Assembly (NCBI GenBank): GCA_000421065.1
Contig: ATWD01000001.1
Location: forward strand, 434,001-498,000
Reading direction: 5' to 3'
DNA: 64,000 nt
Source of the DNA: Acidobacteriaceae bacterium TAA 166
GTDB lineage: Bacteria > Acidobacteriota > Terriglobia > Terriglobales > Acidobacteriaceae
Shown: positions 1 to 64,000 of the stretch, piece after piece
Numbering within the stretch: the first letter of the stretch is position 1
How the letters are laid out: every line of letters starts with the position of its first letter
Notes under the pieces: model-generated
What the model was told of the DNA's origin: nothing
Database searches by the model: none
Seen by the model: the letters and a program-made list of their open reading frames with translations, nothing else
Program-made: the position numbers and the translations under genes

Positions 1-444
1 TTCGATGAGGCCAATTGATACCTGATGAGTTGCCAGGGCATTCAGGATTTCGGTCGTGCTGCCGCTGACGATATGAATCCGCAGCTTCGGCCACTCCCGC
101 ACAAGGGCGGGTAGCAATCCTGGTAACAGATAGACCCCGACCGTATGGGACGCGCCGATGTTTAGTTCGACTTCCTCCTGGACCCCAAAAGGAGCGAGGG
201 CGGCGATTGCATCGCTCGTCAGCGTCTCTATCTGGCGAACAAAGGGAAGAAGAGTCTTTCCGGCCGGGGTGAGCGTTGCGTTCCGTCCCACCCGATCGAA
301 GAGTGCGATCCCTAATCCCTCTTCAAGACTTCGTACTTGTGAGGTCACCGCTGGCTGGGAGAGGTGCAGTTCCTCCGCAGCCTTGCTGAAGTTGAGTGTG
401 TCCGCGACAACCCGGAACACATGGAGTTTGAAGTTCTCGATCAT
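1..444 (-). CDS. LysR-family transcriptional regulator, N-terminal part (runs off left edge)
   Basis: The 148 visible residues start MIENFKLHVFR and hold the LysR winged helix-turn-helix (SKAAEELHLSQPAVTSQVRSL, about residues 16-36, broken here as family signature), the linker FDRVGR and the start of the periplasmic-binding-protein-like effector domain. The 3' end lies outside the window. Its ATG overlaps the TGA of the upstream channel gene (ATGA at 444-441), so it is the last, probably translationally coupled, gene of the efflux operon. It closely resembles the LysR protein at 17755-18699, which is also the last gene of its operon. It probably controls its own operon through the box at 6877-6891; that link is inferred. 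The effector is unknown. Confidence 0.93.
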   Translation of the reverse strand, partial: MIENFKLHVFRVVADTLNFSKAAEELHLSQPAVTSQVRSLEEGLGIALFDRVGRNATLTPAGKTLLPFVRQIETLTSDAIAALAPFGVQEEVELNIGASHTVGVYLLPGLLPALVREWPKLRIHIVSGSTTEILNALATHQVSIGLIE

Positions 445-1850
445 GGCTGGACGCCTGTCTGGAAGTTGATCGTCGAGATTGCAAAGTTGTACTGCGACCT
501 TGCATTGGCATTACCGATCGCTGCTTCCGTTTGCTGCAACTCTGCCTGACTCAATTCGACAATGGAGCTTAGGCCAAGATCGTATCGGGTTTTGGCCAGA
601 TCAAGCGCGGTGTTTGCCTGTTTCAGCAACTCTGCTGTCACCGTTACCCGCTGCATTGCTGTGCGTGCGCTAAGCCAGGCTGTACGGACGTCACGGACAA
701 CCTGGTCCCGCAACGCACGGGTCTGCTCGGTCGCTGCTTTCGATTGGAGCGCGGCTTCAGAGGCCTGTGCCGTGAGTCGAAAGCCATTGAAGATCGGGAT
801 GCTCACGTTCCCACCCACGGCACCATACCAGTTTGTCGTGAAGAATTGCGAAGAGCCGACTGGAGTCCCTCCAACCATCCCGAGAGCACTAATCGTTGGG
901 AGCAACTGTTCGTGTTGTGCCTTACTGAACTTCTGAGCAGCCTGTTCGCTGTATTTCAGCGATTGAAGATCGGGCCGATTTTGAATGGCTTGAGCTATGA
1001 GCGCATCCGAATCGGGAGGAACTGGGGGGAGAGAGCCCGAATCGTCGACGAGTTGAAAGTTCATCTCCTTGTCGTAGCCAAGTACCGCGCTGAACGCGGC
1101 CTTAGCAGCATCAAGGTTGTTTTGCGCGTCCAGTTGCAAGAGCTTTGCCTGAGACAAGTTAACTTGAGCGAAGCTCTCGTCCAGGTCAGACTTCAGCTTT
1201 GCCTTCGTGAGCGCACTCACTTGATCTGTAAGTGTCTGCCTCGCATCCACGGTCTGGGTTGCTACCTTCAAAGTCTCTTGAGCTTCGATGACTGCAAAAA
1301 AGACCTGATCGACAGCAAGGACTATATCGAGACGGCTTGCTTCAGCATCTGCCAGCCGGGCCTTCTCTTGCAGTTTTGCTGAGGCCACCAGATTCCGAGT
1401 GTGTCCGAAGTCAGTGATGAGCTGACTGAGTTGGACTCCCATCCCTGCGTGTTCAAGCAGACGCGATGCCGTCAGCGAACCGCTGGAGAGTCGGCTTCCG
1501 TCGTTCGCCTCCACCGCAGTTAAGTTTCCGTTCAGGTTGGGAAGTTCATCGGCTCGGCGTTCTCTCACGGCCTGATGCTGAACACGCGCGATCAAGTCAG
1601 TGATGCGAATACGAGGATTGTTCGCCAAAGCGAGCTTTTCAGCCTCTTGCCGGGTGAGAGGTGTCGGCGTTCCTTCCGCCTGGGCAGGTGGTGGAGAGTT
1701 CGTGACTGATCCTGCCTGTACTGACGCGACAAGGAACGATTGCGTCATGGGTGCATTTGGAAGTGATGTCGTGGCCGTCTGTGCAAGCAGATCCGGAGCC
1801 CCCAGAACGAATGAAAAGAGTGCGGTATAGATGATTGGATTCGCTTGCAT
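441..1850 (-). CDS. TolC-like outer-membrane efflux channel
   Basis: A protein of 469 residues with a signal peptide (hydrophobic stretch to about residue 23, ending LLAQ) and two outer-membrane-efflux-protein repeats rich in long amphipathic helices, for example the alanine/glutamine-rich stretch around residues 200-250 and the C-terminal YDLGLSSIVELSQAELQQ motif typical of the family. It would form the trimeric outer-membrane duct of a tripartite pump. It begins 2 nt after the RND gene and overlaps the downstream LysR start, so the adaptor, pump, channel and regulator are one transcript. The length is normal for the family. The substrate cannot be told from sequence. Confidence 0.93.
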   Translation of the reverse strand: MQANPIIYTALFSFVLGAPDLLAQTATTSLPNAPMTQSFLVASVQAGSVTNSPPPAQAEGTPTPLTRQEAEKLALANNPRIRITDLIARVQHQAVRERRADELPNLNGNLTAVEANDGSRLSSGSLTASRLLEHAGMGVQLSQLITDFGHTRNLVASAKLQEKARLADAEASRLDIVLAVDQVFFAVIEAQETLKVATQTVDARQTLTDQVSALTKAKLKSDLDESFAQVNLSQAKLLQLDAQNNLDAAKAAFSAVLGYDKEMNFQLVDDSGSLPPVPPDSDALIAQAIQNRPDLQSLKYSEQAAQKFSKAQHEQLLPTISALGMVGGTPVGSSQFFTTNWYGAVGGNVSIPIFNGFRLTAQASEAALQSKAATEQTRALRDQVVRDVRTAWLSARTAMQRVTVTAELLKQANTALDLAKTRYDLGLSSIVELSQAELQQTEAAIGNANARSQYNFAISTINFQTGVQP

Positions 1851-1852
1851 GG

Positions 1853-4800
1853 CTAAACCTCCCCTGCTACGGCACTGTGCTCTTCTTTTCGGTGGATGAG
1901 CAGATAAGCCGTGGGAACCAGAAAGACCGTGACAAGGCCCGATACCGACAATCCTCCGAGGATGGCGCGCGCCAGCGGTGCATATTGCTCACTGCCAGGC
2001 TCAAGAGCAAGCGCCATTGGAATTAGCCCGAGAATGGTAGCCAATGTTGTCATCAGGATCGGGCGCAAACGCACTTTACAGGCCTCCGATAGAGCCTGTT
2101 TCAGTGCCATTCCCTCGTGCCGCAAGGTTCCAACGAACTCAACGATCAAAATGCTGTCTGACACGGCAATACCTGTCATCATGACTACCCCCATGAGAGA
2201 CATCACGTTGAGCGTAGTGCCGGTAATAAGCAGGAAGATCAGTACTCCTGATAGACCGGGTGGCACAGCCAACAGGATGATGAACGGATCGGAGAAAGAT
2301 GCGAATTGGGCCATGAGGATCAGGTACACCAGCACCACGGCAAGAATGAGGCCTATCCCGAAGCTGGAGAAGGAATTGTCCATATCGCGGACCGCGCCAC
2401 GGATCTTGACGGTTACGCCGTGTGGCTTCTGAATCTGACTAACAATGGACTCAACTTCTTCATTGACCTTGCTGAGATCTTCCTTCTTCGGCATGACATA
2501 GATGTCAAACTCGCGCCGTAACTGGTAATGGTCCACTTCTGTAGGTGTGTTGATTTGTTTGATGTCGGCAACTGATTGAAGTGGGGTGGTATTCGCTCCA
2601 TCGGGAGAGCGGAGAGGAATCTGCTTGAAGTCGGTCATCGTTTTGATCAGGTTCTCGGGGTACTGAACCGTCAACATATAGCTGTTGCCAGTCTTCGGAT
2701 CAACCCAGAAGCTCGGAGAGATGACCCCGTTCGATGTGAGTGCCGTGATGACGTTGTCGACGATATTCTTGGGTGACACGCCAAGCAAACCAGCCTGGAC
2801 CCGGTTGATATTCAGTTCTAGTCCGGGATAATCGAGATCTTGTGGGATCAGCACGTCGTTGACCGAGCCCAACTTCTTCAGCTTGGCTGCTGTCGCCTGG
2901 GCGATGTCGTAGGCCTGTTGCAGATCGTTGCCGCCAATCTGAATGTCGATTGGGGCGGGCTTACCCTGATTGACCACCGAATCAACTAGACCGCCGGCCT
3001 GAAAGTAAGTGGCGACATCGGGAAAATCTTTGGTCAACCTTTCGCGGACCTTTTGCATATAGGCATAGCTGCCAGTCTTGTGCTCCTCTTTCAAACTGAC
3101 TTGAATGAAGGCTGTGTGCATTCCGGAGTTCGAGGTATAGATCGCGGAGAGGTCAGGTGTGATACCGATGTTCGAGACGATCATGTTCAGGTCTTCCGGC
3201 GAAACCACACTGCGAATGTCCTGCTCCATCTTCGCGATGTAGTCATCCGTTACCTCGATTCGCGTCCCCGCCGGAACCTTCACATTGACGACAAACTGGC
3301 CGGGATCGGTGCGAGGAAAGAATGCTTTGCCAAGGAATGGATAGAGAGCAAAACTGCACACCACAAACAGACTGAAGACAACGACGACAAGCACGGGACG
3401 ATTCAAACAGATGGCAATTGCCGTCTCATATTTCGTCTGCAGTTTGTGGAAGCCCAGATTGAACCTGTCGATGACGACGCGGAAGAAGTTGACCTTCATT
3501 TTTTGGTGGGGATGCGAGTCGAGGTGTTCCTCAAGCGCCGCTGCACCATGATGAAGATGGGCAGGGTCGACCGTGATGAACTTTGCACAGAAAAGAGGCA
3601 CGACGGTCATCGCGACGACATATGACGCGAAGAGAGCGAGCACGACCGCGAGAGCAAGTGCCGTGAATAGATACTTACTCACACCAACGAGCAGAATGAC
3701 AGGAAAGAAAACAATACAGGTACTGAACGTAGCCGCGAGCACCGCAAGCTGTACCTCTTTGCCTCCCTTAACGGCTGCGTCTTCTGGCGACTCCCCCATC
3801 TCCATGTGACGAAAGATGTTCTCAAGCACGACAACAGAGTTGTCGATGAGACGGGATAATGCCAGTGCAAGCCCCCCCAGAACCATCGTGTTGATCGAGC
3901 TGCCGCCTAGATTGAGCCCTAGAAATGTGGCGAGACAGGAGATCGGGATCGAGATAAGAACCGCAACCGTGGCACGAACATTCCCGAGAAATAGAAGGAT
4001 CATCAAGGCTGTCAGGCAGAGCCCAATCGTTCCTTCGTTGATGACGTTCTTGACCGCTATTTTCACGAAGACTGATTGATCGAAGACGACGTCTGTCTTC
4101 AATACGGAGGGAATATCCAGCAGGTTTTCGACCGCTTTCTTGACGCCATTCACGATGGTGATCGTGTTGGAGTTACCACCTTGTTTCAGGACAGGGATAT
4201 ACACGGAGTGCTGGCCGTCAACCCGAACAATATTGGTCTGGAGCTGGCCGCCATCCTTTGCTTTGCCAATATCGGCGACCATAACCGAGGCATTTCCGAC
4301 TGTCTTAAGCGGCAGATCGTTGATCTGATCCACAACTGGAACCTGGCTGTTCGCATAGATGTTGTAGTCCTTCATGCCGATGCGCACGTCGCCGGCGGGA
4401 AGGATCAGATTGGACTTGTTCAAAGAGTCCACTACATCCGTCACGCTCATCTGGTGCGCTTCGAGCTTGACCGGATCGACGTACACCATGATCTGGCGAT
4501 AACGTCCGCCATAGGGTTGCGGAACCGAGGCTCCGGGCACATTCGCAACCTGGTTGCGGACTGTGAACTGGGCGAGGTCCTTCAATTGCGTTTCATTGAG
4601 TCCTTCACCCTTCAAGGTGATGAGGCATACGGGCAAGTTGGCAGCGTCGAACTTTAGAACGACGGGCGGAAGGGTTCCAGGCGGGAGGCGGCGCAGGTTC
4701 GCCATCGCAAGGTTGGATATGTTACTTACGGCCGCATTCGCGTCGGTTCCGGGCTGAAAATAAATCTTGATAAGGCTGACGCCCGGCAGAGAGCGAGACT

Positions 4801-5035
4801 CAATATGGTCGATTCCACTGCCCAGGGTGAAGAACCGTTCGTAACTGTTCGTGATGTCGGATTCAATCTGTTGGGGGGGCATGCCGGCGTAAAAGGTCGC
4901 GACGACGACAACCGGAATATTGACCTCCGGAAAGAGATCTACGGGCATGCTGGTCACCGTCGTGATGCCAACGACCATCACAAAGAGACACATCATCAGG
5001 ACGAAAAAGGGGTACTTGATAGCGAAGGATGACAT
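1853..5035 (-). CDS. RND-family efflux pump permease (AcrB/HAE1-like)
   Basis: A full-length RND permease of 1060 residues: TM1 at residues 9-30, a large periplasmic porter loop, TM2-6 around 335-470, a second porter loop and TM7-12 after about 540. It should export small hydrophobic or amphiphilic compounds from the inner membrane and periplasm into the TolC channel, driven by protons. The TM4 relay, DD in E. coli AcrB (Asp407-Asp408), reads D398-N399 here (LIDNSVVVLEN). The TM10 Lys940-Asn941 pair reads S959-D960 (AVSDSILIVEF). The relay is therefore rearranged rather than simply lost. The start codon shares one base with the stop of the adaptor gene (TAATG). Confidence 0.95.
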   Translation of the reverse strand: MSSFAIKYPFFVLMMCLFVMVVGITTVTSMPVDLFPEVNIPVVVVATFYAGMPPQQIESDITNSYERFFTLGSGIDHIESRSLPGVSLIKIYFQPGTDANAAVSNISNLAMANLRRLPPGTLPPVVLKFDAANLPVCLITLKGEGLNETQLKDLAQFTVRNQVANVPGASVPQPYGGRYRQIMVYVDPVKLEAHQMSVTDVVDSLNKSNLILPAGDVRIGMKDYNIYANSQVPVVDQINDLPLKTVGNASVMVADIGKAKDGGQLQTNIVRVDGQHSVYIPVLKQGGNSNTITIVNGVKKAVENLLDIPSVLKTDVVFDQSVFVKIAVKNVINEGTIGLCLTALMILLFLGNVRATVAVLISIPISCLATFLGLNLGGSSINTMVLGGLALALSRLIDNSVVVLENIFRHMEMGESPEDAAVKGGKEVQLAVLAATFSTCIVFFPVILLVGVSKYLFTALALAVVLALFASYVVAMTVVPLFCAKFITVDPAHLHHGAAALEEHLDSHPHQKMKVNFFRVVIDRFNLGFHKLQTKYETAIAICLNRPVLVVVVFSLFVVCSFALYPFLGKAFFPRTDPGQFVVNVKVPAGTRIEVTDDYIAKMEQDIRSVVSPEDLNMIVSNIGITPDLSAIYTSNSGMHTAFIQVSLKEEHKTGSYAYMQKVRERLTKDFPDVATYFQAGGLVDSVVNQGKPAPIDIQIGGNDLQQAYDIAQATAAKLKKLGSVNDVLIPQDLDYPGLELNINRVQAGLLGVSPKNIVDNVITALTSNGVISPSFWVDPKTGNSYMLTVQYPENLIKTMTDFKQIPLRSPDGANTTPLQSVADIKQINTPTEVDHYQLRREFDIYVMPKKEDLSKVNEEVESIVSQIQKPHGVTVKIRGAVRDMDNSFSSFGIGLILAVVLVYLILMAQFASFSDPFIILLAVPPGLSGVLIFLLITGTTLNVMSLMGVVMMTGIAVSDSILIVEFVGTLRHEGMALKQALSEACKVRLRPILMTTLATILGLIPMALALEPGSEQYAPLARAILGGLSVSGLVTVFLVPTAYLLIHRKEEHSAVAGEV

Positions 5036-6264
5036 TACTGGTTATCCCCCTGCTTCGGCATCGAAATGGTACTGAGTTGCGGATGCACCACCTGACCGGG
5101 CTGATAGTTGGTCTGTCCAGAGACGATGACTGACTGATGTTCGGAAAGTCCCTGCGTGATCTCAATGCGATCGGGACTCTGAATCCCAAGAGTGACCGGC
5201 ACCTTCTGCACTTTGTTCTCTGAGTCCACAATCAGTACCGAGGCCTGAGTGTCTCCCTTGAGAACAGCACCGGCGGGAACGGTAAGAACATTTTTTTGCG
5301 CCTCAAGAACGATGGTCGTCTGAGCCGTCATACCTGCGCTAAGGGTCAGATCGGGATTGGGTACATCAACCTCGACCAACATCGTACGGGTCGAAGTCGT
5401 GAGTTCGCGAGTGAAGCGGACAATCTTGCCAGTAATGGTCTTGCCGTTTGCCTGCAGCTTAATCGAGACATCTCCGCCTATATGGAGGAAGAGAACATCT
5501 TCCTCTGGAACTGGCATTCGCAGGCGGAGGAGGTCACTCTGCGCCACCTTGACCACCGGCATGGACTGCGTGTTCGACGCGGTTCCAGCCTGGATGAGCG
5601 AGCCGACATCGGCGTAACGCATGGTGATGACGCCGTTAAACGGCGCGGTCACCACTGAATAGTCCTTCAGGGATTGAACACGCTGATTGTCGGCTTGTGA
5701 GATCCCCAGTTGCTCTCTGGAAGCTTCGAGAGCGGACTTGGCGACGTTGATCCTGGCCTGTGCGTCCAGATCCTTTGCCCGCGCATCGTCGAGCTCCTGC
5801 TCGGCAACCAGGCCAGGACGTCGCTTCGATGCTTCGGACAACCGGGTAAACGCCGCATGCACCGCAGCATAATTCGCCTCGGCAAGCGCGACGCTATTTT
5901 GTTCGCGCGCAATCTCAGACTGACTATGCCGTACCTCTGCCTGCGATCCTGCAACTTGAGCAGTCAGTTCAGGGACCTCAAGTGTGGCAATGACCTGTCC
6001 CGTCTTTACGCGGTCCCCGATATCGACATTGATCTTTCGGATGTAGCCGGAGACCTTTGCGTGCAGTTCCACCTCTTGGTAGGGCTGGAACTCGCCGGCA
6101 ACGGTCAATGTGCTCGAAAGATTACCGCGCGTCACGGGAGCTATCGAAGCTGTGGCGATGGGCGCAGAATCTGCTTGCTTTTCCTTGCAGCCAGTGAAGA
6201 CAAAACATGGAAGCGCCATGAGAAGCGCACCCCTCAAAACGATCGAAGCAGATCGCATGGACAT
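5035..6264 (-). CDS. Periplasmic adaptor (membrane-fusion) lipoprotein of RND pump
   Basis: A protein of 409 residues with a lipoprotein signal ending FTGC (Cys26), so it is probably anchored by lipid to the inner membrane. It has the HlyD/AcrA order: a biotinyl-lipoyl-like half (GEFQPYQEVELHAKVSGYI), a coiled-coil hairpin around residues 105-195, the second lipoyl half, a beta-barrel and a membrane-proximal domain with the motif VLTVPAGAVL near residue 335. It bridges the permease and the TolC-like channel. It is the first of the three classical pump genes. The 112-nt gap to the small gene upstream shows no strong terminator, so that gene may be co-transcribed. Confidence 0.94.
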   Translation of the reverse strand: MSMRSASIVLRGALLMALPCFVFTGCKEKQADSAPIATASIAPVTRGNLSSTLTVAGEFQPYQEVELHAKVSGYIRKINVDIGDRVKTGQVIATLEVPELTAQVAGSQAEVRHSQSEIAREQNSVALAEANYAAVHAAFTRLSEASKRRPGLVAEQELDDARAKDLDAQARINVAKSALEASREQLGISQADNQRVQSLKDYSVVTAPFNGVITMRYADVGSLIQAGTASNTQSMPVVKVAQSDLLRLRMPVPEEDVLFLHIGGDVSIKLQANGKTITGKIVRFTRELTTSTRTMLVEVDVPNPDLTLSAGMTAQTTIVLEAQKNVLTVPAGAVLKGDTQASVLIVDSENKVQKVPVTLGIQSPDRIEITQGLSEHQSVIVSGQTNYQPGQVVHPQLSTISMPKQGDNQ

Positions 6265-6376
6265 GGTGAAGGCACCTATCGCAATACAGGAAGATGTATG
6301 GGGTCAACAAGCCCTTCGGAAGGAGGACAGACTAAGCGAACTGCGGAGGTCTGACTATCTACTTGAAGGGAACTGT

Positions 6377-6775
6377 CTAATTGCAGGAGAGGGATGCAGG
6401 TGGGGGGCGGAACGAGAAAAAATTTGAATGCGCGGATCGCTGCGCAATCGAATCATGCTCTATCGTCACTCGTACCCAGGCGGATATGAGGAGTCGCAGA
6501 CTAAACATGAGACCAACAAGGACGATCGCTGGGTAATAGTTAGTCGTCTTTCGATCTGGAGCTGGGGGAACCAGCTGAGTGGCGACTTTTGCAGTCGACG
6601 GCCGTTCTTTCTGGGAGAGAAGCTTCGCCGCGGGAATGATGGTCGACGGACTCCCAGGCGGATCATAGAGCGAGAGCTTGTATCCAGTACCCCAACCGAA
6701 TACGGTGAACGCCAAAAACAGAACGGCGAACACTGTGACAACGGATGCGCGTCGATCGGAAGAAATTATCCGCAT
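6377..6775 (-). CDS. Small protein with two membrane segments, unknown function
   Basis: A protein of 132 residues with two clear hydrophobic segments (about residues 12-30 and 81-99) separated by a Pro/Lys-rich loop. I do not recognise the family. It lies 112 nt upstream of the adaptor gene on the same strand, and the LysR-type box at 6877-6891 sits about 100 nt upstream of its start. That suggests it is the first gene of the efflux operon, perhaps a small accessory membrane subunit; this is inference from position. The start is the first ATG of the frame, and no strong Shine-Dalgarno decides it. Confidence 0.55.
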   Translation of the reverse strand: MRIISSDRRASVVTVFAVLFLAFTVFGWGTGYKLSLYDPPGSPSTIIPAAKLLSQKERPSTAKVATQLVPPAPDRKTTNYYPAIVLVGLMFSLRLLISAWVRVTIEHDSIAQRSAHSNFFSFRPPPASLSCN

Positions 6776-6876
6776 GGATCAGAGTCACTCATCGCAGATC
6801 AGTCCGTCCGGCGGGACGCAGACTAGGTCAACTTTGAGTATGAGGGTATGCGGCAAGTTTCACAAAGGCAAATTTT

Positions 6877-6891
6877 CTTATGGAAGATAAG
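6877..6891 (-). promoter_or_regulatory. LysR-type operator (CTTAT-N5-ATAAG) upstream of efflux operon
   Basis: CTTATGGAAGATAAG is a 5+5 inverted repeat that also fits the TTA-N7-TAA form used by several LysR regulators. With its right flank it matches 15 of 18 bases of the box at 21499-21513, upstream of the only other operon in the window that ends in a LysR gene. The rest of the 6776-7151 gap shows no convincing gene; a short minus-strand stretch there looks vaguely protein-like but is interrupted by stops. Confidence 0.6.
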
Positions 6892-7151
6892 CTCCCATAG
6901 GATCAGGATTCACGCAATCCGACCGCAGACTGATCTTCGAAAAAGATGCCCGATCAGGACGAGCGTCGCCGTAAGTCCAGCCTCCCCTGGCCGGTGGGGA
7001 TCGAGATGGGTCTCCATGAAGCATGGCAGATCGGTGCCCAACACCGATGCTCCAGCAATGGCTTCGGCCCCGACCTAAGGTTTTCAGCAGAATTCGAACA
7101 GGACCACAAGTTCTCGGAATTCGTGTATCGGGCGATCGCCGAGTGATTTTT

Positions 7152-7877
7152 CTAAGCCGTGATTCCCATCTGTTGCATATAGGCGCGCATTTCTTGCTCG
7201 TCGCCTTTGAAGAGAAGAACATACGTCTTTCGCCCATCTGACCAACGGCTATTGCTTCCCTCATTTCCATGGAACGAACGCAGAGCACTGTCATGCGTGA
7301 GTACGCCGTCCACGATGAGGAGGCTTGCTCGTTGCTCGTTCTTCATTCCTAGCAGGACGGCTTGATGGTGGCCCACTTCCAGAGCACTTGCGGACCGAAA
7401 CGTCACTTTTCTCAGCTCGGGTGGAAGTCCTGTAAAGCCGTGAAGCGTTATGGCACTCCATGCCATCAGTTGGCTCTGATCGGTACTATTGATGCCCGCG
7501 GCTGGAGGGTGGCTCAGCAGAGTCGTGATCTGCCTTCCGAGTTGTGCTTCGCGTGCGTACGGCATAACCCCGAGCCACAGGGTAAGCAGCAGCATTGCGG
7601 CGATTGGAAACAGCGCCCACCTCTTCCACGGAGGTTGGGGTCTGGGGGCCTGCAATCGCTCATGCGCGAGCCCCGAGAGGATGCGCCTTTCTAGCGTGGG
7701 TGCCTCCGGTACTTCACGGAATGTCTGCCGGGCAGCTTGGTCTAACTCGCTGAGTTGTGCGAAACGTCGCGCACATGCGGGACACGCGGCTAGGTGTTCG
7801 AAAAGCTGTTTGAAGTCGCTGACTTCGCACCCGTGGCGCCAAGCGTACATCTCCAATTCATAGAGTTCACAATTCAT
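7152..7877 (-). CDS. Anti-sigma factor with zinc-binding N-terminus
   Basis: A protein of 241 residues. The N-terminal cytosolic part has the zinc-binding anti-sigma motif H-x3-C-x2-C (HLAACPACARRF, residues about 28-39). One membrane segment follows (about residues 88-106, FPIAAMLLLTLWLGVM), then a periplasmic domain of about 130 residues ending in YVLLFKGDEQEMRAYMQQM. It should hold the ECF sigma factor inactive until a signal in the envelope releases it. The start codon overlaps the stop of the sigma gene (ATGA at 7877-7874), the usual sigma/anti-sigma coupling. The signal is unknown. Confidence 0.9.
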   Translation of the reverse strand: MNCELYELEMYAWRHGCEVSDFKQLFEHLAACPACARRFAQLSELDQAARQTFREVPEAPTLERRILSGLAHERLQAPRPQPPWKRWALFPIAAMLLLTLWLGVMPYAREAQLGRQITTLLSHPPAAGINSTDQSQLMAWSAITLHGFTGLPPELRKVTFRSASALEVGHHQAVLLGMKNEQRASLLIVDGVLTHDSALRSFHGNEGSNSRWSDGRKTYVLLFKGDEQEMRAYMQQMGITA

Positions 7878-8410
7878 AGGTTCTTCGCTTTCTTCAGCAG
7901 GACGAGTTTCGCTGGCGTCTGCAACAAGTCGTGAAGTTGCTTTCGTGCCCGTGCCAACCGGGACATCACCGTCCCAATCGGCACGTCCAGTGCTGCCGAA
8001 ATCTCCTTGTAGGAGAGTTCGTCGAAGTAGTAGAGGACCAGAGGAATGCGATGGCGCTCCTCGAGCTTATCCAGGGATTGATGAAGGGCAAGCGCGTCCG
8101 TACTGATGTTCTTTTCGCTCGCCGGTTCGACGAGCATCTCTTCAAGGGCTAGTTCGCTCCTGGAGGCGTCGCGCCGCCGCGTCTGGCTGTAGCAGTTCCG
8201 CAGGATGCCGACGAGCCAGCCCTTCACTGCTTCGGGATCGCGGAGCGTCGAGCGCGACCGATAGGCTTGGAAAAACGCTTCTTGTGTGAGTTCTTCCGCG
8301 TCCGCACGCGAGTGCGTCCACCAGTATGCGATCCCGAACAGCAGCCGCTGATGCTGCCTGACCCAGTCATCGAATTGGCGATCGCTGATCTGCACGTTTC
8401 TCTTCCGCAC
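7874..8410 (-). CDS. ECF-type RNA polymerase sigma factor
   Basis: A protein of 178 residues with sigma region 2 (about residues 20-85, with DAEELTQEAFFQAYR recognising the -10) and region 4 (about 115-165, with the helix-turn-helix LSYKEISAALDVPIGTVMSR that reads the -35). It lacks regions 1 and 3, as ECF sigmas do. It is coupled to the anti-sigma gene downstream. The promoter copies at 8431-8464 and 8494-8527 suggest that it transcribes itself and the divergent DUF305/YVTN genes. The ECF subgroup was not assigned. Confidence 0.94.
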   Translation of the reverse strand: MRKRNVQISDRQFDDWVRQHQRLLFGIAYWWTHSRADAEELTQEAFFQAYRSRSTLRDPEAVKGWLVGILRNCYSQTRRRDASRSELALEEMLVEPASEKNISTDALALHQSLDKLEERHRIPLVLYYFDELSYKEISAALDVPIGTVMSRLARARKQLHDLLQTPAKLVLLKKAKNL

Positions 8411-8430
8411 CCGGCACTTACGGGTGTCTG

Positions 8431-8464
8431 AAATAGAGTGTCATCCTCTCGACTGTTTATTCCC
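8431..8464 (-). promoter_or_regulatory. ECF-type promoter of the sigma/anti-sigma operon
   Basis: Read on the minus strand: -35 GGGAATAAA (8464-8456), a 17-nt spacer, then CTCTATTT (8438-8431) as -10. The sigma ATG at 8410 is 20 nt further on. The same three-part arrangement with the same spacer occurs on the opposite strand at 8494-8527. Confidence 0.72.
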
Positions 8465-8493
8465 AGTATTCTCCGAATCTTTTTCGTCGGTCG

Positions 8494-8527
8494 GGGAATA
8501 AAAGCAGCGTTTCTCACGACTCTACTT
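8494..8527 (+). promoter_or_regulatory. ECF-type promoter of the DUF305/YVTN genes
   Basis: GGGAATAAA (8494-8502), a 17-nt spacer and CTCTACTT (8520-8527). It differs from the divergent copy in one base of the -10 while the spacers are unrelated, so the match is in the sigma contact elements only. The predicted start leaves a leader of about 40 nt before the DUF305 ATG at 8574, which has AAGGAG upstream. Confidence 0.72.
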
Positions 8528-8573
8528 CCGTGAGCACAGTTTCGGCGCTGGATCGGCTCGCAAGGAGAAAAAG

Positions 8574-8900
8574 ATGAAGTTGAAGTGGATTTTGGCTACA
8601 TCGGCGCTCGCATGTACAGCCGGTGCACAAATGGCACCCATGGCCGACCAGTTCATGAAGGCGATGGAGATCAGCATGTCCAAGATGGACAAGGGCATGG
8701 CGGAAGCGCCGATGAACGGCAATACCGACCATGATTTTGCGACCATGATGCTCGCTCACCATCAGGGCGCAATCGACATGGCGAAAGCCGAATTGAGCTA
8801 CGGAAAAGATCCCGTGATGCGTCGCCTTGCTCAGGAAATTCTTGTGGATCAGCAGTCCGAGATGGACGCAATGAATCTATGGCTAAACAAGCGTCCCTAA
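8574..8900 (+). CDS. Exported DUF305 protein
   Basis: A protein of 108 residues with a signal peptide (to about residue 19) and the DUF305 core: Met- and His-rich helices with the signature MMLAHHQGAIDMAKAEL (residues about 59-75) and QEILVDQQSEMDAMNLWL. DUF305 proteins are ferritin-like four-helix bundles often found with copper or other metal-handling genes; the exact role is unsettled. AAGGAG stands 6 nt before the ATG. The YVTN gene follows 14 nt downstream, so the two form one unit, probably served by the ECF promoter at 8494-8527. Confidence 0.88.
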   Translation: MKLKWILATSALACTAGAQMAPMADQFMKAMEISMSKMDKGMAEAPMNGNTDHDFATMMLAHHQGAIDMAKAELSYGKDPVMRRLAQEILVDQQSEMDAMNLWLNKRP

Positions 8901-8914
8901 TAACGAAAGGAACT

Positions 8915-10300
8915 ATGCAAAACCGACTTATTCCTGCCCTTCTTCTCGCGTGTGCAGTCCCGGCCTTCGCTCAACAGAGTGATCGCGTCTACACTGCGGA
9001 TCAGACTTCGAACACCGTATCGGTCATCGATCCAGCCACGAACAAGCTCCTGGGATCGATTCATTTAGGCGACGATGTTCCAGCTGCGCTCAGCCCGCTC
9101 TATCGGGGGCAACTGCTCGTACATGGCTTGGGATTTTCTCCCGATCACAAGACCCTCGACGTGATCTCGATCGGTTCGAACGCCGTGACGCTTATCGACA
9201 CCCAGAGCAATACGGTGAAGGGCACGGTTTACGTGGGACGGTCACCTCATGAGGGATTCTTCCGGCCCGATGGGAAGGAACTTTGGGTCACCGTTCGAGG
9301 GGAGAACTATCTGAGTGTCATCGACCCGGTCTCAATGAAGGAAGTCCGTCGCATCGAGACTGCGAATGGCCCAGGAATGGTGTTGTTCCGTCCGGACGGC
9401 AAGCTCGCCTTTGTACCATCCAGCTTTACCCCGGAGATGGACGTCATTGATACAGCTACCTACCAAGTCATCGCGCGTGTTCCACAGGTGAGTCCATTCT
9501 CGCCGAACCTTGCTGTCGATCAGGATGAGGTATGGTTCACTCTCAAGGACACGGGAAAGACACAGGTTGTAAGCGCGACGGCTCCGTTCAAGACGCTCGC
9601 AACGCTAGAGACCGGTCCAATCAGCAATCACGTCACTCTCATCACGAATCGGAATGGGAAGTTCGCCTATGTCACGGTCGGCGGCTTGAACGAGGTGAAG
9701 GTCTATCACGGCCAGGCAGGAGTTGAGCCCACGCTCACAGGCACGATCAAAGTAGGTGATCTGCCGCACGGCGTTTGGGGCTCAGACGACGGCAGCAAGG
9801 TATACGTTGGTTTGGAAAATGGCGATTCTGTCCAAGCCATCGATACTCTGACCAACCGGGTTGTCGCTACCATCCCCATCGGACAGTTGCCGCAGGCGTT
9901 AGTCTACGTGTCGCATGCCGTGTCGTCTGAGGCAGGCACTGCAAATCTGAAGCCGCTCGGTCCTGCGACGGACGCCCTCCACCTGGAGCTTGTGCCGCCT
10001 TTGGAGAAGGCCTCCTCCGCGCACGCGAGCGTTTCCGTCAACTCGCTCGGAGCTATCGACAATCTGCAGATTGCAGCGACAGGTTTAACCCCAGGGAAGA
10101 AGTACAAACTGGTGCTTGTGGGCGACGCGGCATCTCAGGATCTTGTGACGCTGATGGGAGGCGTCGGAGGCGTTGCCATTGCCCAGACGCTTGGCCCGCT
10201 GAAGCGAGCCATTGCCCCTGGCCAGTTATCTGCCGCCTTGACACTCCAGCTGAGAACCTCGGATGATGCAAATGAGATCATCCTTCAGCAGAAACGGTAG
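8915..10300 (+). CDS. Exported YVTN-type beta-propeller protein
   Basis: A protein of 461 residues from the ATG at 8915, which has AAAGGA just upstream; an earlier in-frame ATG at 8879 lies inside the previous gene and lacks a ribosome site. A signal peptide ends near AFAQQ. Repeated blades carry V-x-V-I-D-x-x-x-N/M-x-V motifs (NTVSVIDPATNKLLGSI, NYLSVIDPVSMKEVRRIE, VQAIDTLTNRVVATIPIG). A separate domain of about 110 residues, with no propeller motif, closes the protein. It probably acts in the periplasm or at the surface; the ligand is unknown. The DUF305 neighbour hints at metal or oxidative stress. Confidence 0.85.
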   Translation: MQNRLIPALLLACAVPAFAQQSDRVYTADQTSNTVSVIDPATNKLLGSIHLGDDVPAALSPLYRGQLLVHGLGFSPDHKTLDVISIGSNAVTLIDTQSNTVKGTVYVGRSPHEGFFRPDGKELWVTVRGENYLSVIDPVSMKEVRRIETANGPGMVLFRPDGKLAFVPSSFTPEMDVIDTATYQVIARVPQVSPFSPNLAVDQDEVWFTLKDTGKTQVVSATAPFKTLATLETGPISNHVTLITNRNGKFAYVTVGGLNEVKVYHGQAGVEPTLTGTIKVGDLPHGVWGSDDGSKVYVGLENGDSVQAIDTLTNRVVATIPIGQLPQALVYVSHAVSSEAGTANLKPLGPATDALHLELVPPLEKASSAHASVSVNSLGAIDNLQIAATGLTPGKKYKLVLVGDAASQDLVTLMGGVGGVAIAQTLGPLKRAIAPGQLSAALTLQLRTSDDANEIILQQKR

Positions 10301-10324
10301 TTGAAACGTCGCCCAGTCGGGTCG

Positions 10325-10350
10325 AGCCTGCCGTCCATCAGCGGCAGGCT
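10325..10350 (+). terminator. Hairpin terminator after YVTN gene
   Basis: A 9-bp perfect stem (AGCCTGCCG / CGGCAGGCT) with an 8-nt loop lies 25 nt after the stop codon and is followed by a short CTTT. The following 300 nt (10351-10660) show no gene with a ribosome site or a recognisable protein. Confidence 0.7.
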
Positions 10351-10660
10351 CTTTGGCCACCGTCACAGCCGACCAGCCACTGTCCTGCCGACAGGCGACG
10401 CCACAAAAGATCGATTCTCACAAGCTTTATTTGATCAACCAGCGCCGAAGCCTCGCTCCAGATTACTTGCGGCCGCCCAGGACATCCAAATCTGTTCGGG
10501 ACAGAACACGTTGATACACGTCGTACCAGTCACATTTCGAACCACGCCGGAGCTGAGGTGACCGCGTTGCGGAGGGTCAGGCACTGAAAAGGAAAACGGT
10601 AGTTCCTAGCATTCTGAGCATTAGTTCAGAGCAAAACGTTGAGTCGACAAGAGGAAGTGT

Positions 10661-10679
10661 ACCGAACGGCCCGTTCGGT
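10661..10679. promoter_or_regulatory. Perfect palindrome ACCGAACGGcCCGTTCGGT
   Basis: Nine-base arms around one central C, followed by TTTT. As a hairpin it could terminate transcription, but the arm sequence ACCGAACGG resembles operators of TetR/AcrR-type repressors and it lies directly upstream of the Cpx-like box and the YXWGXW gene. No TetR gene is present in the window. Which role applies cannot be told from sequence. Confidence 0.5.
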
Positions 10680-10684
10680 TTTAT

Positions 10685-10697
10685 GTAAAGATTTGTC
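10685..10697 (+). promoter_or_regulatory. Cpx-like box upstream of the YXWGXW gene
   Basis: GTAAAGATTTGTC. It differs by one base from the box at 13687-13699 (read on the minus strand) and matches 12 bases of the one at 15324-15335. An inverted core CTTTAC lies at 10740-10745. The layout GTAAA-N5-GT fits the published E. coli CpxR site GTAAA-N5-GTAAA in its first half and start of the second. Binding is inferred. Confidence 0.6.
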
Positions 10698-10855
10698 GTT
10701 TGAAGAACCCTTCCGAAACGGATATAGCGTCCAACATTTCTTTACAGAAGCGGGAGCATCGAGGCAGAGGGCATCCGTGTCTATCTGATTGGAAACGGTC
10801 ACCATGAAGAGTGCTCTTGTGGTGATGCACTCCAACCCAATTCGGAGCCCTTGAT

Positions 10856-11146
10856 ATGAAGAAATTGTTTATCACGTTAGCTGGAGCCGCTGCTCTCATG
10901 TCATCTACAGCGTGGTCTCAGGTTGTTGTGCGTGTGGGACCACCCCGAGTGATCGTCGAAAGACCAATCCCGCGTCCAGGGCCACGATATGTCTGGTTGC
11001 CTGGTTACTATCGCTGGGGAGGCGCCCGGTACGTGTGGGTTCCAGGAAGATATGAGATTCCGCCTCGCCCTGGCGTGGTCTGGATCGCTCCCCGCTGGGT
11101 TCAACGGAATGGTTCCTGGGTGTTTATCGCTGGGTATTGGCGTTAG
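10856..11146 (+). CDS. Exported YXWGXW-repeat protein
   Basis: A protein of 96 residues. A signal peptide ends near AWSQ. The mature part is rich in Pro, Arg, Tyr and Trp with several W-x-P-G-Y/R repeats (YVWLPGYYRWGGARYVWVPGR, then WIAPRWVQRNGSWVFIAGYW). Such proteins are common in acidobacteria and proteobacteria and their role is unknown. The stop codon lies 1 nt from the stop of the convergent histidine kinase gene, with no terminator between them. A GTAAAG box upstream suggests control by that kinase's partner. Confidence 0.8.
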   Translation: MKKLFITLAGAAALMSSTAWSQVVVRVGPPRVIVERPIPRPGPRYVWLPGYYRWGGARYVWVPGRYEIPPRPGVVWIAPRWVQRNGSWVFIAGYWR

Positions 11147-11147
11147 G

Positions 11148-12512
11148 TCAGTTGCTTCCAGCACTCTTGACAGCCGCTGGAAGGCGGAGTTGTAGCTGAA
11201 AACCACAACCGGGCAGGTTCTGGGCTGCGATCGTTCCACCGTACAACGTCGCAATTCTCTTACTGATAGAGAGGCCCAGACCTGCGCCACCTTGCTTGTG
11301 AGAGTTTTGCGAGGCGATTCGAAAGAACGGGTCGAAGATCTGCTCCAGAGCCTCTTCAGGGACACCACTGCCTTCATCTGTCGTGGTGATGGCGATCATC
11401 GAGCCTCGGAAGTTAGAGACATCTGCAATATTCACTTCCACAACTCCGGTTCCGGGCGTATGTTTTAGCGCGTTGCGCACAATATTCTCGATACAACTGT
11501 GCAGTAGACCCGTGTCCCCTGAAATATAACGGTCGAACACTCCTGTTTGAACGACCGTCTTTGCCTCAGCCGCACCTTCAAACGATGCATCCTTAACAAT
11601 TTGTTGTATCAATCGGCCGATGTGAACTGGTTCGCGTCGTGAGTGTTTATCCGCGGCGTCAATCCGAGCAAGCGTCAGCAAATCGGAGATCATCGTCTCC
11701 AAGGTCTTGATATCGGCTTGCATACGCGCTGCTGCGGCGAGATCACCACGCTGGACCAGTTCTGCCGAGACAGTTAGCCGTGCCAGAGGCGAGCGCAGTT
11801 CGTGGGATATATCACGGAGCAATAGCTTTTGCTGTTCAAGCAAAAGCTGTATCCGTTCAGCCATGCGATCAAAGTCATGTGCCAGCGAAGCAAGTTCGTC
11901 GGTACGACCCGCGAGGGCGGGTGAGGCGCGGGCCGTGAGATCCCCGCCTGCGATATCCATCGCGGTTCTCTGCAAGCTTCTGATGGGCTTCGTAATGCTT
12001 CGAGCAAGGAGACCGCAGAGAGCCGCCGAAATGATCAAGACAAAGATCGTTCGAAACGGACCTGTTTCCGAGTCGACATAGTTGCCAAACATCTTCACCT
12101 GCGGCACCTGGGCAATGAAGAAGTAGATGTGATTGCCATGCTGCTGCCTGACTACGCCAAGCCACGGAGAGTCGAACGAGTATTCGGATCTCTTCTCGGC
12201 TCGAGCTCTGGCTAGTAAATCGACAGCACCAGGTGGGATTGAACGCGTATCGTTATCAGAATTATCCACGAGAAGAACGGCAGATGTAAGCGCATCACTT
12301 TGAATGTCTAAGAGATATTCATTGAGTCTTTTCGAGCCTCCCTCTTCGTAGGCGTCGATTGCCGTTTTCGCGTAGAGATCCAGCGTGTGCATGAGCCAAC
12401 GGTGGGCGAGAGGGCGTGCATTGGTCGCAGCAGTAATGACAGCTAAACTCAACAGCACGAGTGCGGAAACCAGCCAAAATGTGAGGAACACGCGAAGAAA
12501 GAGGCTACGCAT
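11148..12512 (-). CDS. Sensor histidine kinase, CpxA-like
   Basis: A protein of 454 residues from the ATG at 12512, which overlaps the regulator stop by 8 nt. Order: TM1 (residues 10-28), a periplasmic sensor of about 120 residues, TM2 (155-171), HAMP (172-225), dimerisation domain with the H-box RDISHELRSPLARL (phospho-acceptor His237), N-box ENIVRNALKH and glycine boxes DEGSGVPEEA and GGAGLGLSIS. The H-box region and the flanking HAMP-to-helix stretch (FDRMAERIQLLLEQQKLLL) resemble E. coli CpxA. It would phosphorylate the regulator encoded just upstream. The sensor domain is not similar enough by eye to name its signal. Confidence 0.92.
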   Translation of the reverse strand: MRSLFLRVFLTFWLVSALVLLSLAVITAATNARPLAHRWLMHTLDLYAKTAIDAYEEGGSKRLNEYLLDIQSDALTSAVLLVDNSDNDTRSIPPGAVDLLARARAEKRSEYSFDSPWLGVVRQQHGNHIYFFIAQVPQVKMFGNYVDSETGPFRTIFVLIISAALCGLLARSITKPIRSLQRTAMDIAGGDLTARASPALAGRTDELASLAHDFDRMAERIQLLLEQQKLLLRDISHELRSPLARLTVSAELVQRGDLAAAARMQADIKTLETMISDLLTLARIDAADKHSRREPVHIGRLIQQIVKDASFEGAAEAKTVVQTGVFDRYISGDTGLLHSCIENIVRNALKHTPGTGVVEVNIADVSNFRGSMIAITTTDEGSGVPEEALEQIFDPFFRIASQNSHKQGGAGLGLSISKRIATLYGGTIAAQNLPGCGFQLQLRLPAAVKSAGSN

Positions 12513-13200
12513 GTGCCAATCCCGTATAGCAGTATCCCAGGTGGCGAATACTGCGAATTCGATCTGTATCTCCTGCCTGGGCACCCAGCTTTCGGCGCAG
12601 ACTACTAATATGGTTGTCGATTGCCCGGTCTGCGACACCAACGGGACGGCCTAAGACCTGTTCGGTAAGCTCATCGCGAGTGACACACTCGCCACTACGG
12701 CGAACTAAGGCCAATAAGATATCGAACTCTGCCGCAGTCAGAACAACATCTTCTCCATCGCGTAGTACCCGTCTCTTCGATACTTCAATCTTCAAGTCTC
12801 CCGCCAAAAGGGTGTCTCCCTTGCCACCAACACGGCGACGAAGGACAGCACGAATGCGCGCAACGAGTTCTCCAGGGACGAATGGTTTGGGGATGTAGTC
12901 ATCGGCGCCATTCTCTAAGCCTGCAATACGATCGCCGGCATCTCCTCGTGCAGTGAGCATGATGACAGGAACATCAGAACGATCGCGGATCTTCTTCAGA
13001 AGAATGCGCCCGTCCCCATCGGGAAGCATGACATCGAGAACAACGAGATCGTACCGCTTCGATTTAAGCTCGGATTTTCCTGTAGCAATGTTGTGGGCGG
13101 AGGTAATGGCAATGTCATCCATTGCCAGAAGGCGCGTGAGCGATTCACAAAGCTCGGTATCGTCATCTATGAGAAGGATCGAACTGCTCATTGTCCCCAT
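12505..13200 (-). CDS. OmpR-family response regulator, CpxR-like
   Basis: A protein of 231 residues: receiver domain with acidic pocket IDDD (11-14), phospho-acceptor Asp56 in VVLDVMLP, the conserved Lys of PKPF, then an OmpR-type winged helix. The C-terminal EQVLGRPVGVADRAIDNHIS closely follows the E. coli CpxR pattern (VLG-x6-DRAID-x-HIS-x-LRRKL). Together with the kinase and the LTXXQ protein it forms a Cpx-like circuit. The gene starts 24 nt after the VOC gene stop, so the VOC gene, regulator and kinase may share a transcript starting in 13605-13755. Confidence 0.92.
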   Translation of the reverse strand: MGTMSSSILLIDDDTELCESLTRLLAMDDIAITSAHNIATGKSELKSKRYDLVVLDVMLPDGDGRILLKKIRDRSDVPVIMLTARGDAGDRIAGLENGADDYIPKPFVPGELVARIRAVLRRRVGGKGDTLLAGDLKIEVSKRRVLRDGEDVVLTAAEFDILLALVRRSGECVTRDELTEQVLGRPVGVADRAIDNHISSLRRKLGAQAGDTDRIRSIRHLGYCYTGLAHA

Positions 13201-13223
13201 CCGAATTCATCCTTTCCCTCGAA

Positions 13224-13604
13224 TCAGAGCTCTTGCTCTTTCGAGAGTGCCTTCGCAACAAAAACGAGTTTGTTGCAAAAGGGATCAATGACTGTCAATA
13301 TCCTGCCCCAATCCGCGTCTTCAATGCCAGGTCTCATATAAGGATTTTGTCGATCCGTCAGCTCTTGATGTAGCGAATCAAGGTCGTCGACCTCGATGAA
13401 CACCTTCGTTCCCGGCGTCCCATCACCATAATGTTCCGATAAAACCAGAGTTGTGTCATCACGTTTTACTTCCATGATGGAAGGGCCACCATCCTGGGGG
13501 CGATGTTCCCAACTCAACTGAAATGCAAGCCAATCGAGGTAGAACGATTTTGCAAGGTGATTGTCGAAAACGCGAAGTGCAGGACGAGCGGATTTCATAG
13601 CCAT
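13224..13604 (-). CDS. VOC-superfamily (glyoxalase/bleomycin-resistance-like) protein
   Basis: A protein of 126 residues from the ATG at 13604 (GGAG 9 nt upstream); the frame stays open further upstream but that would cross the divergent LTXXQ promoter. The sequence has the beta-alpha-beta-beta-beta VOC layout: ALRVFDNHLAKSFYLDWLAF, then FIEVDDLDSLHQEL and a C-terminal VIDPFCNKLVF. It resembles the glyoxalase-superfamily type related to bleomycin-binding proteins; the substrate is unknown. It sits first in front of the two-component genes. Confidence 0.78.
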   Translation of the reverse strand: MAMKSARPALRVFDNHLAKSFYLDWLAFQLSWEHRPQDGGPSIMEVKRDDTTLVLSEHYGDGTPGTKVFIEVDDLDSLHQELTDRQNPYMRPGIEDADWGRILTVIDPFCNKLVFVAKALSKEQEL

Positions 13605-13686
13605 AGCAAGCTCCAACTCAGTAAAGTGTGCATGATTCTTGGCACAAATCCAGTATGACGGAGGCCGTACTAGATAGATTGGCTCG

Positions 13687-13699
13687 GACAAAACTTTAC
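13687..13699 (-). promoter_or_regulatory. Cpx-like box between VOC/two-component operon and LTXXQ gene
   Basis: On the minus strand this reads GTAAAGTTTTGTC, one base different from 10685-10697. It is 57 nt upstream of the LTXXQ start and 83 nt upstream of the VOC start, so it could serve both divergent units and give autoregulation. Confidence 0.6.
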
Positions 13700-13755
13700 A
13701 CGGTCTCCTACGCTTTCGCAGCCGTCTTTGGCCTAGATTCGATAAAGGAGGAACT

Positions 13756-14202
13756 ATGAAGTCGAGAAATTTATCCGCAGCTTGTCTAGCATTTGTTGTC
13801 GCCACTAGCGCATCTTATGCAGTTGGGCAGCAGCCAACTCCACCACCGACGAATCAATCGATTCCAAGCGATTCCGTTCCAACAACTACCGGCGGTTGGC
13901 CAACTCCCGAAGAAGTTGTCACTCGCATGAGCAGCAAGTTGAACCTGACGGATGACCAGAAAGCGAAGATCACCCCCATCATCGCCGGCCGGCAAACGCA
14001 AATGAAAGCATTGATGGCCGATACTTCGGGTCGTCGGTTGCAGAAGGCAAGGAAAGCCAAGTCGATCATGTCCGATAGCGACAACAAGATTGAGGCGATA
14101 CTCACTAGCGATCAGAAGAAGGCCTACGCGCAGATGAAGGAACAAACGAAGGAGCAGCTGCAAGCCCGTAGACAACAAAATGCAGGCAGCAACGTGCAGT
14201 AG
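13756..14202 (+). CDS. Periplasmic LTXXQ protein (CpxP/Spy-like)
   Basis: A protein of 148 residues with a signal peptide (ending near AVGQ), a Pro/Thr-rich linker and a helical domain carrying two LTXXQ motifs: LTDDQ (about residues 64-68) and LTSDQ (about 115-119). CpxP and Spy of E. coli carry the same motifs; they bind unfolded periplasmic proteins, and CpxP also restrains CpxA. AAGGAGGA stands ahead of the ATG. The position next to a CpxA/CpxR-like pair and the GTAAAG box upstream support a CpxP-like role. The overall sequence is not obviously CpxP, so the functional equivalence is inferred. Confidence 0.8.
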   Translation: MKSRNLSAACLAFVVATSASYAVGQQPTPPPTNQSIPSDSVPTTTGGWPTPEEVVTRMSSKLNLTDDQKAKITPIIAGRQTQMKALMADTSGRRLQKARKAKSIMSDSDNKIEAILTSDQKKAYAQMKEQTKEQLQARRQQNAGSNVQ

Positions 14203-14208
14203 GGCTTA

Positions 14209-15255
14209 CTAATTGAGACGGGTGAGCCGCTTCACTGGAACGCCATCACTCCAGGTTCCCATATCAAGAACGCTCGGGCCCTGAAAGAGGCGGTTCCCCT
14301 CGCCTCCGAAAGCTGCATCCATGAGCCTATCGAGCAATCTCCAAGTCCCCATGTAGTCCAATGCGTCGACAACACCGATATCGGCCGTGTTTCTACTGAA
14401 CGAAGCCCTGGTTGGTTCCTTCGCAAACGTACCGTCGGAATTCAGCACTGCAGACGGTGTGTAGTGGTTCGCGACTAATGCAGGCGAACCGTGATCATCG
14501 CTGTGAAGCATCAAGAGCGCCTTGTCCGAAGCAGAAACAGAGATGGATTCGTGCAGGATTCGTTCTCCGTCGAAAGTCCCAACCGAAGTATCGTCTTGCC
14601 CAACCAGAATGAGCATCAACGTGTCGGATGGAAGCGTGCTTAGGTCGGCCAGGGGAACCGAAGCTATCCCCCCGCGTTGACTATCCCCCGGCTCCACGGA
14701 CATCAGAGCCCTCATCTTGGGTAGGCCTTCGGCAATTGCTCTCGCCGCGATTCCAGCTGCGACCATTCCGCCAGCCGAATGGCCTGCGACGACGACACGG
14801 TCAAGATCGGGACGAATGCTGTAGTTACCAGATTCCAGGACTCGCAAGCCAGCTTTCACCCCAGCGAGAGCATTCGGCAAAGCCTGACGCGTCGGTGTCA
14901 GAGGGTTGTCCTGATAGTTGGGCCATAGGACGATATTTCCTCGCATGACAAGATGATTGATCCACGCTTGGTATCCGCGTGGAGGGATGGCCGCCCATCC
15001 GTGACAGAAGATGATGACAGGTGCTTTGCTTGGACTTGGATCGGCCGGAAGGAATAACCATCCCCCTTGGCCGCCGTCTGCAATCTTTACGGTGACGATG
15101 GAATGAGAAGTGGTTTCGCTACTTCCAGGGCCATGCTGCGGCTGAGATGGCTGCTTGGGCTTTGCGGCATTGTTTGTACCCTCCTGGCCCAACGCTCCCA
15201 TGGTTAGCCGCAAGAAGATTATCGCTGCGCAGGCAAACCGTTGTTTCTTTTTCAT
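14209..15255 (-). CDS. Exported alpha/beta hydrolase (dienelactone hydrolase/PAF-acetylhydrolase-like)
   Basis: A protein of 348 residues with a signal peptide (to about residue 23) and an alpha/beta-hydrolase core: oxyanion region IIFCHGWAAI (81-90), nucleophile elbow AGHSAGG with Ser160, a likely acid in LILVGQDDTSVG and a likely base in HSDDHG near residue 255. It probably hydrolyses an ester in the periplasm; the substrate is unknown. Its stop is 6 nt from the stop of the convergent LTXXQ gene. Confidence 0.85.
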   Translation of the reverse strand: MKKKQRFACAAIIFLRLTMGALGQEGTNNAAKPKQPSQPQHGPGSSETTSHSIVTVKIADGGQGGWLFLPADPSPSKAPVIIFCHGWAAIPPRGYQAWINHLVMRGNIVLWPNYQDNPLTPTRQALPNALAGVKAGLRVLESGNYSIRPDLDRVVVAGHSAGGMVAAGIAARAIAEGLPKMRALMSVEPGDSQRGGIASVPLADLSTLPSDTLMLILVGQDDTSVGTFDGERILHESISVSASDKALLMLHSDDHGSPALVANHYTPSAVLNSDGTFAKEPTRASFSRNTADIGVVDALDYMGTWRLLDRLMDAAFGGEGNRLFQGPSVLDMGTWSDGVPVKRLTRLN

Positions 15256-15323
15256 CGCTTCCTACCTCATTTCGCTTCGTTTTCGAACCACTTCGATGGT
15301 TGCCGATTGCGAAGAGTTTGTGG

Positions 15324-15361
15324 GTAAAGATTTGTAGGCTCGCGTCCGCAGCAAGCTTTAC
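15324..15361 (+). promoter_or_regulatory. Pair of inverted GTAAAG cores upstream of the repeat-protein gene
   Basis: GTAAAGATTTGT at 15324-15335 matches 12 bases of the box at 10685; CTTTAC at 15356-15361 is the inverted core. The region lies 95-130 nt upstream of the repeat-protein start and 70-105 nt upstream of the divergent hydrolase. Confidence 0.55.
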
Positions 15362-15455
15362 ATATCCATACATTTGAAACAGCGACATGCGACTGGAAGT
15401 TGCGTTCCAATGAATGCACGGCTTGGTTCCGTGACTTTCTAAATCGAGGTGAAAC

Positions 15456-16019
15456 ATGATCTCTCAAGCCAGACTTAGCCTTGCCATCGCAGGTATCCTT
15501 TTTTGCACTAGCATGGCCCCCGCACAAATTACCCGTGGAAGAACTCGTATCGGACCCCGCGGAGGCACGCGGTCCGTGACCCAAACGCGAGGTAACGGAC
15601 AGGTCTCCAGCACGCGTCAAGCGACCGGCCTCAATGGAGCCAGTTACACAAATCAGAGGACGATGTCTGACGGGCACTACACGGACACACGAACGATGAC
15701 CGGACCAAACGGCGCTACTCGGACTTCTCAGAAATCTGCCCAGAACGGAGAGTTGACGAGTACAAAAACAGCGACGGGGCCGGATGGCGCAACGTACACC
15801 AATCAGCGGACTGCCGGGAATGGCCAGTACACAGACACCCGCACCGCAACCGGGCCAAACGGTGCGACGTATACATCGCAGCGCTCGGCCGAGCCTGGGC
15901 AGCTCAATAGCACAAAGACAGCCGTAGGTCCCAATGGTGGTGTTTACACCGATCAGCGAAGTGTTTCCAACGGCCAGGTGAACAATGTTCGAACTGTCAC
16001 ACCTCCACCGCAGCCCTAA
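15456..16019 (+). CDS. Exported protein built of five 25-residue repeats
   Basis: A protein of 187 residues. A signal peptide ends near APAQ. A Gly/Arg-rich segment (25-56) is followed by five direct repeats of 25 residues (57-181) and a Pro-rich tail. Each unit begins TGPNGATYT and ends in a T-x-T-[RK]-T strand-turn pattern, so a beta-solenoid or beta-roll is likely. Even and odd units alternate (YTNQRT with YTDTRT; SQ[KR]SA with STKTA), giving a 50-residue higher-order period. Low hydrophobicity and a Thr/Gly/Asn composition suggest a secreted or surface protein. I do not recognise the family. Confidence 0.75.
   Translation: MISQARLSLAIAGILFCTSMAPAQITRGRTRIGPRGGTRSVTQTRGNGQVSSTRQATGLNGASYTNQRTMSDGHYTDTRTMTGPNGATRTSQKSAQNGELTSTKTATGPDGATYTNQRTAGNGQYTDTRTATGPNGATYTSQRSAEPGQLNSTKTAVGPNGGVYTDQRSVSNGQVNNVRTVTPPPQP
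15624..15998 (+). repeat. Five 75-bp coding tandem repeats
   Basis: Encodes residues 57-81, 82-106, 107-131, 132-156 and 157-181 of the exported repeat protein. Units 2-4 keep most of the consensus; the last has diverged. The DNA repeats differ at many third positions, so expansion is not very recent. Confidence 0.85.
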
Positions 16020-16150
16020 CCCAATTGGGGCTGCGATTCGCAAAGATTGCAGCCTCATTAGCTTGCGAATGGTCCAGTTCACAACAAGAGATCGTGGGCT
16101 ATCGGCTGTTCTCCGTATGAACGTCTTGAGCCAAGGAGGTGTAGAACAAA

Positions 16151-16561
16151 ATGCTAACGAATCGCTCGATGCCGGAATGTACGGTCATACCGGTTCTTTC
16201 GTATCCCGACGTCAACCAAGCCATCGATTGGCTGTGCGAGGCATTTGGGTTCACCCTCCGCTTAAGAATTGGTGACCATCGTGCTCAGCTTGCGATCAAT
16301 GATGGTGCGATCGTCATCACGAAGAAACATGCGTCCTCAGCTAGAGCAACAGGCTCGGTGATGGTACGGGTGGAGGATGTGCATCGGCATAGCGTAGTCG
16401 CTATAGGTCACGGCGCGCACTTGATTTCACTACCCACGGATTATCCATACGGTGAGCGACAATATACGGTCGAAGACATTGCAGGACATCGCTGGACTTT
16501 CTCGCAGACTCTATCGGACATCGATCCCGAAGACTGGGGCGGCTCACAAACGAAGAGATAG
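16151..16561 (+). CDS. VOC-superfamily (PhnB/glyoxalase-like) protein
   Basis: A protein of 136 residues with AAGGAGGTGT 9 nt before the ATG. It shows the VOC signature SYPDVNQAIDWLCEAFGFTL at the first beta-alpha unit and the C-terminal YTVEDIAGHRWTFSQT typical of PhnB-like glyoxalase proteins of this clade. It is probably a cytosolic small-molecule binding or modifying protein; the substrate is unknown. It stands alone between the repeat protein and a gene remnant. Confidence 0.82.
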   Translation: MLTNRSMPECTVIPVLSYPDVNQAIDWLCEAFGFTLRLRIGDHRAQLAINDGAIVITKKHASSARATGSVMVRVEDVHRHSVVAIGHGAHLISLPTDYPYGERQYTVEDIAGHRWTFSQTLSDIDPEDWGGSQTKR

Positions 16562-16650
16562 GCAGCAGCCTCGAATGTGTCAGTTGCTAAACATCAGGGC
16601 CACTTCTAAGCCTCAACATTCCTGGGCTAAGAACCTGCCGAATAAAGAAT

Positions 16651-16896
16651 GTGTTGCCAATCGATCCACATAACGTAGTCGTTCGATATTGCGCAGAAGG
16701 TATACAGGTAGAACAGAGTGGTCAGCGCGACGAAACGTTGCGGCTTTTCGCGCTTGCGCGAGACAAAAGCACGGATGCATTTGAGCGAACAATTGCTGCC
16801 CACTATTTGGCGAGGCATCAACCAACGCCTAAAGAAGTCCTTCACTGGAATCAGGGAGCGCTGAGCAATGCAGACGCGGTCGGGGATGATCGTGTT
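16651..16896 (+). pseudogene. Truncated TPR-family protein gene
   Basis: A GTG-started frame gives about 82 residues that look like the N-terminal half of a known small TPR-type family (DPHNVVVRYCAEGIQ, IAAHYLARHQPTP and ADAVGDDRV are familiar landmarks). After DDRV the frame continues to 17013 but the expected second half (usually starting FYPSLYLN) is absent and an unrelated sequence follows. I read this as a 3'-truncated remnant. A search with the first 82 residues would settle it. The 200 nt to the next gene hold nothing else. Confidence 0.5.
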
Positions 16897-17103
16897 CGGC
16901 TGGCACCGTTACCGCGACGAAGTAGCGGGTCAAGGCTTACCTCGCTCGGAGGTTGTGTAGAAAATCACTGCGCTGGTTTCTTAGTGATCCGTCGTCCTCT
17001 CGTTTGCGGCTAATACCGGATAAGCGTTTCCAACTGGATTCCGAATCAAAGCGAGAGCACACTTCCTTCAGTGGCAGGAAATACCGCCCGAAGGAGAAAC
17101 GCC

Positions 17104-17328
17104 ATGAATCTCACGACACTTGAAAACGATATTGCAGCGGACGTCAGGCACCTTGCAAGAGATCTGACAACGGACCTCAAGGCTGAAGCACTTCATATAG
17201 CCGACCCATCGCAGTGTGGTTCTATCGTGCGGCGGCATTTTGATGGCCTCACATTCACCCTGCTTCTCTTCGTTGCCCTGTTCCTTGCAAGCGCAGCTGT
17301 CGGAATCTTTGTCTATATCTGGCGCTAA
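17104..17328 (+). CDS. Small single-membrane-segment protein
   Basis: A protein of 74 residues from the ATG at 17104 with GAAGGAGA 8 nt upstream; an earlier in-frame ATG at 17071 has no such site. A charged helical N-terminus (residues 1-45) is followed by one membrane segment (about 50-71) and a very short tail ending IWR. The family is not recognised. The NTF2-like gene follows 22 nt downstream, so the two may be co-expressed. Confidence 0.65.
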   Translation: MNLTTLENDIAADVRHLARDLTTDLKAEALHIADPSQCGSIVRRHFDGLTFTLLLFVALFLASAAVGIFVYIWR

Positions 17329-17350
17329 TCCGAACCAAAGGAGAATGAAA

Positions 17351-17758
17351 ATGAGTGAAGCTCAGGAATCCCTAAATGCGGTCTTCCGTCGTTTTCTGCA
17401 AGCAATCAGTGAAGTCGATTATCCAACACTCAAGAAGCTGGCTACTGAATCGGTGACTATCGATATTCCGGGGGCGCGTTTTGTCGATATTACCAAGAAC
17501 GGTGAAGGGATCGACGCCTTGTGCGAATGGGCCGCGACCGTTCAACGCGAGTGTGGAAACACGACGTTCAACATACATCGCTACTTCGAGAATGGCTGCG
17601 AACTGATGGCAAATGCCACAATTCGGATTGAACGTCTGCCACGCTTATTTGAATCGCCCTGCTCGCTGCACGTCCGCTTCGAGGCTGGCAGAATTGCAGC
17701 CTTCCAGCTCCTCCTTGATACCTATGCGCTACAGAAATTCCGGGGCGAAATGGACTAA
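17351..17758 (+). CDS. NTF2/SnoaL-like protein
   Basis: A protein of 135 residues. The second of two close ATGs (17351) is preferred because AGGAG lies 7 nt before it and only 1 nt before the first. The order helix-helix-strands (VFRRFLQAISEVDYPTLKKL, then LHVRFEAGRIAAFQLLLD) fits the SnoaL/NTF2 cone fold. It could be an enzyme or a ligand-binding protein; catalytic residues are not evident. Its stop overlaps by 4 nt that of the convergent LysR gene. Confidence 0.65.
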   Translation: MSEAQESLNAVFRRFLQAISEVDYPTLKKLATESVTIDIPGARFVDITKNGEGIDALCEWAATVQRECGNTTFNIHRYFENGCELMANATIRIERLPRLFESPCSLHVRFEAGRIAAFQLLLDTYALQKFRGEMD

Positions 17759-18699
17759 ACCTTCTTCGACAGCACGCCATCTCTCTTCGTTCGCTTTGGG
17801 GCGAGGTCGAGTGCCTGGCTGTGTAGAAAGCTACGGAATGCGTCAACATTCCCTGACGGTTCTGGTCCGGCAGGAAAAGCCAGGGAGAAGCGGCGCGAGA
17901 GCTTCAGTCCCTGAACGCGTGCTAGCTTTACCGTTCCAAGCGCTAGCTGATTGCGCACAGCCCAGCGCGAAACGAATGTGACGCCGAGTCCCGCCTCGAC
18001 GGCATTGAGCAAGCCTTCGGTCGAGTCCAGCTCCATACTTATTGTCAATTCCTTCGTTTTTAGGTTCGCAGCGGTCAGCGCCTGCTCCACCACACGCCGG
18101 GAGCCGGAGCCAAATTCTCGCATCAGCAGCGGTTGCTTCTTGAGATCTTCAAGAGAGACTTCATGATTCGCCCATTCATGGGCGGACGGAACCACCAGGA
18201 CCATGTGGTCTTCCATGAAGGGTTCGATGTGGATATCCTTCCGATGCTCTGGTCCCTCAATGAGAGCAAGCTGAATCTGCCCCGCGACCAGAGCCTCCAG
18301 CATTGCATCTGTGTTGCCGCTGCGGGCCTTAAGCTGCACCCTCGGATTCCTTTTGATAAATCCGGCAATGAGCATGGGCAACAGGTATTGGCTGATCGTC
18401 TGGGATGCGCCGAGTGAGAACTCCCCGGCCTGTTGACCATAGGCTTCCGCGACTGCAGCAACGGCTTCCTCTCCCAGAATCTTCATCTTCTCTGCGAACG
18501 GGAGCAGAGCCACACCACCTGGTGTCAATGCGATGTGGCCTCCGCCACGATCGAATAGCGGTATACCAAGCTCCTCTTCCAGAGCCTTGATCTGCTGCGT
18601 GACCGCTGGCTGCGTGAGCAAAAGTTCTTCGGCGGCGCGGCTGAAGTTCAGATGCTGAGCGACGCTACGAAAGACTCGAATGCGGAAGTTCTCGATCAT
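17755..18699 (-). CDS. LysR-family regulator at the end of the CLC operon
   Basis: A full-length LysR protein of 314 residues: HTH (NFSRAAEELLLTQPAVTQQI), linker helix, then the two-lobed effector domain with FSLGASQTISQYLLP and HMVLVVPSAHEW landmarks as in the CysB/CbbR branch. It starts MIENFRIRVFR, nearly the same as the LysR at the left edge, so the two are paralogues. The start is 11 nt after the CLC gene stop. Placement at the distal end of the operon suggests autoregulation; the box at 21499-21513 is the candidate target. Confidence 0.93.
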   Translation of the reverse strand: MIENFRIRVFRSVAQHLNFSRAAEELLLTQPAVTQQIKALEEELGIPLFDRGGGHIALTPGGVALLPFAEKMKILGEEAVAAVAEAYGQQAGEFSLGASQTISQYLLPMLIAGFIKRNPRVQLKARSGNTDAMLEALVAGQIQLALIEGPEHRKDIHIEPFMEDHMVLVVPSAHEWANHEVSLEDLKKQPLLMREFGSGSRRVVEQALTAANLKTKELTISMELDSTEGLLNAVEAGLGVTFVSRWAVRNQLALGTVKLARVQGLKLSRRFSLAFPAGPEPSGNVDAFRSFLHSQALDLAPKRTKRDGVLSKKV

Positions 18700-18709
18700 G
18701 GGAAGATTC

Positions 18710-20032
18710 CTACTTTACGGCGGGATGCACAGTGGATTCCGCCATGAAAGGTATTGTTTCATCTGTGGGGTCAGGTGTGGCGATCGCATATAGAGAGTCA
18801 GACGAGAGCCTGCATGCGACGTTCCAGGATAGTAGGTTTCCAATCAGCAGAAGAGGCAGAAGGTGCCACTGACCAGTAAGCTCAGCCGCCATAAACGCAG
18901 ACATACAGGGTGCATGGGTTACCGCGGACAAGAAGACGCTCATACCGACCACGGCGAAGAGAAGAGGATGCGAAAGGTGCAGCGTTCCACCGAACATGAG
19001 GCCAACCGCTGCGCCCGCAAAAAGTGTCGGCGTAAATACTCCGCCGATGGTTCCCGTCCCGACACAGCATGTTGTCGCTGCGAGCCGGATGACGAGCAAA
19101 GATCCAATCGTCCACATCACGGGAGCAGGGCTGAAGACCTCAAGCAGAGCCATATCGCCATTGCCCCATACTTCCGGTCGTAGAAGACTGAGGATTCCAA
19201 CGAGGCATCCCGCCCAGATGAGGGCGAATGGCAGGTGACTGGCAGAGCGAAGGCTCCGGAGCATTCGATGATAGAGAGGTGCAGCCAGCCCAAGAAGAAT
19301 TGCAAGTGGAATGGCCCACAAATACTGAGGAGAAAGAGTGAACCGCTCGTTCACCGGAAAGAGCGGTCCGCCTCCCAGGAAGAGCCGGCTTGCCAGCCAT
19401 CCCGCGCAGGATGCTAAGGCGAGCCGTGGCATTTCCTCCCACAACCACTCCCCGAGAACGATCTCCATGGCAAAGAACACGCCCGCAATCGGAGCCTGGT
19501 ATGCGGCTGCGATGGCAGCCGCCGCGCCATAGGCTACCTGCCGGGACAATCGAATCGTAGGGACCGGGGAGCGCTCTCCGATCCAGGAGGTAACTGCAGC
19601 TGCGAATTGGATCATCGAGCCTTCACGCCCGATCGCAGCGCCTGTCGCCACGGAAAATGCGGACGAGATCGTCCTCCAGAAGGTTGGAGCGAATGCTATT
19701 CGCCCGTTCTCGAAGCGAACTGCCTCAACATATTCTTCGAAGTGCTTCCCAGAGCTTGACCACCGGCGAGCACCCCAGATCACGAATGTTGCACAAAGAG
19801 CACCAAGTATCGGTGTAAGCACACGCTGGACCGCTGTGAGGGATAAAGCAGCCTCGGGCAAGAACCCGGCATGTCGAACAAAGACCCATTGAAGAGATCG
19901 GAAGAACATCCTTACAGCCACACAGGCGGTGCCGCTTACAGCGCCGAGAACCGCCGCCCATAAGCCAGCAACAAGGGTGGTCACCCCACGTGAAACCGAT
20001 GCCTGAGGTCGATGTAAGAGAGCGGTCGTCAT
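18710..20032 (-). CDS. CLC-family chloride channel/antiporter
   Basis: An integral membrane protein of 440 residues with about 10-12 hydrophobic segments. It has the CLC motif GREGS (135-139, gating Glu137) and the anion-site motif GGVFTPTLF near residue 335. The first selectivity motif, GSGIP in E. coli ClcA, is not preserved as such (SSGKHFEEYV around residue 94). It would move chloride or another anion, perhaps coupled to protons or fluoride; the coupling glutamate could not be assigned. Its start overlaps the FAD gene stop (ATGA). Confidence 0.9.
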   Translation of the reverse strand: MTTALLHRPQASVSRGVTTLVAGLWAAVLGAVSGTACVAVRMFFRSLQWVFVRHAGFLPEAALSLTAVQRVLTPILGALCATFVIWGARRWSSSGKHFEEYVEAVRFENGRIAFAPTFWRTISSAFSVATGAAIGREGSMIQFAAAVTSWIGERSPVPTIRLSRQVAYGAAAAIAAAYQAPIAGVFFAMEIVLGEWLWEEMPRLALASCAGWLASRLFLGGGPLFPVNERFTLSPQYLWAIPLAILLGLAAPLYHRMLRSLRSASHLPFALIWAGCLVGILSLLRPEVWGNGDMALLEVFSPAPVMWTIGSLLVIRLAATTCCVGTGTIGGVFTPTLFAGAAVGLMFGGTLHLSHPLLFAVVGMSVFLSAVTHAPCMSAFMAAELTGQWHLLPLLLIGNLLSWNVACRLSSDSLYAIATPDPTDETIPFMAESTVHPAVK

Positions 20033-21453
20033 GCTAGGACGGCCTCCACGCGCGGCTCCACTTGTCTTCGGACGACATTTGACGTTGCAAGCCCATCGAG
20101 GGCATTCGCTTCTCTCACGTGCTCACTCAGTAGCTCAGCCAACTGAACAGCCTGTTGGCGAATCTCGGGGACGGCGATTGACTCCAACAATGTGCCCAGT
20201 CGGCCCGGTCCAAGATTGAACATGCCCTCGGATACATTCCCTGGGGCATCGATCATTGCTCCATCACTTGCGCACAGAAAACCTCCTCCCAGTGGTCCTG
20301 AGGAGATCAGCCCCTGCTCGAAGAGACGGTCCAGCAGAGCCGATCCGACCCGGCGGAAATTCATGCTCGGCCCTGTGCAGTTGATTACGCGAGCTGCGGT
20401 AAATCTCTCCGTGCCTGCATGCGTCCTAATGACGACGCTCGCGCCGATGTCGGTGGCGTCGACGGCGGCGAGATGCCCTTCGCGGATGACCAGCGTTCCG
20501 GCTTTCAGTTCGGCGTCGATGATTTCAGCGATGGGCGGGGCCATGCGATGGCGCACCACGTCCCAGCGTCGCTGAAGATGGCGGCGAAATCTCTTTTGCT
20601 CATGAAGTGGCAACGCAAGCCAGAGTTCATTCGTGGTGGCGCGCAGGCTGTCAATGACCGCTCTCCAGTCGGCGCCATTCCGGATCGCAGTGTGAATGGC
20701 ATGAAGGTAAGCCACACAGGTCGGCGGTGTGGCTGTGGGAATGGCGCTCTCATCGAGCGGCACATAGTCGGCGTGGCGGTTGGGGAAGACACCGTGACGA
20801 GAGACCGCGGCAATGATGCCGCGATGGCCCAGTTCACGTAGCCGGAGCACAACATCGACCCCGGTGAGGCCGGTGCCGATCAAAGCAACAGGCGCATCGG
20901 GATTAAGGTTCTCATAGGTTTCCGGTGCCCATGCGTTATGGCAGTATGCGCCCGTCTTTATTGCTTCTTCACTGATGCCCGGCAATGCTGCCGGATCAAA
21001 GTTCCCGGTCGCCAATACGACAAAGTCGGCTCGGAGTTCGTGTCCTGTATCCAGCGTCAGAACCGCGCCGGTCTTGTTCGCGCGATAATCCACTACAAAC
21101 GCAAGCACCTGGCTCAGGCCGATGTCTTCCGCAAGAGAGTGAATGTAGCGGCCAAAGACAGCGCGCGGAGCAAAGGTCGTAGGCTGCGCTTCCGCATCGT
21201 GATTCGCCCGCAGCCAGTCGAGGAAGTGATCCGGCTCATCGGGTAGTGCGCTGATCTTGCCGGCCGGAACATTGAGCAGGTGCCGCAGGCTAGGAGTTGA
21301 ATACGCGAGCCCGAGACCAAGCTTGGGTCGAGGGTCGATGACGATCACCCGCGCGTCTGCATTCTGTCGAAGGAGATGGTAAGCGGTCAGAGTTCCGCTG
21401 ACCCCGCCGCCGATGATTGCAATTGTCCTGGTTACTGCATCCCGTGTCTTCAT
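20029..21453 (-). CDS. FAD-NAD(P)-binding protein (FAD-NAD(P)-binding domain PF13454 type)
   Basis: A protein of 474 residues. The N-terminal Rossmann motif IAIIGGGVSG (12-21) binds FAD; FVVLATGNFDPAA and PVALIGTGLTGVDVVL are the second and third dinucleotide-binding signatures. The pattern PKLGLGLAYSTPSLRHLLNVPAGKI (broken family landmark around residues 43-67) marks the HI0933/PF13454-like group. It is probably a cytosolic oxidoreductase; the substrate is unknown. It is the first gene of the FAD-CLC-LysR operon. The LysR-type box lies 46 nt upstream of the ATG. Confidence 0.87.
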   Translation of the reverse strand: MKTRDAVTRTIAIIGGGVSGTLTAYHLLRQNADARVIVIDPRPKLGLGLAYSTPSLRHLLNVPAGKISALPDEPDHFLDWLRANHDAEAQPTTFAPRAVFGRYIHSLAEDIGLSQVLAFVVDYRANKTGAVLTLDTGHELRADFVVLATGNFDPAALPGISEEAIKTGAYCHNAWAPETYENLNPDAPVALIGTGLTGVDVVLRLRELGHRGIIAAVSRHGVFPNRHADYVPLDESAIPTATPPTCVAYLHAIHTAIRNGADWRAVIDSLRATTNELWLALPLHEQKRFRRHLQRRWDVVRHRMAPPIAEIIDAELKAGTLVIREGHLAAVDATDIGASVVIRTHAGTERFTAARVINCTGPSMNFRRVGSALLDRLFEQGLISSGPLGGGFLCASDGAMIDAPGNVSEGMFNLGPGRLGTLLESIAVPEIRQQAVQLAELLSEHVREANALDGLATSNVVRRQVEPRVEAVLA

Positions 21454-21498
21454 GATTCGAATCTAGGCCGGTGCAGCAAGCATTGGAATTCGCAAATT

Positions 21499-21513
21499 CT
21501 TATGCCATATAAG
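21499..21513 (-). promoter_or_regulatory. LysR-type operator upstream of FAD-CLC-LysR operon
   Basis: CTTATGCCATATAAG, 5+5 inverted repeat containing TTA-N7-TAA, 46 nt from the FAD gene start. It shares 15 of 18 bases (with flank CTC) with 6877-6891. It also lies about 110 nt from the divergent secreted-protein gene at 21626, which may therefore be in the same regulon. Confidence 0.62.
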
Positions 21514-21625
21514 CTCGCTCGAAGATATGACGCATGCTGTTCGGGTGCTTATACGGCATCACGATTACTTCTTGGACGCGAGCCCCGTGCCGGATCGACA
21601 CTTGATTTCGAAAGGAAACAAGAAC

Positions 21626-22333
21626 ATGAAAAATCTAATTACACTCCGTCTCGCACTTGGCCTCCTTGGTCTTACGATGGTGCTGGCTCCCATCGCAGTA
21701 AAGGCTGAAATCCACTCCGGCTCGAAAGAGATCGTAGTAATGGAACCGCGTGACCTGCCCGAACAGGCGCAACTTCCGGGTAATTCGTTCTTTCTGCATT
21801 CCGACGATGCGGGAAGCACCTATCTCTACATCGAGCAACAGCAGGGCGCACGGCTGACGGTCTTCGATGTGACCGATCCGGCTCGCATCCGTACAGTCGC
21901 CAGCGTACCCCTCACAGTTCCTGGAGCGTTCGATTTCGTCCGTCCCCTGGACGGACGCGCCGAGTTGGTACGATTCCGGGACGGGAAAGGCGTTGCCGTG
22001 TTGGATATGCACAAGGCCCGCAAACCGACCTTGCGCATGGTGGAGACACTAGCGAATCTTGGAATGACGCAGCCACTGGGAGAAAGCGGCTTCCTCGCCG
22101 TCAACGAACCCTATGAGTATGTCCGCGCGATTCCACGCGACTTTGCAGTGATTGACACCTCGGCACCATCTGACCCGAAGCTGCTCGCCACAGTGAAGCT
22201 GGTAAAGCATCAGGTGATGAATGATGACACAGGCACAACATTCCTGCTTGGAAGCGATGGTCTTACAGTTGTGCGGCGTCTCAGCGTTGAAGAAGAATAC
22301 AAGGTCCACCAGATGCAGATGCAAGGCAACTAG
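21626..22333 (+). CDS. Exported protein of unknown function, propeller-like
   Basis: A protein of 235 residues from the ATG at 21626 (AAAGGAAACAAG upstream). A signal peptide ends near VKAE. The mature part contains strand pairs with LVIVD-like features (RLTVFDVTDPARIRTVASV, DFAVIDTSAPSDPKLLATV) that suggest a short beta-propeller-like fold. It probably acts in the periplasm. It is divergent from the FAD-CLC-LysR operon and shares its regulatory gap. A terminator follows. Confidence 0.65.
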   Translation: MKNLITLRLALGLLGLTMVLAPIAVKAEIHSGSKEIVVMEPRDLPEQAQLPGNSFFLHSDDAGSTYLYIEQQQGARLTVFDVTDPARIRTVASVPLTVPGAFDFVRPLDGRAELVRFRDGKGVAVLDMHKARKPTLRMVETLANLGMTQPLGESGFLAVNEPYEYVRAIPRDFAVIDTSAPSDPKLLATVKLVKHQVMNDDTGTTFLLGSDGLTVVRRLSVEEEYKVHQMQMQGN

Positions 22334-22347
22334 TAAATGGAGGGTGT

Positions 22348-22381
22348 AAGGCCGCACTGCGCGATGAGCAGCTGCGGCCTT
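22348..22381 (+). terminator. Hairpin terminator
   Basis: Arms AAGGCCGCA (22348-22356) and TGCGGCCTT (22373-22381) form a perfect 9-bp stem over a 16-nt loop, followed by CTCATTT. It closes the exported-protein gene. Confidence 0.75.
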
Positions 22382-22441
22382 CTCATTTGAGGTTGCTGTT
22401 TACGCGTTCGCAGAGAATGGCGTCCGATCTGTCTTCACCCA

Positions 22442-22747
22442 TTACTGTCGACAAAGCATCAGCCTCGAATGGAGATCGCGCTCCGTGCAGGTATACGTGA
22501 ACTCGGTATCGGTTTCCGCTTCAAATTTGCTATCAGTGGCCTTACTCTGCACAGAGATGATGAGATTTTTAACTTCGGCATCCTCATTCCTGATCTCCAA
22601 TCGTCCGTCGATCCCCGCTTCGACGCCGCCACTCGGATACCAGAGGAATCCCATCTCAAGCACTCGGCGCTCGACGATATTCACGCCGAGAGACCCGGTC
22701 ATGTTCGATTGGCCGACTTTTTTAGGTGTCATCGTCGATGTTGCCAT
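22442..22747 (-). pseudogene. DUF4365 gene, N-terminal fragment
   Basis: A fragment of 101 residues that starts like DUF4365 proteins: TGSLGVNIVERRVLEMGF, GGVEAGIDGRLEIRN, then IISVQSKATDSKFEAETD, with the Asp and Q-x-K of a PD-(D/E)XK-like active site. Shortly after CTERDL the protein runs into a stop where family members normally continue for another hundred residues or more. It starts 17 nt after the AbiEii-like gene, so it was probably the third gene of that unit and lost its 3' end. The ATG at 22747 fits the family N-terminus; the ribosome site is weak. Confidence 0.6.
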
Positions 22748-22763
22748 CACTGATTCCCGAAGG

Positions 22764-23633
22764 TTACTGTCGCAAACCAAGAATGCGAAGCCATTCATCC
22801 ACTTGGCCAAACGCATCCTGCTGCCATTGCTCCGCTGTACGCTCTCCCACGAGCTTGGATTCTTCGACAAAGTTCTTAACGCAGGTAGGCCCGTAGCCTT
22901 CCGGCGTGTCGAACTTCTCATTGATAAAACCGTAGCCCGTTGCACCACTCGGATGTTCCAGTAGCGGCCGGCAATCTTCTGCGAGAGCGGCTATGCCTGT
23001 CGGATAGTTACGGATGCAGTAGTAGATGTCGTATGCATCCTTTTGCTTATAACGTCCGTTTACGGCATGTCCTTTCATCGCCAGCAGCGCCGGGATGGAG
23101 CACACGGCAATCTCAACGCTGTTCGTACCACCACCAGGCATTGCACCGCGCACCGCAACCATCTCATAGAAACGCATCGCCAGATCGGCACCGTCAGCCC
23201 GTTGCACAGCGAAGTTGTCAATAAGTGGAGGCTTGTTTCTAACAATCTCGGCATCACGTGGCATGAGAAAATCCACGATCACATCAATGGGATCGCCTCC
23301 ATCTGTTGCGGGGATCTGTCGGATGAGTTGAAAGCGGCGTAGATCGTCGCGTTGATCGTAATCATGCTTCATCAGCGTTTCGATCAATAGAGCGTATTCG
23401 CCATCTCCCAAAGCTTCAGCATCAAGACCAAGGTCGACGTCGAGAGTGCCGACATGGGGCATGTCTTCATTGTTTAGAAGAAGCCACGGCACAGCTCCCC
23501 CGATGACTGCGTATTTTCCTTGGAAGCTGCCCAATATTTGTCCGATCTCAACAAGCACCGACTTAACCGCAGCCGTAGTGCGGTCATCATAGTCATTCGC
23601 CGATTGCGGGTCGGGAGGAATCATTTCTGCCAT
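22764..23633 (-). CDS. Nucleotidyltransferase-like toxin (AbiEii-like)
   Basis: A protein of 289 residues. The nucleotidyltransferase signature is visible as VIGGAVPW (43-50) and DVDLGL with D65-x-D67. A further landmark, YKQKDAYDIYYCIRNYP, is typical of AbiEii-type proteins. Such toxins transfer nucleotides (for example to tRNA ends) and cause growth arrest or abort phage infection; here the target is unknown. The gene overlaps the stop of the antitoxin-like gene by 13 nt, as in AbiE pairs. Confidence 0.8.
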   Translation of the reverse strand: MAEMIPPDPQSANDYDDRTTAAVKSVLVEIGQILGSFQGKYAVIGGAVPWLLLNNEDMPHVGTLDVDLGLDAEALGDGEYALLIETLMKHDYDQRDDLRRFQLIRQIPATDGGDPIDVIVDFLMPRDAEIVRNKPPLIDNFAVQRADGADLAMRFYEMVAVRGAMPGGGTNSVEIAVCSIPALLAMKGHAVNGRYKQKDAYDIYYCIRNYPTGIAALAEDCRPLLEHPSGATGYGFINEKFDTPEGYGPTCVKNFVEESKLVGERTAEQWQQDAFGQVDEWLRILGLRQ

Positions 23634-24703
23634 GTAAGCCTCATGCGCCGTAAATGCTCTGCTGCTTCTGCACCGCGTTCGCCACTTCTTGAGAGATCAA
23701 GATACGTCTGAACCGGACTTGTGCATCGCACGCCCGGAGCAGGCTCGTAGATGTCGAAAAATACCCCGCGGTCCTTTGGAACAGAGACAATGACATTTTC
23801 TCCCTTCAGGGAAGAAGAGAGCCGGAGTTGTTGTTTGACTTGTTCCAGCGCCAATCGATCCGCGTACAGGAATTGTGTGCCGGTTCGCGCGTAGGGAGCG
23901 ATCCAATGGGCCGCGGAAAAGGAGGACAGGGCTGCCTTTGCCTCGGCTGGCATAGAATTGAACATTTCGCGGATGGAAGACTCCAAAGCACTGCTATGGA
24001 GTGTCGTGTAGAAACGTAGTTCTTGCTCGACAGGCGGCTCATAGCTCGCCTTCCAAGCATCCAGCAGAGCGTCAGGGGACGTCAGAACGAGCCCTTCAGG
24101 TTCAACCTTGCCCCACTCGTGATCAAGCAGCGCGGTTCGCACATTGCTGACGTGTCCTAGACTTGCATCGGCGGCCTCTGCCAGATCGGTGACTCGCCAG
24201 GATTTTTGCGGATCGCGCAGGAGAACCCGCAGGATCTGCGCCGACTTCGGTCGGAAGAGCGACTTGAATTCCCGTCGTTGTGACACAGGTTTGCTGGAAA
24301 CCTGCCGATCGATGAATACTGCCCCGAAAGCAAGCTGGGCATTCCCCTCGAAATCCAGAAATGAGATCCCGTTCTCCAAGCAGAGTTTCTGGGAAATTGG
24401 GGACAGATAAGGGGCAATCAGAACCGGAGTTGCCGGCTTTCCAAGATGAGCAATATAGCTTTGCAGTTGATAGATTCCATCGCGGACGTACCGGGGTTGA
24501 CCGTTCTGTTTCACTTCGCAGACCAGAAGGTAAGACTGCCCGGAGGCATCCACACAAGCTGTGAAATCAATGCGCGAATTGGGTGTCGCAAATTCAATCT
24601 TAGGAACCGTAGATTTGAGCACCGGTATGTGCATCAGGAACTCCCGAAGCACGGTTGCTGCTAGCTGCTCAGTCTCTTTCGCCAAATTGATGGTTTTCAG
24701 CAT
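23621..24703 (-). CDS. AbiEi-like antitoxin with N-terminal nuclease-like domain
   Basis: A protein of 360 residues. Residues about 35-90 have a PD-(D/E)XK-like pattern: D46 in SRIDF, E63-V-K65 in VCEVKQNG and a helix DGIYQLQSYI. A winged helix (about 152-198, RVTDLAEAADASLGHVSNVR) and a C-terminal AbiEi-like domain follow. It would bind DNA, repress its own operon and counter the downstream nucleotidyltransferase. The nuclease-like fold may be degenerate. The start codon lies inside a 20-bp perfect palindrome (24694-24713), a direct hint of autoregulation. Confidence 0.78.
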   Translation of the reverse strand: MLKTINLAKETEQLAATVLREFLMHIPVLKSTVPKIEFATPNSRIDFTACVDASGQSYLLVCEVKQNGQPRYVRDGIYQLQSYIAHLGKPATPVLIAPYLSPISQKLCLENGISFLDFEGNAQLAFGAVFIDRQVSSKPVSQRREFKSLFRPKSAQILRVLLRDPQKSWRVTDLAEAADASLGHVSNVRTALLDHEWGKVEPEGLVLTSPDALLDAWKASYEPPVEQELRFYTTLHSSALESSIREMFNSMPAEAKAALSSFSAAHWIAPYARTGTQFLYADRLALEQVKQQLRLSSSLKGENVIVSVPKDRGVFFDIYEPAPGVRCTSPVQTYLDLSRSGERGAEAAEHLRRMRLTWQK

Positions 24704-24713
24704 ATGCTGAAAA
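24694..24713. promoter_or_regulatory. 20-bp perfect palindrome over the antitoxin start codon
   Basis: TTTTCAGCATATGCTGAAAA. The antitoxin ATG (24703-24701) is in its centre. Related copies at 24761-24780 and 24891-24910 suggest cooperative binding of the AbiEi-like winged-helix protein. Confidence 0.72.
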
Positions 24714-24760
24714 TACCATATCGAGTGAAATCATAGTTATTGGTTTCGATCAAGATGACT

Positions 24761-24780
24761 GTTTCAACATCTGCTGAAAC
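24761..24780. promoter_or_regulatory. Second operator copy
   Basis: GTTTCAACATCTGCTGAAAC: the palindromic arms are kept (GTTTCA / TGAAAC) with two mismatches near the centre relative to 24694-24713. The centres are 67 bp apart. Confidence 0.65.
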
Positions 24781-24890
24781 AACCCATCCAGATGAAATGT
24801 TCGAGCAATCTGCAAGGTGGGTCCAATCAGAATCCTCGGTTTGCAGGATCGGCACCGAGGACCGCTGCCGTTTAGAGGATCGGATCTCAA

Positions 24891-24910
24891 TGTCAAAAAT
24901 ATGCTGAAAA
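24891..24910. promoter_or_regulatory. Third, half-conserved operator copy
   Basis: The right half ATGCTGAAAA is identical to that of the first copy; the left half is degenerate. The centre is 130 bp upstream of the second copy. The stretch 24911-25030 shows no gene. Confidence 0.45.
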
Positions 24911-25030
24911 ATAAAAGGTTTATTCCGTGGGAGCAATAAGCGGGACTTTAGGGGATTTTGAGGGCTTTCAGGGGCGACGGAGGCCTTCAGAATCAATAAG
25001 TTACATGATCATCTAAAATGGCATGGAAGA

Positions 25031-25062
25031 GGTTAAGGGTTCGATCCCGCTCAGATTCACCA
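25031..25062 (+). other. tRNA-like 3' end remnant (possible old attachment site)
   Basis: The bases GGGTTCGATCCCG followed by a 3' end TCACCA look like a T-loop plus acceptor and CCA of a tRNA or tmRNA, but the T-stem pairs only in part and no tRNA body precedes it. Such 3' ends mark integration sites. Together with the direct repeats at 25298-25317 it suggests a decayed integration scar. The rest of 24911-25519 has no convincing gene. Confidence 0.35.
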
Positions 25063-25297
25063 ATCACTCCGATAAACTTAGAGCGATTTCCCTCCGGGGA
25101 ACCGTAGGTTCGCGGGAACGCTTGCGAGTTCCAGTGAAACGGACGCGCGGAGCTAGCCAGTGTCCGTGCTCCGTTGTCGGCGCGCTGTTAGCCTCAGCCC
25201 GACGAATGGATGGAAGAGATCATCAGTTCATTCAGTTGCTTCTACGCTGACCAGAGGACCACCATAACCACATTAAACGATGAACGGGTGAGATGGC

Positions 25298-25317
25298 TTT
25301 TGTACCAATTTTGTACC
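25298..25317. repeat. Two 9-bp direct repeats one helical turn apart
   Basis: TTTTGTACC at 25298-25306 and again at 25309-25317, 11-bp period. Such closely spaced repeats occur beside tyrosine-integrase attachment sites as recombinase or excisionase arm sites. Confidence 0.45.
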
Positions 25318-25362
25318 GCCGAGCCGGGAGAAGAGGAGTTTTCGGATTTCCTGTCATTGTGT

Positions 25363-25381
25363 TTTCTGTAACTTACAGAAA
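25363..25381. promoter_or_regulatory. 19-bp perfect palindrome TTTCTGTAAcTTACAGAAA
   Basis: Nine-base arms around a single C, in gene-free DNA 300 nt from the tRNA-like remnant. It is a likely protein-binding site; the partner is unknown. A weaker hairpin (CCCGCT / AGCGGG) lies at about 25447-25470. Confidence 0.5.
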
Positions 25382-25519
25382 TACAAGACCCGTGGAAAGA
25401 ACGATCCCGTCTTTGGCCACCAATACCATTACACACTCCTACACCCCGCTGTATATCTCAATAGCGGGTCTTACGCTTCGACCTGCGGCGTGAGTGAATC
25501 TTCAGTGACATGAACAACC

Positions 25520-26144
25520 TCAGCGCTCGGAAACTTCCCAGCCGTTGTTGGTCAACTGAACTCCTATTGTCTGCTCCGCCCTTGCTGTCCCGCGTACAGT
25601 TGCCCCAATATCGGGAAATGCCTGTTGGATTTCCGACATGTTGGCCCAGGAAGCGAGATTCACCAGTTTGTAGGTGTAAGTAACCTCAAGCTGGGAATAT
25701 CGTTACCGGATTGCCCCATTTGAGAACGGAAGCAACGGTCTTCTGTCCGTAGCAAAGGCCGCCAGTCTGCCCGAATGTGCCGGGAATCTGCCGGAAGTAT
25801 TGCTGGCCTTCGGCAGTAAGCCGGAAACGCTTTACAGGCTGAGGTGGTGTCAGACCATGGAGGGCGTCCAGCATTCCATGAACGACCGCAGTTGTATCGG
25901 TTTCGGAGACTAGGCCTGCCTGTTGGAGAGCTGCCAATTGTGAGCCAAATCCATATTGAGATTGTTGAGCCGACGCAGGAATATCAATCGGAAACTGACG
26001 GCCTATCGATGTGCAGGTTTCGCCGTGCTTCGTGAGGTATTGGTCGATCGCCTTTGTGAAGTTTTCAAAATTTGGCTTCCGGGTACTATTGCAGGCGACT
26101 AATAAGACGAGGCCCGCAATCGAGATGAGGGAGAGTCTTCGCAT
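25520..26144 (-). pseudogene. Lipoprotein gene with a frameshift
   Basis: The first frame starts at the ATG at 26144: signal ending LLVAC (lipobox Cys), then about 150 residues to a stop at 25686. The +1 frame takes over just before it and reads on as EVTYTYKLVNLASWA to a C-terminus NNGWEVSER at 25520. The two pieces join into one plausible lipoprotein of about 205 residues, so the frame is broken near 25695-25705 by one small indel. I do not recognise the family beyond similarity to unnamed acidobacterial lipoproteins. A sequence error would give the same picture. Confidence 0.6.
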
Positions 26145-26632
26145 GGCTTCTTGGAGTCTAGTTTTAACGGGATCGTAATGCGATGTTTTTACAGTCACGA
26201 CGTAGTGGTTTTACAGTGACGCCCCAAGAGTTTCGTACTGCCAGCGGATGGTGAATGTCCGATGTGTTCGCTATAAGATCGCGATCCAGCTCGGACGCTC
26301 GTGGGAAATTCGCCTATTGGTGGGATCGCAGCAGCATCGCAACATTTGCCCCCAGACCTCTTGGATTCGGCCAGACACCTCAATAGGGGAATATTACAGT
26401 TGGGTAACTCTCAGCGAGGGGAGGAACATCACCCTCTCTTTAGCTGCTTGTTACGGTTACATTGACGCTACGTTCACAGACTCAAACTATTGATAAATAA
26501 TGCCTTCCCCTGAATCTGTATCTAAATTCGGGCGAAGCGGTAAAAGCAATACGTACCACCTACTCTGCCCTCGACGCTTAGTGGATGCTTCCTCTGCAGA
26601 AGATATCCACTTCGCTTTTGGAGGCATTTGCA
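26145..26632. other. Gene-free stretch between divergent genes
   Basis: Upstream regions of the lipoprotein (minus) and the TonB receptor (plus). I see no protein with a ribosome site and no clear repeats. The receptor start at 26633 has GGAGG 8 nt upstream. Confidence 0.5.
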
Positions 26633-29248
26633 ATGATGAACGGCTCTACAACCAGGTCTTTTCGGGGAACCGAACCTAAATTGCACCGATCGTTTTATCT
26701 AGTTCGGTGTCTGACGAAATCACGAACACTCATAACAGCCCTCTCACTGATGATTGGTGTTGCAGTGGCGCACGCTCAACAGACAGGAATCACCGGCCAT
26801 GTAGTCGATGCTTCTGGCGCGGCAGTTCCGAACGCCCAGATCACTGTGCAGGAACAAGACGGTGCTTCGTTCCACACACAGTCGAACGGATCGGGCGAAT
26901 TTCAGGTTCCGTCTCTACGTGCAGACGACTATACAGTCCACGTCGAAGCGCCTGGCTTTACAACGTTCGAGCAAAAGATAAGCCTTCTTATCGGTCAAAG
27001 GCTCTCCGTCGACGCAAAGATGATTCCGGAGGGATCTTCACAGACCGTCACCGTAACGGCCACGGCAGTTGCGGTAGAGTCTACTTCATCTCAGGTCGCG
27101 GGAAACATCGATCCAGAAGCAATGAAGACCATTCCGCTCAACGGGCGGAATTGGCTGGAAGTGGCGACGCTCGTTCCTGGTATCCGCGTGAACGCGATCA
27201 CGAACTTCACCCCCTTGGGACGTGAAGTGAGCGGAAAATTTCAGCTCCAACTCGACGGTCAGCAGGTAACCCAGAATACCGCTGATGCAAGATACGGCCA
27301 GCCACAGTTCAGTCGGGACGCGATCGGCCAATTTCAAATCATCACAAATCGCTTTGATGCCACATCGGGACGCTCATCTCAAATCTACGTCGTCGCACAA
27401 AGTAAGAACGAAACCGATCGCCTTCATGGATCGGCCTTTGGCTATTTCCGCGACGCTTCACTCAATGCCGCAGACCCGATCGCACATAAAGTTCTGCCCT
27501 TCCAAGATCAGCAATTCGGTGGATCACTTGGCGGCCCGATCCAGAAGGGCAAGATGTGGTATTTCGGATCTTATGAGGGAGAACGCAATCCCGGAACGAT
27601 TGTGACTAATCCGCTGGGAGGATTCAGCCAGTACACCAAAGCAAACAATCTGATGGTCAATGAATACCTTGGCCGCATTGACCGCCAAATCAACACCAAT
27701 AACCAACTTATGTTCCGTGGAAACGGCTACACATGGCGCAACCCCTATAACCTCGGTGGGAGTACTTCGAATCCGAGCCAGCTCTACAACGCTACGCGTA
27801 CGAATTACGGTTTCGCCGGAAACTGGACTTCTACGCATGGGCCGAACCTCGTGAACGAAGTGAAGGGCGCCTTTAACTATTTCGAATGGACGAATGTTCC
27901 ATATGTCCTCAGCGTCTTGTATATCTTCCCTACGACGCAGATCGGCGGCCCCTCTAACTACCCTCAGGCCTTCAAACAATCCACCCAGCAGTACCGTGAT
28001 GACCTCTATTGGCTGCGCGGGAAACACGCTATCAGAGCCGGTGTTGAATATCTCTACAATCATCACACGGGTTCCTACTACCAGAGCGCTCGTGGCCAGA
28101 TAGCTTGCAACAGCGACCCCACGGCGTCGACCCTGTATCCAGGTTCGACATTTACCTCTGTGTTTCCGAACCTCTTTGATCCAACGAGCTGGAATCTTCA
28201 GGTCTTACAAGATCCAAGCGTTTGCGGCAGGGGAACCTTCACGCAGGCCTTTGGCAACTTCAACATGAATGTTCCGCGCAATACGCTCGGCGCCTGGCTC
28301 CAGGACGATTGGAAGTTGACACACCGGCTTACATTGAATCTTGGCGTCCGTTACGACAACGACCTGGGCGTGTGGGATACAGGCCTGAAGCTAACGAATG
28401 GACTCGCCATCAAGCATGGCGGGGAAAATCACAATATCGCACCTCGCGTTGGCTTTACCTTCGATCCGATCGGTGACGGCAAGACCGTCATCCGCGGTGG
28501 CGCTGGTATTTACTTCTCTGACGTGGCAGCGAATCAGATTATCAATCAGGAACTATTCAATGGACAGACGAACGTTTCCGCCTCTGTTCAGGGAACAGCA
28601 GCCAACCCGATCAACTTGACGAATCCGTTCGGGTCCACGACCCCAGAACAGATTCTGGCCAATCCCTCGGCATACGTCCAGTCGCCGCAGATCAACGATC
28701 CCAGCGTGACTACGCCTTGGTCGTTCCAGGCTTCGCTCGGTGGCCAGAGGCAGATTGGAAATAATTGGATCGTCCAGTTGGATGCGGTAGCCAATCGCGT
28801 TTATCACGATTGGTCAATCGTTGACTCAAACCTCTTTTACGACCCAGCCACGGGTTTCAACAAAAACCCTACGATTTACGGGCGACCCATGTCGCAGTTC
28901 ACGCTTGTTGCCGATTCGATAACCCCGCATGGGGTCGGATCTAACTACCATGCATTGCAACTTGGCATTCAGCGGCGTCTGGCCGACAACTGGACTACCG
29001 GACTCGCCTACACGCTTTCAACATATAGCGACTCAAGCAGTGGACCGTTCAACTATCCGAACAATCCGTTCAACGTCAAGGGAGAGTGGAGTACATCGCT
29101 CGACGATCAACGTCACACGTTGAGTGCCACCGGCGACTATCACTGGCGTTGGGGCATCCAAGCAGGCGCGCTCTACCACTTCGGATCGGGCAACGCTTAC
29201 TCGACTTTGGTGGTTTGCCGGCGAGCTGATAACTCCCGGCTGCGATGA
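26633..29248 (+). CDS. TonB-dependent receptor (carboxypeptidase-regulatory type), truncated at the C-terminus
   Basis: A protein of 871 residues from the ATG at 26633 (GGAGG 8 nt upstream, preferred over 26585). A signal region ends AHAQQ. A carboxypeptidase-regulatory-like domain (TGITGHVVDASGAAVPNAQI) is followed by a plug (IPLNGRNWLEVATLVPG) and beta-barrel strands with long loops. Relatives in acidobacteria are usually 1000-1150 residues; here the barrel stops abruptly (FGSGNAYSTLVV, then an unrelated short tail) without the final aromatic strand. It would have imported glycans or other large nutrients through the outer membrane; in this form it is probably not functional. Confidence 0.85.
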   Translation: MMNGSTTRSFRGTEPKLHRSFYLVRCLTKSRTLITALSLMIGVAVAHAQQTGITGHVVDASGAAVPNAQITVQEQDGASFHTQSNGSGEFQVPSLRADDYTVHVEAPGFTTFEQKISLLIGQRLSVDAKMIPEGSSQTVTVTATAVAVESTSSQVAGNIDPEAMKTIPLNGRNWLEVATLVPGIRVNAITNFTPLGREVSGKFQLQLDGQQVTQNTADARYGQPQFSRDAIGQFQIITNRFDATSGRSSQIYVVAQSKNETDRLHGSAFGYFRDASLNAADPIAHKVLPFQDQQFGGSLGGPIQKGKMWYFGSYEGERNPGTIVTNPLGGFSQYTKANNLMVNEYLGRIDRQINTNNQLMFRGNGYTWRNPYNLGGSTSNPSQLYNATRTNYGFAGNWTSTHGPNLVNEVKGAFNYFEWTNVPYVLSVLYIFPTTQIGGPSNYPQAFKQSTQQYRDDLYWLRGKHAIRAGVEYLYNHHTGSYYQSARGQIACNSDPTASTLYPGSTFTSVFPNLFDPTSWNLQVLQDPSVCGRGTFTQAFGNFNMNVPRNTLGAWLQDDWKLTHRLTLNLGVRYDNDLGVWDTGLKLTNGLAIKHGGENHNIAPRVGFTFDPIGDGKTVIRGGAGIYFSDVAANQIINQELFNGQTNVSASVQGTAANPINLTNPFGSTTPEQILANPSAYVQSPQINDPSVTTPWSFQASLGGQRQIGNNWIVQLDAVANRVYHDWSIVDSNLFYDPATGFNKNPTIYGRPMSQFTLVADSITPHGVGSNYHALQLGIQRRLADNWTTGLAYTLSTYSDSSSGPFNYPNNPFNVKGEWSTSLDDQRHTLSATGDYHWRWGIQAGALYHFGSGNAYSTLVVCRRADNSRLR

Positions 29249-29408
29249 CTTGTTGTGAAGATAGGGCGGGAAATGCCGAGTTAGACAGAATCCTTTTCTG
29301 CACCCATGTCCTGAAAGGAAATGGCGGCCCGTCGGGTGGGCAGATAGGACCTCCTGCGTAGCAGGAGCACTCTGGAGGGTGGGAAGACAGGCGTTTTACG
29401 AAGCAAAA

Positions 29409-29442
29409 GAAAAGGCGCCCAGCCGAGGCTGGACGCCTTTTC
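29409..29442. terminator. Strong bidirectional hairpin terminator
   Basis: GAAAAGGCG-CC-CAGCC-GAG-GCTGG-A-CGCCTTTTC: nine plus five paired bases with one small asymmetric bulge and A/T runs on both outer flanks, so it can serve both directions. It lies between the truncated receptor (plus) and the unknown gene at 29464 (minus). Confidence 0.85.
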
Positions 29443-29463
29443 TATGCTCTATTCCACCACGTT

Positions 29464-30291
29464 CTAAAACATCGTAATAAGCCTTACGCGCTTGATGGAT
29501 GGTTCGTACTCTAAAGCAACCATAAGCTTCACTGGCCATTCAATACCCTCAGGATTGAAATTCAGGATCGTGTTGAACTTCATCGTTTCATGTTCGGGCA
29601 CATAGACCATATTAAAGATATAGTTACTCGCTAAGCGCTGGCGAATTTTAACTTGGACCTCTTCTCGTGTGAGAGGGAGAAGCCCCGATTTTTTCATGCT
29701 GCCTTCTTTTTGTTCTTGCAGATATTTCAATTTCGCTTCTTCGACAAGAACTTCACATTCATCAAGAGGAACTATGGAGCTACTTACTGCATTTAATGAG
29801 AACGTCATGTCCGACTCAAACCCAGGATAGACACCGCGCTCGATTTTGTAATGCAAGAACAGATCGTTGTACATAGACTGAAGACTCTTACACGTATAGC
29901 CGTGCTCCTCGAACGGGTAGCCCACCATATTCACATCTTCACCATTATCTCTGTCGTCCTCGTGTCCCTGAATGATGGTTTTCTTTGCTTTGAGAAAGCT
30001 ATTGCACAGATTGAATGACAAATATGTTTTGAGAAAAGAAGGAGCGTAGCAGTCGATCCAGCCGACATACCCTACACAGGCATTCAGGGAAGACCGGATA
30101 TTCAAATACATCTGATCAGAGAGATTGTTGATATACACAATAAAGAATTGGCTGCTGTGCTTCCATTCGCAGGTCCTCACGAGGACAACCTCTTGAGCGA
30201 ATGCTTCATATAGACGATCTTGCAGATTATTTTCGCCAATCAAATCTCCACAAAGAACGCTGTGCGTGGCATTTGGGTCGAGTGCAGGCAA
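29464..30291 (-). CDS. Unknown protein on an AT-richer insert
   Basis: A protein of up to 275 residues, not recognised. No signal peptide or membrane segment is evident; it is rich in Asn, Tyr, Phe and Cys, with a charged helix around residues 175-205 (EAKLKYLQEQKEGSMKKSG). Base use is visibly AT-richer than in the neighbours. The ATG at 30291 lies inside the end of the phospholipase frame, and its first residues may be leftover phospholipase DNA in another frame. It sits exactly where the phospholipase and the facing TonB receptor lose their 3' ends, so it was probably brought in by that event. Confidence 0.55.
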   Translation of the reverse strand: MPALDPNATHSVLCGDLIGENNLQDRLYEAFAQEVVLVRTCEWKHSSQFFIVYINNLSDQMYLNIRSSLNACVGYVGWIDCYAPSFLKTYLSFNLCNSFLKAKKTIIQGHEDDRDNGEDVNMVGYPFEEHGYTCKSLQSMYNDLFLHYKIERGVYPGFESDMTFSLNAVSSSIVPLDECEVLVEEAKLKYLQEQKEGSMKKSGLLPLTREEVQVKIRQRLASNYIFNMVYVPEHETMKFNTILNFNPEGIEWPVKLMVALEYEPSIKRVRLITMF

Positions 30292-31145
30292 AATATGTTT
30301 GAAGATTCCTCAACCGGCTGCGAGGGGTGGAACAGTGGAGAGGCTTCGGTCAGGTTCTGAAAGCCCTCACACCAGTTTGCCTGGCTTTTCATGCCGCCCT
30401 TCATGTGATAGTGCTTCCAACTCACGCCAGCCTCGGTAAGGTATTCCGCATAGGTCTTCCACCGATGCACAAAGCCCTCGTTACTTAGCATCGGGCCACC
30501 TCCTTGCCCGTTGGGATCGATCATGCCCGTCTCCCAGTAAAAACGATTCGGTCCAGTCGGCCCGAGCATCGAACAGTGATAGCGGTCGCAGATGGTGAAT
30601 GCAGAGGCGAGGGCACGGTGAAAAGGAATGTCCTCTTCTTCGTAATACCCCATGACGATCGGAACATTCTCCTTGTTTCCGTCGTACTTATAGTGAGCGC
30701 CGAGCCAGTTATCCATCTTGCCATTATTCCAGGATGCGTGCTGCACATCCCAACCGTGGCCGGTTGACAGGATATATTGCGCTGACGTCGTACGTGTGTC
30801 GAGATGAAACGGAAGAAGGTAACCTTCTGGCCTCGTATCCGTAGGTTGATAGAAGATACTCCGACCATTCGGAAGTGTCATCGCATGTGGATCCGAATAG
30901 CCCATCACTCCAGACATCGTTCCGAAATAGTGATCGAAGGAACGATTCTCCTGCATCAACAGGACGACGTGCTTGATGTCGTGGAGTGAGGCCGCCATGT
31001 TCGACCGTGGCTCTGCCAGCACTCTTCTGATATTCGGAGGAAGCGCCATTATCCCGGCGACCGCGCCACCTGCCGTAACTGCTGCCCCAAGCAGGCGGCG
31101 GCGAGTATAAAGGCTTAGCGGTTTAGATGAAGGGTTATCAGTCAT
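30240..31145 (-). pseudogene. Phospholipase C/phosphoesterase gene, 3'-truncated
   Basis: A frame of 301 residues. It has a twin-arginine signal (TRRRLLGAAVTAGG) and the N-terminal half of the bacterial phosphoesterase family that includes non-haemolytic phospholipase C: IKHVVLLMQENRSFDHYFGTM and the TICDRYHCSMLGPTGPNR region (broken landmarks near residues 57-77 and 175-190). Complete members have roughly 500-700 residues; here similarity ends near residue 280 and the frame soon stops. It overlaps the upstream esterase stop by 8 nt and was the last gene of the utilisation operon. Confidence 0.75.
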
Positions 31146-32361
31146 GATGATCCATTGCTTTTCCTTTGCCTGAGTTCTGCCCGAGTTCGCTGTCCAGATA
31201 CTTCCCTACTTTGTCTGCCCATAGTGCTCCGTGAGTTTGCAGGCCAAGGCTGTTGAAGTGGATCCCTTTACCGTTCGCCTGGCGGTAGGCTTCAGTCAGA
31301 GTATCTGTGTCCGGGCCTTCCTGAGCGACTCCGCTCTCCCATAGAGAGCGTTGCGCCTGTTCGATAGCTGGATCAGAAGGTTGCCCCGGATGATACGTCG
31401 CCTCTGCAACGAACCAGGGAAAGCTCCAGCCCGCGCGGCGCTGAGATTCGTCAATGACGCGCGTCAGCATCTCGCGGTAGGTATCAGGTGAGATCTGATG
31501 CTCGGGTAGCTGGTTGGCGTCCGACTCCCCTTGATGCCATAGAACGGCTCTGAAACCACGTTTCCCTAGTTGATTGACGCGGGCCATCAGCCCGTTGAAA
31601 AGTGTTCCATCGGAAACCAGTCGGCCGTCCGCATCTCTAAGGATGAACTTAGTCATCTGCGGCATGATCATGACACGATCGTCAACAGGAAGCCATTGCC
31701 GCACACTTGTCGATCCATATCCAACGGAAGCTATGCCGATAGGAACGTGGTACTTCCGGTAGAGGGCATCCCCAAAGGCAGGAATGAAACTGCCCTTGTT
31801 GCTATTATCCTGGACACCCAATTGAGGATCATTCGCGATTGCCCACGAGACTCCGCTAAACGAACTCACCATCCCAGTGCTGGAAACCTGAGGGGTCTCT
31901 CCGTAGTTCGTAGAGTTCGATTGGCCGGCAATAACAAAGACTTCACCAATGCCGACATGGCCGACAATCAATTCTTTTACGACGCTTCCGTTTTGGATAA
32001 ACCTCAGTCTGAGTTCATAAAATCCTCCCGATGGAGCAGAAACGAGAGAATTAAAGTGCCCCGATTTCCGGTTGAATGAAATTCTCTGACGTTCCGAAGT
32101 CCAAGGCCCCTTCAAGGAATTACCGCTCAGAGAAGCCTCGATTCGATCTATCGGCAAATGTATGGTGCCACGTATCTCGACTTTACCTTCCCAAAGGCTC
32201 TCACGCTGGAAGACCTGATAATCGAGCGGAGATGCCATGACTATTTGATCTTCGCCCGCAAGATTCTGCGCGGAGATCGAACTATTACACAGTAGAACGG
32301 AAAGAAATAAAGAAAGCACGAAAAGTATTTGACGAGTATTTTGTGATCTGGACATGAGCAT
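31138..32361 (-). CDS. Exported sialate O-acetylesterase-like (SGNH) esterase
   Basis: A protein of 407 residues with a signal peptide (to about residue 31, ISAQ). A beta-sandwich-like N-terminal part (about 40-130) precedes an SGNH-type esterase core with VIAGQSNS (catalytic Ser148) and LWHQGESDAN, the typical block of sialate O-acetylesterases and related carbohydrate esterases. A likely catalytic His is near the C-terminus (GKGIHFNSLG). It probably removes acetyl groups from glycans in the periplasm or outside. It lies in the run glycosidase-phosphodiesterase-esterase-phospholipase, all on the minus strand. Confidence 0.87.
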   Translation of the reverse strand: MLMSRSQNTRQILFVLSLFLSVLLCNSSISAQNLAGEDQIVMASPLDYQVFQRESLWEGKVEIRGTIHLPIDRIEASLSGNSLKGPWTSERQRISFNRKSGHFNSLVSAPSGGFYELRLRFIQNGSVVKELIVGHVGIGEVFVIAGQSNSTNYGETPQVSSTGMVSSFSGVSWAIANDPQLGVQDNSNKGSFIPAFGDALYRKYHVPIGIASVGYGSTSVRQWLPVDDRVMIMPQMTKFILRDADGRLVSDGTLFNGLMARVNQLGKRGFRAVLWHQGESDANQLPEHQISPDTYREMLTRVIDESQRRAGWSFPWFVAEATYHPGQPSDPAIEQAQRSLWESGVAQEGPDTDTLTEAYRQANGKGIHFNSLGLQTHGALWADKVGKYLDSELGQNSGKGKAMDHHD

Positions 32362-32401
32362 GTCGCTTCGCTTTCTCGGATGAATTCACGGACCGTGCAA
32401 T

Positions 32402-33328
32402 CTACCGAAGATGTTGGTGTTGGAGATACTGAAGAAGTTCATTTGGCCTATCTGTCTGGAGGATCCCCGCGCCGTGCGACACGATCCAGCCCCATGTCTG
32501 ATCAGGCTGCCCAGAATCAACTGCTCTATCGTCGTCATGATTCGCGTTCTGATCAGGCCAGAGACTATTAATCCAGATCGGAAAATGCTGTCGATACCCA
32601 GGTATCTGCTGGACCGACTCGAGATGCTCATCGGCAAAAATGCACTGGACGATGGTGCGCTTGTGCATCCGATAGCTCTGGATGAGATTCTCCGCATCCG
32701 GTCTGGCCATGTTCACGACGATCATCAGTGCAGCGTCTTCCGGTATTTCTCCTACACGGCTTTGCAGGTCAGCATACGATGTATTCGGAAAGACATTGAT
32801 GATGACTTGATTTAGCTGGTGAGCAGCGCGGACCTGGGCGATCACATCGGGCAAATAATCCCACCCCTGATCGATATCGAGGACAACCCCTGACTCCCGA
32901 GCAGCATTAAGTTCTTCTGAGAAGGTGGGGATGCTATATGCCGTGGGATGCGACGTGCCGGCACGCAGCTTCAGATGTTTTATCTCCTCAAGAGTGTGAT
33001 CAGAGACGGCCCCGGTGCCTGTGGTCGTCCGATTCAGAGTTGGATCGTGCATGACCACAAGCTGCCCATCTTTTGTCCGTTTGAGATCGCATTCGACGAT
33101 GTCGACACCTTCTTTGGAGGCCCACTGGAGACTCAAAATCGAGTTTTCCGGTGCGTTGCGCCAGTCACCCCGATGGGCCGCCACATAGACTGTTTTGGCT
33201 TTCGTATCAAACATTGCATTCAAGCGTGCTTCGGCGCTTTGCTGGCCATATACGTGGCCTGCAATGAACATCGAGGAGGACAGCACAACGAGAAGGTATC
33301 GCTTCATAAACAAACCTTGTTTGACCAT
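32402..33328 (-). CDS. Exported glycerophosphodiester phosphodiesterase
   Basis: A protein of 308 residues from the ATG at 33328 (GGAGG 5 nt upstream). A signal peptide is followed by a TIM-barrel GDPD domain: AAHRGDWRNAPENS (catalytic His, substrate Arg/Glu), DIVECDLKRTKDGQLVVMHD (metal-binding Glu/Asp and second catalytic His) and NVFPNTSY. It hydrolyses glycerophosphodiesters to glycerol-3-phosphate and an alcohol, fitting a phospholipase C neighbour that would act on phospholipids. It begins 20 nt after the glycosidase gene stop. Confidence 0.92.
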   Translation of the reverse strand: MVKQGLFMKRYLLVVLSSSMFIAGHVYGQQSAEARLNAMFDTKAKTVYVAAHRGDWRNAPENSILSLQWASKEGVDIVECDLKRTKDGQLVVMHDPTLNRTTTGTGAVSDHTLEEIKHLKLRAGTSHPTAYSIPTFSEELNAARESGVVLDIDQGWDYLPDVIAQVRAAHQLNQVIINVFPNTSYADLQSRVGEIPEDAALMIVVNMARPDAENLIQSYRMHKRTIVQCIFADEHLESVQQIPGYRQHFPIWINSLWPDQNANHDDDRAVDSGQPDQTWGWIVSHGAGILQTDRPNELLQYLQHQHLR

Positions 33329-33347
33329 TAATTCCTCCGCTCCTTAG

Positions 33348-35981
33348 CTACTCTGCGGCCTGTTGTGGTTTAACTTCGATGTCTTCTCCACTAGTGGTCT
33401 TGAACTCGAGCAGACTGCCGCTTAAAGTCTCTGCACGCCTTCCATCGCGATAGAGTTGAACGGTTTTTGAGTAGGGATTACGGAGCCGGCAAGGAGACCC
33501 GGCAGAGGAGTAGAGAGCTACCGATTTTACTTCTCCGTTTTCCATCGAAGCAGTTACCGTAAAGCCCCCTCGCGCAAACAGGGTGTAGCTCGCGTCCCAC
33601 TCCTTTGGCCAGGCGGGGAAAACGTGGATAATCGGCTGGCCCGCAGGAGATGGAGGATTGCTTTGAAGAAGCGCCATATGGAGTGCCTCCGAGGCACGAC
33701 CGAGATGCTCTGCGGCAAGCGCCTGCGTGCCTTCGAGCAGGTTCATGCGGTTCCGAAGCACTGCCGATTTCTTATAAGAAGACGAATTCGTAGAAGGAGA
33801 AGCATTCATCTGGCGTGGAATGAACTTTTTCGCCGCATCTGTTCGACCAAGTGAGGCGGCGGCAACTCCAACCTTAGATAGGCCACCTGGATTTTCTGAA
33901 TCCTGAGGATTTACTCGCAGAAGCTCATCCAGCGTGGCCTGCGCAAGGTCAACCATCCCCCTATCACTGGTCTCGACGTTGCTCAGATCGAAGAACCATG
34001 TCGGAAGACTGTTGATGTCCTGTATCACGGCAGACGTTCCAGGCCGAACAACCGGCTTCAGCCCAGACACGAAGATGCGAGGGCCCTTGTAGTTCTCAGC
34101 GCCTATAGCGTCACGGTTGTCACTTGTCGGCAGTGGTGCGATATTCGCAAAGAACTCGCGCCAGGCGGGCAGCGTCTGAGAATCGAGCTGGAGCAGTTCT
34201 GCAGCGCGAATCAATGCCGCTGTTGTTGCTCGCATCGCCGCAATGTCCTCGGTTGTGTCGGTTGCACCTCGTACCGCTTCACCGTTATTCACACCGTGAA
34301 TGTGATATTTACCATCGCTTCCCTTCTTTACGTTGGGGTGGCAACGGTAAAACTCGACAGCCCCGCGGAGCATCGGATAAGCTCGCAGGCGAAGCCACTG
34401 CTCATCCTGCGTGTACTCATAGCGGCGCCAGAACAGATAAGCGACCTTCGCGGTTGCTGTGATCCAGTGGCTGGTTGGACCGTAAGGTCCGTCTCCGCGC
34501 TCAGGAACGATATAGCGGCCCTGCTTCCAGTGCCCTACACCCTCCCAGTTCCATACGCTGGAGTATGGATGCTTTGTTGAGGCGTAGGCCATGAATGCGG
34601 CTGAGCGCTGCTCCCATGGCTTTCGTTGGAGGTAGAGTTCCTGCATCTCACTTGCGATGGATTCGGGAAGGCGTTCCAGTCCATCGAAGTAAACCGTCTC
34701 GGCAATGTAGATGCCTTGCGAGCCCCATTCCTGATGGGCCGCTGTGGAGCAAGCCTCAAACATATTTGTATACATGTCAAAGACGGGGTCCATCAGGTCA
34801 AAGCGCCCCGAAGCAGGTAGGGCCTCATAGTAACAACTGAGGTTCGTCCACCAGTGTTGCGCGCCCCACATGCGAAAGTCGCCGCCTGTGTTCCAGAGCA
34901 TACCGTTGAACTTCGGAGGAAATTTTCCTTGCGAGGTGGACGCCATGAGGTAGAGAAAGTAGTGGTAGTTCGACTGAATGAATTCGGCCGTTCCATCGCT
35001 GCTCCGAAGTTCCAGCGAGCCTCTCTGCCAGAATGCATGCCACCATGATTCGGACTCCGACTTCAGCGATGTGGGATCGATTCCGGTCACAGCATCGATC
35101 TGCGTTCTACTGGCTGCAGCGATGTCCACGTGTTGATCGAAGCTGGCCGCCGATCCGACCAGAATACGACAGGAGCTCTGGTCTGCAGTACGTAGTTGCA
35201 CTGCTGTTTCGTTTACTATCTCTGACTCACCATGGGCACCGACGAATTTCGCTGCGACGGCTGAAGAGCAGAAGTACGCTGCTTCCCGGAACTCCTGGGT
35301 CAGCGTAATGAAGCCGTCTCCGGCCATAACACGGGTTCGGGCCGTTTGATCTCGCGTTTGGAGAGTGGAGGCGTATTCACGAGCATTGACTTCCAGTTGA
35401 AACCCCACGTATTTGGGATCGTATCGAAGCGAGCGGAGCGATGCTGTGATTGGTTGGCGATCGGTCCGACGATCGGAGATCGAGATGGCGAGAACGTCGT
35501 GAGAGAAGACCGGGTAAACTTCCAGCGTCAAGTTGGCCGCGTCTACAAGGAGCCTCCCATCGAAGATCTGGAGATGCTGGCGGCAACCTGATTGGGAGAA
35601 GATGGCTTCACCGAAATCAATATCGAGAAACGCGCACCCTCCGCAGTAGTCATTATGTGGCTCAATGAAGCTATTTGAGGATGCATTACTGGCGTACACA
35701 TCTACGCGGTTGATTTGCATGCGCAGGCGTGACGGTGTCGTCCAGACCAGAGTTCCCATCCTGCCATTGCCTATCGGAATACCTTCTTCGCTACGAGAGA
35801 CAGGCTCACAGTATACAAGATCCGACCTAGAGATCCTTTGCCGCAGCGAATCTTCTGAAATTTGGAAACTTGCCCTCTTTCCAGGCGAAACACTCGCGGA
35901 AAGCAGCTCATATGGGGAGAAAAGCTGAGTCGCTGCGACTCCGCCGGCTATAAGAAAATCACGTCGCGATACTTCGGTCAT
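33348..35981 (-). CDS. Tat-exported GH95/DUF5703-like glycoside hydrolase
   Basis: A protein of 877 residues from the ATG at 35981 (GGAG 7 nt upstream). A twin-arginine signal, SRRDFLIAGG, is followed by an N-terminal beta-supersandwich with GIPIGNGRMGTLVW and DYCGGCAFLDIDFGE, then an alpha/alpha-barrel (about 330-740) and a C-terminal beta domain. The IGNGRMG block and domain order resemble GH95 alpha-fucosidases and DUF5703 proteins; the exact specificity is unsure. It probably works in the periplasm on oligosaccharides taken up by the TonB receptor upstream. Confidence 0.75.
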   Translation of the reverse strand: MTEVSRRDFLIAGGVAATQLFSPYELLSASVSPGKRASFQISEDSLRQRISRSDLVYCEPVSRSEEGIPIGNGRMGTLVWTTPSRLRMQINRVDVYASNASSNSFIEPHNDYCGGCAFLDIDFGEAIFSQSGCRQHLQIFDGRLLVDAANLTLEVYPVFSHDVLAISISDRRTDRQPITASLRSLRYDPKYVGFQLEVNAREYASTLQTRDQTARTRVMAGDGFITLTQEFREAAYFCSSAVAAKFVGAHGESEIVNETAVQLRTADQSSCRILVGSAASFDQHVDIAAASRTQIDAVTGIDPTSLKSESESWWHAFWQRGSLELRSSDGTAEFIQSNYHYFLYLMASTSQGKFPPKFNGMLWNTGGDFRMWGAQHWWTNLSCYYEALPASGRFDLMDPVFDMYTNMFEACSTAAHQEWGSQGIYIAETVYFDGLERLPESIASEMQELYLQRKPWEQRSAAFMAYASTKHPYSSVWNWEGVGHWKQGRYIVPERGDGPYGPTSHWITATAKVAYLFWRRYEYTQDEQWLRLRAYPMLRGAVEFYRCHPNVKKGSDGKYHIHGVNNGEAVRGATDTTEDIAAMRATTAALIRAAELLQLDSQTLPAWREFFANIAPLPTSDNRDAIGAENYKGPRIFVSGLKPVVRPGTSAVIQDINSLPTWFFDLSNVETSDRGMVDLAQATLDELLRVNPQDSENPGGLSKVGVAAASLGRTDAAKKFIPRQMNASPSTNSSSYKKSAVLRNRMNLLEGTQALAAEHLGRASEALHMALLQSNPPSPAGQPIIHVFPAWPKEWDASYTLFARGGFTVTASMENGEVKSVALYSSAGSPCRLRNPYSKTVQLYRDGRRAETLSGSLLEFKTTSGEDIEVKPQQAAE

Positions 35982-36029
35982 TACATAACTCCACGTGGGC
36001 ACACTACCCGTCGATCGGCTTCATATAAG

Positions 36030-36065
36030 CCATGAATCCGACGGCATTTCCCGTCGGATTCATGG
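36030..36065. terminator. Perfect 15-bp hairpin between TonB receptor and glycosidase
   Basis: Arms CCATGAATCCGACGG (36030-36044) and CCGTCGGATTCATGG (36051-36065) with a 6-nt loop. It lies 12 nt after the receptor stop. There is no U-run, so it may act as an mRNA-stabilising or attenuating hairpin that gives more receptor than enzyme. Confidence 0.65.
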
Positions 36066-36076
36066 TTAGAACCATC

Positions 36077-39000
36077 TCAGAAGATGATCTTCATCGCCAG
36101 TTGCAGAGACCGCGGGCCTCCCTGCTGGTACAATGCAGACAGTCCGCCAAGACTTGCTCCCAAAGTGGCCGTCGGCTGACCCATAATGGTGTTGTTACAA
36201 GTCGCCCCCGCCGCCGTGGCGCCACACGTGGTGCTGATTGTTCCAAAGTTGGGATGATTAGCGATGTTGAAAGCCTCGCCCCGGAACTGCAGATGCAGTC
36301 TTTCGTAGAGTGGGAATTCACGTTGAAGAGCAAAGTTCGCCTGTATCTCGCCGAAACCACGCAGAAAGTTCCGCGGAGCATTTCCAACGCCGTCCGATGA
36401 GTTGGTCACAGTGAAGATTGTGGGGTCGACTTGACGGCCGCCAGGAATTCCTGCCTTATAAACGTACGGAACTTTGCCGTTGTAATTCAGCTCTTCGTAA
36501 TGTGTCTCTCCGGTTGATGGGTCGGTAACTGCAGGACCGAGGACCTCATAAGGAAAGGCAGTGCGAGAGACAAACCAGAGGTCGGTATTCCAGTGGCCCA
36601 GGATCGCTCGTTTCAACCAACTGCTGTAGTCAGACGGAACATTGTAGACGAGCGCCGCTGTAAAGTTATGCCGCACGTCGAAGTTCGAGTTACCCCTCTG
36701 AAAGGGTTGATTGACGTTGTAATCTTCCGTGCTGACCGAATCGATGGAATGAGCCCACGTATAGGAACCCAGCACCTGCAGACCATGTGACATCTGCCGC
36801 TGGTATTTGAGCTGCAACGAGTTGTAATTTGAGCCTGGTCCGTTGACGTACATCTCGGCGGTGCCGAAGTTTGGATTTAGCTTGGTGAAGGAGAACGCCT
36901 GGTACCGAAGGAGGTTCCTACCCATGGAACCGACGTATCCCATCGTCACAGTCTGCTTGTCGCCAAAGGCCTGCTCGAGCGAGAAGTTCCATTGAAGCGC
37001 CGAGGGCGAGATGAGATTGTTCGCTGGATAGAAATCGAGCGAATATGGACCGGTTGGCGTGGTCTTTATTGGCTCCAGAATGATACTCGCCGGGACTGGA
37101 TAACCTGTATGACCTGTGTTTGTTGCAGATGTTCCTATACCGGTGCCATTCCCGAACATGCCATTGAGAGCGATGAGGTCGTAAAACAATCCAGCTCCTG
37201 TGCGCAGGACAAGTTCGTGACCAGGCTGATTACGAACTGTAAACGCCATTCCAAACCTGGGGGCAAAGTTGGTGTACTTCGTTGAATAGAGCTTGCCGCC
37301 TGGTTGAGTTGAAAGAACCAAAGTAGAAGGATTATTGATGTCGCCAGTGTAGGTATACGCCTGCGCTCCGCTAACAGATGGCGGTGGATTCAAATCCCAC
37401 CGCAGTCCAAGCGAAAGGCTAAGTCTCGGAAGGACATGCCATTCGTCCTGCGCAAAGAGTCCAAGGTTCTTGTAGGTAGGATCGACGCGCGGTTCGTTTT
37501 CGGTAGTGTAGGCTGCACTGTTCTCCAGGATTTCCGCTGCAGTGTCAAAGCCGTAAGCCACATAAGGGCTGCGTGCGAGAGCCCCATCATTGTAGTAGGC
37601 CGTCGTTTGACGATAGTCCCCGCCGAATTTGAATACGTGTCGCCCGTGCGTCCAGGTAAAAGAATCCGTACCGTTTGGCTGGTACTGCTGCGAGCCTAGA
37701 TGAATCTGGTAGATGCTCGTCGTGTTCGGCAGTTCGAGGTGGACCACGCTCTCCCCAACCGAACCAGGAAGCCCCTCATCCCCCTGAAGACTGACGGTGT
37801 GAGACGCCCCACCGATCTGGACAGGAGTGCTCCCGCTTATATAAAGCGAGGAAGAATACTGAAGTCGTAGTTCATTAGCGATCCGGCCACCAAACGTGTT
37901 GTCCGAGCCGAGAAGGTAAACGCGGCTACGATCATTCAGCTGAGAGACAGCGGGACCGCCTGTGCTCAGCGAGTGCGTACTGCTTGTCGTGTCGTTATAC
38001 CGCGCGAATATACGCATTGTGGGCAGGAGTTGATAGTCGAGTCGAACATTGATGGAATCAAGTGCTCCATTTGAAAACGGCGATGAGATATACGCAGAGC
38101 CCCCCTCACCGTAATCAATACACTGCGCATCCTGCGCGACAGAACAGTTGGGCAATGGGAATGAGTTCATGAGTGGTTGCAGGGCCGGTGGAGCGTATAG
38201 CCGCAGGTTCTTGTACCGTGGATCGGCATACGCCGTCGACGTGTTGAAGGTACCGTTCGAAGGCACGTAATAAATACTTGCGGCTTGCGGCTGAGTCAGC
38301 CGAAGTCCTTCATAGGCAAAGAAAAAGAAGGCGCGATCCTTCCCCGAATAGAGATAAGGAATAGAGAGCGGTCCCCCCAGTGTGCCCCCAAAGTCATTCT
38401 GCCGCTCTGCTGGTGTTGGAGTGGGTGTCTTACTGTAGGTATTGAACCAGTTGTTCGAATCAAAGGCCGAGTTGCGAAGATAGTCGTATAGGTTCCCGTG
38501 AAATTCATTGGTGCCGGATCGGGACCGGAAGGTCACCTGTCCGCCGGGCTGCCGACCATATTCGGCAGAATAGGTCGAGGTCGAAATTCTAAATTCCTCC
38601 ATCGCATCGATCTGCAACATTGCCTGCGTCGTTCCAAGCGCGGTCGCGCTTGGCAACATACCGGTGGAACCTGCCGCACTCTGGATGCCTGCCTGATTGC
38701 TCGCGCTCGCTCCATCGACCATGAAGTTGTTGGAGTCGCTTCGCATTCCATTGACGACATATTCTCCTGAGTCATTTCCACCGGCAGCCACCTGCGGAGT
38801 GTTGGTGACCGCTCCAGGGGAAAGCAGAACAAGAGTCTGAAAGCTCCTGCCGTTCATAGGAATGTTATCGACAAACTGATGATCGATGACCGTTTCCACG
38901 GCTGCATCTACAGTATTAATGTTGTTCGTATCGCTGTTTACCGTCACAGTCTCTGCCATCGATCCGACCGGAAGCTCGAAGTTGATCTGTAGCGTATCCT

Positions 39001-39289
39001 GGGTATGGAGAAACAGTCCCTCTTTGAGAAGAGTCCGGAATCCAATTTTTTCGATCTGTAAACGATACGGTCCGACCGGAAGAGAAGAGATGGTATAGCT
39101 TCCATCCCTATTGCTCGTCGCCTCAAATTGTTGATTGGTGTCGGTATTGATAGCAAGCACATGGACACCGGAGACGAACGCCTTCGATGTGTCCTGAACA
39201 AAACCTGTCAGGCTGGCATTTCCAGACTGAGAGAACAATTTCGTACTGAGAAGTAGAAGAACAATGACGACGGCTACTTTGCGATGCAT
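36077..39289 (-). CDS. TonB-dependent receptor (carboxypeptidase-regulatory type), complete
   Basis: A protein of 1070 residues from the ATG at 39289 (AAGGAG about 11 nt upstream, signal peptide directly after). Domains: regulatory-like N-terminus (SGNASLTGFVQDTSKAFVSG), plug with IPMNGRSFQTLVLLSPG, then a large beta-barrel ending GGPRSLQLAMKIIF, the normal aromatic terminal strand. It would import a large ligand, probably an oligosaccharide, with TonB energy. It lies downstream of an ECF sigma/anti-sigma pair and upstream of exported glycosidase and esterase genes, like a simple utilisation locus without a SusD partner. Confidence 0.93.
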   Translation of the reverse strand: MHRKVAVVIVLLLLSTKLFSQSGNASLTGFVQDTSKAFVSGVHVLAINTDTNQQFEATSNRDGSYTISSLPVGPYRLQIEKIGFRTLLKEGLFLHTQDTLQINFELPVGSMAETVTVNSDTNNINTVDAAVETVIDHQFVDNIPMNGRSFQTLVLLSPGAVTNTPQVAAGGNDSGEYVVNGMRSDSNNFMVDGASASNQAGIQSAAGSTGMLPSATALGTTQAMLQIDAMEEFRISTSTYSAEYGRQPGGQVTFRSRSGTNEFHGNLYDYLRNSAFDSNNWFNTYSKTPTPTPAERQNDFGGTLGGPLSIPYLYSGKDRAFFFFAYEGLRLTQPQAASIYYVPSNGTFNTSTAYADPRYKNLRLYAPPALQPLMNSFPLPNCSVAQDAQCIDYGEGGSAYISSPFSNGALDSINVRLDYQLLPTMRIFARYNDTTSSTHSLSTGGPAVSQLNDRSRVYLLGSDNTFGGRIANELRLQYSSSLYISGSTPVQIGGASHTVSLQGDEGLPGSVGESVVHLELPNTTSIYQIHLGSQQYQPNGTDSFTWTHGRHVFKFGGDYRQTTAYYNDGALARSPYVAYGFDTAAEILENSAAYTTENEPRVDPTYKNLGLFAQDEWHVLPRLSLSLGLRWDLNPPPSVSGAQAYTYTGDINNPSTLVLSTQPGGKLYSTKYTNFAPRFGMAFTVRNQPGHELVLRTGAGLFYDLIALNGMFGNGTGIGTSATNTGHTGYPVPASIILEPIKTTPTGPYSLDFYPANNLISPSALQWNFSLEQAFGDKQTVTMGYVGSMGRNLLRYQAFSFTKLNPNFGTAEMYVNGPGSNYNSLQLKYQRQMSHGLQVLGSYTWAHSIDSVSTEDYNVNQPFQRGNSNFDVRHNFTAALVYNVPSDYSSWLKRAILGHWNTDLWFVSRTAFPYEVLGPAVTDPSTGETHYEELNYNGKVPYVYKAGIPGGRQVDPTIFTVTNSSDGVGNAPRNFLRGFGEIQANFALQREFPLYERLHLQFRGEAFNIANHPNFGTISTTCGATAAGATCNNTIMGQPTATLGASLGGLSALYQQGGPRSLQLAMKIIF

Positions 39290-39509
39290 GCGGGTGGTGT
39301 CTCCTTGGGTGGCTCTGATCCAGGGGATTCTGCAAACTAGTACGGACACGTCCGCGCTCCTGTACCAACACAGTCGAAGAAGTCATCGACTCTTAACAAA
39401 GAGATCAAGAAGTTTAAAAAGGAAGGCGCGAGATGCTGTGAAGCGCCTCACGCCAACACCCATATCTTTATTGCATCATCTTCCCAGTAAGACACCGTGG
39501 CCCGCTTCC

Positions 39510-40781
39510 TTAGGGATGATTTGGCTCACGGCGGAGCGAGGCATAGAGGAAGGGCTTACCGGTCGGTTTATCTGGCTGTTCGCCTTGCTCGACGGTCACG
39601 AACACAGCATCAAGCCGGGCGAGTTGCTCTGGATTGTCCACTCGCAGTGTCCATCTCCGATTGGTCTCGCTGTCTAGATAGAGAACTCCGAGATTGAGCG
39701 GTTTGCGGTCGTCCGGACCTGAGCGTCCCCACACGTGAAAGGTGCTCGCCGTCTTCACTCCAGGTTGTTTGTCCAGGTCGTATGCGTAAAAGATCAGCGA
39801 TTTCGTCTTGGTGTAGAAGACACGTCCAAAGGGCTTTTTCGAAGAGCCGTCCTGGCGGACGTCCATGATGTCTGCAATGTAAAGGTTGCGTGCGCCGATC
39901 AGGTCCCGAATGTCTTTGTCCGATATGAGGAACTGTTCATCATCCTTCGCTCGGCTGTTCTGTAAGTTCAATGCAACATTAAGACCACCGATCTGGCTCT
40001 CCAGAGTTGCGATCTTTGTTTCGTCTTGTTTGCGTTGAAAGCGCAAACTGTTGAGTTCGTCCTGCGCGTTCTTTGCCATCAATTCTGCGTCTTGTACCTT
40101 AACCATCGCTGCGTTTCGTTCATCTGTGATTGCTCTTAGTTTCGAGACCGAATCGGCTACGTTTGAGGCCTCGGAAACCGACTCGGCCTCCAGACGAGCT
40201 TGCGCAGCCGTGGCATCTTCATGTGCCCGATCAAGGTCAGCCTCCTCCTGCGTCGCCCTCACCTGCAGTGCTTCTTCCTTCCGTTTCGCATCCTGCAGGC
40301 TGGTCCGAAGATCCTGAAGTTCCTGTTCCACATTCGGGTGCGGCGAAGTAGTTGTAGACGACTGTGCAGCCACATTGCCGTGATGTGAGGATCCTAGCTT
40401 GTAGAACCCGAGCGCAACTGAAATCAACAGGCCGGCAGCAATCATAGCCCGCCACCCAGGGTGTGAATAAGGCCGATTCGATCGAAGCAAGGACATAGGT
40501 TTGAGCGACTCCGACCGTTTTGCAACCTGAAGCAAATGCTCCAACGCAACGCTTTCATTGAACTCATCTGCCTCCGGGATGGTTCGATGAAGCTCGCCGA
40601 GCATAGGCATTGCTTCGCCGGCCAGGCTCTGATATTCCGCGAAGCACCTGCTGCACTCTGTACACTCATTGAGGTGCGCAAACAGCTCTTCCGACTCCGC
40701 AGCAGTCAACGCACCGGCGGTAGCGAGGGCACACAGTTCCTCATAATGCTCATGTTTGAAAGGATGTGACCTGTCTGTCAT
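39510..40781 (-). CDS. Anti-sigma factor with long periplasmic coiled coil
   Basis: A protein of 423 residues. The cytosolic N-terminus has the zinc anti-sigma motif H-x3-C-x2-C (HLNECTECSRCF, about residues 36-47). One membrane segment (about 113-130) is followed by a coiled coil of about 110 residues (about 155-280) and a C-terminal RskA-like domain. It should restrain the ECF sigma encoded just upstream (ATGA overlap at 40781-40778). The coiled coil may let it touch an envelope partner; the neighbouring TonB receptor is the obvious candidate, by position only. Confidence 0.87.
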   Translation of the reverse strand: MTDRSHPFKHEHYEELCALATAGALTAAESEELFAHLNECTECSRCFAEYQSLAGEAMPMLGELHRTIPEADEFNESVALEHLLQVAKRSESLKPMSLLRSNRPYSHPGWRAMIAAGLLISVALGFYKLGSSHHGNVAAQSSTTTSPHPNVEQELQDLRTSLQDAKRKEEALQVRATQEEADLDRAHEDATAAQARLEAESVSEASNVADSVSKLRAITDERNAAMVKVQDAELMAKNAQDELNSLRFQRKQDETKIATLESQIGGLNVALNLQNSRAKDDEQFLISDKDIRDLIGARNLYIADIMDVRQDGSSKKPFGRVFYTKTKSLIFYAYDLDKQPGVKTASTFHVWGRSGPDDRKPLNLGVLYLDSETNRRWTLRVDNPEQLARLDAVFVTVEQGEQPDKPTGKPFLYASLRREPNHP

Positions 40782-41455
40782 TCTGTCTCTTTGCCTTTGA
40801 GGGTCCGGACGAGCCCATTTTTTCGTAACTTTTGAAGGCCGCGATAATAATAGTGCCTCACGTTTTCTGGTGTCTCTCCAATGTGTTGAGCGATCTCCTT
40901 CAGTTCAACTCCTTCGAAGAAAAACAATTCCAGGGTCCGTCGCTGCTTCTCTGGAAGTTCACGTAGCGCTACCTGCAATTGCGATAGATTCCACTTCGAC
41001 ATGACTTGCCGTTCTACGTCATAGGCTCCTGCTAATGTATCCGCGAAATCTGCAATATCTGTACCACCGTAAAATTGCCTGCGCTGTAAAAAGCTTCTTC
41101 GATCGAGGGATCGGGAATGGGCAATCTGGACTATCCACGACTTCGCAGCCCCCTTTACCGGATCGAACTGACCTGCCCGGTCGTACAGGTAAAGGAAGAC
41201 ATCCTGCACGATCTCCTCAGCCTCCCCGGCGTCTTGAAGTACTCGAAATCCTATGCTGAACACGAGCCGCGAGTAGCAGCGGAAAAGCTCTGCCAAAGCT
41301 CTATGGTCGCGCTCTTTCAAAGCTTCCATCAACACGGCATCGCTCGATGTCGACATTCGCTCGCCGAGCGAGACCGAAGAATCGGACGCGGCTTTCTCTT
41401 TGGCCCAGAGAAAGGGAATGTTGAGGGTTCGCTCTGGAGGGCCAGTCAATGACAC
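40778..41455 (-). CDS. ECF-type RNA polymerase sigma factor
   Basis: Up to 225 residues; the true start may be MSTSSDAVLM near residue 34, where the sigma-2 domain begins. Region 2 contains AEEIVQDVFLYLY and region 4 the helix-turn-helix VELKEIAQHIGETPENVRHYYYRG. It pairs with the anti-sigma downstream and probably drives the receptor and enzyme genes that follow on the same strand. I could not find two matching promoter copies as clear as those at 8.4-8.5 kb. Confidence 0.92.
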   Translation of the reverse strand: MSLTGPPERTLNIPFLWAKEKAASDSSVSLGERMSTSSDAVLMEALKERDHRALAELFRCYSRLVFSIGFRVLQDAGEAEEIVQDVFLYLYDRAGQFDPVKGAAKSWIVQIAHSRSLDRRSFLQRRQFYGGTDIADFADTLAGAYDVERQVMSKWNLSQLQVALRELPEKQRRTLELFFFEGVELKEIAQHIGETPENVRHYYYRGLQKLRKNGLVRTLKGKETE

Positions 41456-41725
41456 AGCACATCTCCCAATGAAACGATGTTATCCACTATGTCCTTCAAA
41501 ATACACCGAGCAAGATCACAACCCGGTAAACGCCGGAGCATTGTTAATTTAGATATCAGTGCTGGTACAAAGAGAAGATAGTAGTCGTATATGTTTGATC
41601 GGGCTTGTCTTTGCTTCGAGACCAAGCATCAGTCGTATTTCTGAAACGCGAGAAACGTCATCTCCGCCCTGGTACAGAATCGCAGCCTGAGGCGTACTTT
41701 CTGTAGGGCATAGTGAGGATTCTCA

Positions 41726-43585
41726 TTGATGAATAAAAGCTTTGATTCGCGTCTTCTCCGCTGGTGCGTCACCCTCCTGAGCCTCATTTCGCAGCCAGGG
41801 TCCGGGCAATCCCCTTCCACTGCTCGGGACTACCCTTCTGCTGCGCCCACGATCCACGCTCAAGTACAACTCGTAAATATTGACGTCGCTGTGCGTGATA
41901 AGAATGGCCAGCCAATACACGCACTCAAGCGAGAAGACTTTGTCTTAACTGAAGACAATCAAACGCAGGCCGTTCGCTATTTCGGAGAAAAGTCTGCACA
42001 GACAAATGCCCAATCCGGTCCGACGCTTCCCCCTTTGCCGGCTGGTACGTTCTCGGACTATTCTCCCGTCTCCTCGAACGGACCGCTGAACGTTCTACTA
42101 CTCGATTCGCTCAATACCTCAATGGCGGACCAGGCCTACGTGCGTGACCAGCTCAGGCAGTATGTGAAGAAGATCAGGCCAGGGACAAAGATCGCCGTCT
42201 TTGGACTTTCGCGCAAGCTCGTCATGCTTCAGGGTTTCAATTCAGATCCCGAAGTGCTGAAGGATGTCGTGGAGCATAAGCTCATATCGCGATCATCTAG
42301 CCTGCTGGAAGATCCTGTAGGCGCAGGCACCACGCCTGAATCCAGTTCAGATATTGCTGCCAGCAGTCTATCCAGTCTGGAAGGTGCGTCGAACCTGCCT
42401 ATCGCTTCGGTGGTTTCCAATATGCAGCAGTTCGAGGCAGACCAGAAAGCTGCTGCTACTCAATTTCGTATTCAGTACACTCTCGACGCCCTCAACATTC
42501 TCGGGCACTATCTCTCGGCCTTCCCTGAACGGAAAAATCTAATTTGGTTCTCTGGTTCTTTCCCAATCAGTCTCATTCCAGACCCATCAAGCGGAAGGAT
42601 CGACTCACAACTCAACGCCAAAGAGTTTGAGGAGACGAGCAGTCTACTCTCCAAGGCACAGGTCGCAGTTTACCCGGTGGACGCGCGCGGACTAACCACA
42701 GATAGCACATACTCGGCTGCTGCGACGAAGAGCGATCCATTCGGAAAAAACTCGGCTGCATTCGTTCGGTCGCAGTTCAACGAGCATGCCACGATGAGCC
42801 AGATTGCCGAAGATACAGGCGGGCAGGCCTTCTATAATACGAACGATCTTGCCACGGCGGTTCAGAGTGCAATCGACAGCGGTTCGAATTACTACACGCT
42901 CGCGTATACTCCATCCACTTCGAAGATAGGTTATCGGTCAATCCACGTGGCGCTAGCAGGGAAACTGGCTTCCATTGGCTATTCTCTCGAGTATCGGCAC
43001 GAGTATTTCGTTGACAGCCACAGAAACTCCGCAATCCCGTCAACCCCTCCTTCACAGGATGCCAACGACAATCGTAGTGCCGATTATGCACGTCTGGCCA
43101 TGGCCCATGGAGCGCCGACTCCCCAGGACATCCTATTTAAGGTCCGCGTTCTTCCAACCACTGCTCTCCTCGAACAGGAGCTCGCGCAAAACAACACGCA
43201 ACCCCAGGGACGCTCCTTAAAACCTCCGTTCCGACGGTATGCTATCGACCTGGTTGCGGTACCTGAAGATTTTCGACTCGCGCTACACGATAGCGGCAAC
43301 CGAACCGGGTCGCTCGAATTCAGCGTGTGGCTTTATGACAATGACGGAAACTTACTGAACGAAACTGGAAAGGCCATTGATCTCAATTTGACACCGGAGC
43401 GATACAAGCAATTTCTTACCGGTGTGAATGGACATTTTGAAATCAGCGTGCCTGCTAAGGCGGGCGGTCTCTTTCTCCGGATCGGAGTACGCGACATCTC
43501 ATCAAATCGCATCGGCGCAATTGAGATTCCGATTTCATCCGTCAGGAAACTATCCCCATTAAGCACGTCTGATCCGAACCGGTAG
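41726..43585 (+). CDS. VWFA-related protein of acidobacterial type
   Basis: A protein of 619 residues. A signal peptide ends near GSGQS. HAQVQLVNIDVAVRDKNGQP and LKREDFVLTEDNQTQAVRYF are the hallmark of the 'VWFA-related Acidobacterial domain'. A von Willebrand A-like domain with a MIDAS-like LLLDSLNTSMADQAYVR follows (about 130-400), then beta-rich C-terminal domains. It is probably a periplasmic or surface metal-dependent adhesion or complex-forming protein; the role is unknown. This family is a strong hint of the host phylum. Confidence 0.88.
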   Translation: MMNKSFDSRLLRWCVTLLSLISQPGSGQSPSTARDYPSAAPTIHAQVQLVNIDVAVRDKNGQPIHALKREDFVLTEDNQTQAVRYFGEKSAQTNAQSGPTLPPLPAGTFSDYSPVSSNGPLNVLLLDSLNTSMADQAYVRDQLRQYVKKIRPGTKIAVFGLSRKLVMLQGFNSDPEVLKDVVEHKLISRSSSLLEDPVGAGTTPESSSDIAASSLSSLEGASNLPIASVVSNMQQFEADQKAAATQFRIQYTLDALNILGHYLSAFPERKNLIWFSGSFPISLIPDPSSGRIDSQLNAKEFEETSSLLSKAQVAVYPVDARGLTTDSTYSAAATKSDPFGKNSAAFVRSQFNEHATMSQIAEDTGGQAFYNTNDLATAVQSAIDSGSNYYTLAYTPSTSKIGYRSIHVALAGKLASIGYSLEYRHEYFVDSHRNSAIPSTPPSQDANDNRSADYARLAMAHGAPTPQDILFKVRVLPTTALLEQELAQNNTQPQGRSLKPPFRRYAIDLVAVPEDFRLALHDSGNRTGSLEFSVWLYDNDGNLLNETGKAIDLNLTPERYKQFLTGVNGHFEISVPAKAGGLFLRIGVRDISSNRIGAIEIPISSVRKLSPLSTSDPNR

Positions 43586-44168
43586 GGAAAGTTGGCGCTC
43601 TCCGCGAAAGGGCCACCATCACTTCAGAGAAGGCTACCACTGACGCTATGATCTATCCTCGCCGATCCCTCGCGAACGATGCCCTCCTCTAAGGTACAAG
43701 CGTCACTTCATCAATGAGTTATCCTCAGCTCGGCAGCGATATCGAGACGAGGATTCAGCACGATTCCGGTTGTCGGTAGCCGGAAAGCAGCGTGTAGCAC
43801 TGACCAAAGCCGTCTACCGCTTCCGCCATTTCACAATCAACACTGGAATGCGCTTCGAGCGCTTTACCGGAACCCATGGCTGGGCAACCACCATCCCCAT
43901 AAACGTAGCTCTGATAGTTATCACGGGCCCAAAGTGGATGGCAGACTACGAATCCCGGACGGGGTGGAGCGAAGACCGCGAACGGACCGTGGTAGCTGCC
44001 AGTGTCGACCACGTTCCACGTCATTTACGGGATAGTTCGGAGCGGTCCGAGGTATGAGGGGATAAAGCTGCTTCCAAGAAGCACTCTGTCCCGACTCAAG
44101 TTCACCTTCGGCGAAGCAGTCCACTACAGATGGTCCGATCTTTGTTAGCTAGAGACGTACACAGCGAT
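43586..44168. other. Gene-poor stretch
   Basis: There is no convincing complete gene. On the minus strand around 43750-44060 two neighbouring frames read like a broken small Pro/Trp/Val-rich exported protein (PPRPGFVV, then VVAQPWVPVKR in another frame), possibly an eroded relative of the YXWGXW type. The evidence is weak. Confidence 0.3.
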
Positions 44169-44605
44169 CTAGAAGTGGCACTTGACGCCCATTTGCAACT
44201 GACGTGCCGGTAACGATGCCGTGGGATGTCGAAAGAGCGGGGACTGGATATTTCCAATGTACGACGTATCGTTTGTGGTGTTGAGGATATTGAAAGCGTC
44301 CAACATAAAGCCCCTTTCCATCCTTTCCACCAGAGGCACCTAGTGGAATGTCGTGCGACCAGCGCAGATCCAGATCTGTTACCCCTGCTCCACTCAACGT
44401 ATTACGTCCTACACCGGATGGTCGCGCATTCCCTAAACCTGTGTTGTAGAGGTCGCCCCCGGCTGTTTCCGTATATGGGCTCGCGGAATAGAGTGCGGCG
44501 TTGACTCCCAGAGAGAGCCAGTGGCCAGGACGGAGGGTTCCGAGAATTTTCTCGCTTGGTTGTTCCCCCTTAAAGTTTGGACTCGTTTTACAACATTGAC
44601 TCGCA
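44169..44605 (-). pseudogene. C-terminal remnant of a TonB-dependent receptor, frameshifted
   Basis: Reading 44605 to 44169 gives a typical receptor end: SPNFKGEQPSEKILGTLRPGHW, LYNTGLGNARPSG, DLDLRWSHDIPL, then after a one-base shift near 44298 LDAFNILNTTNDTSYIGNIQ and the terminal strand QLQMGVKCHF with stop. The first two-thirds of the gene are missing; sequence upstream of 44605 is unrelated. The break lies about 120 nt from the integrase stop, so integration of the element may have cut it. Confidence 0.75.
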
Positions 44606-44726
44606 TCGTGAAAAACCTCCTAACGGTTCATAAGAGGTATCGCTCTTTGCAAACTCGGTCAAATTTGCTGACTTAACCACATCAAAACTTTGATCAAATT
44701 TCAGAATCTATACCAGCTATCTTCGA

Positions 44727-45854
44727 TCAAACTCGCCGCGACGATACAAGAACAAGGCGGGGTTTGCCATTCTCAGGTAGATTTTGAACCTTGTCTGGCT
44801 TTAGCGTAGAGAACTTCTTTCGTTGTTCTAGCCTCTGCAAGGCGTCTTCAATATCGGTGTGTGAAACGATGGCGTAGCGTTCGAAAACGCTTCGATTCTT
44901 CCAGCCGCCGATTTTCATAATCACTCCCTCAGCGATCCCAGCTCGGCGAAAGTTTCGAGCCGCAGTCCGACGCAGATCGTGAAAGAGCAATTTTGGAACT
45001 CCGGCAGCAATGCGGGCTTTATCCCATGCGTCACGGAAATCCCCAATTCTCTTTCCATTCGGTCTGGTAAAGAGGTAGCCCTCGGGAGATTTCCCCTCGG
45101 TACATAGTTCGAACAGATCATGGATTGTTTGGGTCATGGTGACCTCGCGCCCCTCTTTGTTCTTTGTCGTTCCTGGATTCAAACGAATGACGCGGTTCTC
45201 CATATCAACCTGATTGACCTTGAGCTTCAACAGTTCTCCAATCCGCCATCCATAAGTACACCCAGCCTCCACAAGAGCCTGGAACCATATCTCCGGGCAT
45301 GACTCTAAGAGTCGCTGGTACTGAGCATCCTCGAGAAAGCCCTGGCGAACGTTGTTTTCCAACAGTTTCGGGAAGTGTGGGATGAAGAAGATTTTCGGAG
45401 GAGTGGCCTCATGACCAAGATTGAACATTCTCTTGAGCGCGGCCAACTCGCGGTTGATCGTGCCATTGGCGGCACCTGCTTCTTGACGCTTGTCGACGTA
45501 TTTATTAAGGAGGACGCTTGTTACCTGCGAGGCCTTCATCTTTCCAAAGAAAGGCTCCAGGTGGAGCCTCCACCGCGCTTCTGCGTCATCGAGTGAGGCC
45601 CTGCCGTTGATCTTGTAGTCGCGAATGAAGTCTTCCGCCAGTTCCGAAATTCGAGTTCTCTTAGGTGTAAGCCCAGTAACTGAACCAGTTGTTAGTTCCG
45701 CGATCCGAAGCTTTAACTTCTCCAGAGCATCCTTTCGATTAGAAGTCTCTGCGGATTCCCGTCGCTTGACGCCATTCTGGTAATACTGCAGCCACCAAAT
45801 CGAGCTTCCCTTGGGCAGAAAGATTCGCCCCGTTCCACGTTGGCGTCGGCTCAT
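44727..45854 (-). CDS. Tyrosine-family site-specific integrase
   Basis: A protein of 375 residues with an N-terminal arm-binding/SAM-like domain (about 65-150) and a catalytic domain. The active-site residues are Arg204 (YGWRIGEL), His292-x-x-Arg295 (HDLRRT) and the nucleophile Tyr327 (SVFERYA). It would insert and excise a mobile element at an attachment site, likely the tRNA-Leu 3' end 0.7 kb upstream (46557-46615). Its start overlaps the excisionase stop (ATGA). Confidence 0.93.
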   Translation of the reverse strand: MSRRQRGTGRIFLPKGSSIWWLQYYQNGVKRRESAETSNRKDALEKLKLRIAELTTGSVTGLTPKRTRISELAEDFIRDYKINGRASLDDAEARWRLHLEPFFGKMKASQVTSVLLNKYVDKRQEAGAANGTINRELAALKRMFNLGHEATPPKIFFIPHFPKLLENNVRQGFLEDAQYQRLLESCPEIWFQALVEAGCTYGWRIGELLKLKVNQVDMENRVIRLNPGTTKNKEGREVTMTQTIHDLFELCTEGKSPEGYLFTRPNGKRIGDFRDAWDKARIAAGVPKLLFHDLRRTAARNFRRAGIAEGVIMKIGGWKNRSVFERYAIVSHTDIEDALQRLEQRKKFSTLKPDKVQNLPENGKPRLVLVSSRRV

Positions 45855-46129
45855 TTGCTCCTCCTCGGTTGAGGTGAGGCCTCGCGCTTAGCCGTTAACA
45901 CGGGATTCGGTTCCCCATGGTGGGCATCACTGATGCTGTGCTTGTTGCCTTCGATGTAGGCATCTAGGTCACGGACGTCGACAAGAAACGGCCCGCCGCG
46001 CTGGTCCTGAACGAACGGGATGATCTCGGTCTGGATGAGGCGTCTCAGCTTCCATTCACTCATCGACAGATAGGCAGCAGCCTGCTTGGTGCGCAAGAGC
46101 CGTCTGGTCACCATGGGAATAACGGTCAT
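45851..46129 (-). CDS. Excisionase-like helix-turn-helix protein
   Basis: A protein of 92 residues from the ATG at 46129 (GAGAGGA about 7 nt upstream; the frame runs open far upstream through the tRNA fragment, which is not coding). A MerR/excisionase-type winged HTH: RLLRTKQAAAYLSMSEWKLRR, then the wing QRGGPFLVDVRDLDAYIE. It should bind near the att site and direct excision by the integrase gene that it overlaps. The 427 nt between it and the tRNA fragment show no other gene. Confidence 0.8.
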   Translation of the reverse strand: MTVIPMVTRRLLRTKQAAAYLSMSEWKLRRLIQTEIIPFVQDQRGGPFLVDVRDLDAYIEGNKHSISDAHHGEPNPVLTAKREASPQPRRSK

Positions 46130-46556
46130 AGTAGTGTCCTCTCGCATGCAGGCAGTTCCGCATCCGCATGTCATCCTCGACCAGCGAGCCAGTCGAGTGG
46201 GGATCATGGGGCTGTTCCTGATTTCGGTCAAATTTCTGGCATAGGGCTCTTGCACTCCCGTCAAGGGAGCACAAAGGACTGCTCCGCGCGAGTCGAAGGA
46301 GGCCCATGCTTCACCTGTCCCAGGGCAGTCTTTGAGTTGACTACTCAGGGAGAGTTGAGCCGTTGAGTTTGCGAGATCAGCCTCTCTTGCTCCCAGTTGG
46401 AGTGGGAACGAAGAGGATGGTTTTTCTTTGGAAGGAGACGGGGCGAACGATGTGCGGTTCCGCCGGTCGTTCGGTGTGATTCGAGGGGTTGGACAAAGAA
46501 TGGACAAAGTCGGCTCCAAGCTGGGAACCGGCGATGATGTAAGTTGTTGTATTTTA

Positions 46557-46615
46557 TGGTGCCGGGAGGGGGGGACGAACCCCCACGACCGCAAGGGTCG
46601 GCGGATTTTGAGTCC
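46557..46615 (-). other. 3' fragment of tRNA-Leu(CAA), probable attachment site
   Basis: Minus strand, from the anticodon loop CTCAAAA through a perfect variable-arm hairpin (CGACC-x5-GGTCG), a perfect T-arm (GGGGG-TTCGTCC-CCCCC), acceptor 3' strand TCCCGGC, discriminator A and encoded CCA. The 5' half (acceptor 5' strand, D-arm) is absent, and homology stops in the anticodon stem near 46615. This is the typical attachment-site copy left at the far end of an element that integrated into a tRNA gene; from the orientation the element extends to the right. Confidence 0.82.
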
Positions 46616-46686
46616 TTTCGGTAAAGCCGTAAACTTTTGTAAAATATGCATTTATTTCCATAAAACTGTGTACTGTGTAAGAAAAT

Positions 46687-46700
46687 GTGCAAATTTGCAC
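46687..46700. promoter_or_regulatory. Palindrome GTGCAAATTTGCAC followed by T7
   Basis: A 14-bp perfect palindrome with A4 before and T7 after. It could be an operator or a small terminator for leftward or rightward transcription near the att site. The surrounding 46620-46770 is markedly AT-rich. Confidence 0.45.
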
Positions 46701-46745
46701 TTTTTTTGACCCCACCTGCGAAGGCGTTTATGGCTTCTCAGTCAT

Positions 46746-46765
46746 ATAACAAATATTGTTATAAT
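46746..46765 (+). promoter_or_regulatory. Operator and -10 of XRE/nucleotidyltransferase operon
   Basis: ATAACAA-ATA-TTGTTAT (46746-46762) is a perfect 7+7 inverted repeat that overlaps TATAAT (46760-46765). The GTG start is 7 nt after the -10, so the mRNA is probably leaderless and the XRE protein probably represses its own promoter. Confidence 0.62.
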
Positions 46766-46772
46766 AAATGCT

Positions 46773-47456
46773 GTGACTGGTAATGACCTCAAATCGGCCC
46801 GGACCGCTTCGAACTGGACTCAGGCCGAAGCTGCTCATCGCCTTGGCGTCACGCAGGCTTACCTTTCCATGGTTGAACGCGGCAATAGGCCGGTCTCAGA
46901 CGATCTCACGTCGGCAGCTCTTCAGGTGTTCCCTTTACCTGCAACGGCACGCCCTATAGAAGATCGTCCTGCCGCGAAGGCAGGAGAAGAGTTCTTCAAG
47001 CGAGCTTTGGGAGAGCTAGGATATCCGGGGTTTGCCTATATGGAGAGTCAGCAACTGCTCAATCCAGCCGAATTGCTTCTCCTTGCACTCGACAGCGAAG
47101 ATCTTGATGCTCGGGTGACGGAAGCTTTGCCGTGGCTCCCGTTTCACTTCCCTGAGATGAACTGGAACTGGCTTACATCCGAGAGCAAATCTCGGGACAG
47201 ACAGAATCGGCTTGCATACGTTGCTCTGCTGGCAAGCGACGTTGCACAAAAGCGCGGAGACTCGCAGCTAGCAGAGAAGCTTCGCTCTCGTGTGACGGCG
47301 TTGGAACGCTCTCGCCTGGCTAACGAAGACACGCTCGCCAAAAGCTCCATGTCACAGGCCGAACGCAAATGGCTGAGCACCCACCGAACTCCATTGGCAG
47401 CTCACTGGAATTTGCTCACTGACCTGAAAGCCGAGGACCTCCAGCATGTCTTCTGA
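46773..47456 (+). CDS. XRE-family HTH regulator (antitoxin-like) of a nucleotidyltransferase pair
   Basis: A protein of 227 residues with a GTG start directly behind a TATAAT box (leaderless). The N-terminal XRE helix-turn-helix (WTQAEAAHRLGVTQAYLSMVERG, about residues 14-36) is followed by a helical C-terminal region of about 150 residues with no known signature. The 11-nt overlap with the nucleotidyltransferase gene suggests a toxin-antitoxin-like operon in which this protein is repressor and antidote; the antidote role is inferred. Confidence 0.78.
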   Translation: MTGNDLKSARTASNWTQAEAAHRLGVTQAYLSMVERGNRPVSDDLTSAALQVFPLPATARPIEDRPAAKAGEEFFKRALGELGYPGFAYMESQQLLNPAELLLLALDSEDLDARVTEALPWLPFHFPEMNWNWLTSESKSRDRQNRLAYVALLASDVAQKRGDSQLAEKLRSRVTALERSRLANEDTLAKSSMSQAERKWLSTHRTPLAAHWNLLTDLKAEDLQHVF

Positions 47457-47988
47457 GTTAAGGCCTCCCGAACCTTGGCACTCGTTCCTTCGCGATCTCG
47501 ATGATGCGTTGCAAGCGCCTGCTCGTCTGGACTGCATCGGAGGGTTTGTTGTCACGCAGCTATATGGACTCGCCCGTCCTACGGCGGATGTGGACGTCAT
47601 CGAACTTGCACCAAGAGAGGCGTCTGAGGCGCTGATGCAGATTGCAATGCAAGGAGGCCCTCTTCACCGAAAGCATCGGATTTACCTTGATCGCGTAGGC
47701 GTGGCCGCAATCCCGGAGAATTATGAAGACCGGCTCACAGAGATGTTTCCTGGAGCATATCGACACCTCAGACTGATGGCTCTCGATCCGTACGATATCG
47801 CCCTATCGAAACTCGAACGGAACAGTCAGAAAGACCGCGATGATGTTCGGTATCTCAACCGCACCGTTCCCTTCGATCTCGCGACGTTACAGCAACGCTA
47901 TGAAATCGAACTGCGTTGGCAACTTGGAAGGCCCGACCGCGAGGATCTGACGATGAAGTTATGGATGGAAATGCTCGCGGAGAAATAG
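47446..47988 (+). CDS. Nucleotidyltransferase (DUF6036-like), toxin-like
   Basis: A protein of 180 residues with the nucleotidyltransferase signature IGGFVVTQLYGLARPTADVD (Gly32-Gly33, Asp48-x-Asp50) and a later LMALDPYDIALSKLERNSQKD typical of DUF6036. It could add nucleotides to tRNA or protein, as do AbiEii/MenT-type toxins; activity is not provable here. It pairs with the XRE gene upstream and lies in the mobile region. Confidence 0.8.
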   Translation: MSSELRPPEPWHSFLRDLDDALQAPARLDCIGGFVVTQLYGLARPTADVDVIELAPREASEALMQIAMQGGPLHRKHRIYLDRVGVAAIPENYEDRLTEMFPGAYRHLRLMALDPYDIALSKLERNSQKDRDDVRYLNRTVPFDLATLQQRYEIELRWQLGRPDREDLTMKLWMEMLAEK

Positions 47989-48023
47989 GTGCCATTGTTT
48001 GCGGTTCGAGATGGGATATCTGC

Positions 48024-48073
48024 CTCGTATACGAGTCAAAGGCGATTTGGTGCCCCGTTGTGCCCGATATACT
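48024..48073 (+). promoter_or_regulatory. Palindrome and -10 of the HipB-like gene
   Basis: CTCGTATACGAG (48024-48035) is a 12-bp perfect palindrome; TATACT (48068-48073) lies 7 nt before the ATG, the same leaderless spacing as at 46760-46773. Confidence 0.5.
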
Positions 48074-48080
48074 GGGCAAC

Positions 48081-48368
48081 ATGTTGTTACTGATTGACAT
48101 CGGTGAAGAGATTTCAAAGCGGCGAAAGACTGTTGGTTTGACTCAAGCTGAACTTGCGAAGATGGCGCGCGTTAGCCGTTCGACCTTGGACGCTCTTGAA
48201 AATGGCAGGATGGGCGAGCTGGGATACATGAAAGTAAACAACATCCTGATTTCACTCGGCGTGGAGTTCAAACTTCAAGTCGCAGCGAGCAAGCGGCCTA
48301 CCCTTGATGACTTGATGCTGGAAAATGAGAGGCTTTTTGCTGCTTCAACAGTTTCAAAGCAGAGATGA
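48081..48368 (+). CDS. Orphan HipB-like XRE regulator
   Basis: A protein of 95 residues from the ATG at 48081. The helix-turn-helix GLTQAELAKMARVSRSTLDA is preceded by a HipB-like N-terminus, and a C-terminal tail of about 30 residues follows. HipB normally precedes the kinase toxin HipA; no HipA follows (the ATGA-overlapping frame after it is only 34 codons and unlike HipA). It may act alone or have lost its toxin. Confidence 0.75.
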   Translation: MLLLIDIGEEISKRRKTVGLTQAELAKMARVSRSTLDALENGRMGELGYMKVNNILISLGVEFKLQVAASKRPTLDDLMLENERLFAASTVSKQR

Positions 48369-48489
48369 CGGGCAGGAAGTCGCGTCAGTGGTGGCCGAGA
48401 GTAGCTCCGCGCATCGAAGATGCATCATGCAGCGAGGTTGGTCCAGGGCTCCTCACTGCCGACAGCACTGGGAACTGATAGACGGCATT

Positions 48490-49953
48490 TCAGTCAAGCT
48501 CCGGGAGTTCGGGCCTCTTGGGAAGTGGCACCCCGGCGTCCTTCTTTGCCCAAAATCCCCGTCCAGGTACCGGTACTCGGAGCTTCCTACAGGTCTTAGA
48601 CAAAGCCACGTCAGAGATGCCATATTCCTTCACCAGCTTTTGCATTGGTTGTTCCCAAACCTGGCGATAGAGCTGCTCCCGGTCGTAACGAGCCAAGAGT
48701 TGGCGGGAAATCCGTGGCGAAGATGCTAACCTCCCTTTGCTCTTACCGGGCGGCCCCTCAGCAAAGTCTCTCAGCTTCAATCGAGTCAGCCACCAGGACT
48801 CCTTCTCTAGATGCTGCCTAAAGCGCGCACTTAAGAAAAGACTCTTCCAGGTGTCCTGAGAACACACAGCGTTCGGAACAAAGATTTTGAAAAGTGCAAT
48901 CGAGACCTCAGGCTCGCATTCGAGCAGAGTTCTTCGCACCGAGTTCATCTCATAGGCATCGTCAGGATTCCAGATTGCTTTATGCTCGGCGAGGATACGG
49001 ATTTTTCTCAGGGATTCGGAGACAGAGTAGACTGTGCGCTTTCCTGCAAAGCCGTGGATACCTATCCGCTCAAAGCGCATGAAGTTTAAACAGCGGCTAA
49101 GAGAAGACGACCCGCCATTCGGCCTATCATTTGGTCGCGCCCCGAGTTCTAGTAGATAGACAAGAACGTCGCTCGATTGCCCAAATGAGGCTTCACACAG
49201 GAGACGAGACATGTCATCTCGCTCCAGATTGAGCTTGAACTTCTTCAAAATCTCAACATGACTGGATGCAGCCGCCTGCTCTATGGCTGAGACATAGATT
49301 TCCGGATCATCCTCATCCATGCCGCTTGGGCCTATCGATCGAGGGTCGGCCCCAGCCCAAAGGAGTAAGCTCACCCACTTCAAATCGCCCTCACGAGCGA
49401 AATGGCGAAGGGCACGCTCTAACTGCTCTTGAAGCTGGAACTCGAATTCAGAATGCGACTGTTTGAAGTTGATAAATGGGCGCAGCGCCGTTCGGACTTT
49501 TGCGCAGAAGGCTACAGTGAAAGGCAACCCCTCAAGCACGTCCGCTCCGCCATCTAGAAATAGCTGGATGAGCTTTGGTTCCCAGGTCAATAAGACATCG
49601 GCAAGAGGAACGCTCTTCAGATCGGCGCCATGTTCCAGTAAAAGAGGGACAGTGTCGAGGTTCCTAAGTGCAACAGCATCCGACAGCGCCTGATTCAGAT
49701 TCGTTACGTCTCTGTCGTTGCGCGCGAGTAATCGAACGAGGCTATGGAATCCAATCTCGACAGCGACCTGAAGTGGAGTCTTCCTAATGGTTGAAGGAAC
49801 GGAGAGCGATTTGCCTGACGCTATCCAAGCATCCACTTCGTAGAGTCTCCCAGTGCGGCAAAGGCGAACGAGTTCCTTGCCTTCTTCAATCGTCAGAACC
49901 TGAGACGTAGCGGCATTGGAAGCTGTGGGGCTCGGATACTTCGTGACACTCAT
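48490..49953 (-). CDS. Ankyrin-repeat protein with C-terminal HTH-like module
   Basis: A protein of 487 residues, no signal peptide. Ankyrin-type repeats run from about residue 30 to 290 (TPLQVAVEIGFHSLVRLLAR, LDTVPLLLEHGADLKSV, LIQLFLDGGADVLEG). The last 70 residues (YDREQLYRQVWEQPM, EYGISDVALSKTCRKL, PVPGRGFWAKK) match a small domain often met at the ends of bacterial accessory-gene proteins, probably helix-turn-helix. It probably binds a protein partner through the ankyrins and DNA through the tail. It lies among defence-type genes; the function is unknown. Confidence 0.72.
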   Translation of the reverse strand: MSVTKYPSPTASNAATSQVLTIEEGKELVRLCRTGRLYEVDAWIASGKSLSVPSTIRKTPLQVAVEIGFHSLVRLLARNDRDVTNLNQALSDAVALRNLDTVPLLLEHGADLKSVPLADVLLTWEPKLIQLFLDGGADVLEGLPFTVAFCAKVRTALRPFINFKQSHSEFEFQLQEQLERALRHFAREGDLKWVSLLLWAGADPRSIGPSGMDEDDPEIYVSAIEQAAASSHVEILKKFKLNLERDDMSRLLCEASFGQSSDVLVYLLELGARPNDRPNGGSSSLSRCLNFMRFERIGIHGFAGKRTVYSVSESLRKIRILAEHKAIWNPDDAYEMNSVRRTLLECEPEVSIALFKIFVPNAVCSQDTWKSLFLSARFRQHLEKESWWLTRLKLRDFAEGPPGKSKGRLASSPRISRQLLARYDREQLYRQVWEQPMQKLVKEYGISDVALSKTCRKLRVPVPGRGFWAKKDAGVPLPKRPELPELD

Positions 49954-50105
49954 GGTCTCAGCAATCCCCTCGATAGCAGGGCATTGCGGTCTGTGGATGG
50001 CTTGATGTCTGTCAATATACGAGCCCTCTTGGGATCACGGAGTGCACCGAAGCGAGTTCCTTGCGTAGAATCGATGAATCTCAATATTCACGAGTTCTCT
50101 GAATC

Positions 50106-51032
50106 ATGGCAATTCCTGATTACCAATTCCTCATGCTCCCTGTCCTGCGGGAGGCCGCGCGGGGAGAAGTACGCATTGGCGCTGTAGTCGAGGCCCTCGC
50201 GGACGAGTTATCTCTCAGTCCAGAGGACAGGACTGCCCTGCTACCGTCAGGTAAGCAATCGGTTTTCAGCAATAGGGTTCACTGGGCGAAGTCTTATCTC
50301 AGCAAGGCTGGACTCGTAGAGCTCACGAAGAGAGGTCATTTCAAAATCTCCGCGCGTGGACAAGAGGTTTTGGCTTCCAACCCTGCCGCCATCGACAACC
50401 GCTTTCTCAATCAGTTCGAGGAGTTTCGAGAGTTCCGGCGTCGGAGTGATGAAACCGACGAAGCTGTGTCTCCACCGCAAGTGGTGGAAGATCTCTCAGA
50501 GCAAAAGGAAACTCCAGACGAGCTCATGCGGTCAGCACATCGGCAGATTGAAACGGCCCTTGCACAGGATCTCTTGGCACGAGTCCGCAATGCTCCGCCA
50601 GCTTTCTTTGAACGCTTGATCGTGAATCTGCTTCTGAGCATGGGATACGGCGGCACCAGCGCCGATAAGGCAGGTCGAACATTGGGGCGTTCCGGAGACG
50701 ATGGTGTCGATGGAGTGGTCGATCAAGACATCTTGGGCTTGGATCGCGTCTATATCCAAGCCAAACGATATGGTGCTGGAAATAACATCGGTTCAGGAGC
50801 GATCCGCGATTTCTTCGGCAGCCTTGACCGTCACAAAGCAAACAAAGGTCTCTTCGTAACCACATCGAGCTTTTCACCATCTGCCAGAGAGACGGCAGAC
50901 TTCTTGAGCAAACGCATCGTGCTGATCGATGGAAACCAACTGGCGGAGCTCATGATTCGCCAGAATATCGGCTGCCGTATCGAAGAGACCCTCGCTATCA
51001 AGAACATCGACGAGGAATTCTTCGAGGCCTAA
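50106..51032 (+). CDS. Mrr-type restriction endonuclease
   Basis: A protein of 308 residues. An N-terminal winged-helix Mrr_N domain (MAIPDYQFLMLPVLREAARG to about residue 95) is followed by a linker and a PD-(D/E)XK catalytic domain with GDDGVDGVV and VYIQAKRYG (Asp, then Gln-x-Lys, around residues 197-222), and IGSGAIRDFFGSLD, the Mrr-specific helix. Mrr is a type IV (methylation-dependent) enzyme that cuts modified DNA, so it guards against modified phage or plasmid DNA. The length matches E. coli Mrr. Confidence 0.9.
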   Translation: MAIPDYQFLMLPVLREAARGEVRIGAVVEALADELSLSPEDRTALLPSGKQSVFSNRVHWAKSYLSKAGLVELTKRGHFKISARGQEVLASNPAAIDNRFLNQFEEFREFRRRSDETDEAVSPPQVVEDLSEQKETPDELMRSAHRQIETALAQDLLARVRNAPPAFFERLIVNLLLSMGYGGTSADKAGRTLGRSGDDGVDGVVDQDILGLDRVYIQAKRYGAGNNIGSGAIRDFFGSLDRHKANKGLFVTTSSFSPSARETADFLSKRIVLIDGNQLAELMIRQNIGCRIEETLAIKNIDEEFFEA

Positions 51033-51047
51033 TTGTATTGGGTGGGA

Positions 51048-51134
51048 TGGTGGCCGAGGTCGGACTCGAACCGACACGAAGTTGCCTTCGGCAGATTTTG
51101 AGTCTGCTGTGGCTGCCAATTTCACCACTCGGCC
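51048..51134 (-). tRNA. tRNA-Leu (anticodon CAA), complete
   Basis: 87 nt including encoded CCA. Acceptor GGCCGAG (51134-51128) pairs perfectly with CTCGGCC (51058-51052); U8, D-arm GTG...CAC, anticodon stem GCAGA/TCTGC with loop CTCAAAA, a long variable arm (class II) and T-arm GTCGG-TTCGAGT-CCGAC. The anticodon is the same as that of the fragment at 46557-46615 but the gene is different. Confidence 0.93.
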
Positions 51135-51329
51135 ATCCTCTAGATTGTACCGCAGTACTAAGAGCCGATGCGCGCTCTGAGCGTCTCTTCTATCGCGCAG
51201 CCGGCGAGCGAAGGCCGGAAAACAGGCGGAAATGGGTGCAGGGAGAAACCGAGCGGGTTTCTCCCGCCGCGCGATGAGCGCGCAAAAAGAGAGGCCGCAG
51301 TTTCGCGGCCTCACGAATATTGGTCTTGT

Positions 51330-51741
51330 TTAGCCGAGAATGCATTTACTCGTGAAAGCTTCTTCGAAACCCTGCAAGCGCAGGTTGTTGTCCCATGTCT
51401 CCGCCAACTGCTCGTGCTGCTTTTGCAATTCGAGAAGAGCGACGTAGTGATCCCGGACAATGGCGCGTGAGACCTGCTCCACGGCTACATAGTCATTTCG
51501 CCAAAAGTATGGAATCAGGTGTGCGCCTCCTGCGAGGCCAAGCTCGAAACACATTTCCGGGTCGCGCATGGCATCGCCGTTCCGTTCGCCGTAGTGTGCA
51601 ACTGCCAGCGCAGGGAGACCGAGTGGGCCTGACTCAGGCATTCCCTCAATCACTAACGGCAGATAAGGCGGGTTCAATTCTGATATAGAGGTTGGGTCTC
51701 CAGCCTCCGGCTTTTTTGAGGATGTTGAGAATGGTCTTCAT
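51330..51741 (-). pseudogene. DUF6908 gene with a frameshift
   Basis: The ATG at 51741 overlaps the ArdC-like gene stop (ATGA). Its frame encodes MKTILNILKKAGGWRPNLY but soon ends; a +1 shift near 51677 opens the rest of a DUF6908 protein (PPYLPLVIEGM, AHYGERNGDAMRDPEMCFELG, ETWDNNLRLQGF) to 51330. One small indel therefore splits a gene of about 137 codons. DUF6908 genes are common on plasmids beside ArdC-like genes; the function is unknown. Confidence 0.65.
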
Positions 51742-52643
51742 GCCGCCACCTCCGTGAATTCGTCGGTGGCGGCTGTGTCGTTCTCCTCTTCTAGGGTTGG
51801 CTCCAATGCGGCAAGGATGACTGCCGCCGTCTTCTGGATGACTTCCAACGATTCGGCCAGCAACGATGCGTTGCCGTGGTACAGGTGGATGTAGTCGGCG
51901 GATGCCGTTCCGGTCACCAAACCAACCGCCTTGCCCACAACAAAAGCAACGGCCTCGGCTTCTGTCTCACGCACGGTCTTGGTGGTAGCTGTTCTGCGCT
52001 CTGCCTTATGCAGCAACTCGTGTGCCGTCTCATGCACCAGTGTTGAAAACTCTTCGGCCTTCGACTGTCCGGGCAGGATGGCGATACGTCCGCCGTAGCT
52101 CATGCCGAGTGCGGGAGAGATGTTGGGGTTATAGACAAGGGTGATGCCGCGAGTGCGAACAAATGCGGCCAATCGTTCCGAGGTCTCGCCGGGGTCGCCG
52201 GACACTTGGTGCATGTCGGGCAGGTCTGCGCCGTCCGTCTGCGAGACATCGAAAACATACGTCGAACGAAAGCCACACAGGACAGCGGTGTTTTGCTTGG
52301 TGACGTCCTTCTCGGCTTCTGCATCCTTCTTCCGGTGAACGCCGATGATAGGCGCAAGAATACGGATGCCCTTCTCGCCTTTCTTCACGGAACGGCCTAA
52401 GTTTTTCCATGTCCAGAAGCCAGCTACGCGGGTTGCATCCGGTCTCTGCCGTGCGATTTCAAGGATGTTGCCAAGCGAGTAGTTGTGAAACCGGCTCATG
52501 GCGTTGAGGTAGCCGGTGAGTGCTTCGGAACGTCCAGCCTCTAACTGCTCGATGAGAAGCTGGACATTCTCCGCGATGACTTCGCGGGCGGTCTTGGGCT
52601 GTTCTTTGGTTTCGAGGGTTGCGGTGTTGGCTGTGGTGCTCAT
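51738..52643 (-). CDS. ArdC-like antirestriction protein
   Basis: A protein of 301 residues from the ATG at 52643 (AAGGAG 8 nt upstream). The N-terminal ArdC ssDNA-binding domain (about residues 20-130; LTGYLNAMSRFHNYSLGNIL, GFWTWKNLGRSVKKGEKGI) is followed by a zincin-type metallopeptidase domain with HETAHELLH (HExxH). ArdC proteins protect entering single-stranded plasmid DNA from host restriction. It lies beside a MobF relaxase, as on conjugative plasmids. Confidence 0.88.
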   Translation of the reverse strand: MSTTANTATLETKEQPKTAREVIAENVQLLIEQLEAGRSEALTGYLNAMSRFHNYSLGNILEIARQRPDATRVAGFWTWKNLGRSVKKGEKGIRILAPIIGVHRKKDAEAEKDVTKQNTAVLCGFRSTYVFDVSQTDGADLPDMHQVSGDPGETSERLAAFVRTRGITLVYNPNISPALGMSYGGRIAILPGQSKAEEFSTLVHETAHELLHKAERRTATTKTVRETEAEAVAFVVGKAVGLVTGTASADYIHLYHGNASLLAESLEVIQKTAAVILAALEPTLEEENDTAATDEFTEVAA

Positions 52644-52691
52644 GGTGTCTGCTCCTTGTCGGCTTTTGCTTTTGCACGTCCGCGTTGAACG

Positions 52692-52707
52692 CGGCATGTA
52701 CATGCCG
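52692..52707. promoter_or_regulatory. Palindrome CGGCATGTACATGCCG
   Basis: A 16-bp perfect palindrome about 50 nt upstream of the ArdC-like gene. The stretch 52708-53034 between it and the relaxase stop is very GC-rich and G-tract-rich with no gene; an origin of transfer could lie here, but no nick site was identified. Confidence 0.5.
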
Positions 52708-53034
52708 AACGCCTCCTGGCGAAGGCGGGGGTAGCAAACGGAAAGGCCTTCGAGCGAAGCTTTTTGGGGGGACCGCTTGCGGGGGAGCCAAAACCCGAAG
52801 GGCGGATGGCCTTGCAGAGCGCGGGGGGCAGGGCGCCCCTAGGGAAGGCTTGGTTTCCTTGTTAAGTGCGCATCAGCGCACAAGATTCATGGGGTCGCGT
52901 TGCGGCAGGACACAGGCCGCTGGGGAGGGTGGCGGAAGACGCGGAACGCGGCTGGAGACAGGCGAGGGGCCGTCAGCCCCTCCCTACTGCGCATGGACGA
53001 CTGTTCGTTCGTCTCCAGAACTTGTGAGGAACAC

Positions 53035-55791
53035 CTATCTGCCGATGCTGTAGCCGTAGCCGTGTTCGATCTGCATCTCGATTTTCGGCTCCGGTGCAGG
53101 AGTGGCTTTCTCAATGGCCATCTGCGGCGTATGCGCACTCTGCTGCGACACGTCCCGTCCGAGTGCTTGTCCTAGCTTGCCACGGTCATTGGTGAAGAGT
53201 TGCGCATCTTCTGCGCCGCGTGAGATCGCCACGTAGGCCATGCGGTTATTGAGAAGGTCTTTGGAGGCAAGCTCGGTATCGACATGCACCAGCACACGGT
53301 GTGCGGTCTGCCCCTGGCTGGAATGGCTCGTCACTGCGTAGCCATGATCGATATGAGGATGCTTTGTAGGATCGATCTGGACATTCCGTCCATCCTCCAT
53401 GCGTAAACTCATCCGGCCATCCTCGATGCGCTCGACTGTCGCCAGCTCACGGTTGGCGATCTTCAACTCATTCGCGGGAGCGGTGAGCTGTATACGGTCT
53501 CCCACGGAAAAGGCTCGCTCTTCTTCTCGATAGACAGAGACACCCGATTGACGACGCGGATCGTAGCATCGCTCGATTCCGTCCTTGGTCTCCACAGTCA
53601 CACGGTTACTACGCGCGTCCACATCGGTCACGCGAGCATACTCGCCTTTACCAATGCCAGTCTCCTTCGACGCACGGCTATAACGGACGACATCACCGAC
53701 TGCATAGTTCTCTGCCCAAGTGCGGGCCGCGCCGGTAAGCTCCTGTCGTGGCACCAGCGTTCGCGTCGCATATTCCTCATGGCTCACAACGCCGCGTACC
53801 TGCAACTCTGCATGAATAACCTGATTGATCTCCATACGCGAACGGTTGTCGGGCGAGACAACCAAGGTGTTTTCAGGACTCTTGGCGTACTCCTTCGCAA
53901 TGGCCTCGATGCGCTCTTCCCGGCCCTTGAACTCGTGGATATGCCCCTGTTGCACTAGCCGTTGAATTGCTCCTCCCACATCGCCCTGAGCAAGCTGTTC
54001 GACTACCAGTCTCAGCTCCGGGTCTTTCTGTCTCACGACCTGGTCGAGTGAAACGGTCTTCATACCAGCCTGCTGTAGCTGCGCAAACGGTCTGCCCGCT
54101 TCCACGGCTTCATGCTGTCGCTTGTCTCCCACCAGCAATACACGGTCGTTCGGATGCAGGCGTGTCAGGAACTCATGCATCTGTTTGGTGGATGTGAGAG
54201 AGGATTCATCCAGAATGTACAGGCGCTTTTCGCCTGTATCCTGTTTTTCTCCACGCGCAAGATGCATCTGGAGCGTGGATGTTTCAATTCCGGCTTCGCC
54301 AAGCTTCTGCGCCGCACGGGATGTCGGCGCAAAACCTTCCACCGCATATCCGTCTCGTTCTGCTGTTTCACGGATGACCGCCAGCGTGGTCGTTTTGCCA
54401 GCACCGGCGACGCCGTCGATGCCAATGATCTTTTCGAACGAAGCGGAAACCTCTTCGACAGCGCGGCGCTGGGAATCGCTTAACTCGGGATGACGACTCA
54501 AGGTATCAATGCGATTCTGGCTGTCGAGCATCATCGGACGGGGCTGTTCGTTGCTCTTTTGAAGAATGTTGATGATCTCCCGCTCAGTGCGCAGCATAGT
54601 GGCGGTCGTCATCTGCGGCCCGCGCACGGATGCAGCAGCCTGACGAAACTCGCCTGAATCAAAGCGTCGCTTCACCTCCTCGCGCACCTGACTGTACGTG
54701 ACTTCGCCCATGCCGCGTTGCAACGCGATGTCATACAAAGCGCGACGGTCTTGTACGGCGGATCTCTCGAAGAGATGATCGCGGGCATAGGTGACGGCCT
54801 GCCGTGCAGCTACCTCTGGGCTTCGTTCTTGCTGATGCTGCTGGCTACGCTCCCGCGCTGCTGTAACCACACGATCTGCCTGATGACCGAACGAAGCGGC
54901 CAGCTCACGATGTTGGCGCTGCACCTCTTCAGGCGAAAGCAGCTCTTTCTTATCTCGGGTGGAACGCGCCGCAATCTGGGCGGCTCCGGCACCATCCAAA
55001 CCCTGCTCGCGAAGATGGTCTTTGATCTGTTCCCGGCGAAGGCTTGATGCCTCCAGATAGTCGCGCGTGTAGCCTTTGATCTCCGGCTGTCCATATTTGC
55101 CGCGCTCGATCTCATAGCCCAACTGCTGCAACCGTATCGCTAACTCTGCCCGATAGATGGCTGTGGCGAAATGCTGCGAAGCATACAACTCGCGCGGTTG
55201 CAGAGAACGAGTCTGTCCATTGTCGCGTTCAGTCACATTGAAGATCACCGAATGGGTATGCAACTGAGGTGCGGCATAACCTTCAACAGGACGAGCCGTG
55301 TCATGCTCGAAGGTCGCCACAGCGAACTTGCCGGTAGTCTCGGGCGCGTGGATGTTGCCGATCCGGGCTTGCGTGTAGTGCTCCAGTTCGCTCAGTGCAA
55401 CGCGAACGCTCTCGCGATGCGCCAGCCGAACGCGCTCGTCGCCGCCCACCAAGGCGGTCAGAGACGCGGATTTAGGCGCGGAGAACGTCGCGTCCCATCC
55501 GGCACGATGTTCCATGCTCGTGACTTCTTTACCGTCTTTACCTTCATAGGTGCGTGAGACCTGGTGCTGCACCATCTGCTTCTCGGTGAACGGATGCTGG
55601 CCCTCGGTCAGCCGTGCGAAGTATTCGTCGCCCACAGCACCCGAAAGACGCCAGTCTTTCGCAAGCTGCCCTTGCCACTCGCTGTAGCCTTGCTGGTCGC
55701 GGCTCCAATAGTTCTGCCGCTCCGACGCAAACTCCCGCTCATGGTACGTACGTACCTGGCCCGCTGACAACGGCTTGGACAGCGTCAGCAT
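53035..55791 (-). CDS. MobF (TrwC/TraI-type) conjugative relaxase-helicase
   Basis: A protein of 918 residues, close to TrwC in length. The relaxase domain (1-300) has the catalytic Tyr16 (RTYHE), His163 and the metal-binding H178-T-H180 of PQLHTHSVIFN. The SF1 helicase part has Walker A GVAGAGKTTT near residue 460, Walker B region LYILDESSL and the C-terminal HGYAVTSHSSQGQTAHRVLV motif V/VI. It nicks and unwinds plasmid DNA for transfer. No coupling protein or type IV secretion genes are visible, so transfer would need outside help or genes beyond the window. Confidence 0.93.
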   Translation of the reverse strand: MLTLSKPLSAGQVRTYHEREFASERQNYWSRDQQGYSEWQGQLAKDWRLSGAVGDEYFARLTEGQHPFTEKQMVQHQVSRTYEGKDGKEVTSMEHRAGWDATFSAPKSASLTALVGGDERVRLAHRESVRVALSELEHYTQARIGNIHAPETTGKFAVATFEHDTARPVEGYAAPQLHTHSVIFNVTERDNGQTRSLQPRELYASQHFATAIYRAELAIRLQQLGYEIERGKYGQPEIKGYTRDYLEASSLRREQIKDHLREQGLDGAGAAQIAARSTRDKKELLSPEEVQRQHRELAASFGHQADRVVTAARERSQQHQQERSPEVAARQAVTYARDHLFERSAVQDRRALYDIALQRGMGEVTYSQVREEVKRRFDSGEFRQAAASVRGPQMTTATMLRTEREIINILQKSNEQPRPMMLDSQNRIDTLSRHPELSDSQRRAVEEVSASFEKIIGIDGVAGAGKTTTLAVIRETAERDGYAVEGFAPTSRAAQKLGEAGIETSTLQMHLARGEKQDTGEKRLYILDESSLTSTKQMHEFLTRLHPNDRVLLVGDKRQHEAVEAGRPFAQLQQAGMKTVSLDQVVRQKDPELRLVVEQLAQGDVGGAIQRLVQQGHIHEFKGREERIEAIAKEYAKSPENTLVVSPDNRSRMEINQVIHAELQVRGVVSHEEYATRTLVPRQELTGAARTWAENYAVGDVVRYSRASKETGIGKGEYARVTDVDARSNRVTVETKDGIERCYDPRRQSGVSVYREEERAFSVGDRIQLTAPANELKIANRELATVERIEDGRMSLRMEDGRNVQIDPTKHPHIDHGYAVTSHSSQGQTAHRVLVHVDTELASKDLLNNRMAYVAISRGAEDAQLFTNDRGKLGQALGRDVSQQSAHTPQMAIEKATPAPEPKIEMQIEHGYGYSIGR

Positions 55792-55864
55792 AAGAAGATT
55801 CTATGCTGGCAGCTCTACATATGCCGACTTCTCGGTACTAATCCAGGGGCGGTAGTATCGAGCA

Positions 55865-56725
55865 ATGCCCACACCGGAAGATTTCACTATTACATTCGGC
55901 TTCCCAGAATTCTGGCAACAGGTCGTCGAGCGGCACAAAAGCTTTTTCGAACCTGGGAATCGTCTCCAGCAAGCTGTCATCAGCGTGACTGACAGGGCCT
56001 ACGAGGGCCTCGACGCGAATCAGCATATCCTGCTCAACATCCTGATGCTCGAAGCAGTCGCGATGACTGAAGCTGTAACGCTAATTGGTAACGGGATGGG
56101 CCACGGTGCGATGAAAATCGTTAGGGGTATGGTCGAGGGCGCAATCAACGCCGAGTACATTAGAAGGTTTCCCGAACAAGGTGAGAAATACAAAGAGTGG
56201 CACTGGATGGAGATACATAAGCTGTACAACTACATGACGGAAACCAACCCGGACGCTTTGCAGGAAATTCCGCCGGAGAAGGTGGCTGAAGATCTAGCGA
56301 ATTACGAGCGAGTGAAGGGCATGTTTCGCTACAAGGTAACGGGCAGAGATGGTGCAGAAAGGATTGTGAAGCAGGACAGTTGGTGCCGTGAAAACCTCTT
56401 TGAGCGTGCCAAACTTACCGACTGCCTGCAGATGTATACAACCGTCATGCCTTCAGCCAATCAGATACTTCACGGCTCCATTGGAGGGCTCATGAGCCAT
56501 ATGGAGCAGGAAAATACAGATGGCCGCATCAGCAATCCTCCTAGCCATCAATGGGGAGGCCAAGCTCTCATCGCCGCACATACGGCGCTGTATCAGACAC
56601 TCGAATCGGTATCACGAGCTCTGGATGTCACACCTGTTCCAGGCATGGACATTTTGGCGGCGGATCATGCCGCTGTTTGGAGAGAAGAGTCTCCTGCAAG
56701 CGAGGCTGCACCCGGAACTGAGTAG
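55865..56725 (+). CDS. DUF5677-like helical protein
   Basis: A protein of 286 residues without signal or membrane segments. The central pattern (LLNILMLEAVAMTEAVTLI, VRGMVEGAINAEYIRR, LTDCLQMYTTVMPSANQILHGSI) fits the helical DUF5677 family, proteins of unknown function found in mobile and defence contexts. It is divergent from the relaxase and convergent with the HEPN-like gene. Confidence 0.6.
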   Translation: MPTPEDFTITFGFPEFWQQVVERHKSFFEPGNRLQQAVISVTDRAYEGLDANQHILLNILMLEAVAMTEAVTLIGNGMGHGAMKIVRGMVEGAINAEYIRRFPEQGEKYKEWHWMEIHKLYNYMTETNPDALQEIPPEKVAEDLANYERVKGMFRYKVTGRDGAERIVKQDSWCRENLFERAKLTDCLQMYTTVMPSANQILHGSIGGLMSHMEQENTDGRISNPPSHQWGGQALIAAHTALYQTLESVSRALDVTPVPGMDILAADHAAVWREESPASEAAPGTE

Positions 56726-56749
56726 GTGGGGCGAGATAAGACTGCACAC

Positions 56750-57652
56750 CTACGATCTCTGGTCTATCGGCGCTCGATACACGCCGGTTGCCAAAAACCG
56801 GAAGTATGGGATGAGCAAGTCATTCAGCTCAAGAAAGTCGTCGGCTAGAAGCTGGGGTCTCGCTTCCGCACCGAATCTGCTGTCCGGATGGATGACGCGT
56901 ATGCGATTCTCGTAATCGTCCTCGAAGAACTTCTCCCATACGTTCTCATCGCCGGTAACGTCATCGAAGTACGCCGACGCGTCAGCCGATGTTGGATTCT
57001 GGTTTCCGGCATCTCGTAGCTTTTGCAGCGTCAGGCTAAATGCTGCGTCGAGCGCTATCCACATATGAATACAGGCGGCATCCGAGAACTCAGAATGCTT
57101 CCACGCCATGTGCGCTTTTATAAGAGAGGCCACACCGCGCAAAAGTACCGGCCCAGCCGCCTCTAGGTGACTTGTGCACTCTCGTATGGCCTCAGTGCAA
57201 TCCTCGTAATTAGCCGATTCATAGCCGATTCCACCTAGTACCGGAGGCCGGTGTATGAGGCCGGTGGGCCTGAGGTCGGTGGCATGATTTCGCAGCATCT
57301 CGATGAGATGGTCGCGGCACTCGGCTATGCAGTCATCCGTGATGAGCGGCGAATCTTTTGCTTCCAGGATGAGGCCGTACATCGGGTAGGGATACCCCGG
57401 CCCTGCCAGCAGAATGCTACCCAGCAGCGGAATCTCCAGCGGCGAAAGCATATCCACCTCAGAGAAGCCCCAATCCTCTTTGGTAATCCGTACTATGGAG
57501 AAGCAAATCTCAGGGCTCATTATGTACGCCGCGTTATCGAGAATGACGCTGCTCTCCGGGTAAGTTCCAAGCGGAGATAAGAGGCAGACATGAAAGCCCT
57601 GCGCGACAGGTCTGTGGGATGGTTTCATCGGTTCCGCGCCCTCCTGGTTCAT
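56750..57652 (-). CDS. Unknown protein with C-terminal HEPN-like domain
   Basis: A protein of 300 residues. The N-terminal half (1-150) is not recognised. The C-terminal part is helical with the HEPN-type pattern: CIHMWIALDAAFSLTLQKL followed by R250-x4-H255 in YENRIRVIHPDSRFG. HEPN domains with R-x4-6-H are often RNases in toxin and defence proteins. Whether this one is active is unknown. The stretch 57653-57981 downstream of the next gene holds nothing convincing. Confidence 0.6.
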   Translation of the reverse strand: MNQEGAEPMKPSHRPVAQGFHVCLLSPLGTYPESSVILDNAAYIMSPEICFSIVRITKEDWGFSEVDMLSPLEIPLLGSILLAGPGYPYPMYGLILEAKDSPLITDDCIAECRDHLIEMLRNHATDLRPTGLIHRPPVLGGIGYESANYEDCTEAIRECTSHLEAAGPVLLRGVASLIKAHMAWKHSEFSDAACIHMWIALDAAFSLTLQKLRDAGNQNPTSADASAYFDDVTGDENVWEKFFEDDYENRIRVIHPDSRFGAEARPQLLADDFLELNDLLIPYFRFLATGVYRAPIDQRS

Positions 57653-57981
57653 TCCAGCATTTCTAGACGTAGCAAGACTCGAAGCTGCATACGGTCAACC
57701 GTCGGTGATGCTTTTTGCATGCTACTCTTCTGCCCGAAACTTGCCTTGAGTCCCAGAAACGCGGATATGGCCAGCTGAGACTTTTCGCCCCCTCCGAGAT
57801 CCGCACAGGCCGGATCGCTGCCGAGAAGTCGACTTCCCGTTACTAATCCAGCTCCGTGAGTGCATCACCCTCATTGCACCCGAGTCGGCTACTCTAATGA
57901 GCTTCACCCCACTGGCCCAATGCCTAGACCAATCCACAAATATCGGCTAGAAGTAGACATTCAGTTCCACGACATGGGTCA

Positions 57982-59172
57982 TCACGGAACGATTAGGCTC
58001 TCAAAATTGACGAGCTTGTAAAAGCTGGATTCTTCTTGCTCGCTGTATTCGCTCTTGCGAATCCGATACTCATGCTTCAAAACGAAACCTAGTTTCAAGC
58101 CCATCTTTTGCAGCTGTCCTTCGAGCCAAGCACGACCAACGGTTGCAAACTGTCCGCATTCATTGAAGTGGAAACTCAGTCTCTGCATCGGACCGCTAGA
58201 CCAACTACAACCTGAGAACACGGTTTGTGAAGCCTGGCGAAGGTTCCAACTTCTGCTGTCTCTTGCGAAGGCACAACGTTGAGCAAGATACGCGACCGGG
58301 AGTACCAGACGATTCAGCCCTCGATCGTATTGCCAACAGTTGATGTTGGCCGACTCGATGTGGGCTAGAAGCGGGAGCACTCTGAGGTCGTGCATTTGGA
58401 TACCTTCGTGGTCATCAGGTACCCACTCCCGCATCGGAGCATCGAAGAAAGCAAGTTGGTTGGGGTAAGAGCTGCGGAGCGACCAAGCCGGGCGACGCAA
58501 AATCCACGAAATCTCCTCTAAGGAGGGAAGGTCTGGGCCCACTACCTGATATGCAAATGGAATGAGAGAGAAGCGAACGGACTGCAGGTCGTCCTTGCTA
58601 GAAGAAGTTGGACCAACGGCGTAAAGCAAGGCCTTGCCGTCAACGTCCCTCAGGGCTAGTTTGCTTGTCTCGGTCCATTCCTCCGTAGTCTGCAGACCTT
58701 CTTTTCGCGGTGGCGATTGAGGCCACCAGCTCGGCTTCGCGACGGCTCCTATTTCCGAAAAGCTGAAATCAAGCGGACACACGATCGCGGAAAGCAACCG
58801 GAACTCCGGTTCGTCGATCTTCTTTGCAAGCAACAACGCTTTGAGCACACGAAGGTAGGCCGAACGGAACACCTCGGATACCCTGGACGACGCGCAAGGG
58901 ATGGCTCCTTCCCGATGGTCTGCCACGTAACTGCTAAAGTTTGCCGCGTCTCTCCGCAACCCGACTTCATCGGCAAGCTGATCAAACGTCCAACCCCACT
59001 GTTGAACCGTGTCGACGCCGGTCTTTTGCCCCAGCTCCTCCAGATTCAACCGGTAAATCGGCGCTACGAAGGACTTGTTGTATCGGACGAAGAAGCGACT
59101 TGGGGTGTAGTCCTGCGGACAAGCAAACACTTGCAGCGATTGGCTATCCTGCTTGAACGATTCGACACTCAT
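57982..59172 (-). CDS. Unknown protein coupled to STAND NTPase
   Basis: A protein of 396 residues, no signal or membrane segments, not recognised. Landmarks are a Trp/Pro-rich stretch (VAKPSWWPQSPP near residue 146), a domain starting around 195 and an aromatic C-terminus (FYKLVNFESLIVP). Its ATG overlaps the TGA of the STAND gene (59172-59169), so the two are made together. It may be a partner or second effector of the STAND protein; this is inference from coupling. Confidence 0.7.
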   Translation of the reverse strand: MSVESFKQDSQSLQVFACPQDYTPSRFFVRYNKSFVAPIYRLNLEELGQKTGVDTVQQWGWTFDQLADEVGLRRDAANFSSYVADHREGAIPCASSRVSEVFRSAYLRVLKALLLAKKIDEPEFRLLSAIVCPLDFSFSEIGAVAKPSWWPQSPPRKEGLQTTEEWTETSKLALRDVDGKALLYAVGPTSSSKDDLQSVRFSLIPFAYQVVGPDLPSLEEISWILRRPAWSLRSSYPNQLAFFDAPMREWVPDDHEGIQMHDLRVLPLLAHIESANINCWQYDRGLNRLVLPVAYLAQRCAFARDSRSWNLRQASQTVFSGCSWSSGPMQRLSFHFNECGQFATVGRAWLEGQLQKMGLKLGFVLKHEYRIRKSEYSEQEESSFYKLVNFESLIVP

Positions 59173-62100
59173 GAGGCACCGCCGGCCAACACCATATCGG
59201 ATGCTGCGGAACGAGCGTGTAGCAGAGGGGCAAGTTCTGTATTCGGCCAGACATAACCGCGTCGCCGCGCATACGCAACGGGATAGAGAAGCGTGACCAA
59301 CTCAGACTCAAGGACGCACGCTGTCATCCTCTTTTCCAATTCCGCTCTAACTATGGGAACCGCCTCCGGGCGGAGCAACAGATCACCAAGTGACTGCGCA
59401 GCACGAGAACGCACTTCAGGGTGGACATAGAAGAGTCGCGCGAAGAGTGCGTTCAGCAAATTTGCCTCGTCGAATGACCATTCGACATCGGGTATCGTCA
59501 GATTCGCCATCAAGGAAATCAGGCGATTGACCCCTGTGGTAACCAGCTTGATGGCTTCATCTGCCCGACCTGCTTCGAAAAGGAACTGAGAGCCACGACG
59601 CACGGAGAGGGCACCCAAGCGCCGGCGATAGCCCTCGAGTTCGACACTCCGTTGAATGAACTCGTCGATTCGCTTTGGGAAATGCTCGAACAGAAACTCG
59701 AAGATCGTCTTCGTTTTTTCGAAACTTGTATAGAAGCTGTTCCAGACGTGAACCGCGCGAGCGGCATCGATAAGAACCTCGAAGGCACGATGGTCCCCGT
59801 CGAACTCAAATACCGTTGGCAGAAGGCGCAGCTCCAGATTGCCCGACCATGAGCGAATCACACGTTGGTTTAAGGCCTCCGTGACGGCATCGTGGGCGCC
59901 CTTCCGATCCTTCAAGACCCAGCAATCCCACCAGCGTTCTACAAACTGTTCCACATGATGATCCCTCTGATGTGTTGTGCAGAAGGCGAGGAACTCACTG
60001 GGCCTAATCTCGTCCGGGGCGGTCGTTCGGGTTACCGACTCGAACAAGTCGAGGCCGCGTTCCTGGCGAGGAGTCTCGGTCGTTGCTTCACCACTCTTTA
60101 CGATCTCGAGCGCGGAGTCGTGGTCCACAGATTCCATGGCAGCAACGAGCGAAGCTGCGTCACTGTCCTGCTGCGCTCTCTTCACGAGGTAGTGGCGCGC
60201 GCTTCTGTCAATCGCTGTCCGCAGAAGGGCTTGAACCCAGACATTCGATAGGTCGCCGCACTCGGCAAGCTTGCTGAATATCTTGTCGGCCTCGTAGTAC
60301 CTCTCATCGCCGGCCATCTGAACGTAGACCGCGCCAGCGATTGCAGAGGTTCCGTTCTGCATACTGATCTCCGTGAAATCTTCTATGAGATGTGACGTTT
60401 CATCTCCGTCAGTGACCTTTCGAATCGCATTGACGATCGGCGCCACGCGACTCAGCATTGCTTTGGCTTCCACGGGCCTGTGTTTTGCCGCGAAGTCCAA
60501 AGACTGCAAAAGCTCATGAAGGAAGATGTCCTTGTGATTTCCGTACCCTAGCAGGTTGTCGATGGCATGGCGGAGACACGCTTGGCTCAGGTCGGATGCT
60601 CCGACGCGTCGTGCCAGTTTCGCGACTTCTAGATAGAATTCCGCCCGTTGCGGAAACTCCTCCAGGAGCGTGTCGAGCGAACGGAGGCGGTGGGCGGTGA
60701 ACGATTCGACGACGGACCGTACAAGCATCTCCGGCTCACACGACAGCAACAGCTTATAGTGGTCGTGTTCTTCCAACCCCGAGATCGCAGCGATCCTCGC
60801 AAGTGCTGCATCGTCGAGCATCGTGTCCTGCCACCGATATCGCAGCGCGAGGACATCCCTCAAAATGTTCGTGATTGCGCGCTTATACCCAATCCACAGC
60901 TCGTAATCATCCCAGCCGACATCTCCGGGACGCATGCGTTCCACTTCGTCGAACTTCGCCAATGCCAGGGACAGATCTGTTCCCGTTCGAGCAAGACACG
61001 CCCCCATCTCATATCCGGCCGAGGCAAGATGAGATGCTGTTCTGCCCGTCCACCCCAGGGATCGCACACCTGCCTTCCATGACTGTAGCGATGATGGATC
61101 GTCGACAACGCCAGCCAAAAGGCCGTTGAGCCAGGCGGAATGCAAGGAACTCGCTACTAGATACCGATCATCTTCGTTGTATCTCTGAACGGAAGCGGGC
61201 AGCTGTTCGCCGGACGGCCACTGATACTGCGGAGTTTCCATGCCTTGTCCCACGAGGCGTTCGCAAAGCTGGCTCCACAGGCCGGTCGCACTCACGGAAG
61301 AAAACGGAACCCCGCGCTTTGCAATGCACGCGAACGCGATTTTTTCGTTCAGCATGGAACGGTGCGCTTCAGTCACAGGAAGTTGTTCGACCGCAGACCG
61401 TGCGTTCGTATATTGCTTCGAGCGTAGCAGTGCCTCCACGTAGTCGCTGGCCACAGCGAAGCGTCCAGGCTCACTACGGAAACGACCAATAAAGGATGCG
61501 ACTTCCCGAATCGGCTTTCGGATGAAGACGAGAACTTCGAGATAGTATCTTGCCGCACCTTCGACTGCGGTTTCGTACGAATTCACTCGTTTTGCGTAGG
61601 CAATCGATTCGAACCTGTCGAAGAGTTCTGCTTCGATCTCAGGAAGGGTTTCCGCTGGCGCTCGACGCGCCAGTTCCACCAGTACGTCGCTGTTCTCAAA
61701 TCGAAAATCCAAAAACCTTGGTGCGCCGGTCTCACGATCGAGGCGCTGAAAGCCTGCGAGTGAAAGCGAGTCGCTCCAAAACGTGTCGTCCGTACTGAGA
61801 TTGAAATCTAACTGTCCGGCTGACATTGCACGGTCCATGGCGACGCCGTACTCTGATTGCCGCATCGCGGCGTCACAGGCCAATCGAAGAAGTTCTTCCA
61901 CAGCGTACGGAGAATGCCCCTCTCGAATCGAATCGATAACCCAATCGCGATGTGTCGCTTCCAGTAACGGTTGCGCGTTTCCAGCTTCCCATTCCTTCGC
62001 ATGCAGCCATCGCCAGCGAAGCCGCACACTGGCATGATTCTTGAGCCAAGAGATGAGCCGTTCGAGGCTCGGTCCCCTGAGCGCGTCAGTGTCGGGATGT

Positions 62101-63488
62101 GCGGAAACAAATTCTTGGAAACTTGCATGAAAGAGAGTGAAACCTTGCACGCCCTCGTTCACGAACGGCCTCAGACGCTCGACGGCTCGCTGCAAATCGA
62201 TCAAGTTCCCGTGGAACAAGAAGGGCAAAGCCTTGCGAGGGACCGGAAACTCCGCGATGGCTAAAGCTGTGGCGAGGACCTTAGTCTCGGCGGTCAACGG
62301 GAGCCAAATCGCTTCGTAGTACGCCTTCAGGTCGCCACCATAAGGAACCAGCTGGTCAAGATCGTGCTCAAGGATGAAACCTTGTTGGCTCAGATCCTCC
62401 AGCTGGACCATGCAGTAGTGGGCGTGCAGTGGAAGGCCTTCGGTAATGGAGGCCAACCTTGACGAAACGGCGTCAAGCGCGTGCTCCGGAACTTGGATTG
62501 CCGGATGCGCCAACAGCATCGCTTTGCAGTCCTCAGCAGTCATCCTTGGTACGTGATACTGCCGGTCGGACGGAACATGCTGCAGGAGATTCTGTACACG
62601 CGCAGAGAGTCCCTCGCGTGAGCCAAAGACGATCAAGAGATTTGGTGGAACGGGGAGTAGCTGCTTGAGGATGGCTTCGAGTTCTTCCTCGTCATCGTCT
62701 CGCAACACATGATCGAGGCCATCGAGCAGCAGAACAAGCTTTCGTTTCTGGCCGTGAAGTTCTGCAGCTGCACAGGCAAGAATATCGCGCAGCTTCTCCA
62801 AAGAAGCGCTGATCGAGATACTGACAAATGCTTCCAGTTCGGCGACGATAGCGTCAGCCGTCCGCTTTGCATTCAAGCGAGGATACTTTGCATCATCGTC
62901 CCCGCTTAGGAAATAGTGATGTCGCACGCACGGCACACCGTTCGCATCCAAGTGCGAATAGAGCTTCGCGAGGAACGTGCTCTTGCCGGCGCCCGGAACG
63001 TCGGAAAGAAGGAACTCGCCCGCGTCATACGATAGAACCTTGTTCGTGAAGGCTTGTAAGGCATAGCCACCCAGCGGAATGTAGTCTGGCGCAACCGGGA
63101 ACTCTTCACTGAGCCGCTCGCCTTTATGCCAGCCGCACGCTTGCTTGACGGCGTCCAAGGTGATTCGAACGGTCTTACGATCTTCTCCCTTGCGGGTGGA
63201 CCATTCGTAAACTTTATCCGATAACGCCCGGAACCCTTCGTCGCCAATGTTCAGGAATTTTGCTCGCTCTTTTAGAGCCTCTTCCGTCGGCTCGATGTCC
63301 GGGCTGTTGAGGCGGAAAGCGACAGTATTAAAGAAATCATCCAGCCGCACCGAATCATCTCCGGCTTGTTCAAGGAAGCTTGCAAACGCGGTTGGGTTCT
63401 CGGAACGGAGCAATGCGGGATCGATTTTTAGTGGTGGGTTCTTGCAGAAGAGTGCAGCCAATGTTCTCTGCCGGAGGCCTGTTCGCAT
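59169..63488 (-). CDS. STAND (NACHT-like) NTPase with long helical-repeat C-terminus
   Basis: About 1439 residues from the ATG at 63488 (a TTG two codons earlier is possible). The NTPase domain (about 140-430) has Walker A SDVPGAGKST (164-173), Walker B LVLLLDGLD (253-261) and a sensor LLIVFGSRE; the rest is alpha-helical repeat, the usual target-recognition part of STAND proteins. Such proteins, including Avs antiviral sensors, bind a phage protein, oligomerise and fire an N-terminal effector. The first 30 residues overlap the nuclease frame upstream and join sensibly to it, so both may once have been one protein. Confidence 0.85.
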   Translation of the reverse strand: MRTGLRQRTLAALFCKNPPLKIDPALLRSENPTAFASFLEQAGDDSVRLDDFFNTVAFRLNSPDIEPTEEALKERAKFLNIGDEGFRALSDKVYEWSTRKGEDRKTVRITLDAVKQACGWHKGERLSEEFPVAPDYIPLGGYALQAFTNKVLSYDAGEFLLSDVPGAGKSTFLAKLYSHLDANGVPCVRHHYFLSGDDDAKYPRLNAKRTADAIVAELEAFVSISISASLEKLRDILACAAAELHGQKRKLVLLLDGLDHVLRDDDEEELEAILKQLLPVPPNLLIVFGSREGLSARVQNLLQHVPSDRQYHVPRMTAEDCKAMLLAHPAIQVPEHALDAVSSRLASITEGLPLHAHYCMVQLEDLSQQGFILEHDLDQLVPYGGDLKAYYEAIWLPLTAETKVLATALAIAEFPVPRKALPFLFHGNLIDLQRAVERLRPFVNEGVQGFTLFHASFQEFVSAHPDTDALRGPSLERLISWLKNHASVRLRWRWLHAKEWEAGNAQPLLEATHRDWVIDSIREGHSPYAVEELLRLACDAAMRQSEYGVAMDRAMSAGQLDFNLSTDDTFWSDSLSLAGFQRLDRETGAPRFLDFRFENSDVLVELARRAPAETLPEIEAELFDRFESIAYAKRVNSYETAVEGAARYYLEVLVFIRKPIREVASFIGRFRSEPGRFAVASDYVEALLRSKQYTNARSAVEQLPVTEAHRSMLNEKIAFACIAKRGVPFSSVSATGLWSQLCERLVGQGMETPQYQWPSGEQLPASVQRYNEDDRYLVASSLHSAWLNGLLAGVVDDPSSLQSWKAGVRSLGWTGRTASHLASAGYEMGACLARTGTDLSLALAKFDEVERMRPGDVGWDDYELWIGYKRAITNILRDVLALRYRWQDTMLDDAALARIAAISGLEEHDHYKLLLSCEPEMLVRSVVESFTAHRLRSLDTLLEEFPQRAEFYLEVAKLARRVGASDLSQACLRHAIDNLLGYGNHKDIFLHELLQSLDFAAKHRPVEAKAMLSRVAPIVNAIRKVTDGDETSHLIEDFTEISMQNGTSAIAGAVYVQMAGDERYYEADKIFSKLAECGDLSNVWVQALLRTAIDRSARHYLVKRAQQDSDAASLVAAMESVDHDSALEIVKSGEATTETPRQERGLDLFESVTRTTAPDEIRPSEFLAFCTTHQRDHHVEQFVERWWDCWVLKDRKGAHDAVTEALNQRVIRSWSGNLELRLLPTVFEFDGDHRAFEVLIDAARAVHVWNSFYTSFEKTKTIFEFLFEHFPKRIDEFIQRSVELEGYRRRLGALSVRRGSQFLFEAGRADEAIKLVTTGVNRLISLMANLTIPDVEWSFDEANLLNALFARLFYVHPEVRSRAAQSLGDLLLRPEAVPIVRAELEKRMTACVLESELVTLLYPVAYARRRGYVWPNTELAPLLHARSAASDMVLAGGAS

Positions 63489-63852
63489 GGACAATCACTT
63501 CAACTCGGATATAAGCCGGATCGGCTTCGACAGACAGCCACGATTGGAACCACTTTTGGAAGAGAGAACGGCTCTTTTTCCCATCCTTCTCCAAGAGGTC
63601 ATCCACGGATAGACCCGGTCGCTCGGGGCGCTCCGTGACATGCTTGATCTGATTCAGGCAGAGTGTCCCGTCGGATCTCAGAACGGCAACGTCGTCCAGG
63701 AAGCCAAAATCATCTGCTTCCAAACGCATCCATGTCATGTTGCTCGGTTGCTCAAGCCAAGTAATGGCCATGTGCATCCCGTATAGGTCTTGATAGCGGA
63801 AGCCCTCCCGTAGCTGTCCGGGTTTTGTCAGTATTGAGACTGAATTGCTCAC
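63370..63852 (-). CDS. PD-(D/E)XK nuclease-like effector, split from or fused to the STAND gene
   Basis: A GTG-started frame of 160 residues. FRYQDLYGMHMAITWLE is followed by RLEADDFGFLDD and LCLNQIKHV: Asp53-Asp54 then Gln68-x-Lys70, a PD-(D/E)XK-like site as in Cap4-type and Mrr-type DNA nucleases. Similarity stays plausible to VIVHANRPPAEN near residue 131, after which the last residues look frame-shifted; the +1 frame at the same place continues as LAALF...KIDPALLRSEN in the STAND protein. One indel at about 63430-63470 would fuse them into a protein of about 1550 residues. It may also be a real overlapping pair. The region 63853-64000 shows no gene. Confidence 0.72.
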   Translation of the reverse strand: MSNSVSILTKPGQLREGFRYQDLYGMHMAITWLEQPSNMTWMRLEADDFGFLDDVAVLRSDGTLCLNQIKHVTERPERPGLSVDDLLEKDGKKSRSLFQKWFQSWLSVEADPAYIRVEVIVHANRPPAENIGCTLLQEPTTKNRSRIAPFREPNRVCKLP

Positions 63853-64000
63853 GACTTCAATGGTATCGAGGATGACTCAGGAGATCTTCAAGGAATTTGG
63901 CAGGTGCGAAATTTGGGTAGCGGGAGCGGTTCAGGCCAAGACACCAAGCTCGCCTTCCGCGACCCACGGCTCACCCAGATGAGGAACGCTACGCCCAAAA

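Follow-up and report, generated by a model that had tools for sequence, protein, structure and literature searches.

A candidate Cpx-type envelope-stress gene cluster with CpxR-type boxes in Acidobacteriaceae bacterium TAA 166

Among envelope-stress responses, the Cpx system serves as a model. Acidobacteriota is an abundant soil phylum and, to our knowledge, little is known about its regulation. A 64,000-nucleotide stretch of contig ATWD01000001.1 from Acidobacteriaceae bacterium TAA 166 (hereafter the window) holds a two-component pair among genes for small exported proteins, and the original prediction described it as a compact Cpx-like regulon. This raises the question of whether the locus is a Cpx circuit in another phylum. 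We consider it probable that the cluster is an acidobacterial Cpx-type envelope-stress circuit.

The CpxA-like sensor histidine kinase (11148..12512, minus strand) has HAMP, HisKA, and HATPase domains. Its top NCBIfam model is CpxA, with 266 bits across residues 1-445, sensor part included, against 154 bits for the best non-Cpx model. Both NCBIfam CpxA equivalog cut-offs are missed (266 vs 800 and 226 vs 486 bits). The CpxR-like OmpR-family response regulator (12505..13200, minus strand) shares 8 bp with the start of the kinase gene and groups with E. coli CpxR in a clade of 100 rows, with OmpR, PhoB, BaeR, CreB, ArcA, and RstA outside (SH-aLRT 94). The grouping is graded moderate because it comes from a quick tree with many long branches; the outgroup root is non-monophyletic and loci L053-L060 were left out. 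Among 14 E. coli OmpR-family relatives compared by BLAST, the regulator's top match is CpxR, narrowly (154 bits vs 146 for OmpR); conversely, E. coli CpxR has its top match in this genome in the window's regulator. The regulator scores 162.4 bits with the NCBIfam CpxR equivalog model, below the cut-off of 341, and the MtrA, OmpR, RpaB, PhoB, and PmrA models score higher; it is thus named CpxR-like and not an equivalog. Sequence comparison supports, with reservations, a place for the regulator in the CpxR clade. The predicted CpxA/CpxR-like pair is likewise borne out with reservations, the kinase's top model, CpxA, being matched below cut-off.

Three exported proteins were expected around this pair, and all are present. 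A small WXXGXW-repeat protein of 96 aa (10856..11146, plus strand) matches PF12779 with 32.6 bits (cut-off 18). The second is the LTXXQ protein. The third (15456..16019, plus strand) consists of 25-residue GPNG repeats and is predicted to form a single-layer beta meander. This repeat protein has no Pfam match, and its AlphaFold model (pLDDT 88) finds nothing significant in the PDB (best E 0.02; TM-scores 0.26 and 0.31). It is found in 3/150 family genomes, weakly in G128 (E 8e-7) and beside a cpxR-like gene in the other two. The cluster also includes a VOC/glyoxalase-like gene between box and cpxR (13224..13604, minus strand, start set by eye; PF19581 111.5 bits for the longer frame 13224-13805) and an exported alpha/beta hydrolase (14209..15255, minus strand; PF07224, PF07859), the start of which faces the third box.

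The LTXXQ (CpxP/Spy-like) exported protein (13756..14202, plus strand) is a short form of 148 aa that lacks a central segment found in relatives and contains LTDDQ and LTSDQ motifs. It is named LTXXQ-like because its PF07813 score of 22.6 bits misses the gathering cut-off of 24.3; NCBIfam Spy gives 36.8 bits (cut-off 174). The structural model has 4 helices, and its best rows are STV (Z 9.3), an unrelated chain (Z 8.1), and Spy (Z 7.8, 27% identity), values that helical proteins reach by chance. The Foldseek E-value for this helical fold is 0.9. The gene is divergent from cpxR and has a boxed intergenic region in common with it in the window, in G130, and in both cluster copies of the near relative G150; in the window and in G150, VOC lies ahead of cpxR. 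In E. coli, this place is that of cpxP. The LTXXQ gene is probably the CpxP/Spy-like divergent gene, and the predicted CpxP-like member is retained with reservations; the PF07813 match is sub-threshold.

Each of three promoters carries a predicted CpxR-type box, found by pattern search at the coordinates first given for it. The WXXGXW promoter has GTAAAGATTTGT(C) at 10685..10696 (plus strand), 160 bp upstream of the gene. The middle box, GTAAAGTTTTGT(C), is on the minus strand at 13688..13699 (from 13687 if the additional C is counted), where the LTXXQ gene and the VOC-cpxR-cpxA unit diverge. It lies 57 bp upstream of the LTXXQ gene and 84 bp upstream of the opposite-strand VOC gene, the first gene of the regulator-kinase operon. 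The third box, GTAAAGATTTGT at 15324..15335 (plus strand), is 121 bp upstream of the repeat gene and 69 bp upstream of the divergent hydrolase. The comparison with the E. coli site GTAAA-N5-GTAAA stands in part. The spacing and first half-site are kept, and of the second half-site only GT(C/A) remains, a loss that the original prediction did not stress. The boxes match GTAAA-N5-GTMAA at 8/10 positions, below the cut-off of at least 9 used in the family count.

Inverted cores accompany the boxes. The minus-strand stretches GTAAAGAAATGTTGG (10731..10745, 7/10) and GTATGGATATGTAAAG (15356..15371, 8/10) contain CTTTAC at 10740-10745 and 15356-15361, as claimed earlier. By the middle box, a further inverted core, GTAAAG at 13621..13626 (plus strand), was absent from the earlier description; the remainder of that box is weak (6/10). 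Single shuffles often reach scores of 7, 8, and 6 of 10.

The 12-mer GTAAAGWTTTGT has exactly 4 copies in the 6,136,933-bp (6.14-Mb) genome, and the reversed-pattern control has 0. The cluster promoters hold 3/4 of these copies in a span of 4,651 bp, for which the scan probability is approximately 7e-6. The fourth lies within an unrelated 831-aa ORF.

Conservation of the boxes in orthologous promoters had been set beforehand as a test, and it holds in G150, in G130, and at family loci. In G150, each of the two cluster copies has all three boxes at 12/12, with 77-81% of the surrounding columns invariant, and the inverted cores recur in both copies. In G130, the box sits between divergent LTXXQ and cpxR, with the VOC gene missing. 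The G130 regulator promoter has no clear inverted box; the counterpart there of the inverted stretch at 15356..15371 is GTCTGGATATGTAAGG.

Across the family, 80 loci were compared, comprising most of the listed regulator places, taken by E-value, with one G032 paralogue skipped and L250 added. A GTAAA-N5-GTMAA box (at least 9/10) is found within 250 bp upstream of 57/79 regulator loci, 39 perfect and 18 one position off, a count from which the window, E. coli, and L250 are left out. The same box occurs in 65/3,950 Markov shuffles and 4/812 other ORFs, and a good box is missing at 22/79 loci. At 30/80 loci, the exact 12-mer lies no more than 400 bp away on the same strand. In 21 of these 30, it is followed by an inverted box scoring 8/10 or better, and 18 of the 21 have shuffle frequencies no higher than 0.01. 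In the phylum's other families, a plain count over 30 of the listed loci gives the box at 18/26 regulator loci. The divergent gene was surveyed at 59/79 family loci; the other 20 fall outside because the simple ORF caller, which misses some ORFs, called no divergent ORF. PF07813 is matched by 36/61 divergent proteins, including the sub-threshold one of the window and, presumably, the E. coli CpxP yardstick.

The Cpx-type system is patchy across Acidobacteriaceae genomes. A regulator match is absent from 61/150 family genomes (19 candidates scored per genome) and from 8/11 genomes of the window's genus (mostly 14 scored per genome). These absences are soft because only part of the first-look candidates was scored in each genome.

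No regulon beyond the cluster is detectable in the window's own genome. A one-mismatch search gives 32 places, and its reversed-pattern control gives 10. Outside the cluster, loci L004-L030 cover 27 of the 32; called ORFs contain 18 of them, the other 9 are intergenic, and several of the 27 lie within a REP-like repeat. By our judgement, with a simple ORF caller, none of the 9 intergenic places is a convincing new target. Full-length GTAAA-N5-GTMAA occurs at chance level in the genome (8 vs 7 in controls), and the 15-mer GTAAAGWNTTGTAAA has zero copies. A perfect GTAAACTTTTGTAAA at 46629 was considered as a regulator site; it is beside integrase genes and was taken as chance. A sigma-70 consensus scan gives 2 sites where 3.4 are expected, and neither coincides with a box.

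The genes, boxes, box conservation, and clade membership described above were computed directly. From here on, we infer what the regulator binds, whether it activates or represses, which signal is sensed, and what the proteins do. The CpxA-like membrane kinase would phosphorylate the CpxR-like regulator, which would bind GTAAA-N5-GT(A/C) boxes with an inverted core within about 40-80 bp in the three promoters. The targets would be the regulator's own operon, VOC-cpxR-cpxA, together with the divergent LTXXQ gene through the common middle box, the WXXGXW gene, and the 25-residue-repeat gene. The expected outcome is autoregulation, with small envelope proteins exported as the output. In the periplasm, the LTXXQ protein may act as a buffer against misfolded protein and, in the manner of CpxP, restrain the kinase.

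That the three boxes are a chance occurrence or a dispersed, non-regulatory repeat is hardly credible. The count in the 64-kb window alone is indeed unremarkable at up to 2 mismatches (7 vs 4.84 expected, with 23/100 shuffles reaching 7), but the genome-wide scarcity, the clustering, the conservation in copies and relatives, and flanks that, judged by eye, have nothing in common outside the box all count against chance. If the boxes are real, they might still serve another OmpR-family regulator, while the local pair regulates something else. OmpR-family sites resemble one another, and the same genome encodes a paralogue, C1:638678, that is also in the CpxR clade and carries the weakly similar GTAGAGAAATGTCGA in its own upstream region. 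With the family's typical CpxR as query, C1:638678 is the only return from this genome at E <= 1e-55 (14/75 candidates scored). However, E. coli CpxR favors the window gene (148.7 vs 141.4 bits for the paralogue), the box is at the local regulator's operon in the window, G130, and both G150 copies, and family-wide it goes with the regulator's own promoter. Assignment of the boxes to the paralogue or another such regulator is distinctly improbable.

A different signal is also conceivable with the same architecture and box. The pair could sense metal rather than misfolding, with a ZraP/CnrX-like LTXXQ protein, a reading that overlaps the Cpx-type one. CnrX (Z 7.6) and ZraP (Z 5.9) are among the structural neighbors of the LTXXQ protein, 34/61 divergent proteins match Metal_resist PF13801, and 9/61 are RND adaptor proteins. 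The models that separate the two signals lean the other way and make metal sensing rather unlikely: the kinase scores 266 bits with CpxA against 144 for the CzcS/SilS/CopS type, and among divergent proteins ZraP has 7 weak matches, whereas Spy has 36 and the CpxP family 35.

The Cpx-type circuit proposed here resembles E. coli CpxRA-CpxP in its overlapping regulator-kinase operon, divergent LTXXQ gene, and GTAAA-N5-GTAAA-like boxes in the common intergenic region. It differs in phylum, in the reduced second half-site, in the VOC gene between box and regulator, in the wider regulon, which was not found in the window's genome, and in the WXXGXW and GPNG-repeat exported proteins with boxes of their own. 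Pseudomonas aeruginosa Cpx, from the available parts of two papers (PMC5063474, PMC12802237), likewise has a local LTXXQ gene and the same kind of box. Its CpxR accepts a GTCAA half-site in HT-SELEX, a half-site also present in acidobacterial promoters, and RND adaptor genes lie beside the box both there and in the acidobacterial family. Unlike the window, it has another gene order, the Pseudomonas-specific CpxM/CpxH, and a wide regulon.

Cpx homologues are placed in alpha-, beta-, and gamma-Proteobacteria by a 2025 paper, in the part available (PMC12802237), and we found no description of an acidobacterial Cpx circuit in the open-license literature. The name itself is not new in soils, as soil surveys already call acidobacterial or other genes cpxR. 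Resistome surveys count cpxR as a resistance gene (PMC7264878, PMC8122544), and CpxA-CpxR modules correlate with soil pH in soil communities (PMC12805986), according to the accessible portions of these sources. The available text on acidobacterial genomes in PMC5462947 names BaeSR, LiaSR, and other systems and not Cpx; "Cpx" does not occur in the available text of PMC3174227 and PMC7074687, and in that of PMC9653421 the term refers to CPx ATPases.

Typical acidobacterial CpxRA loci (e.g., L237 and L211) have the same clade and box core as the window, and L237 and many others also have a divergent LTXXQ-type gene. They differ in boxes of the form GTAAAGAGTCGGTCAA...GTAAAGTTTTGTAAA with fuller half-sites and in longer LTXXQ proteins; the search finds no repeat protein at these loci. 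Tentatively, Cpx may be old and common to Acidobacteriota and Proteobacteria. In the window's lineage, a divergent copy would then have shrunk to a self-contained, duplicable island that combines regulator and kinase with the LTXXQ protein and a novel exported beta-repeat protein of single-layer form. The island would be its own sole detectable regulon, and its clade-specific box would be shifting from GTAAAG to GTAAGG in step with the regulator. This scenario is possible, with the odds somewhat against it. If correct, the Cpx-type reading of the conserved regulator, box, and cpxP-like neighbor in this phylum would extend the described circuit well beyond Proteobacteria, give dozens of genomes a binding motif open to test, and provide a natural series of regulators and boxes that change together. 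In the G032 genome, the 15-mer GTAAGGAACTGTCAG occurs exactly twice, before LTXXQ-cpxR and before a repeat-like gene, and a third place has 1 mismatch.

The Cpx-like cluster occupies approximately 10.6-16.0 kb of the window and is most likely a local Cpx-type circuit composed of a kinase, a regulator, three promoters, and feedback. The CpxA-like kinase would phosphorylate the CpxR-like regulator, and the phosphorylated regulator, as a dimer, would occupy direct-repeat half-sites spaced by 10 bp. It would control three promoters of the cluster, one of them its own. The output would be small exported proteins, with feedback running via the LTXXQ protein. The analysis establishes the sequence features, their conservation, and the regulator's clade; binding, sign, signal, and protein roles in this scheme are inferred by analogy with the Cpx systems of E. 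coli and Pseudomonas (PMC9600279, PMC5063474, PMC12802237). The individual parts are already known. Within the open literature searched, both a Cpx circuit in Acidobacteriota and this reduced, self-contained version appear undescribed.

The histidine kinase (11148-12512), response regulator (12505-13200), and VOC gene (13224-13604) are on the minus strand. Plus-strand genes encode a WXXGXW protein (10856-11146), the LTXXQ protein (13756-14202), and a protein of 25-residue repeats (15456-16019), the last two separated by a minus-strand hydrolase gene (14209-15255). The three small proteins were judged by eye, from their N-termini, to be exported. The original prediction placed a box in each promoter (10685-10697; 13687-13699, minus; 15324-15335) with inverted cores at 10740-10745 and 15356-15361, and all were found there. 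An additional inverted core, 13621-13626, accompanies the middle box. Two of the inverted cores extend to box-like stretches, GTAAAGAAATGTTGG matching the consensus at 7 of 10 positions and GTATGGATATGTAAAG at 8; the middle core does not (6/10). Directly left of the cluster are two minus-strand genes assigned by sequence, one for an ECF-like sigma factor (7874-8410) and, after it, one that probably encodes an anti-sigma factor (7152-7877). This pair is adjoined by a DUF305 protein and a YncE-like beta-propeller (8574-10300).

The box is rare in its own genome. Exact GTAAAGWTTTGT has four copies in 6,136,933 bp; reversed, the pattern is absent. Three copies are inside 4,651 bp, for which the scan probability is approximately 7e-6, and the fourth is within an ORF. 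This clustering is invisible if only the window is searched with two mismatches allowed. No wider box-linked target set is apparent in this genome. A REP-like dispersed repeat, recognized by eye around CTCCCGTTGGTCGCTTG, holds one-mismatch motif copies (loci L012, L014, L017, L019, and L020, near position 1501). At 46629, by an integrase-like ORF, a perfect CpxR-like 15-mer is probably a chance occurrence. That ORF, assigned by sequence, and a small DNA-binding-like ORF occupy 44727-46651, where a search for a long direct repeat found none. A tRNA-like stretch suspected by eye at ~46555-46640 was rejected, as ARAGORN gives only tRNA-Leu at 51048-51134.

The closest relative found is 'Acidobacteriales bacterium 59-55' (G150), whose regulator is 97% identical. 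A 6-kb block is shared at 92% identity, and the genes beyond it differ. G150 has two cluster copies (C7:403.6-408.4 kb and 1548-1552.8 kb; loci L284 and L280). Across the three copies, the box is invariant (12/12) at all three promoters, so the expected conservation in orthologous promoters holds in both G150 copies; the remaining columns are invariant at 180/221, 119/148, and 151/197. The duplicated segment in G150 extends beyond the cluster and takes in an operon of membrane-protein genes, near which a related box is found. G130 (regulator 81% identical) lacks the intervening VOC gene, and its box is 95 bp ahead of the regulator; the LTXXQ gene begins across the box, followed by the repeat gene. 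G128 (58-59%) has the repeat gene in the position divergent from the regulator, and ATAACGATTTGTAAGGATTTGTCGG separates the two. The order in G032 (51%) is LTXXQ-regulator-kinase-repeat-like gene, and the identical 15-mer GTAAGGAACTGTCAG precedes both the LTXXQ and repeat-like genes. This 15-mer occurs in exactly two places in that genome, plus one at one mismatch. In this subclade, the box thus appears to hold its position while changing from GTAAAG to GTAAGG. No such box was seen in the next relative, G140 (54-55%).

For the kinase, CpxA is the top model (266 bits; next other family, 154). The regulator falls in a 100-sequence clade with E. coli CpxR, and six other E. coli regulators fall outside it, in a quick 110-sequence tree with long branches. 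Compared with 14 E. coli regulators of the OmpR family, it matches CpxR best (154 bits; OmpR, 146), also in the recognition-helix stretch (13/17 identical; BaeR, 11). As a query, E. coli CpxR in turn finds the window gene best in the window's genome (148.7 vs. 141.4 bits). The NCBIfam models MtrA, OmpR, RpaB, PhoB, and PmrA outrank CpxR, and a typical family CpxR as query against the window's genome (E <= 1e-55; 14 of 75 candidates scored) yields the paralogue C1:638678, not the window gene. Together, these results point to a divergent member of the CpxR clade, which may be an old paralogue and not a strict orthologue.

Distribution in the family is patchy. With part of the candidates scored, a regulator match is present in 89 of 150 genomes and absent in 61; in the window's genus, again with part of the candidates scored, 8 of 11 genomes have none at E <= 1e-55. 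The 12-mer is present in 82 of the 150 genomes searched and lies exact, on the same strand and within 400 bp upstream, at 30 of 80 regulator loci taken. A common context, GTAAAGAGTCGGTCAA...GTAAAGTTTTGTAAA, has GTAAA/GTCAA half-sites every ~10-11 bp. An inverted box (at least 8/10) follows the 12-mer in 21 of the 30 loci, G130 not included, with a shuffle frequency of at most 0.01 in 18 of these. GTAAA-N5-GTMAA reaches at least 9/10 upstream of 57 of 79 family regulators, and 39 of these sites are perfect. By comparison, that score is reached in 65 of 3,950 Markov shuffles and, within the same loci, ahead of 4 of 812 other ORFs. The pair L189 and L207, in the CpxR clade, has GTCAA-N5-GTCAA boxes upstream instead of GTAAA, which may mark a recognition shift.

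Across the phylum, 51 of 199 genomes match a typical family regulator (E <= 1e-55). Among 30 loci returned, uncontrolled counts give 21 reaching 9/10 (14 perfect) and 14 with a divergent frame holding two LTXXQ-like motifs; outside the window's family, 18 of 26 reach 9/10. Elsewhere, mostly in Proteobacteria, 11 of 30 relatives do so (L031-L060), and E. coli cpxR has a perfect score.

The 15-mer GTAAAGWNTTGTAAA has 94 occurrences in 52 of 150 genomes vs. 3 reversed (counted from the listing), with no copy in the window's genome. Thirty loci were returned for the 94 sites, and 18 adjoining proteins that are not evident cpxR or cpxP products were scanned. These comprise five HlyD-type adaptors, three proteins with VWA domains, two DUF4397, one DUF5666, one DNA-methyltransferase domain, and one regulator C-terminal domain; five match nothing. 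In this uncontrolled count, the domain content leans toward an envelope regulon.

The repeat protein was found by sequence search in 3 of 150 family genomes (the window's own, G130, and, weakly, G128, E 8e-7); the G032 repeat-like protein was spotted by eye. The model of the window's repeat protein, built from 5 sequences, has 13 strands (pLDDT 88), was read as a single-layer meander, and has no significant match in the PDB.

The LTXXQ protein has two motifs, scores 22.6 bits against a cut-off of 24.3, and is shorter than its family relatives, whose central segment it lacks. AlphaFold predicts four helices for it, at a mean pLDDT of 78.6 (at least 90 for 87 of its 148 residues). STV, Spy, CnrX, and ZraP, which are LTXXQ-type relatives, are among the structural aligner's top rows, but Z 7-9 is a range not decisive for helical proteins, and Foldseek gives E = 0.9 for Spy. 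When 59 divergent neighbours were scanned with the window's own protein and E. coli CpxP, 36 of the 61 matched PF07813 and nine were RND adaptors, a predicted alternative local target in the cpxP position. At five CpxR-like loci (L181, L183, L190, L240, and L245), the protein encoded divergently is long, at ~385-454 aa.
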